Shown here in pieces: positions 1 to 24,294 of a stretch of 24,294 nucleotides of DNA (position 1 is its first letter; each line of letters begins with the position of its first letter). A program made the position numbers and the translations under genes. The stretch is from Kiritimatiellia bacterium. GTDB taxonomy: Bacteria; Verrucomicrobiota; Kiritimatiellia; RFP12; UBA1067. Below the pieces are notes generated by a model. It had not been told where the DNA came from. It did no database searches and saw only the letters and a list, made by a program, of their open reading frames with translations. Location: assembly GCA_017547265.1 (NCBI GenBank), contig JAFYQC010000044.1, positions 1 through 24,294 of the forward strand, given 5' to 3'.

Positions 1-1088
1 CCGCGATTTGGAAGAAGACCTGGAAGGGCGTCGAATACCGTATCAGCTGGATTCCGCTTGGTGGCTATGTCTCCATTCCCGATGTCGACCCCGAGGGCAC
101 AAAGGCGATAGAGGGGGGCGAGGGTAATGGGGAACGTATCCCCCGAGCGAAGCGAGTCGCCGAAGGCGATGCCCTAGCAGGGGTGGGAACGGAGAAACAG
201 ACGATTTCTCCGTGGAAGGAGATAGCTGTAGCTGTTGCCGGTCCTGGCATGAATATCGTCCTTGCCGTCATGCTTGCGTTTCTTCTCGCCGCGATTCCCT
301 CTGTCCGTTTTGGCGAACTCCCGGCCACGATAACCACGGCGAATCCGGGAGGGCCTGCGGAGAAGGCGGGCATCCGCTCCGGTGACACCGTTCTTTCGGT
401 TGCGGGCAAGTCAGTCTCGACCTGGACGGAAATGCAGGTCGAGTTCCAGATAGTTGGTGCGCGCGAGGCAGACGTTGTATTGCGCGACAAGGACGGCGTG
501 GAGCGTACGGTTAAGGTGACGCCTGTGCAGGATCCCGTGACAGGTGCGTATTTCATCGACGCCGTCCACATTGCCAATGAGGCGGTCGCGGCGAGCTGGA
601 TGCCCCACAGGAGCCCGATCAAGCAGCTTGCGTGGGACGCCGGCGCTATTTTCCGCGTCCTCAAAGGGCTTGTGACGCCAAAGGAGATGAAGAACACGGC
701 GAAGGCGCTCGGCGGGCCGCAGATGATCGTCGAGGGGATATACAAGTCCGTGCGCCGCGATTTCTGGGATGGCGTCGGCTTTCTCAGGTTCCTCAACGTC
801 AACCTCGCGGTCTTGAATCTCCTGCCTATACCGGTTCTCGACGGAGGGCTAATCATGTTCGCGCTTTTCGCGCTTGTTTTCCGCAGGCGTGTTCCAGAGA
901 AGGTCGTCTCCACGCTCTCCATGACGTTCATGGTCCTTCTTCTCACTGCGATGGCGATACTGATTTTCCGCGACGCGCAGCGCAGCTGGCGCATCCACAC
1001 CTACAAGCCGACCGCCGAGCAGACGGCTGGAACTAATACGGTTACGACTGTCACGAACACGAATGAGACGGACAACGCGAGCAATTAA
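1..1088 (+). CDS. rseP: Site-2 zinc metalloprotease RseP, 5' end missing
   Basis: Intramembrane metalloprotease that, in the characterised family, cuts anti-sigma factors and leftover signal peptides in the inner membrane. The reading frame is open from base 3, so the gene begins upstream and the HExxH zinc site lies outside the window. Visible parts are the loop motif ISWIPLGGYV, the segment AVAGPGMNIVLA, one PDZ domain (roughly bases 330-540, including NPGGPAEKAGIRSGDTV), and the second metal-site segment NLLPIPVLDGG with the LDG aspartate, followed by a last hydrophobic span. E. coli RseP has two PDZ domains; only one is seen here. The usual His after LDGG is Leu. Between GGYV and AGP there is an unusual Gly/Glu/Arg-rich stretch encoded by small hairpins (bases 129-182). 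It overlaps ispG by 26 bases; dxr-rseP-ispG clusters are common, so dxr may lie upstream. Confidence 0.93.
   Translation, partial: AIWKKTWKGVEYRISWIPLGGYVSIPDVDPEGTKAIEGGEGNGERIPRAKRVAEGDALAGVGTEKQTISPWKEIAVAVAGPGMNIVLAVMLAFLLAAIPSVRFGELPATITTANPGGPAEKAGIRSGDTVLSVAGKSVSTWTEMQVEFQIVGAREADVVLRDKDGVERTVKVTPVQDPVTGAYFIDAVHIANEAVAASWMPHRSPIKQLAWDAGAIFRVLKGLVTPKEMKNTAKALGGPQMIVEGIYKSVRRDFWDGVGFLRFLNVNLAVLNLLPIPVLDGGLIMFALFALVFRRRVPEKVVSTLSMTFMVLLLTAMAILIFRDAQRSWRIHTYKPTAEQTAGTNTVTTVTNTNETDNASN
129..182. repeat. Cluster of three small hairpins inside rseP
   Basis: Three adjacent inverted repeats lie in frame within the coding sequence: GGGGA/TCCCC (129-133 with 139-143), TCGCC/GGCGA (157-161 with 165-169) and CCCT/AGGG (172-175 with 179-182). 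They encode an Arg/Glu/Gly-rich insertion in the variable loop between the GGYV and AGP motifs of RseP. The core GTCGCC..GGCGA followed by CCCTA resembles the longer palindrome in the kdtA-like gene at 8380-8400, so both may belong to one family of protein-tolerated palindromic elements. That relation is inference from a short match. Confidence 0.45.
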
Positions 1089-2133
1089 GGTCGGAACGCT
1101 TGCCATCGGCGGTGGTGCGCCGGTGAGCGTCCAGACCATGGCGAACGCAAGCCCCCATGATGCGGCGGCGCTCGTCGAACAGGTTCGCTCGTGCGCGGCG
1201 CTTGGCTGCGACGTCTTTCGTCTGACTATTCCCGACGTCGAAGCGGCGAAAGTTCTCGGCGAGGTGAAGAAGTCCTCTCCGATTCCGCTCGTCGCCGACA
1301 TCCACTTCGACTACCGCTGCGCGCTCGCCGCCATCGAGGCGGGAACTGACGCGCTTCGCCTGAATCCCGGTAATATCGGCTCGCGCGACAGGGTTCAGGC
1401 GGTCGCCCGCGCGGCAAAGGAGAAAAAGGTTCCTATCCGCATTGGCGTAAACCTCGGCTCTCTCGAGAAGCCGATCCGCGAAGAACTTGATGCGGGGAAG
1501 ATCGACGTTCCCGAAGCGCTTGTGCGTTCGGCGCTCGGACACTTGAAGTTGCTTGAAGACGAGGGTTTCCGCGATGTCGTCATTTCCGCAAAGGCGTCGA
1601 ATGTTCTCGAGACGCTTGCGACCTATCGGCTTCTCGCTGAACGCACAGACTGCCCGCTTCATGTCGGTGTCACCGAGGCGGGAACCCTAATTCCCGGCGC
1701 TGTCAGAAACTCGGTCGCGCTTGGAATCCTTCTTTCCGAAGGAATCGGCGACACGATAAGGGTGTCGCTCACCGCGAAGCCCGAGAAGGAAGTCAGGGTC
1801 GGAATGGAGATCCTTCGCGCGCTTGGCTTAAGGGATCCAGGCCCCGCGATAACGTCGTGCCCGACTTGCGGGCGCACTAAAGTCGACTTGATGCATGTCG
1901 CTTCTCAGGTCGAGATCGCTCTCGAGACGCTCGCGAAGGACGGCGTGAGGCTGCCGCGCGTCGCCGTCATGGGCTGCGCCGTGAACGGCCCCGGTGAAGC
2001 GAAGGGTGCCGATGTCGCGCTTTGCGGTGGAGACGGAGAGTTTCTTCTATATGTCAAGGGCAAGCAAGTTTGCAAAGTGTCCGAGGAAGACGCAGCTGGA
2101 AAGGTGATTGAGTATGCGCTATCTCTACGATAA
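1063..2133 (+). CDS. ispG: 4-hydroxy-3-methylbut-2-en-1-yl diphosphate synthase (IspG/GcpE)
   Basis: Penultimate enzyme of the MEP isoprenoid pathway: a cytoplasmic [4Fe-4S] enzyme that reductively opens MEcPP to HMBPP. The 356-residue protein starts with the family N-terminus (R-x-I-K-V-G then IGGGAPVSVQTM), has the TIM-barrel motifs VADIHFDYR and LRLNPGNIG, and carries the cluster cysteines C266 and C269 in CPTCGR and C304 in GCAVNGPGE, with E312 as the likely fourth ligand. Length and lack of the extra central domain match the short bacterial form. The ATG at 1063 is chosen because the family N-terminus begins right there, although it overlaps rseP by 26 bases. The 3' end overlaps the next gene by 20 bases, so the three genes are probably cotranscribed. 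Isoprenoid output feeds the lipid carriers needed by the neighbouring glycan genes. Confidence 0.97.
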   Translation: MRRTTRAIKVGTLAIGGGAPVSVQTMANASPHDAAALVEQVRSCAALGCDVFRLTIPDVEAAKVLGEVKKSSPIPLVADIHFDYRCALAAIEAGTDALRLNPGNIGSRDRVQAVARAAKEKKVPIRIGVNLGSLEKPIREELDAGKIDVPEALVRSALGHLKLLEDEGFRDVVISAKASNVLETLATYRLLAERTDCPLHVGVTEAGTLIPGAVRNSVALGILLSEGIGDTIRVSLTAKPEKEVRVGMEILRALGLRDPGPAITSCPTCGRTKVDLMHVASQVEIALETLAKDGVRLPRVAVMGCAVNGPGEAKGADVALCGGDGEFLLYVKGKQVCKVSEEDAAGKVIEYALSLR

Positions 2134-3724
2134 CGTCGTGGTTCTCGCGGTGTTCGCGGTACTGGCCGCGTTCGGGTGGCTTTTCGGCGGTACACGTGCC
2201 GAGTATCTCGTGCCGGTCATGCCGTGGCTTACGGCGATTCTTATCGAAGCCATGATATGCTTTCCTCAGCAGCACGACGGCGAGACGTCTTACGAGGCGA
2301 GGGCGAGGGTATGGTCCGCGATGAAGAAAGATCCGCTCGTGTGGACGTCTCTCGTCTTCATGGGGATTCTCATGGTGCCGTTCCTGAATGTGGGGCTCTG
2401 CCCGATTTGCGACTATCCGGCGATAGCGGCGGGAGCCGATCCGAGTCCCACAATACCATTCTTCCCGTTTTGCGTCAACAGAATGGAGCATCTCAATGTT
2501 GTCATGTGGTTTGTGCCCTCGCTTGTGGCCATGATCGCGACGAAGCATTCGATGCTGAAGCACGGTAAGCGCACGCTGCTTTCACTTGTCGTCTGGAACG
2601 GACTTGCGCTCGGCCTAATCGGGGCCATCCAGCAGGTATCGCACGCCAAGGCCCCGCTTTGGTTCGGCGATGACTTCCCAGCTGTCTACTTCTTCTCTAC
2701 GTTCGGCTATCCCAACATGGCCGGCGACTACTTCACAACGCTATTTGCGCTTTCCTTCGGCCTGTGGCGCTGGCATCTTGACGACATGCGTCGCAAGGAA
2801 TCGGAAATTAACGCAGCCATTGCGCATTCATCTGAAATGAAGGCTGAGGTCGAAGGGGCCGCGACGGTGAAGGCGCCCAGCTCGGCCAGCCATTCGCACC
2901 ATCACCATCGCCACGGTCAAGGCGCCAAGAAGACGATCCCGTTTTGGAAAAAGCATTACTATCTGATTCCCACGACGATTTTCTTCTTCTGCGCCTTGGA
3001 CACGCTTTCCAGGGCTTCGATAATGCTTGTTACGGGGCTTGCCGTTCTGTTCTTCCTGCACACTTTCATGTGCCTCTTTTCAAAGATGAAGAAGGCTCAG
3101 CGAGTCAAGGCGACGGTATTCAGCGCCGTGGCTCTGACGCTTATTTCGTTTTGTGCCGTCACCTTCATGCCGTCTGACATCCAGAAGGAAGTCGATACAC
3201 TCAATACGACGGCGGTTCTTGATCGCGTAACGGGGAAGGGCCAGTACCATGTCCGTGTCGCCACGGAGATATGGAAAGGACATCCTCTCTTCGGCGTAGG
3301 TGGCTGGGGATATAAGCACTACTGCCTTCAGTACATGACTGACAAGGAGTTGCGCCAGGTGCAGATTGTTGGTGGCGCCAATGTGCACAACGACTATCTC
3401 CAGTTCCTCGCAGAGCACGGCGTAGTCGGCTTCGGCTTGCTCATTGCAATTATACTGATGATTGTGTGGCCCATAGGCAAAGTATGGAAGGATCTCATCA
3501 GTGCCTACCGCTTTACGCCGCCGAAGGAGCAGCCTCCGCAGCCAATACAGATATTCGTAGTGCCCGCTCCTGTGTTCTGCATTGTGATGGCGGCCGTCGC
3601 AACGCTGATCCATGCTTTTGGCGACTGCGTGCTAAGGTCCCCTGCGATACTATCGCTCTTCATCGTGTCACTCGCGACAATCGACGGTTTCCTCCCGAAG
3701 ATCAAGAAGCACGGACGACATTGA
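2114..3724 (+). CDS. O-antigen ligase/polymerase-family membrane protein (WaaL/Wzy/PglL-like)
   Basis: Polytopic inner-membrane protein of about 536 residues. Hydrophobic segments span the whole length, and the late extracytoplasmic region DRVTGKGQYHVRVATEIW, GHPLFGVGGWGYK and HNDYLQFLAEHGVVGFG matches the Wzy_C/O-antigen ligase signature (Arg and His residues implicated in transfer). FSTFGYPNMAGDYF resembles the family GxPN motif. Members move or polymerise undecaprenyl-linked glycans in the periplasm; the sequence alone does not separate a WaaL ligase, a Wzy polymerase or a PglL-type protein glycosylating enzyme. The ATG at 2114 is preferred over the TTG at 2108 because GGAAAGG sits about nine bases upstream. 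A hydrophilic loop near residues 240-275 holds a histidine cluster. It overlaps ispG by 20 bases. Confidence 0.85.
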   Translation: MRYLYDNVVVLAVFAVLAAFGWLFGGTRAEYLVPVMPWLTAILIEAMICFPQQHDGETSYEARARVWSAMKKDPLVWTSLVFMGILMVPFLNVGLCPICDYPAIAAGADPSPTIPFFPFCVNRMEHLNVVMWFVPSLVAMIATKHSMLKHGKRTLLSLVVWNGLALGLIGAIQQVSHAKAPLWFGDDFPAVYFFSTFGYPNMAGDYFTTLFALSFGLWRWHLDDMRRKESEINAAIAHSSEMKAEVEGAATVKAPSSASHSHHHHRHGQGAKKTIPFWKKHYYLIPTTIFFFCALDTLSRASIMLVTGLAVLFFLHTFMCLFSKMKKAQRVKATVFSAVALTLISFCAVTFMPSDIQKEVDTLNTTAVLDRVTGKGQYHVRVATEIWKGHPLFGVGGWGYKHYCLQYMTDKELRQVQIVGGANVHNDYLQFLAEHGVVGFGLLIAIILMIVWPIGKVWKDLISAYRFTPPKEQPPQPIQIFVVPAPVFCIVMAAVATLIHAFGDCVLRSPAILSLFIVSLATIDGFLPKIKKHGRH

Positions 3725-3732
3725 CAGTCAGG

Positions 3733-3790
3733 ATTCTCAATTCGCAACCCTTAACTCACAAACTCTTAACTCACAACTTTTAACTTTGTT
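3733..3790. repeat. Degenerate 15-bp tandem repeat upstream of dapL
   Basis: The 69-base gap before dapL is almost filled by a low-complexity array. Units TTAACTCACAAACTC (3751-3765) and TTAACTCACAACTTT (3766-3780) are followed by a partial TTAACTTTG at about 3780-3788, and the preceding bases contain related TTCTCAA and TTCGCAACCC. It occupies the place where a dapL leader and ribosome binding site would be expected; no clear Shine-Dalgarno sequence is visible there. Confidence 0.7.
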
Positions 3791-3793
3791 CAT

Positions 3794-5017
3794 ATGCTCC
3801 ACGTAAACGAAAACTACTCGAAGATACAGGCAAGCTACCTCTTCACCGAAATCGCCCATCGCGTCTCTGCGCACCAGGCGGCAAACCCCGACGCGAAGAT
3901 AATCCGTCTTGGCATAGGCGACGTCACCGAGCCGCTTTGCGACGCTGTCGTAAAGGCGATGCACAAGGCAGTCGACGACGAGGCGACGCGTAAGGACTTC
4001 CACGGCTACGGCCCGGAGCAGGGCTACGCGTTTCTCCGCGAGAAGGCGGCGAAGATCGACTTTCAGGACCGCGGCATAGACATTGCTGCCGACGAGATAT
4101 TCATTTCCGACGGCGCGAAGTGCGACTGTGGCAACATACAGGAGCTTTTCGGGCACGATGTCAAGATTGCGGTCGGCGATCCTGTATATCCCGTCTACGT
4201 AGACACGAATGTGATGGCCGGCCGTACCGGTGCTAACGACGGCGGGCGGTATGCGGGGCTCGTCTACTTGACGTGCGACGCGTCAAACGGCTTTGTGCCT
4301 GGCCCTGAATCGGCTGATGGTGCCGACATCGTATACCTCTGCTATCCGAACAACCCGACTGGTGCTGTCGCCACGAAGGAACAGCTCCAGAAGTGGGTCG
4401 ACTGGGCGAATGCGAACAAGTCGCTCATCCTCTTCGACGCCGCCTACGAGGCGTTCATAAGGACTCCCGGGAGTCCCCATTCCATCTACGAGTGCGCTGG
4501 AGCACGCAGTTGTGCGATCGAGTTCCGCAGCTACTCGAAGACTGCTGGCTTCACCGGAGTCCGCTGCGGCTACACGGTAGTTCCGAAGGGCCTTGTCGCG
4601 TATGCAAATGACGGCTCGCCCGTCGAGCTGAGGCCGATGTGGACGCGTCGCCAGACTACGAAGTTCAATGGCGCGAGCTACATTACCCAGCGCGGCGCGG
4701 AGGCGATCTACTCTCCTGAGGGCCAGGCGCAGACAATGGCAACGATAGACTTCTACCTTGAAAACGGACGGCTTATGAAGGAGGCGCTTTCGGCTCTCGG
4801 CTACGAAGTGACCGGTGGCGGAAACTCGCCGTATCTCTGGGTCAATGTGAAGGGCGACAGTTGGGAGTTTTTCGACAAGCTTCTTAAAAAGGCAAATGTC
4901 GTCACGACCCCTGGCGCCGGCTTCGGCAGGGCTGGCGAGGGATACATAAGGATTTCGTCGTTCAATTCGCGCGAGAACGTCCTCGAGGCGGTCGAGCGTC
5001 TAAAGAATGTTCTTTGA
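3794..5017 (+). CDS. dapL: LL-diaminopimelate aminotransferase
   Basis: PLP enzyme that converts tetrahydrodipicolinate directly to LL-diaminopimelate using glutamate, the one-step route to lysine and meso-DAP for peptidoglycan. The 407-residue protein has the diagnostic N-terminus ([17 protein letters not shown], then [11 protein letters not shown]), the substrate-specific [15 protein letters not shown] with N187, FDAAYEAFI with D215, and the Schiff-base lysine K249 in [10 protein letters not shown]. The C-terminal [20 protein letters not shown] fits the carboxylate-binding arginine region. Length is standard. The start is the ATG at 3794, because the family N-terminus begins there; no Shine-Dalgarno is obvious and the upstream gap is repetitive. 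The DapL pathway is typical of plants, Chlamydiae, Verrucomicrobia/Lentisphaerae relatives and some other bacteria, which supports a PVC origin. A lipoprotein gene follows after 13 bases. Confidence 0.97.
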
Positions 5018-5030
5018 AAGGAGAAACAAA

Positions 5031-6212
5031 ATGAAGAAACTGATGATCGTTGCCGCTGCTGCGGCGCTTTTCGCTGGATGCCAGAAGGAAGCCGAGAGGT
5101 TCGGCTACAAAGGTGTCGATCTTGCGGATGATGACTTGATGTTCTTTACGACGGGTCCGACCGTCACAAACTGGGTCCCCGCTCGAGTCTTGAGCGTGTG
5201 CGAGGAATACCAGATGAGCCCCGACGAGACAGCTCTTTTAGCGGCAGCAGGCGTAATCACTCCCGGTGAGCCACTCGAGAAGGTGCCTGAGGGCTATGCA
5301 AAGGACTCTGATGAGCCGTGGTTTGCCACGTGGAAGAAAGAAGCCGAGAACCTTGGCCGTAAGGGCGTGAACGGCTTCATCTCGCACTGGAATGAGGACA
5401 AGAACGTCTGGGAGACGAGCGAGACGTATTTCTCCTCCTACTATCCCGACGAGGCCGGCGCACTCGCAGCTCTTGCCGAGACGCGCGAAATCATTGGCAG
5501 CAAGTTCTCTCCGAAGAAGTTCTACGACTTCGACAAGTGCTGGGTTGCCGAGTATCTTCGACTTCGCGTCATGTGCATTGTCGGCCAGAAGCCCGACGGG
5601 ACATGGTCGTGCATGCTCGACATAAACGACAAGTGCCGCCCTGGCTGTGGACAGTGGGAGCCCATCGAAGCTCAGGCAGAACGTCTTGCAGAGTACAAGT
5701 ACCGCAAGGCGCTTGCTGCATGGAAGGCGGAGAGGTCCAAGGTTCTCGCGGATAACCATGCGGCGGTCGAGAAGATTCGTGCAGAAAAGGGCCTTGCGCT
5801 CCTCGGGGAAGGAGCTCGTGAATTCGACGGCGAGGATGGTCGCAAGGCGTATATTCGCGTAGGCACTTGCGATGCCGCGACTGTGACAAACAGGGTCGAC
5901 TTCTGGAAGGAGAAGGCTGCCGTCCTCGCGGCTGCGACGGGCGTTGTCTTCGAAGGCGAGCCGATAAGCGAGGAAGATCCTTCTGGCTATGTCGTCTTGA
6001 GTGGATTGGCGGCTAACGACATATACGACGTGCGGCTTGATATGGCGTTTCCGCCCGTGCCCGCGGCAGCGGAGGGAGAGGCGAAGCTGGAAGGCGAGAA
6101 AACCGAGGAGGAGCCTGCGCCGAAGCCCCCGGTTGAATGGCGCGAGCTCTGCATCGAGAAGTTGCAGGCTGGCTTCGCGATTCCTCCGCGTCCGCAGCCG
6201 CCGACGCGGTGA
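5031..6212 (+). CDS. Predicted lipoprotein of unknown function
   Basis: I do not recognise this family. The protein has about 393 residues with an N-terminal lipoprotein signal: two lysines, a run of Ala/Val/Leu and lipobox L-F-A-G-C with C17 as the lipidated residue. The body is hydrophilic and rich in Trp, Tyr and Glu, with a helical, charge-rich stretch near residues 215-265 (possible coiled coil) and a Glu/Pro-rich linker near 345-370 ending in PPRPQPPTR, suggesting an extended envelope-facing tail. Two segments share a loose pattern (a TALLAAAGV..GEP stretch near 70-85 and a VLAAATGVVFEGEP stretch near 300-315), so it may contain a divergent internal duplication. The ATG at 5031 is chosen over an upstream in-frame ATG at 5007 because AAAGGAGAAA precedes it and it starts the signal peptide. 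It follows dapL by 13 bases and converges directly on the next gene. Confidence 0.8.
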   Translation: MKKLMIVAAAAALFAGCQKEAERFGYKGVDLADDDLMFFTTGPTVTNWVPARVLSVCEEYQMSPDETALLAAAGVITPGEPLEKVPEGYAKDSDEPWFATWKKEAENLGRKGVNGFISHWNEDKNVWETSETYFSSYYPDEAGALAALAETREIIGSKFSPKKFYDFDKCWVAEYLRLRVMCIVGQKPDGTWSCMLDINDKCRPGCGQWEPIEAQAERLAEYKYRKALAAWKAERSKVLADNHAAVEKIRAEKGLALLGEGAREFDGEDGRKAYIRVGTCDAATVTNRVDFWKEKAAVLAAATGVVFEGEPISEEDPSGYVVLSGLAANDIYDVRLDMAFPPVPAAAEGEAKLEGEKTEEEPAPKPPVEWRELCIEKLQAGFAIPPRPQPPTR

Positions 6213-6779
6213 TCAGCCGAGGAATTCGTCCATTGTGTCTGAGCCGGGATGGTTTATGCCGTCCCGGCTCGCCGTTTTGAAGACGGTAAGGAAAAGGATC
6301 TTGAGGTCGAGGAGAAGCGAGCGGTTGTCGACATACCAGACGTCGAGACGGAACTTCTCCTCCCACGAAAGGGCATTGCGGCCGTTCACTTGCGCCCAGC
6401 CGGTGATGCCGGGCCTGACCTCGTGGCGGCGCGCTTGCTCGGGCGAATAGCGCGGAAGATATCTCGAAGGGAGAGGGCGCGGACCGACGAGGGCCATCTT
6501 GCCAGAAAGGACGTGCAGAAGCTGCGGTAGCTCGTCTAAAGAAGTTGCGCGCAAGAACCGCCCGAGCCGCGTAAGACGTTCGGCGTCCGTGCCCTCGCCG
6601 CTGCGCATCGTCCGGAACTTGAGCATTGTAAAGACGCGTCCGCCTTTGCCTGCGCGCTCCTGCCTGAAGAGGACTGGACGGCCGTTAAAGGCCAGAATTG
6701 CGACTGCGACAAGCGCGGCAATTGGGACCCACAGCGGAGCGGCGACAATAACGGCAAAAGATTCAATGACTCTTTTCAC
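6213..6779 (-). CDS. Initiating phosphoglycosyl transferase (PglC/bacterial sugar transferase family)
   Basis: Small monotopic phosphoglycosyl transferase that puts a sugar-1-phosphate on undecaprenyl phosphate at the cytoplasmic face, the first step of glycan assembly. The 188-residue protein has an N-terminal re-entrant hydrophobic helix (residues about 6-30), VLFRQERAG, KFRTM, the catalytic Asp-Glu pair D82-E83 in SLDELPQL, LVGPRPL and PGITGWAQVNGRN. Size matches PglC rather than the large WbaP/WcaJ type that carries extra N-terminal helices. The GTG at 6779 is chosen because the membrane helix follows it, and a TATAAT box six bases upstream would start transcription close to this codon, implying a leaderless message. 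It is divergent from a PglD-like acyltransferase. The exact sugar is not determined. Its 3' end abuts the stop of the convergent lipoprotein gene. Confidence 0.92.
   Translation of the reverse strand: MKRVIESFAVIVAAPLWVPIAALVAVAILAFNGRPVLFRQERAGKGGRVFTMLKFRTMRSGEGTDAERLTRLGRFLRATSLDELPQLLHVLSGKMALVGPRPLPSRYLPRYSPEQARRHEVRPGITGWAQVNGRNALSWEEKFRLDVWYVDNRSLLLDLKILFLTVFKTASRDGINHPGSDTMDEFLG
6241..6270 (+). terminator. Possible terminator hairpin inside the 3' end of the convergent gene
   Basis: GAGCCGGGATGG and CCGTCCCGGCTC form a 12-bp stem with one T-G pair around the loop TTTATG, followed by GCCGTTTTG on the + strand. It begins 28 bases after the stop codon of the + strand lipoprotein gene, so it could terminate that operon while lying within codons 171-180 of the sugar transferase. 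The T-run is short and offset, so the hairpin is clear but termination is inference. Confidence 0.5.
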
Positions 6780-6785
6780 GGCACT

Positions 6786-6791
6786 ATTATA
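6786..6791 (-). promoter_or_regulatory. -10 box for the sugar transferase gene
   Basis: On the - strand the bases read TATAAT, and only six bases separate the box from the GTG start codon at 6779. Normal promoter geometry puts the transcription start at or next to the GTG. It lies back to back with the + strand -10 box at 6803-6808. No strong -35 was found. Confidence 0.6.
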
Positions 6792-6799
6792 GCAAATTA

Positions 6800-6808
6800 T
6801 GGTATAAT
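6800..6808 (+). promoter_or_regulatory. Extended -10 promoter for the acyltransferase-kdtA operon
   Basis: TGGTATAAT is an extended -10 element. Transcription would begin near 6815, leaving a short leader with AAGGAG seven bases before the ATG at 6833. The same nine-base element recurs before gspG, the glycosidase and (on the - strand) the dehydrogenase. Confidence 0.7.
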
Positions 6809-6832
6809 TTACGCACAGCAAGGAGAATTCCC

Positions 6833-7444
6833 ATGAGAGACCTTTTTATAGTAGGAGCTGGCGGCTTTGGCCGCGAAGCAATCTGGACAGTCGAGCGCAT
6901 CAACGCGCTTTCGCAGCAGCCGCAGTGGAATATCATCGGCTACGCCGACGATGACCCTAAGTGGAAGAAGGGCGATAACTTCGAGGGATTTCCGATCCTC
7001 GGGACTCTTGAGGAGGCGTCGCGCGACTATCCTGGCGCGTCCGTCTTCATCGCCGTCGGAAAGAACTCCAAGCGCGCCGACATTGCGAAGCGTCTGTGCG
7101 GGCATGACTTCCCAGCGATCATCGACCCGAAGGCGCAGATTTCCCCGACGACCGACTTCCTAGAAGGCGCGTTCATTGCTGCCGGTGCAGTCGTGCAGGT
7201 AGGCGCGGAGCTCGGCCGCTTCGTAATAGTAGGCGCGAATGCCGTAGTCTGCCACGATGCGCATCTTGGAGACTTCGTCAACATGGGCCCAGGCACCGTC
7301 GTCGCCTCGGGCGTAAAGGTCGAGGACAACGTTTCCTTCTTCGCCAACTCCTCGACCATGCCGTGGATTACAATCGGCACCGGTTCGGTCATTAACTGCG
7401 GCAAGGGTGTCAAGGAAAGCATCCCAGCGAACACCGAGGTCTGA
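6833..7444 (+). CDS. NeuD/PglD-family sugar O/N-acyltransferase
   Basis: Cytoplasmic acetyl-CoA-dependent acyltransferase with an N-terminal Rossmann-like nucleotide-sugar domain (FIVGAGGFGREAIW, residues 5-18) and a C-terminal left-handed beta helix of hexapeptide repeats (about 95-203). The likely catalytic histidine is H141 in CHDAHLGDFVNMGPG, matching the HDxxIGD site of PglD and NeuD. Total length of 203 residues is typical. Family members acetylate UDP-4-amino-sugars (bacillosamine route) or sialic-acid-type sugars; the divergent PglC-like transferase makes a bacillosamine-type initiating sugar plausible but unproven, because the matching dehydratase and aminotransferase genes are absent here. 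The start has a strong AAGGAG site and its own TGGTATAAT promoter. The kdtA-like gene begins 14 bases after the stop. Confidence 0.9.
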   Translation: MRDLFIVGAGGFGREAIWTVERINALSQQPQWNIIGYADDDPKWKKGDNFEGFPILGTLEEASRDYPGASVFIAVGKNSKRADIAKRLCGHDFPAIIDPKAQISPTTDFLEGAFIAAGAVVQVGAELGRFVIVGANAVVCHDAHLGDFVNMGPGTVVASGVKVEDNVSFFANSSTMPWITIGTGSVINCGKGVKESIPANTEV

Positions 7445-7458
7445 AGGCGGCGCGAGGC

Positions 7459-9843
7459 GTGAAGAAGGTTATCTATAACCTGCTGTTCGCCATCGTCTAT
7501 CCGTTTCTTCTGCCTGGCTTCCTCGTCCGAATGCTGAGGCGCGGCGGATATGCCGCGCGGATGGGCGATAGATTCGCGCTCTATCCCGACGAGGTGCTGG
7601 CCAAGTTCAGGGAAGGTGGTTTCGTCTGGATTCACGCCGTTTCCGTCGGCGAGGTCCAGGTCGCGGGCCAGCTTATGCGCGAATGGCGGAAGGTCGAGCA
7701 AGGCGTCAGGTTCGTCTTTTCCACGACGAGTTCCACCGGTTGGAAGATGGCGGAGAAGGAAGTCTCCGGGCGCGATGTGCTCATATACAATCCGCTTGAT
7801 TTTCCGAACTTCGTCAAGAGTGCGCTGAAGACCGTCCGTCCCCGTGCGGTAGTCCTCACCGAAAGCGAGATATGGCCCAACTTCATCTGGACGGCGCGAC
7901 GCTACCGCATACCGGTCTTTCTGATAAACGCGCGCGTCAGCGACCGCAGTGCGCCACGCTACAAGGCCGCCAGATGGTTCTTCGGCGACGTTCTCTCGTC
8001 GTTTGCCCGCATCTTCGCGCAGTCCGATCTCGACGCGACGCGTCTTGTCGCCGCCGGCGCTCCTGAAAGAATCGTCGAGGTGACGGGCAGCTTTAAGTTC
8101 GACGTCGCGCACCGCAACGAGGCGAAGGAACGCGAACTCCGGGAGTGGATTGGCTCTGGTCGCATACTTCTCGGCGGTTCGACATGGCCGGGCGAGGACG
8201 AGGCGCTTCTCCGCATTTATTCCGATATTGCAAAGGTGCAGGGAGATGTCTCGCAAGTCAAGCTCGTCATAGCACCTCGCCACTTTGAGAAAGCCGACGC
8301 CGTCGAGGCGAACATAAAATCCGCCGGCTTCTCCTGCGTCAGGCGTTCGCGAGGAGAATGTGGAACGATGGCGGACCGCGGTCGCCTCGGAGAGGCGACC
8401 CTACCAAGTGAGCGAGGAGCGGTGTTTCTTGCCGACACGACGGGCGAGTTGATGGGGCTTTATGGAATCTCCGACGTCGTGTTCGTCGGGAAGTCACTCT
8501 GCGCCCACGGAAGCCAGAACATGATTGAACCGTGCCTTTGCGGCAAGCCGACGGCCGTTGGACCTTACACCGAGAACTTCCGTCCCGTCATGAGCGATCT
8601 TCTTGCGGCTGACGCCATACGCCAGGTGAAGGACGAAAAGGAGCTTGGCGAATTCGTGAAAACATCTTTTGCCGATGACGGCGGGCTTGGTGCACGCGCG
8701 GCGGCGGCAGTCGAGCGCCGCAAGGGTGTCGTACCGAAGTGTGTTGAAGCGATCCGCCGTGCGCTTGTCTGCGTCGCGCTCCTTCTCGTCGTCGCCGGGT
8801 GCGGGAATGGCGGCGGCGAAGATGCCAAGAATACAAAAGCTGAGCCAGAGGAAAGCTCGTTCCGCCCGGTCAAGATAACTACCGCCTGCATCGCTGCACT
8901 TGAGAAGCCAACGGCGACGCGAGTGCTTCTCGCAGATGACAAGGCCGAGACATTCAGGCCGTTCCTCTCTTCGTTCGGCGTCATCTGCGTCTCGAACGAG
9001 GAGGCCGCCGCGGAATCGAAGTTCGACATCGTATTTCTCGCCGGCAGATCAGATGCCGATAAGCTTTCCAATGCCCTCGGTCGCACTGGCGAGGCCGGCA
9101 TCCTTGCATGGCGGCTTGTGGTCAAGGACATGAGCGCCGAGGATTTCAAGAATGCCGTCGAGTCATTCCCCTGCGAGTCGGCGCATCTCTGGATGCCGAG
9201 TTCCGAGGAGTGGGTTTTCGTCGGCCGTCGCTCGCCACGAAAGATAAAGCTCGACGCAATGATGGACGTCTTTTCGCGCGAAGTGGCGTTCGAGGCTCTT
9301 GCCGAGGCAAAGGCGACAGCGCTTTCCGACGTCTTTGCAAGCTATGTCGGAAATCTTGACGGGCTATCAGACGCGTTTGTCTCGACGAACCTCTCGGCAG
9401 TAGTGCGTCCGGAGTTTTTTGTGACGAAGGACATCCCGCCTCTTGACTGGGTGACGCGTGGCGACGTTGACGAAGACATCTACAAGGCAACGCTCGCCGA
9501 GATTCGCTCGATGCAGGTAGTGCGGCGGCTTATAATCGAGGGCGATCTCATCGCCGCGGAAGGAAAGGCGGACGATGCCACTGAAGTGTGGGCACGGGCC
9601 ATGCTAAGGAATCCACGCGATCCGATGCTGCTCGACCGTCTCGACCGGCTTTCCCGCAACGCAGAGGCGCTTCTTGCCGTAGGCAACGTCACTGCCGCTA
9701 CAAAGTGCTACGAGACAATGGTTGTCATAAATCCGACGGATGCGTCGGCAGTCTTAAAATACGGCATGAGCCTTCGGCGCCTCGGCATGAAGGAAATGTC
9801 AGATCAAGTGCTCAAACGAGCAGGGGAGCTAAGGAAAAAGTGA
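7459..9843 (+). CDS. kdtA: Kdo transferase (KdtA/WaaA) fused to a lipoprotein-like C-terminal region with TPR-like repeats
   Basis: Residues 1 to about 435 are a CMP-Kdo:lipid A transferase of the inner-membrane cytoplasmic face. Seen are an N-terminal anchor helix (about 5-27), WIHAVSVGEV with E65 as probable catalytic base, STTSSTGW, ESEIWPNFIW, GSTWPGEDEALL, DTTGELMGLYG, and GSQNMIEPCLCGKP with GPYTENF. The frame then continues without an in-frame ATG, GTG or TTG at the junction into VCVALLLVVAGC, a signal/lipobox-like segment with Cys448, a Gly/Glu linker, a Rossmann-like half (about 470-580) that loosely recalls the C-terminal part of spermidine-synthase-like proteins, and two TPR-like helical repeats near 690-790. 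The total of 794 residues is nearly twice the usual length. A palindrome encodes an insertion near residues 300-318. GTG start; the stop overlaps the next gene by four bases. Confidence 0.88.
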   Translation: MKKVIYNLLFAIVYPFLLPGFLVRMLRRGGYAARMGDRFALYPDEVLAKFREGGFVWIHAVSVGEVQVAGQLMREWRKVEQGVRFVFSTTSSTGWKMAEKEVSGRDVLIYNPLDFPNFVKSALKTVRPRAVVLTESEIWPNFIWTARRYRIPVFLINARVSDRSAPRYKAARWFFGDVLSSFARIFAQSDLDATRLVAAGAPERIVEVTGSFKFDVAHRNEAKERELREWIGSGRILLGGSTWPGEDEALLRIYSDIAKVQGDVSQVKLVIAPRHFEKADAVEANIKSAGFSCVRRSRGECGTMADRGRLGEATLPSERGAVFLADTTGELMGLYGISDVVFVGKSLCAHGSQNMIEPCLCGKPTAVGPYTENFRPVMSDLLAADAIRQVKDEKELGEFVKTSFADDGGLGARAAAAVERRKGVVPKCVEAIRRALVCVALLLVVAGCGNGGGEDAKNTKAEPEESSFRPVKITTACIAALEKPTATRVLLADDKAETFRPFLSSFGVICVSNEEAAAESKFDIVFLAGRSDADKLSNALGRTGEAGILAWRLVVKDMSAEDFKNAVESFPCESAHLWMPSSEEWVFVGRRSPRKIKLDAMMDVFSREVAFEALAEAKATALSDVFASYVGNLDGLSDAFVSTNLSAVVRPEFFVTKDIPPLDWVTRGDVDEDIYKATLAEIRSMQVVRRLIIEGDLIAAEGKADDATEVWARAMLRNPRDPMLLDRLDRLSRNAEALLAVGNVTAATKCYETMVVINPTDASAVLKYGMSLRRLGMKEMSDQVLKRAGELRKK
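8380..8400. repeat. Perfect palindrome in frame inside the kdtA-like gene
   Basis: GGTCGCCTC and GAGGCGACC form a perfect 9-bp stem around the 3-base loop GGA. The element encodes RGRLGEAT within an insertion between the RRS motif and the DTTGEL motif of the Kdo transferase, a place where other family members have a short variable loop. A stem this perfect is unlikely to come from codon choice alone. Confidence 0.75.
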
Positions 9844-10535
9844 AAAAGACGATAATGGCGTTGTCGCTGCTTGCGTTTGCGGGCTGCTTCACCATATTCG
9901 AGAGCGACTATCCTGCAGTCGAGATGTCCGCCGCAGGCAATGCGGACATCAAAGTTCAGCTCGCGGGTTTCGAGGCGAGTGTCACGACATACGAAGTCGT
10001 CTATGGATACGAGACGGCGTACCGCTACCACTATGGCTATCGTCGTCACTACGGCTACTGGGGGCCTTCGACGGTGATGACCGAGACTTATGTTCCGCAG
10101 ACACGTGCGACATCGACCTTCATCGACCGCGCGACGGAAATACTCGAGCTCAACGGATTCAATCCAAAAACCGACAAGCCTGAGTACCGCATTGAGGTGA
10201 AGTTCGACGGGCCTTTTATGAGCGACGGAGAACGCGCGGCCGAGGCCGCATGGACCATCTTCTCGCTGTTCACGGCGGACTACGGCGTCCATACTTGGAC
10301 TGCGAAGCTAAAGGTCTACGACATCGCCACAGGCAAGCTTCTCATGCACTACGACTATTCCGAGCGCTACTCCGCCCTTGTCTGGGGCCCGATTCCTCTG
10401 TTCAGCCCGGCAGGTTCCGACAAGACGTCGGCGAGCTCGATGCAGCGCTGGTGCCTTATGGCGCTCACCGACCGCGCAATGGCAGACGCAACGGCGTTCC
10501 TTGCGGCGCAGGCAAAGCCAGCCAAGGCGGAATGA
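9840..10535 (+). CDS. Tyrosine-rich predicted lipoprotein
   Basis: Predicted lipoprotein of about 231 residues with no family I can name with confidence. The start is GTG at 9840, overlapping the preceding stop as GTGA with AGGGGAG and AAGGA upstream. The signal peptide ends in lipobox L-A-F-A-G-C, C16 being the lipidated residue. A Tyr/His/Gly/Arg-rich stretch (VYGYETAYRYHYGYRRHYGYWG, about residues 58-79) is followed by a compact alpha/beta region in which YRIEVKFDGP, AKLKVYDIATGKLLMHYDYS and a C-terminal helix suggest an outer-membrane-associated fold. This loosely recalls lipoproteins of the DUF4136/LptE-like type, but that comparison is weak. It is translationally coupled to the kdtA fusion and followed 34 bases later by a peptidase gene, so envelope work is likely. 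Confidence 0.75.
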   Translation: MKKTIMALSLLAFAGCFTIFESDYPAVEMSAAGNADIKVQLAGFEASVTTYEVVYGYETAYRYHYGYRRHYGYWGPSTVMTETYVPQTRATSTFIDRATEILELNGFNPKTDKPEYRIEVKFDGPFMSDGERAAEAAWTIFSLFTADYGVHTWTAKLKVYDIATGKLLMHYDYSERYSALVWGPIPLFSPAGSDKTSASSMQRWCLMALTDRAMADATAFLAAQAKPAKAE

Positions 10536-10569
10536 TGCCGGGGTTTGCACTTAGCGAAATGGAAAACAA

Positions 10570-13530
10570 ATGAAAAACGTAATAATCTCGATTGTTGCTG
10601 TTGCCGCAGGAGCGGCGATGTCTCTTTGTGCCGCCGAAAACTTCGCCGCTGGCGACAAGGTCAGCGGGTTTGCAGTAAAGTCTGTCACGGATCTCCCCGA
10701 GGTCAAGGGGCGGATGGTCCGAATGGAATACGAGAAGAACGGCGCCGAGCTGATCTGGTTTGATCGTGACGACGACTGCAAGACATTCGCAATCGGCTTC
10801 CGCACTCTGCCGTACGATGATACCGGGGTGCCGCACATAATCGAGCACTCGGTGCTGTGCGGTTCCGAGAAATATCCAGTGAAGGATCCGTTCGTGCAGC
10901 TTGCGAAGGGCTCCTTTACGACGTTTCTGAACGCATTCACGTCCCCGGACTGTACCTGCTATCCTGTTTGTTCCCGCAACCAGCAGGAATTGCTCAACCT
11001 CATGGACGTCTATATGGACGCTGTACTCCATCCTTTGAGCGTACAGTCGCCATTGGCGTTTAAGCAGGAGGGCTGGCACTACGAGCTGGACGGGCCTGAC
11101 GGCGAGCTTAAGCGCAATGGCATCGTGTACAGCGAGATGAAGGGTGGCTTTTCAAATCCCGAGAGACTGCTTTACACCGAGGTCTCTCGACTGCTCTATC
11201 CCGACACTACGTACGGCTTTGTGTCTGGAGGCGACCCCGCTGCGATACCGACGCTCACGTTCGAGATGTACAAGTCCTTCTACAACCGATTCTACCATCC
11301 GTCAAACGCTCGCATCTTCCTCGACGGAAACATGGACGTGAAGGCTGTCCTTGCGAAGCTTGACAGCTTCCTTTCGCCGTATGAGCGCAAGGTCGTGGAC
11401 GCGCCAGTGAAGTTTCAGCGTCCAGTCAGTGCAGAGAAGACGATGGAATACGAGATAGGGGCGGACGAGAAGTCCGAGGGCAAGGTGTATGTCGCGACCG
11501 GATGGGTTTGCGGGCGTTTCGACGAGCGCGAGAAAAGCCGTGCGCTTGAAGTGCTTGTCGCCGTGATTGCTGGCGACAACTCGTCACCGCTGAAAAAGGC
11601 GCTCGTCGACGCAGGGCTTTGCGAAGACCTCTACTGGGGTTGCAGTCAGATGGCGCAGATTAGGTCGGGATTGACTGTCAAGGGCGTCAAGGCCGAGAAT
11701 GTCGATGCAGTCCGCAACACGATTAGCGAAACGCTTTCCCGACTTGCCGCAGAAGGGCTCGACCATGCCCGCATAGAGGCGGTTCTCGACCGCACGGAGT
11801 TTAATGTCAGGGAGAAAGACACTGGTTCCACGCCGCGTGGGCTTGATATTTATTTCGATGCGTCCTCGTTGTGGAACTACGGCGGCGATCCGGCAGATGC
11901 GTTCCGCAACGATGCGATATTCGCCTCGCTTCGCGGGAAGATTGCAACCGGCGGGTTCGAGAAGTTGCTCAAGGAGTGCTTTATCGACAATCCGCACGTC
12001 GTGAGACTTACTATGACGCCTTCCAAGACGATCGCCGCGGAGCGCGCCGAGGCGGAAAAGAAGGCGCTCGCCGCGATAAAGGCCGGGTGGAGCAAAGAAG
12101 AACTCGACAAGGTGCTTGCAGAATGTAGCGCCCTTAAGAAATTCCAGGCAGATCCATCCAAGCCCGAGGACCTTGCGAAGCTCCCGCGCCTGTCGCTGTC
12201 CGACATTCCGGAGATGGGCACGTACGTCCCGCGCGAAATCGTCAAGGCCGGCGGAGTGACGGTCGTGCGTCCCCACACTCATGCAAACGGAATTCTCCAC
12301 GCCGAGTGCCATTTCAGCGCGGAGGACTTTACGGCCGAGGAACTTGCCGACCTTCCATTCCTTGCGCATCTTTTCACGAACCTTCGCACGTCTCGTCGTT
12401 CGCTTGACGACCTGCGCAACTTCCGGGACGGACGCCTCGGGCGCTTTTACTCGTCGGTGGGCGTCTATTCCTCGCCAAAGGACGGCGAGGGCCGTCCATA
12501 TTTCACCGTCAGGGTGTCGGCTCTTGAGTCCCGCGCGGACGATGCGCTCGGCTTTGTCCCCGAAGTGCTGCGCGAGACGCAGTTTGACGACATAAAGGCG
12601 ATTGGCAAGCTGCTGCGGCAGGACCGTCTTGACGCGGAGCAGATGCCAAACGGAATCTCTGGCTCCCATTTCGCGAATAGCCGCGCAACAGCACAGCTGA
12701 CATCTCGTGGCGCGATGGACGAGATTATCGGCGGCATTGCCCACATCCGCCATCTGCAGAAGGTGGATGACGATTTCGCAGAGCATGGCGCTGACTTCGC
12801 CAAGCATCTCGCAGGCCTCGCCGCAAAACTCTTTACGAGAGACCGTCTCGTCGTGTGTCTGCCCGACAACATTCCGATTTCCTGGGCCGAACGCATCGCC
12901 GAGGCGTTTCCACGCGGCGAGATCGGGCCGCGGCAGGAAATAAAGCCGTTCCCAAGGAAAAAGGAGGGCTTCCGCACTTTGGGTACCATTAGTGGAACGG
13001 CCATGGTTGCCCATCCTGCCAAGTACCCGTACAGCGGTAAGGCGATTGTCGCCGCTCGTGTGCTTTCATATGGCTATCTCTGGGAAGAGATACGCGTGAA
13101 GGGCGGTGCCTACGGCGGCAATTTCGGGGTCGGCCGCAGCGGCGACGCCAGTTGGTCGTCCTGGAACGATCCAAAGCCGGCGCGCACGCTTGACGTATAT
13201 GCCGGGTGCGGCAAGGCCCTCAGGGCTTTTGCTGACGGCGATGATTCGCTAGACAGCCAGATAGTGAGCGCCATTGCAAGGTCAGAGCCGTACCAGACGC
13301 CAAGCGCCGAAACATACTCTGCGTCGTCATTGTGGCTTTCCGGCCGCACTCCAGACGACCTGCAGCGCACCCGCTCTGAAATGCTCAAGACCACGAAGCA
13401 GGACCTTCGCGCCTTCGCCGACGAAGTCGACGCAATGACGTCTTCCACCGCAATCTGCATCGTAGGCGGTGCCCAGCTCGTGGACTCCTGCACAAACCTT
13501 CTCGATCATGTCGAGACGCTTGCACGATGA
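10570..13530 (+). CDS. Exported M16C zinc metallopeptidase (PreP/presequence-protease-like)
   Basis: Large clam-shell M16C peptidase of 986 residues that, in the family, degrades unfolded peptides up to roughly 65 residues inside a closed chamber. The inverted zinc motif is complete (H89-I-I-E92-H93), with the third ligand E189 in VYSEMKGGFSNPE. TFLNAFTSPDCTCYPV corresponds to the TFLNAxTxPDxTxYP motif, and the C-terminal RVKGGAYGGNFG carries the substrate-binding Arg/Tyr of the second half. Residues 1-21 form a signal peptide (basic start, hydrophobic run, A-M-S-L-C-A-A), so unlike mitochondrial or cytosolic relatives it should act in the periplasm or outside. Length equals full-size PreP, so both halves are present. 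The Shine-Dalgarno is weak (GGAAAA). It is the last gene of the acyltransferase-kdtA operon, just upstream of the pseudopilin promoter. Confidence 0.93.
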   Translation: MKNVIISIVAVAAGAAMSLCAAENFAAGDKVSGFAVKSVTDLPEVKGRMVRMEYEKNGAELIWFDRDDDCKTFAIGFRTLPYDDTGVPHIIEHSVLCGSEKYPVKDPFVQLAKGSFTTFLNAFTSPDCTCYPVCSRNQQELLNLMDVYMDAVLHPLSVQSPLAFKQEGWHYELDGPDGELKRNGIVYSEMKGGFSNPERLLYTEVSRLLYPDTTYGFVSGGDPAAIPTLTFEMYKSFYNRFYHPSNARIFLDGNMDVKAVLAKLDSFLSPYERKVVDAPVKFQRPVSAEKTMEYEIGADEKSEGKVYVATGWVCGRFDEREKSRALEVLVAVIAGDNSSPLKKALVDAGLCEDLYWGCSQMAQIRSGLTVKGVKAENVDAVRNTISETLSRLAAEGLDHARIEAVLDRTEFNVREKDTGSTPRGLDIYFDASSLWNYGGDPADAFRNDAIFASLRGKIATGGFEKLLKECFIDNPHVVRLTMTPSKTIAAERAEAEKKALAAIKAGWSKEELDKVLAECSALKKFQADPSKPEDLAKLPRLSLSDIPEMGTYVPREIVKAGGVTVVRPHTHANGILHAECHFSAEDFTAEELADLPFLAHLFTNLRTSRRSLDDLRNFRDGRLGRFYSSVGVYSSPKDGEGRPYFTVRVSALESRADDALGFVPEVLRETQFDDIKAIGKLLRQDRLDAEQMPNGISGSHFANSRATAQLTSRGAMDEIIGGIAHIRHLQKVDDDFAEHGADFAKHLAGLAAKLFTRDRLVVCLPDNIPISWAERIAEAFPRGEIGPRQEIKPFPRKKEGFRTLGTISGTAMVAHPAKYPYSGKAIVAARVLSYGYLWEEIRVKGGAYGGNFGVGRSGDASWSSWNDPKPARTLDVYAGCGKALRAFADGDDSLDSQIVSAIARSEPYQTPSAETYSASSLWLSGRTPDDLQRTRSEMLKTTKQDLRAFADEVDAMTSSTAICIVGGAQLVDSCTNLLDHVETLAR

Positions 13531-13551
13531 GTCGTTTAGCCACTGTGGCAG

Positions 13552-13581
13552 TTGCCGAGAGGCAGTCCATAATGGTATAAT
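13552..13581 (+). promoter_or_regulatory. Promoter of the pseudopilin-folD operon
   Basis: TTGCCG (13552-13557) and TATAAT (13576-13581) are separated by 18 bases and the -10 is extended (TGGTATAAT). Transcription should begin near 13588, just before the strong ribosome binding site AGGAGG (13591-13596) and the ATG at 13601, giving a leader of only about 13 bases. Confidence 0.75.
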
Positions 13582-13600
13582 ATCGACAACAGGAGGAAAC

Positions 13601-14032
13601 ATGAAAAAAGAAGAGACAATTGCAGTTTCGGCGATGCGCGCCGGCTTTACGCTAATCGAGATCCTCGTGGCCGTGGCCATTATCGGCATCCTCGGCACGA
13701 CGGCCGCAATCGGTATTCCTCGGATCCTTGAAAACGCCAAGATCAGAGCGGCAAAGGTCGGTGTCGACAACCTCAAGGGTGCCGTCGTGACGTACAATAT
13801 TGAGAAGGGCAAGTACCCCAACGACCTCAAGTCGCTTGTCGAGGCATCTGGCGACGACGAGCCGATCGTCGATGGCGGAGAAGGTGCTCTGTACGATCCG
13901 TGGGGAACGGAGTACAAGTACGAGAAGAAGGGCAAGCGTTTTGTGATTATCAGCGCCGGCCCGGACGGTGAATTCGGCGGCGACGACGACATCCGCAGCG
14001 ACGTCACGAAGAAGGCCGGCGGAAACGACTGA
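13601..14032 (+). CDS. gspG: Type II secretion major pseudopilin GspG
   Basis: Major subunit of the type II secretion pseudopilus, processed by the prepilin peptidase at the inner membrane. The 143-residue protein has a leader ending in R-A-G before FTLIEILVAVAIIGILG; cleavage after G15 makes F16 the first residue and E20 the conserved Glu5. The C-terminal half has the GspG pattern: KYPNDLKSLVE, LYDPWGTEYKYE, and an Asp/Gly-rich end (SAGPDGEFGGDDDI) that corresponds to the calcium-binding loop of GspG. The ATG at 13601 follows AGGAGG directly; an in-frame start further upstream would add an unlikely leader. First gene of a run with gspH, I, J, K and folD. Confidence 0.95.
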   Translation: MKKEETIAVSAMRAGFTLIEILVAVAIIGILGTTAAIGIPRILENAKIRAAKVGVDNLKGAVVTYNIEKGKYPNDLKSLVEASGDDEPIVDGGEGALYDPWGTEYKYEKKGKRFVIISAGPDGEFGGDDDIRSDVTKKAGGND

Positions 14033-14054
14033 CGTCCCCGCTGTCGCGCTTGCG

Positions 14055-14861
14055 ATGCGCAGGGCCTTTACACTCATCGAGATACTTGTCGTTGTCGCCA
14101 TTATGGCGATAATGGCGACCGCCGCTGTACTCGGCGTCCGCGCAGGGCAGGACGCCGCGCGCGTCAAGGGCGCAACGAGGGATATCATGGCGTCGATACG
14201 TCACGCGCGCTCAATGGCGCTCGTCATGATGCAGCCCGCCATCATAACCTACTCGACAACCCATGTGGACGACGAAGTTTGCGCCCAGATCAAGGTTGAC
14301 GGCGCGAAGCTCATGGGGAAGACCTCGTCCGACACTGTGCAGACTCTTTCTGGCGAAATCGTGATGCGCGATGGATCCAAGGTGGAAGACGTAAAAAAGA
14401 AAGCTGCTTCGGGCGAGGAAGCCAAGGAACTTCTCGAAGACACAGGCGGGGACACTGTTGAGGACTACCTCTTCGCGCCCATATCAACAGAAATCATGCG
14501 CGGAGTGCGAATCAAGGTTGTCGTAGGTGACGAAGAGTTGTCTCTCGAGCAGGACGAGAGGAAGAACGCAAGTAAAATTTCGGTGTTCTCCAACGTGGAC
14601 TACCTGCTCGGGAAGTACAAGGAGAAGAAAGCCGAAGAGGAAAAGGCCGCTGCGGAGAAAGCTGCGGAATCTCAAAGTGCCTCGGCTCCGGCAAACCGCG
14701 AAGAAGACCAGGAGCCGGTTAGCGTGGTGTGGGAGGCGAACGGGCGCTGCGACCCTCACCGCGTTTGGGTGTATCTCGACGGTTCGACCCCAGAGAAGGG
14801 GCTCTGCATAAAGATCGACCACTTCGGCGCGGCCAAGATACTGTCAAACGACGAGGACTGA
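14055..14861 (+). CDS. gspH: Minor pseudopilin, GspH/FimT-like
   Basis: Prepilin-type protein of about 268 residues: a very short leader M-R-R-A then FTLIEILVVVAIMAIMATAAVLG with Glu5. The residue before the cleavage point is Ala rather than Gly. Order in the operon (after gspG, before gspI) and the region RVKGATRDIMASIRHARSMALVMM after the helix fit GspH. It is longer than usual GspH (about 170-200 residues), mostly because of a charged region with KEKKAEEEKAAAEKAAES (about 190-220), a probable flexible or coiled-coil linker, before a C-terminal VVWEANGRCDPHRVWVYL strand region. The ATG at 14055 is preferred over the GTG at 13968, which would overlap gspG by 65 bases and give a 30-residue leader. 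No clear Shine-Dalgarno; translation may couple to gspG 22 bases upstream. Confidence 0.85.
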   Translation: MRRAFTLIEILVVVAIMAIMATAAVLGVRAGQDAARVKGATRDIMASIRHARSMALVMMQPAIITYSTTHVDDEVCAQIKVDGAKLMGKTSSDTVQTLSGEIVMRDGSKVEDVKKKAASGEEAKELLEDTGGDTVEDYLFAPISTEIMRGVRIKVVVGDEELSLEQDERKNASKISVFSNVDYLLGKYKEKKAEEEKAAAEKAAESQSASAPANREEDQEPVSVVWEANGRCDPHRVWVYLDGSTPEKGLCIKIDHFGAAKILSNDED

Positions 14862-14865
14862 CGCC

Positions 14866-15324
14866 ATGCGAAAAGGATTTACATTGCTAGAAGTCCTGCT
14901 CGCCTCGATAATCCTCGGGGCGGGGCTTGCGGCGATACTCGTCTCGATGTCGCAGAGCCAGAAGATGATGCTGTCCTCGTCCGCGCTCGAGACGGCACAG
15001 GAGGTGATGGATCTCGGGGAAATGGCCTATCCTCTTTCGGACGTTAAGGACCCGGACCAGGATCTCGACGTCAGCGAGACGAAGGCGACTGAGCTTTGGG
15101 ACATAATCTCCGGCTCTCATGGGCCGAAGTTGTCGCGAGAGCAGGAGGAGAAGTTCCAGGGGTACACTTGGGAGCGCGTCGCGCTGAACCGCAAGGACGA
15201 CGAGGACGACATAAAGCGCCTCGGCAACCTCTATACCGTGCGTGTTATCGTTCGCTGGGGAGACAACCGCCGTGGCGAAAATGAAGAGGAAAGCTACGTC
15301 ACGTTCTGGAGGAAGAAGGAATGA
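14866..15324 (+). CDS. gspI: Minor pseudopilin GspI
   Basis: Minor pseudopilin of 152 residues that forms the tip complex with GspJ and GspK. Leader M-R-K-G followed by FTLLEVLLASIILGAGLAAIL, with Glu5 present. The following MSQSQKMMLSSSALETAQEVMDLGEM corresponds to the GspI helix with variable residues before the globular domain, and GYTWERVALNR plus YTVRVIVRWGD fit the family beta strands ending at W-R-K. Length is slightly above the usual 120-130 because of an Asp-rich insert (SDVKDPDQDLDVSETKA). The ATG is four bases after the gspH stop and its own stop overlaps the gspJ start as ATGA. Confidence 0.9.
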   Translation: MRKGFTLLEVLLASIILGAGLAAILVSMSQSQKMMLSSSALETAQEVMDLGEMAYPLSDVKDPDQDLDVSETKATELWDIISGSHGPKLSREQEEKFQGYTWERVALNRKDDEDDIKRLGNLYTVRVIVRWGDNRRGENEEESYVTFWRKKE

Positions 15325-16301
15325 AGCGCGCCTTTACACTTATAGAGCTTCTTCTCGCCGCCGTGCTTCTCGGCGTCCTCACGTCGCTTACGATGATGAC
15401 CTTCAACTCCGTAACCCACGGCTGGCAGGTCTCCACTGACTACCTTGACAAGATGCAGCGTACCGATTTCGCGCTCAACCAGGTCATATCTGGCTTAAGA
15501 AGTCTCTACTACCCCCATGGCGGCGAGCAGAGCTACGACTACGGATTCTATCTTACCGACAACGGCGATGGCGAGGATCCTGACCGCTCCGACGTCATAG
15601 AGTGGTCAAAGCGCGGTTCTGCGATAGTCGGCTCGAAAAGCGCCGCTGTTGACACCGTGCATCGCGTCCAGCTCATGGTGCTTGAGGAGGGGAACCGCGA
15701 CTACATTGAGCCAATAGAGGTCACTGGGCTCTATGCGCGCCACTGCCCCGATGTTACGTTGCGTCCAAAGGACAACCGCGACGACATTGACTTCTCCTTT
15801 GGCAACGACGAGATGTACCAGCCGGTTCTCGTGGCAGACGGCATCGTCGGCTTCAACTGCCGGGTCCTGCCCACTGACGAAAAGGTCGAAGCAGAGCACG
15901 ATGAATCTCTTTTCGAAGACAAGTGGGATACGTCCAACGCCGTGCCCTACAAGATCGAACTCACTTTCTACCTTGCCGACCCCGATGGCCGTGCCTATCG
16001 TTCGAATACGGCGCCTATCATGCGCATAGTGCGGATGCCCTTGTACGAGCAGTCAAAGGACGGCGCGGCTCCTCCGTCAGAGAAGGCCGCGCGTGAAAGC
16101 GGCGGCGCTAGGCGCAATTCTTCAGGTGGGTCTGGGCGCACGAGCGGCGGCGGTGGCCAGCCTGGTGGCGGCGTTCCTGGCGGTGGCCCCGGAGGTGGTC
16201 CAAGCGGTGGAGGCGCCAGACCAGGTGGTGGTGGACAGCCTGGCGGAGGCGCGCGTCCAGGTGGCGGCGGTGCGCCGCCGCCGGGAGGAGGAATGCGATG
16301 A
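15321..16301 (+). CDS. gspJ: Minor pseudopilin GspJ with a long Gly/Pro-rich C-terminal tail
   Basis: Tip-complex pseudopilin. Leader M-K-R-A, then FTLIELLLAAVLLGVLTSLTMMTF with Glu5 and Ala at the cleavage point. The domain with DKMQRTDFALNQVISGLRSLYYP, MVLEEGNRDYIEPIEVTGLYAR, ADGIVGFNCRVLP and PYKIELTFYLADPDG fits GspJ up to about residue 255. The remaining roughly 65 residues are a Gly/Pro/Ser/Arg tail built from GGG-x-P-G-type units, absent from standard GspJ (about 190-230 residues). The DNA of this tail (16120-16298) is GGTGGC-rich and repetitive. It overlaps gspI and gspK by four bases each (ATGA). Confidence 0.88.
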   Translation: MKRAFTLIELLLAAVLLGVLTSLTMMTFNSVTHGWQVSTDYLDKMQRTDFALNQVISGLRSLYYPHGGEQSYDYGFYLTDNGDGEDPDRSDVIEWSKRGSAIVGSKSAAVDTVHRVQLMVLEEGNRDYIEPIEVTGLYARHCPDVTLRPKDNRDDIDFSFGNDEMYQPVLVADGIVGFNCRVLPTDEKVEAEHDESLFEDKWDTSNAVPYKIELTFYLADPDGRAYRSNTAPIMRIVRMPLYEQSKDGAAPPSEKAARESGGARRNSSGGSGRTSGGGGQPGGGVPGGGPGGGPSGGGARPGGGGQPGGGARPGGGGAPPPGGGMR

Positions 16302-17542
16302 GACGTGCAAGTGCGCTATTGATGGCTCTTTGGATAATTGCCGTGCTATCGATCATGGTGCTGTCCTTTGCGTCCGAGGCACATCTCCAGACTGGGATCA
16401 ATGTATATGTGCGCGAAAGAAACCGCGTAAATCGCCTTGTCGATGCGGGACGCATACTTGCCGAGGTCGTGATATCCGACTACTCAAACGTGTCTGAATG
16501 GACCGAGGACGAAGATGCCGACAAGCTCTTCGAGGACGATCGCTGGTACAAGGAGAAGCGGGACCTCAAGAGCGGGCGTCCCTGCGTCATAGGTCCAATT
16601 CTTGTCGACGAGGAGAACCCGGAATCTGGCACCGTCAAGGTTGAGATTTGCATTACGCGTGGGCTCAACATCAACGAGCTTACGCCTGATGGAGACCAGA
16701 ACTGGCGGCTCAGGTGGGAGATGATTCTCAAGAGCCACGGAATCCCTGAGGACTACGAAGTTGAGGCGTACGATTCGCAGCATCATTCACGTGGCAAAGT
16801 CAACCTGATCAATCTCCTTATCGCGAGTTTTGCGGACTGGGTTGACGCAGACGACAATGCGACTTCTATGGATGGCGAGGACTGCGGTGCGGAATCAAAA
16901 TGGTACGAGGAAGAGTATGACGACAACAAGGTCGACGACGAGGACAAACGTTATCCGCGCAACGGTGCGATTCCTGACATCAAGGAGCTTTCCTACATAC
17001 GCGGCTTCCGCGACTTCCCTGTCGTGTTGACGGGCGGCGTACTGAACCCCGAGGAAGATCCGAAGGACCAGATACACGTCCGCGGCATTGCTGACATGTT
17101 CAACACGCTTGGCAGCGCAAAGGTATTTGTCAACGACTGCACGCGCGACGAACTCATGACCGTTCCCGGCATTTTCGACGAGGAGGACGAAGAGGACCTC
17201 GAGAAGACAACCGAGAACATTGACGCAATCCTCGGCGCAAGGAGCGAGGAGCCCGACTACGACGTGGACGAATCCCTCGGCTGGTGGCAGTACAAGGACT
17301 TTCAGGATCTTCAGCAGCGTGTTGCCGACTATGGCGGGAACGATGCGCAGATTGGCACTGAGGCGAACAACTATCTACTCTTCAAGCCGGACGACACGAC
17401 GATTTTCGAGATAACGATAGAGTGCGAGTCGATGGGGATGACGCGCTCGGTCAGGGCGAAGGCGTACTTGAAGGACAAAGACGTTCGCTATGTCGAATGG
17501 GAGGAAGATCCCGTAGGGGACAGGAAGGAATCCGCAAAATGA
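16298..17542 (+). CDS. gspK: Minor pseudopilin GspK
   Basis: Largest pseudopilin, capping the tip of the pseudopilus. Of 414 residues, the N-terminus M-R-R-A-S-ALLMALWIIAVLSIMVLSF lacks Glu5, as expected for GspK, and is followed by a helix (VNRLVDAGRILAEVVISDYS). The middle holds GLNINELTPDGD, LLIASFADWVDADD (family DWxDxD) and the saposin-like helices; NTLGSAKVFVNDCTRDELMTVPGI matches the conserved VNxNTAxxxxLxxLPG region. The protein is unusually acidic, with runs such as EEEYDDNKVDDED and DEEDEEDLEK, which may bind calcium or reflect lineage bias. Length is above the usual 300-330. Start and stop overlap neighbours as ATGA. Confidence 0.9.
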   Translation: MRRASALLMALWIIAVLSIMVLSFASEAHLQTGINVYVRERNRVNRLVDAGRILAEVVISDYSNVSEWTEDEDADKLFEDDRWYKEKRDLKSGRPCVIGPILVDEENPESGTVKVEICITRGLNINELTPDGDQNWRLRWEMILKSHGIPEDYEVEAYDSQHHSRGKVNLINLLIASFADWVDADDNATSMDGEDCGAESKWYEEEYDDNKVDDEDKRYPRNGAIPDIKELSYIRGFRDFPVVLTGGVLNPEEDPKDQIHVRGIADMFNTLGSAKVFVNDCTRDELMTVPGIFDEEDEEDLEKTTENIDAILGARSEEPDYDVDESLGWWQYKDFQDLQQRVADYGGNDAQIGTEANNYLLFKPDDTTIFEITIECESMGMTRSVRAKAYLKDKDVRYVEWEEDPVGDRKESAK

Positions 17543-18411
17543 AGCTGATAGACGGCAAGGAACTTGCGCGCAATCTGCGCGGGGAGATTGCGGCTGGAGT
17601 CGCCGCGCTTAAGTCGGAGAAAGGCGTGACGCCTGGGCTCGCCGTGATTCTCGTTGGCGACAATCCTGCAAGCGTGAGCTATGTCACCGCCAAGGAAAAG
17701 GCGTGCACAGAGGCGGGGATGCTCTCGCGCGAAATACGACTTCCCGCCGAGACAACAGAGGATGAACTCGTCGCGCTCGTGAAGAAGCTCAACGACGATC
17801 CTGAAATCCATGGCATCCTCGTGCAGCTGCCGGTCCCGAAGCATATCCGCGACAAGGCAGTCATAGACGCGATAGCGCCAGAGAAGGACGTCGATGGTTT
17901 TACGCCTGTCAACGTTGGCAAGATGATGATCGGCGACGAATGCTTTCTCCCATGCACGCCGCACGGCATAATCAAGCTTATAGAGTTCTCGGGTATGGAC
18001 ATCCGCGGCAAGCACGCAGTAGTTATCGGGCGCAGCAACATTGTCGGCAAGCCCGTCGCGGCGCTTCTTGCCCGCAAGGAAACGAATGCGACCGTCACCC
18101 TCTGCCACACGGGAACGCCAGACGTCGGGCACTTCACGCGCGATGCAGATATCGTCGTTGTCGCGGCAGGGCGGCCAAACACGCTTACCGGCGACATGCT
18201 TAAAGAGGGTGCCGTAGTAATCGACGTCGGTGTAAACAGGATTCCCGACTCAACAAAACCGAAAGGTTTCCGTCTCGTTGGTGACGCAGATTTTGACAGC
18301 TGCTCCAAGGTTGCAGGCGCAATTACTCCAGTCCCAGGCGGCGTCGGTCCTATGACGATAACGATGCTTCTCTGGAACACCCTCGAGAGCGCCCGCCGCG
18401 TCGCCAAGTAA
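17539..18411 (+). CDS. folD: Bifunctional methylenetetrahydrofolate dehydrogenase/cyclohydrolase FolD
   Basis: Cytoplasmic one-carbon enzyme interconverting 5,10-methylene-THF and 10-formyl-THF with NADP. The 290-residue protein has the catalytic Tyr48 and Lys52 in SYVTAKEKAC, the signature GILVQLPVP, EKDVDGFTPVN, PCTPHGIIKL, GRSNIVGKPVAALL for cofactor binding and VPGGVGPMTITMLL at the end. Length is standard. The ATG at 17539 overlaps the gspK stop as ATGA, so it should be translated from the pseudopilin message. It has no evident mechanistic link to secretion and may simply share the promoter. It converges with the sugar-acid operon; the 41 bases between hold no convincing terminator. Confidence 0.96.
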   Translation: MKLIDGKELARNLRGEIAAGVAALKSEKGVTPGLAVILVGDNPASVSYVTAKEKACTEAGMLSREIRLPAETTEDELVALVKKLNDDPEIHGILVQLPVPKHIRDKAVIDAIAPEKDVDGFTPVNVGKMMIGDECFLPCTPHGIIKLIEFSGMDIRGKHAVVIGRSNIVGKPVAALLARKETNATVTLCHTGTPDVGHFTRDADIVVVAAGRPNTLTGDMLKEGAVVIDVGVNRIPDSTKPKGFRLVGDADFDSCSKVAGAITPVPGGVGPMTITMLLWNTLESARRVAK

Positions 18412-18452
18412 GCGTCTAGCTTGAAGCCGTCGCTGCCAAAGGCACGCGAACT

Positions 18453-19619
18453 TTATGCGTGGTAATAGCGGATGCTGTCAGGTGGGCGCACGTTAGTAAG
18501 CGTGCCCACATAGTGCCTTAGCCAGTGGTCTTGCTTTGGATGCGACTTAGCGGCGTCTTCGTTCAGTTCGATACCGAGGCCGGGTCGGTCGGAAGGGTAC
18601 ATAAGACCGTCGGCGAAGCGAACGTCTTCGTCGATTACGTCTTTTCTCCATGGCACATCGTCGAAAAGCGTCTCGTGTATGCAGTAGCCGGGAGTCGAGA
18701 CCCCAAGCGCTAGCGTAACCGCGTTTGCAACAGGGCCTGAAGGGTTGTGTGCACAGAAGGGGATGTGGTGCGCGTCGCACAGGGCGGCAATCTGCTTCAT
18801 TCCGGTGATGCCGCCTGCATGCGACGAATCGGGTTGGAGATAGTCCATGGCGCGAAGCTCGATTGCGTCGAGGATCTGCTGTGTCGTGTACAGTCGCTCG
18901 CCGCAGGCAATCGGCACCTTTACCCTTGAGCGCACATCCGCGAGCGCACGCATCGTGTCGGGTATTACCGGCTCTTCAACCCAATAGGGATTAAACTCTT
19001 CGAGTGCGTTGCAGACGCGTAGCGCCGTCGGCACGTCGAAGCGTCCATGGCACTCGATGAGGATTTCCGCCTTGCCTTCGGTCGCTGCCTTGACCGCTGC
19101 GACGCACTTCATTGCCTTCTTGAAGTCCTCGGGCGGGAGCTGGCGGTAGTTTTTCCCAAAGGGATCCCATTTGAGACCTTTAAAACCTGCCTCGACTGCA
19201 GCCGTGGCTTTTGCCGCAAACTCCTCCGGCTCCTTTGCACCCGCGAACCAGCAGTTCGCATAGCAGGGAACACCATCGCGACACTTGCCGCCGATTAACT
19301 TCCACACTGGGAGATTGAGCGCCTTGCCTTTGATGTCCCAAAGCGCCATGTCGATTGCGGATAGCGCGGACATGAGGACCGCTCCGCCGCGCCAGTAGGC
19401 ATCGCGGTAGTTCTCGTGGAAGATCCATTCCGTGTCGAACGGATCCTTTCCGATGAGCGCGTGTTCAAGGTCGGCGATTGCGCCCACGAGCGCGCTTTCC
19501 TTGTATTCGAGGGTTCCCTCGCCTATTCCCTCGATTCCCTCGTCGGTAAGCACCTTCACGAACACCCAGTTCGTGCGGAAGCAGTCGATGACGAACGTCT
19601 TGATCGATTTGATTTTCAT
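18453..19619 (-). CDS. Enolase-superfamily sugar-acid dehydratase, galactonate-dehydratase-like
   Basis: Mandelate-racemase-type member of the enolase superfamily, 388 residues; such enzymes remove water from an aldonate or aldarate to give a 2-keto-3-deoxy acid. The capping domain is residues 1-120 and the barrel follows. Candidate metal ligands are E189 (in IECHGRF), E215 (WVEEP) and E241 (CGERLY); H191 and H291 (AHNPSGP) are candidate general acid/base residues, with D264 in QPDSSHAGG and E316 in HETLF. From memory of E. coli galactonate dehydratase numbering these sites all fall six residues later, but its first ligand Asp is Glu here. Substrate may therefore differ from D-galactonate. 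Start ATG at 19619; the MFS and dehydrogenase genes lie upstream on the same strand, separated from it by an inverted repeat array. Confidence 0.87.
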   Translation of the reverse strand: MKIKSIKTFVIDCFRTNWVFVKVLTDEGIEGIGEGTLEYKESALVGAIADLEHALIGKDPFDTEWIFHENYRDAYWRGGAVLMSALSAIDMALWDIKGKALNLPVWKLIGGKCRDGVPCYANCWFAGAKEPEEFAAKATAAVEAGFKGLKWDPFGKNYRQLPPEDFKKAMKCVAAVKAATEGKAEILIECHGRFDVPTALRVCNALEEFNPYWVEEPVIPDTMRALADVRSRVKVPIACGERLYTTQQILDAIELRAMDYLQPDSSHAGGITGMKQIAALCDAHHIPFCAHNPSGPVANAVTLALGVSTPGYCIHETLFDDVPWRKDVIDEDVRFADGLMYPSDRPGLGIELNEDAAKSHPKQDHWLRHYVGTLTNVRPPDSIRYYHA

Positions 19620-19638
19620 ATTAATTTGAGTATTGATC

Positions 19639-19723
19639 TTTAACGCAGAGACGCAGAGACGCGAAGTGCGCGGAGAATATCGACCTCTGCGTTCTCTGCG
19701 ACTTTGCGACTCTGCGTTAAAAA
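19639..19723. repeat. Long inverted repeat built from 8-9-bp units between two same-strand genes
   Basis: The left arm (19639-19674) starts TTTAACGCAGAG and continues with ACGCAGAG, ACGCGAAG and GCGCGGAG. The complement of the right arm (19685-19723) starts with the same 12 bases and continues with TCGCAAAG, TCGCAGAG and AACGCAGAG. The arms face each other across about 10 bases, so the transcript can fold into a long imperfect hairpin. It fills most of the 136-base gap between the dehydratase (starts 19619) and the MFS gene (ends 19756). It could be a mobile palindromic element, an mRNA stabiliser or an attenuator; it has no coding capacity. Confidence 0.85.
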
Positions 19724-19755
19724 ATGAACGGTCATTATTGGGTATGGATCGTTGT

Positions 19756-20994
19756 TTATTCTACAATGCGGTTTCTGTTGAAGGTGAAGAAGAAGCTGAA
19801 TGCCATAAGCACAGCGCCAAGTGCATACGTCCCAGCCATGATTCCGAAGCCGATTTCAAACCCGCGCACGCCCCAGCGCTGGGAAAGGGCTCCCATGGCG
19901 ACACCAGAAAGCCCGCCGAAGAAGAACGCGATCATATTGAGAAGCCCCACCGCAGTGGAGCGATGCTCTGGCGAAACGACGTCGAAAAGCGATGCGTGAG
20001 TATTCACTTCGAAAAAACCGCGAAAGACGCCGTAGGCACTTGCGGCTACGAGCAGCGCTGCAAAGGACGGTGCAAGACCGATCCAAAGGAGCATCGGTGC
20101 GCCGCAGAGAAGGGCAATCGCCTGGAATCCGAGACGAAAGCGCGGCATCTTCTTAACGAAATGGTCTGTCACGATTCCTCCCGCTAGAATAGCCGCAAAA
20201 GCGAAGAGGTGGTGCCATAGCATCACGCCCTTGCCCGCCTCTCCTACGCCTACTGCAAATTTCTCTGCGGCGAACTTTGGCGCCCAGAAGAGATACGCGT
20301 TGTTCACGAAGACTATTGCGACAAATCCAGCCGTGGCGCACAGAGCCGAGGGGTTGCAGAAATATGCGCGAAGAGACTGCGCGACCGAGGAATCCCGCGT
20401 CCTAACAACCTTCGTCCCGGATGTCTCGGAGGTCCCGGACGTCCCGTCCTTCAACCCCCAGATGAAGAATACTCCAAGGGCGCATCCTGCCGCGCCGAAG
20501 GCGATAAACACGTTTCGCCACGAGCCGAGGAACCCAAGCATCCACGCCACTACGAGTCCAGAAATCATGAGCCCCACATAGAGCGCGGCCTGGTGGATGG
20601 AGAGCGCGACGGAGCGCGTCTCCTTATGGTGGACGGCAATTAGCGCATATGCGCTTGGCGCATAGAAACTTTCGCCTACGCCGGTAGCAATGGAGCGGAA
20701 AAAGAGCGCCCCGACAAAGCCGCCTATGAAACCCATGCATATCGTCATCAGCGACCAGGCGATAAGCGAGAGCGTTATTAGCCACTTTCTGCTGAAGCGG
20801 TCTCCAAGAAAACCGGCGACGACCGTCATCGCCGCGAGCGTCCAGGAGAGCGTCGTGTTGATCCATCCGATTTGGACGTCCGTCAAGTGTAGATCGTCCT
20901 GAATCGGTATCGTCAAGAGCCCGAAGAGCGCTCTGTCCGCCTGATGGAAGAAGAACGCGCAGGAGAGAATCGCTATCAAAAACCACTTATACAT
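19756..20994 (-). CDS. MFS transporter, probably for a sugar acid
   Basis: Major facilitator family permease, 412 residues with 12 predicted membrane spans. Start MYKWFLIAILSCAFFFHQADR, helix 1 with RALFGLL, motif A region GDRFSRKW between helices 2 and 3, GVGESFYAPSAYALIA in helix 4 and the second-half GGIVTDHF. The central cytoplasmic loop (about residues 195-215) carries a 9-bp tandem repeat giving T-S-G units. Linkage to a galactonate-dehydratase-like enzyme and a short-chain dehydrogenase suggests an aldonate or uronate as substrate, resembling anion:cation symporter members; this is context-based inference. The ATG overlaps the dehydrogenase stop by eight bases, so the two are translationally coupled. 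Confidence 0.88.
   Translation of the reverse strand: MYKWFLIAILSCAFFFHQADRALFGLLTIPIQDDLHLTDVQIGWINTTLSWTLAAMTVVAGFLGDRFSRKWLITLSLIAWSLMTICMGFIGGFVGALFFRSIATGVGESFYAPSAYALIAVHHKETRSVALSIHQAALYVGLMISGLVVAWMLGFLGSWRNVFIAFGAAGCALGVFFIWGLKDGTSGTSETSGTKVVRTRDSSVAQSLRAYFCNPSALCATAGFVAIVFVNNAYLFWAPKFAAEKFAVGVGEAGKGVMLWHHLFAFAAILAGGIVTDHFVKKMPRFRLGFQAIALLCGAPMLLWIGLAPSFAALLVAASAYGVFRGFFEVNTHASLFDVVSPEHRSTAVGLLNMIAFFFGGLSGVAMGALSQRWGVRGFEIGFGIMAGTYALGAVLMAFSFFFTFNRNRIVE
20414..20449. repeat. 9-bp tandem repeat (four units) in the MFS central loop
   Basis: Four units read on the + strand: GTCCCGGAT, GTCTCGGAG, GTCCCGGAC and GTCCCGTCC. On the coding strand they give D-G-T-S-G-T-S-E-T-S-G-T in the loop between the two six-helix halves. 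The 9-base period keeps the frame, so copy-number changes would only change loop length. Confidence 0.75.
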
Positions 20995-21772
20995 CGACGT
21001 CCTCAGGCATGTGTTGGCACGAGCAGCCAGCGTCGCAAGTGACGATCTCGCCGGTCATGTTCGCGGAATCTTCCGAAGCAAGGAACGCGACGACATTTGC
21101 GATGTCGGAACCTTTCGCCTCCTTGCGCAACGGGCAGTTGAGTCGCCGCCGTGCCGCTTTTTTGGGATCGAGCGTATTCCAGCGCTCCGTATATATGTAG
21201 CCAGGTGCGCAGCAGTTGACGCGGATGCCAAGTGGTGCAAGGTCGAGCGCGAGTGCGCGAACCATCGAGTTGATCGCTCCCTTGGACGAGCAGTAGGCCG
21301 TGCGGTTCCTGATCGCGCGCATGGCGGTGTTAGACGAGAGGAATACGACTACGCCGCGCGATTCCTGCTTCATGAAGAAGCGGTTGCAGGCCATCTGTGT
21401 CACCTGAAAGCCGCCGACGACATTCGTCTTGAACACGTCATTGAACATCTCTGGCTTCATTTCCAAGGGTCCGCCGTGTCCAATTCCCTGGTTCGCCGCA
21501 TTGTTTACGAGGATGTCGAGCCGTCCGGCTTCGTGTTCAACAGTGTCAAACAAGGTTTTTACCTGGTCGGCATTTGAGATGTCGCACGGCACGGCTGTGA
21601 CACCATTGACGCCACGCGCCTTGAGCGCCTCTGCGCCACTTGCAGTGGACGAGGTGCTTGTCCCGCACATAAAGACCTTTGCGCCCTCGCGGGCGAATTT
21701 CTCGACTATGTCCAGTCCCGTATTGCGGTTTCCGCCAGTAACGAGAACAACTTTTCCGTCAAATTTTCCCAT
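20987..21772 (-). CDS. Short-chain dehydrogenase/reductase (SDR)
   Basis: Classical SDR of 261 residues: Rossmann start VVLVTGGNRNTGLDI, LVNNAAN, N117, and the catalytic S147, Y160 and K164 (Y-C-S-S-K). It should oxidise or reduce a sugar or sugar acid with NAD(P); substrate is unknown. The glycine motif is TGGNRNTG, with Asn where most members have the second Gly, a variation seen in some SDRs but worth noting. The C-terminus is Cys-rich (TCDAGCSCQHMPE). The ATG at 21772 is preferred over an upstream in-frame start at 21871 because GAGGAG precedes it and the family N-terminus starts there. A TATAAT box at 21845-21850 gives a leader of about 66 bases that contains a 9-bp tandem repeat. First gene of the - strand operon, divergent from the regulator. 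Confidence 0.92.
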   Translation of the reverse strand: MGKFDGKVVLVTGGNRNTGLDIVEKFAREGAKVFMCGTSTSSTASGAEALKARGVNGVTAVPCDISNADQVKTLFDTVEHEAGRLDILVNNAANQGIGHGGPLEMKPEMFNDVFKTNVVGGFQVTQMACNRFFMKQESRGVVVFLSSNTAMRAIRNRTAYCSSKGAINSMVRALALDLAPLGIRVNCCAPGYIYTERWNTLDPKKAARRRLNCPLRKEAKGSDIANVVAFLASEDSANMTGEIVTCDAGCSCQHMPEDVDV

Positions 21773-21798
21773 CTTCTCCTCGCACTTCTTCTTTGAAC

Positions 21799-21825
21799 CG
21801 TGTAGAACGTGTAGATCGTGTAGAG
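21799..21825. repeat. 9-bp tandem repeat in the leader of the SDR operon
   Basis: Three perfect-period units CGTGTAGAA, CGTGTAGAT and CGTGTAGAG lie in the untranslated leader, between the -10 box and the ribosome binding site of the dehydrogenase gene. In the transcript they read as repeated CTACACG. Function unknown. Confidence 0.8.
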
Positions 21826-21844
21826 TTCCTTCTCGACAGCCGTC

Positions 21845-21853
21845 ATTATACCA
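21845..21853 (-). promoter_or_regulatory. Promoter -10 of the sugar-acid operon
   Basis: On the - strand the bases read TGTGGTATAAT across 21845-21855, an extended -10 of the same type as at 6800 and 13573. Predicted transcription start is near 21838. The divergent regulator promoter lies about 60 bases away, so one regulator-bound site could affect both. Confidence 0.65.
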
Positions 21854-21912
21854 CATGCCGTTGACGGACACGCTTCCATTTACGATACCACTTGCATCCC
21901 AAATGCGAAGTA

Positions 21913-21921
21913 TGGTAAAAT
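21913..21921 (+). promoter_or_regulatory. Promoter -10 of the XylR-like regulator, likely leaderless
   Basis: TGGTAAAAT matches the extended -10 element with one change. Seven bases separate it from the ATG at 21929, so the transcript would begin at or beside that ATG. The upstream ATG at 21920 overlaps the -10 box itself and cannot be used from this promoter. Confidence 0.55.
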
Positions 21922-21928
21922 GCGTGGC

Positions 21929-23083
21929 ATGAAAACCTTGCTTTACTTTCAGTCAACAGCAAAGACAAGCGCTGACGAAAAGCTCGGTGGGGTCCAGAGC
22001 ATTGCCGCAAAATGCGGCTGGCACGTGCAGATTGTCGATGGAATCCCTGCGGCGAAAAAGATCAAGTCGCTTGTGTCGTTCTGGAACCCTGAGGGTGCAA
22101 TCGTCGAATGTGGTGGAACTGCAACGACTGTCAATCCGTCCGCCTTTGGCCGTCTGCCAGTCGTCTTCTTTGACCATGATCCCTCGTGTCTCCCTGAGAA
22201 CTCACTTTGCGTGACGCACGACTCTGCGGCGACAGGAAAGATGGCTGCACGAGAACTGATGGAGAGTGACGCCACGAACTTCGCGTTCGTACCATATCCA
22301 GAGCGGCGCTTTTGGAGCGAAGAGCGCGAGCGAGGATTTGTTGCGGCGCTCTCGTTGAACGGACATGGATGCCATGTCTTTTCCTCCAAGCGCTCGCCCA
22401 AGGACTCAACGCGGTGGCAACGTGAGTTGCGCGAGTTCCTTAAGGGGCTGCCAAAGCCCTGTGCGCTTTTTGCCGCGAACGACTACACTGCCGCAGAAGT
22501 GTTGACGGCGGCCGAGTTCATTGGAGTGAAGGTGCCCGACGAGCTTTCGGTGATCGGCGTGGATGACGCAGTGTCGATCTGCGAGCGCACGGAGCCGACG
22601 CTTTCTTCCGTAAAGCCAGATTTCCGTCGCGGCGGCGAACTTGCCGCGCTTCTCTTGGCGGCGCGTCTGCGTGACGGCGCTTCACTCAAGGGAGAGCGTC
22701 GCCGCGCATTCGGCCCCCTTGCCGTAATCCGTCGCGCTTCGACGCGCCGTCTTGCCGTGCAGGACGCAGCGGTAACAGCCGCGCTTGGGTTAATACGTCG
22801 CGAGGCGTGTTCGGGGCTTTCCGCGAAGACCGTCCTCGGGCAGTTCCCATGCTCGCGTCGAATGGCCGAGATGCGCTTCAAGAATGCCGTCGGACATTCG
22901 GTCCTTGATGAAATGCATGCAGTTCAGCTCGAGCGCGCGAAACACCTCCTTGCAGGAACCATGCCACTCAAGGCAATCTCCGACTTCTGCGGTTTCGAGA
23001 ATCCCAATTCGCTTCGCAAGTTCTTCAAAGCCCAGACCGGCATGACCATGACCAACTGGCGAATTTCGCAAAAGGGATTATGA
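21929..23083 (+). CDS. XylR-like AraC-family transcription regulator with periplasmic-binding-protein-type sensor
   Basis: DNA-binding sugar sensor of about 384 residues. Residues 1 to about 265 form a LacI/PBP1-like ligand domain (MKTLLYFQST start, VVFFDHD, ALFAANDYTAAEVL, DELSVIGVDD, PTLSSVKPDF), and the last 100 are an AraC double helix-turn-helix ending in FCGFENPNSLRKFFKAQTGM and T-N-W-R. Such XylR-type regulators are abundant in Lentisphaerae and Verrucomicrobia relatives next to carbohydrate genes. It is divergent from the dehydrogenase-transporter-dehydratase operon and precedes a glycosidase, so both are likely targets; the ligand is unknown. The ATG at 21929 is chosen from promoter geometry. 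The first helix-turn-helix (SAKTVLGQFPCSRRMAEMRFKN) is well preserved. Confidence 0.9.
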   Translation: MKTLLYFQSTAKTSADEKLGGVQSIAAKCGWHVQIVDGIPAAKKIKSLVSFWNPEGAIVECGGTATTVNPSAFGRLPVVFFDHDPSCLPENSLCVTHDSAATGKMAARELMESDATNFAFVPYPERRFWSEERERGFVAALSLNGHGCHVFSSKRSPKDSTRWQRELREFLKGLPKPCALFAANDYTAAEVLTAAEFIGVKVPDELSVIGVDDAVSICERTEPTLSSVKPDFRRGGELAALLLAARLRDGASLKGERRRAFGPLAVIRRASTRRLAVQDAAVTAALGLIRREACSGLSAKTVLGQFPCSRRMAEMRFKNAVGHSVLDEMHAVQLERAKHLLAGTMPLKAISDFCGFENPNSLRKFFKAQTGMTMTNWRISQKGL

Positions 23084-23120
23084 TCTGTGCGGAATGGGAA
23101 TTATTAGGGCGGTGGTGGCC

Positions 23121-23129
23121 TGGTATAAT
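23121..23129 (+). promoter_or_regulatory. Extended -10 promoter of the glycosidase gene
   Basis: TGGTATAAT in the 104-base gap after the regulator gene shows the glycosidase has its own promoter. The predicted start near 23136 gives a leader of about 50 bases. Confidence 0.65.
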
Positions 23130-23149
23130 ATTGACATAAACGGAACTTG

Positions 23150-23171
23150 TAAACTTCTAATAAACTTCTAA
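23150..23171. repeat. Perfect 11-bp direct repeat in the glycosidase leader
   Basis: TAAACTTCTAA occurs twice head to tail (23150-23160 and 23161-23171) between the promoter and the start codon. It may be a binding site, or another of the short tandem duplications seen elsewhere in this window. Confidence 0.6.
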
Positions 23172-23187
23172 AGGCAATGGCGACAAG

Positions 23188-24294
23188 ATGAACGGTAGAG
23201 AGATTAAGTTTATTTGTGTTGTTCTTTCACTCTGCGCCATGTCGGCGCAGGCCGATGTCGTGGCGTTCAAGGATGCCGCGAAAATCAAGAGTTGGGACGC
23301 ATGGGACGACCACAAAAAGCCCGAGCCGCCTAAGGAAAAGCCATGCGTGACATGGGAGAAGTTGAACAATCTCAATCCTGGCATGAAGGAAATCGGCCGA
23401 CTTGCCGTGCGCGGCGCGAAGGACATAAAGTCGTCAAAGTGGTCGGTTGGATGCGAGACGATGGATCGCGACTATGCAGACTGGGACGCCTACAAGCATC
23501 TGCTCGAACCGCTTGGCGCGAAGCACGGGCGTCTCTTCTCTGGCTGGGCAAAGACCGAGCAGGAGAAGGGGAGGTACGACTTCACGTGGCTCGACCCGCA
23601 TGTTCGCGAAATGGCCGCGATGGGAGTGAAGCCGTGGATATGCTTATCTTACGGCAACCCGGTGTATGGCAGCGACTTCCGCCTTGGTATGCGCGTGAAG
23701 CAAGTGACGGACAAGCCAGAGGCGTTCGAGGCGTGGCTTAAGTACTGCACGGCTTGTGTCGAGCGCTACAAGGACGTCGTCGACGAATGGGAGATATGGA
23801 ACGAGCCTTTCGGCCAGGCGGAGGAATACGCCGAGATGGTGTACCGCACGGCAAAGGCCATACGCGAAGTGCAGCCGAAGGCGAAATGCTACGTGACGGC
23901 GATTACGTGGAGCGACGACATGTCGAAGAACGACTACTTCGTCGTGCTGGAGCGCCTGAAGAAGGAGAACGCACTTGATCTCGTGGATTTGTGGATATAT
24001 CATTCGTACTGGCCGCATCCTGAAGACTGCTATGCGAGGCAGGCGGAGCCACTGCGCAGGCTCGTCAAGAGCTACCGCTCCGAGTATGACATCTTTCAGG
24101 GCGAGACCGGCTGCCCGAGCCAGCTTGAGTTCGCGCATGCGATGCACTCAATCGAGTGGACGGAGTACTCGCAGGCGAAGTGGGACCTGCGCCGCGCAAT
24201 CGGCGACGCGTCGCGTTCGATACCGTCCAGCGTGTTCACGATGATCGACCTGCAGTACACGTTCATGCTGCAAAGCTTCGGTCTCGTCCGCTCG
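23188..24294 (+). CDS. Exported clan GH-A glycoside hydrolase (GH39-like), 3' end missing
   Basis: The frame is open from the ATG at 23188 to the window end (369 residues seen, no stop). Residues 1-22 are a signal peptide (KFICVVLSLCAMSAQA-D). The domain is a TIM-barrel retaining glycosidase: WAKTEQEKGRYDFTWLD as in GH39/GH42-type barrels, the acid/base E206 in WEIWNEP, YHSYWPHPED, and a candidate nucleophile E306 in FQGETGCPS, at the strand 4 and strand 7 spacing. A GH39 beta-xylosidase/iduronidase relation is likely, but GH5-like or unassigned subfamilies cannot be excluded. Between the signal peptide and barrel lies a short Lys/Pro-rich segment. The Shine-Dalgarno is weak. Its own TGGTATAAT promoter and position after the XylR-like regulator suggest substrate-controlled expression. 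Confidence 0.87.
   Translation, partial: MNGREIKFICVVLSLCAMSAQADVVAFKDAAKIKSWDAWDDHKKPEPPKEKPCVTWEKLNNLNPGMKEIGRLAVRGAKDIKSSKWSVGCETMDRDYADWDAYKHLLEPLGAKHGRLFSGWAKTEQEKGRYDFTWLDPHVREMAAMGVKPWICLSYGNPVYGSDFRLGMRVKQVTDKPEAFEAWLKYCTACVERYKDVVDEWEIWNEPFGQAEEYAEMVYRTAKAIREVQPKAKCYVTAITWSDDMSKNDYFVVLERLKKENALDLVDLWIYHSYWPHPEDCYARQAEPLRRLVKSYRSEYDIFQGETGCPSQLEFAHAMHSIEWTEYSQAKWDLRRAIGDASRSIPSSVFTMIDLQYTFMLQSFGLVRS

Follow-up and report, generated by a model that had tools for sequence, protein, structure and literature searches.

We analyzed a window of 24,294 nucleotides from a Kiritimatiellia bacterium. One open frame on its forward strand (7459..9843; 794 codons, from a GTG start to the TGA stop at 9841-9843) encodes both a Kdo transferase (KdtA, also known as WaaA) and a lipoprotein-like part. 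The initial annotation had claimed such an in-frame fusion, and indeed no stop interrupts the frame. The Kdo transferase occupies residues 1-436 (7459..8766). Next come a candidate internal signal of 13 uncharged residues (435-447; 8761..8799), preceded by Arg433-Arg434 and modelled as a helix, and the lipobox V445-A446-G447-C448 (8791..8802). A variable linker (residues 449-463; 8803..8847), with pLDDT below 50 at residues 448-459, leads to a degenerate spermidine-synthase-like domain (about residues 464-657; 8848..9429) and a helical TPR part (residues 672-793; 9472..9837). The next gene in the chain, also on the forward strand (9840..10535), encodes a predicted lipoprotein (VKKTIMALSLLAFAGC...) and shares 4 bases (GTGA) with the end of the fused gene.

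The first half of the protein is closely tied to known Kdo transferases. PF04413 (Glycos_transf_N) covers residues 34-216 (profile search, E = 8.3e-57, 192.1 bits versus a cutoff of 23.9), and five Kdo-transferase profiles from PRK05749 match, with the best one aligning over residues 1-437, so the enzyme ends near residue 436 (the initial annotation had placed this end near residue 435). The scores fall short of the NCBIfam naming cutoffs for PRK05749.1-1 to -5 (283 bits versus 524 for the best, 282 versus 438 for the next), and the fused protein is not a member of these named subfamilies. The solved WaaA of Aquifex aeolicus (2xci/2xcu) matches at 8.6e-20, with its S-x-G-E and E-x-E-x-W-P stretches aligned; we take these residues to be catalytic. 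S62, G64, E65, E135, E137, W139 and P140 are among the columns of one alignment (A2) that are at least 90% conserved. The structure model also has a helix at residues 2-27, which is presumably KdtA's membrane anchor. Among 15 genomes that we searched, whose completeness is not stated, PF04413 matched exactly once in each; 14 of these genes are fused (8 of them with the lipobox), and only G069 has separate genes. LpxK is present in 10 of 10 related genomes, 7 of which carry the lipobox fusion. Because the relatives have a single PF04413 gene as well as LpxK, the fused protein likely transfers Kdo to a lipid A precursor.

At the junction, ...KCVEAIRR is followed by residues 435-448, A-L-V-C-V-A-L-L-L-V-V-A-G-C, so the claimed lipobox at Cys448 (codon 8800-8802) is there. 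By inspection, the segment has the anatomy of a type II signal: a positive n-region (R433-R434), a hydrophobic stretch of 13 residues, and VAGC. An ordinary lipoprotein signal lies at the N-terminus, but 447 residues precede Cys448. Judging from its residues, the segment 433-448 is like a lipoprotein signal in its expected action, yet the gene is no ordinary lipoprotein gene. It had also been claimed that no start codon lies at the junction, and this holds: going upstream, the first in-frame ATG, GTG or TTG to be met is a GTG at 8656..8658, 48 codons ahead of Cys448. The structure model shows a single unbroken helix at residues 424-448, which takes in the last helix of KdtA.

We compared the junction across an alignment of 121 sequences (the query and 120 listed homologues out of 143, many of which are near-copies). 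The lipobox was VAGC in 95 sequences, VVGC in 7, IAGC in 5, VFGC in 5, AAGC in 4, SAGC in 2, and AVGC, VSGC or LTGC in 1 each. In all 121, the last residue that is charged, Asn or Gln lies 13-16 residues before the cysteine. The free lipoproteins of sister lineages are similar, with a median of 15 for the longest uncharged run including the cysteine (11 rows). The residue after Cys448 is Gly in 118 of 121 sequences and is never Asp. In E. coli, Asp after the lipid-bearing cysteine marks a lipoprotein for retention in the inner membrane. If the same rule is assumed for Kiritimatiellia's phylum, then the residue after Cys448 would give no inner-membrane mark. Both Lgt and LspA are present in 10 of 10 related genomes (7 of the 10 carry the lipobox fusion).

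The initial annotation described the second half of the protein as TPR-like, which was partly correct. TPRs are present (structural matches cover residues 727-794), but they make up only the last 120 residues or so, and the larger part has a spermidine-synthase-like fold, so we rejected the idea of a plain TPR lipoprotein. The C-terminal part was modelled with a pLDDT of 94, and structure comparison identified both a degenerate aminopropyltransferase (spermidine synthase) fold and a TPR fold. With Foldseek alone, nothing reached E ≤ 0.001 (the best match was at 2.1e-3, with TPR proteins and spermidine synthases mixed); the spermidine-synthase assignment is from a separate structural comparison, with weak profile support. 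The window's protein misses the cutoff for Pfam's TPR_14 (20.1 bits, or 21.7 for the second half alone, versus 23.5); relatives that seem to have seven membrane helices pass TPR cutoffs. Spermidine-synthase profiles did not match the window's protein or those of L042 or L053, and L118 and L122 (12.7 and 9.9 bits) did not reach the cutoff of 40 bits for NF037959 (fused MFS/spermidine synthase).

The hallmarks of spermidine synthases are a glycine-rich SAM loop and a catalytic Asp. In the window, their places are taken by TRVLLADDK and FDIVFLAGRS, and both motifs are altered in the seven-helix relatives as well. We rejected an active spermidine synthase because both motifs are absent in the window. 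Trp578, Arg689, Asp721 and Cys750 are invariant across 71 rows of this domain (domain 2). The C-terminal part with its TPRs should face the periplasm. The domain is related to a membrane protein with spermidine-synthase-like and TPR parts, whose sequence we read as having seven helices.

The fusion is conserved in relatives, and it appears in contigs and MAGs from several projects. When residues 400-794 were used as a protein query, 143 proteins matched; among the 120 listed, 114 are fused (740-855 amino acids), and the other 6 (436-672 amino acids) still span the junction. The search was restricted to proteins 0.55-1.75 times as long as the query (about 437-1390 amino acids), which excludes free lipoproteins (about 360 amino acids), so 114 of 120 is a measure of conservation and not the fraction of genes that are fused; for that fraction we used DNA searches. 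Gly447 and Cys448 are invariant in all 121 aligned sequences, even though there are 43 different versions of the segment 431-448. Among 28 representatives that share less than 90% identity, the columns G447-C448 have a mean identity of 1.0, compared with 0.68 for residues 431-446 and 0.52 for residues 449-466; residues 26-430 of KdtA reach 0.85 and residues 467-794 reach 0.78. Similarly, across nine loci with the lipobox fusion (the window, L001-L007, and L009), pN/pS is 0.18 for KdtA, 0.20 for domain 2, 0.28 for codons 424-448, 0.45 for codons 437-446, and 0.41 for the linker (449-466). Both halves, and the junction between them, are under purifying selection. All nine loci maintain the frame across the junction, where the length varies by whole codons (43-46). 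The initial annotation had said that an assembly error near 8700-8760, together with separate genes in relatives, would refute the fusion. We found nothing that speaks for such an error. An error that deleted a stop codon would have to recur in the same frame in independent projects and alongside variation by whole codons, so we rule this out as having a negligible probability.

To see how often the two genes are fused, we examined their arrangement in related genomes. A scan for related loci kept 80 of 117 (L001-L080). The records of L001-L072, all of them close relatives, bear the titles Kiritimatiellae, Lentisphaerae, Verrucomicrobia or uncultured bacterium. L073-L080 come from Verrucomicrobiota at a greater distance (35-37% identity), in which kdtA has no domain 2 next to it. 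A family search matched 102 of 114 genomes, 8 of which have the lipobox fusion. The KdtA tree includes 96 of the 102 classified non-redundant kdtA rows (the outgroup rows L073-L078 were dropped; duplicates and L071, which is fused but has an incomplete kdtA, were never in the set). Before building the tree, we changed nine of the script's anchor labels by hand: L004, L006, L007 and L009, where the script had taken an earlier Cys, to lipobox fusion; L034, L043 and L049 to membrane helix; and L014 and L015 to signal-peptidase-I-like. Tree building was rapid, with SH-aLRT as the only measure of branch support, and L130 and L043 are long branches.

In 29 of the 96 rows, the two genes are fused; 49 rows have the second gene separate and nearby; and 18 have no second gene in the stretch that we examined (3 of these are at contig ends, and some have the second gene elsewhere in the genome). 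The lipobox fusions, including the window, form one clade of 9 in the KdtA tree (SH-aLRT 99) and one clade of 8 in the domain-2 tree (n = 71; SH-aLRT 100). More broadly, the state changes between fused and not fused 8 times on the KdtA tree, with at least 5 of the changes forced by strongly supported branches (gains and losses are not distinguished), and between fused and separate 7 times on the domain-2 tree. It had been suggested that separate genes in relatives would point to a recent loss of a stop codon. Relatives do have separate genes, but the lipobox fusion is common to a whole clade (9 of 9 rows), so we rejected a recent loss.

The same pair probably fused independently elsewhere on the tree, and in other forms. 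(Helix counts, topologies, and signal types were read from the sequences by eye.) In 15 of the 29 fused rows, the two parts are joined by a longer hydrophobic segment without a lipobox (median uncharged run of 20, range 11-26). In L014 and L015, a short run of hydrophobic residues leads into A-x-A, a possible signal peptidase I site. In L111-L113, KdtA is fused to a far longer tail of 815-845 residues, which appears to contain seven membrane helices (with the N-terminus inside and the C-terminus outside, going by the positive-inside rule) and then the same domain and TPRs. This long type of protein is encoded by a separate gene in nine rows (L114, L117-L120, and L122-L125), at distances from overlapping to 1.7 kb away. 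L067, L071, L130 and L131 have tails of 515-557 residues. The simplest account, which the trees allow, is that a seven-helix membrane protein lost helices stepwise, came to be anchored by a single helix or by lipid, and merged with KdtA several times; its soluble part would have stayed in the periplasm throughout.

The neighbors of the lipobox clade suggest how its fusion arose. In 34 of the 49 rows with separate genes, the start of the second gene and the end of kdtA share 4 bases (given the script's choice of start). In L021, L023, L024, L025, L028 and L045, the second gene has a start codon of its own and encodes an ordinary lipoprotein. The most informative case is L035, where a GTG codon directly follows the TAA of kdtA and opens the lipoprotein in the same frame. 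From neighbors such as these, the window's state could be reached by losing the stop codon and a short n-region. Most simply, two coupled adjacent genes would have merged once in the ancestor of the lipobox-fusion clade, and KdtA's own Arg-Arg could have replaced the n-region that the lipoprotein lost. A tblastn search with the window's KdtA did not find kdtA beside any of 20 further domain-2 homologues (11 from outside the family's genome list and 9 from within it but unlinked; several of the stretches are cut by contig ends). Linkage to kdtA may therefore have originated within this family, although the 11 homologues from outside it are only distant matches (E = 1.9e-49 to 6.0e-19). A class-wide search with a domain-2 profile matched 199 of 288 genomes; many of the weaker ones align to nothing but the TPR positions and are uninformative about this protein.

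How might the fused protein work? We think it fairly probable that Lgt lipidates Cys448 and that LspA then cuts the chain, which would yield KdtA and a periplasmic lipoprotein in equal amounts. The fused gene would be translated as one chain. Residues 1-436 would stay cytoplasmic and provide the only Kdo transferase that the cell has, while residues 433-447 (Arg-Arg and the 13 uncharged residues) would serve as a type II signal within the chain and bring Cys448 to the periplasmic face. Lgt would add diacylglycerol to Cys448, and LspA would cleave just before it. One product would be KdtA with a short extra helix at its C-terminus. The other would be a lipid-anchored periplasmic protein, with a non-catalytic spermidine-synthase fold and TPRs, at a 1:1 ratio to KdtA. 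Cleavage is favored because the type II anatomy is kept while its surroundings change, because relatives encode Lgt and LspA, and because sister genes encode free lipoproteins. The lipidation, the cleavage, the topology, the enzyme's activity, and the role of the periplasmic part are all predictions from sequence. For that role, our best guess is that Kdo transfer and an envelope-assembly factor are supplied jointly or are coupled. Only tentatively do we suggest the complete version, in which Lgt and then LspA mature a single chain into two products. One would be the cell's sole Kdo transferase, in the cytoplasm; the other, a pseudo-aminopropyltransferase/TPR factor anchored by lipid in the periplasm, would link the addition of Kdo to a step that comes later there, during the assembly of LPS or the envelope. 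Inhibiting LspA would then affect LPS synthesis as well.

A type II signal after 430 residues is in an unusual place, which counts against cleavage. Alternatively, the chain might not be cut, and the hydrophobic segment would be a second membrane anchor, so that KdtA tethers the periplasmic pseudo-enzyme and TPR domain, with or without a lipid. The unbroken modelled helix at 424-448 fits with this, and the 15 fused rows that are joined by a longer segment without a lipobox show that tethering is tolerated or selected. These uncut-looking proteins imply that the function does not require cleavage, and that what is favored may be a physical or dosage link between KdtA and its partner rather than the cut itself. 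For the lipobox clade, though, we consider an uncut chain unlikely: the uncharged run before Cys is just 13-16 residues in all 121 sequences, which is short for a membrane helix, and an invariant G-C amid varying neighbors is hard to explain if the lipobox is useless. Internal initiation, either at the GTG at 8656 or at codon 432 (a non-canonical ATC or ATA), might instead add a free lipoprotein as a second product. Codon 432 is ATA in 8 of the 9 loci and ATC in the other, 7 of the 9 have a GTG 48-50 codons ahead of the Cys, and 7 of the 121 sequences have Met at 432. In 3 of the 9 lipobox loci, there is also an in-frame GTG 23-25 codons before the Cys. The Met and these closer GTGs make a separate start possible in some relatives and count against the cleavage reading. 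But ATA and ATC are poor start codons and serve as Ile codons elsewhere in the gene, 48 residues ahead of a lipobox Cys would be unusual, the GTG is missing from this position in L004 and L006, and all 9 loci keep the frame across the junction. We rate a second start as quite improbable.

The fusion might also be neutral. If the genes were already translationally coupled, as the 4-base overlap in 34 of 49 separate sister genes suggests, and if LspA separates the products anyway, then losing the stop codon would have changed nothing. The 8 changes of state on the KdtA tree, at least 5 of them strongly supported, also suggest that fusions are easily gained or lost. Yet every one of the 9 rows in its clade (the window plus eight loci from genomes) has kept the lipobox fusion, and the junction is under purifying selection; on balance, we doubt that the fusion is neutral. 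This explanation shares the mechanism of lipidation and cleavage and denies only the advantage, so its probability overlaps with that of the mechanism.

The bacteria with these fusions are a group of uncultured gut bacteria, and the fusion of kdtA to a lipoprotein gives a concrete and testable handle on them. That kdtA has repeatedly merged with one particular periplasmic partner argues, on comparative grounds, for a place of this spermidine-synthase-fold/TPR protein in the assembly of LPS or the envelope in Kiritimatiellae-type bacteria. If the chain is cut, then the lipoprotein pathway would separate a pair of proteins at an internal lipobox, which would widen the range of positions for type II signals; a predictor that reads only N-termini would miss this one. 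Just 5 of the 120 listed homologues were named: four as 3-deoxy-D-manno-octulosonic acid transferase and one (a 463-amino-acid piece) as a TPR repeat protein. Each name covers one half, so the protein's double nature is not visible from the names. Among the titles and the beginnings of abstracts of the open-licence papers listed, we found no report of an internal lipobox or of a KdtA-lipoprotein fusion.

Compared to WaaA from A. aeolicus (2xci/2xcu), the fused protein shares PF04413, the H-x-x-S-x-G-E and E-x-E-x-W-P motifs align, and an N-terminal helix is modelled here too, but the WaaA profiles stop where the second part starts. WaaA itself is not known to carry a lipobox or a periplasmic domain. 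Spermidine synthases and fused MFS-spermidine synthases differ from the second part in their hallmark motifs, and their profiles do not match it. The closest counterparts of the second part are the free lipoproteins beside kdtA (L021, L023, L024, L025, L028, L035 and L045), which have a homologous C-terminal domain and the same anatomy of signal and lipobox, but have their own start codons within the stop of kdtA or, in L035, directly after it. For the arrangement as a whole, one parallel is FbcH of Bradyrhizobium, the precursor of cytochromes b and c1, a polyprotein that signal peptidase I splits at an internal signal. In both cases, one gene encodes a membrane or cytoplasmic part first, then an internal signal, and two mature proteins (predicted ones, for KdtA). 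FbcH uses signal peptidase I, while the fused KdtA would use a type II lipobox and LspA. That a polyprotein can be cleaved at a signal within its chain is thus known in principle for signal peptidase I.

The fused gene, which encodes the Kdo transferase KdtA followed by an internal lipobox (Cys448) and domain 2, overlaps by 4 bases with the next gene downstream, which encodes a small predicted lipoprotein (window 9840-10535; Gly-Cys-Phe after the putative signal). A similar gene lies after domain 2 in 14 of the 31 loci that we examined, counting the window and including both fused and separate loci. Thus, kdtA, domain 2, and the small lipoprotein often form a coupled chain.

KdtA is also fused in other forms. 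In the related locus L111, a single frame (2495-6349) joins KdtA to a long seven-helix spermidine-synthase-like/TPR protein, and L112 and L113 are alike; these three frames have 1255-1291 codons. Four more loci (L067, L071, L130, and L131) encode KdtA fusions with tails of 515-557 amino acids. In all of these but L071, the tail opens with an extra stretch (HAWVYLQQN-like) ahead of the shared domain. In two other fusions (L014 3522-3600 and L015 3069-3125), the sequence at the junction resembles a signal peptidase I site, not a membrane helix or a lipobox.

Upstream of the fused gene, a bacterial sugar transferase gene on the minus strand (6213-6821; PF02397, E = 6.4e-59) sits between two plus-strand genes. 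Its end abuts the stop of the frame at 5007-6212, whose 401 codons encode a predicted lipoprotein (MKKLMIVAAAAALFAGC within the listed frame) that had no Pfam match at E ≤ 1. Elsewhere in the window, a row of genes (13469-17542) encodes products with type IV pilin-like N-termini (FTLIEIL, FTLLEVL, and FTLIELL) and then a 414-amino-acid protein; this is probably a pseudopilin/type II secretion-like cluster.

Some fused genes might also have an internal start. In the alignment, methionine replaces isoleucine at position 432 (window numbering, 16 residues before Cys448) in seven homologues (P0102, P0103, P0104, P0108, P0109, P0113, and P0119). In those proteins, Met432 would plausibly offer a start for a separate lipoprotein within the fused gene.
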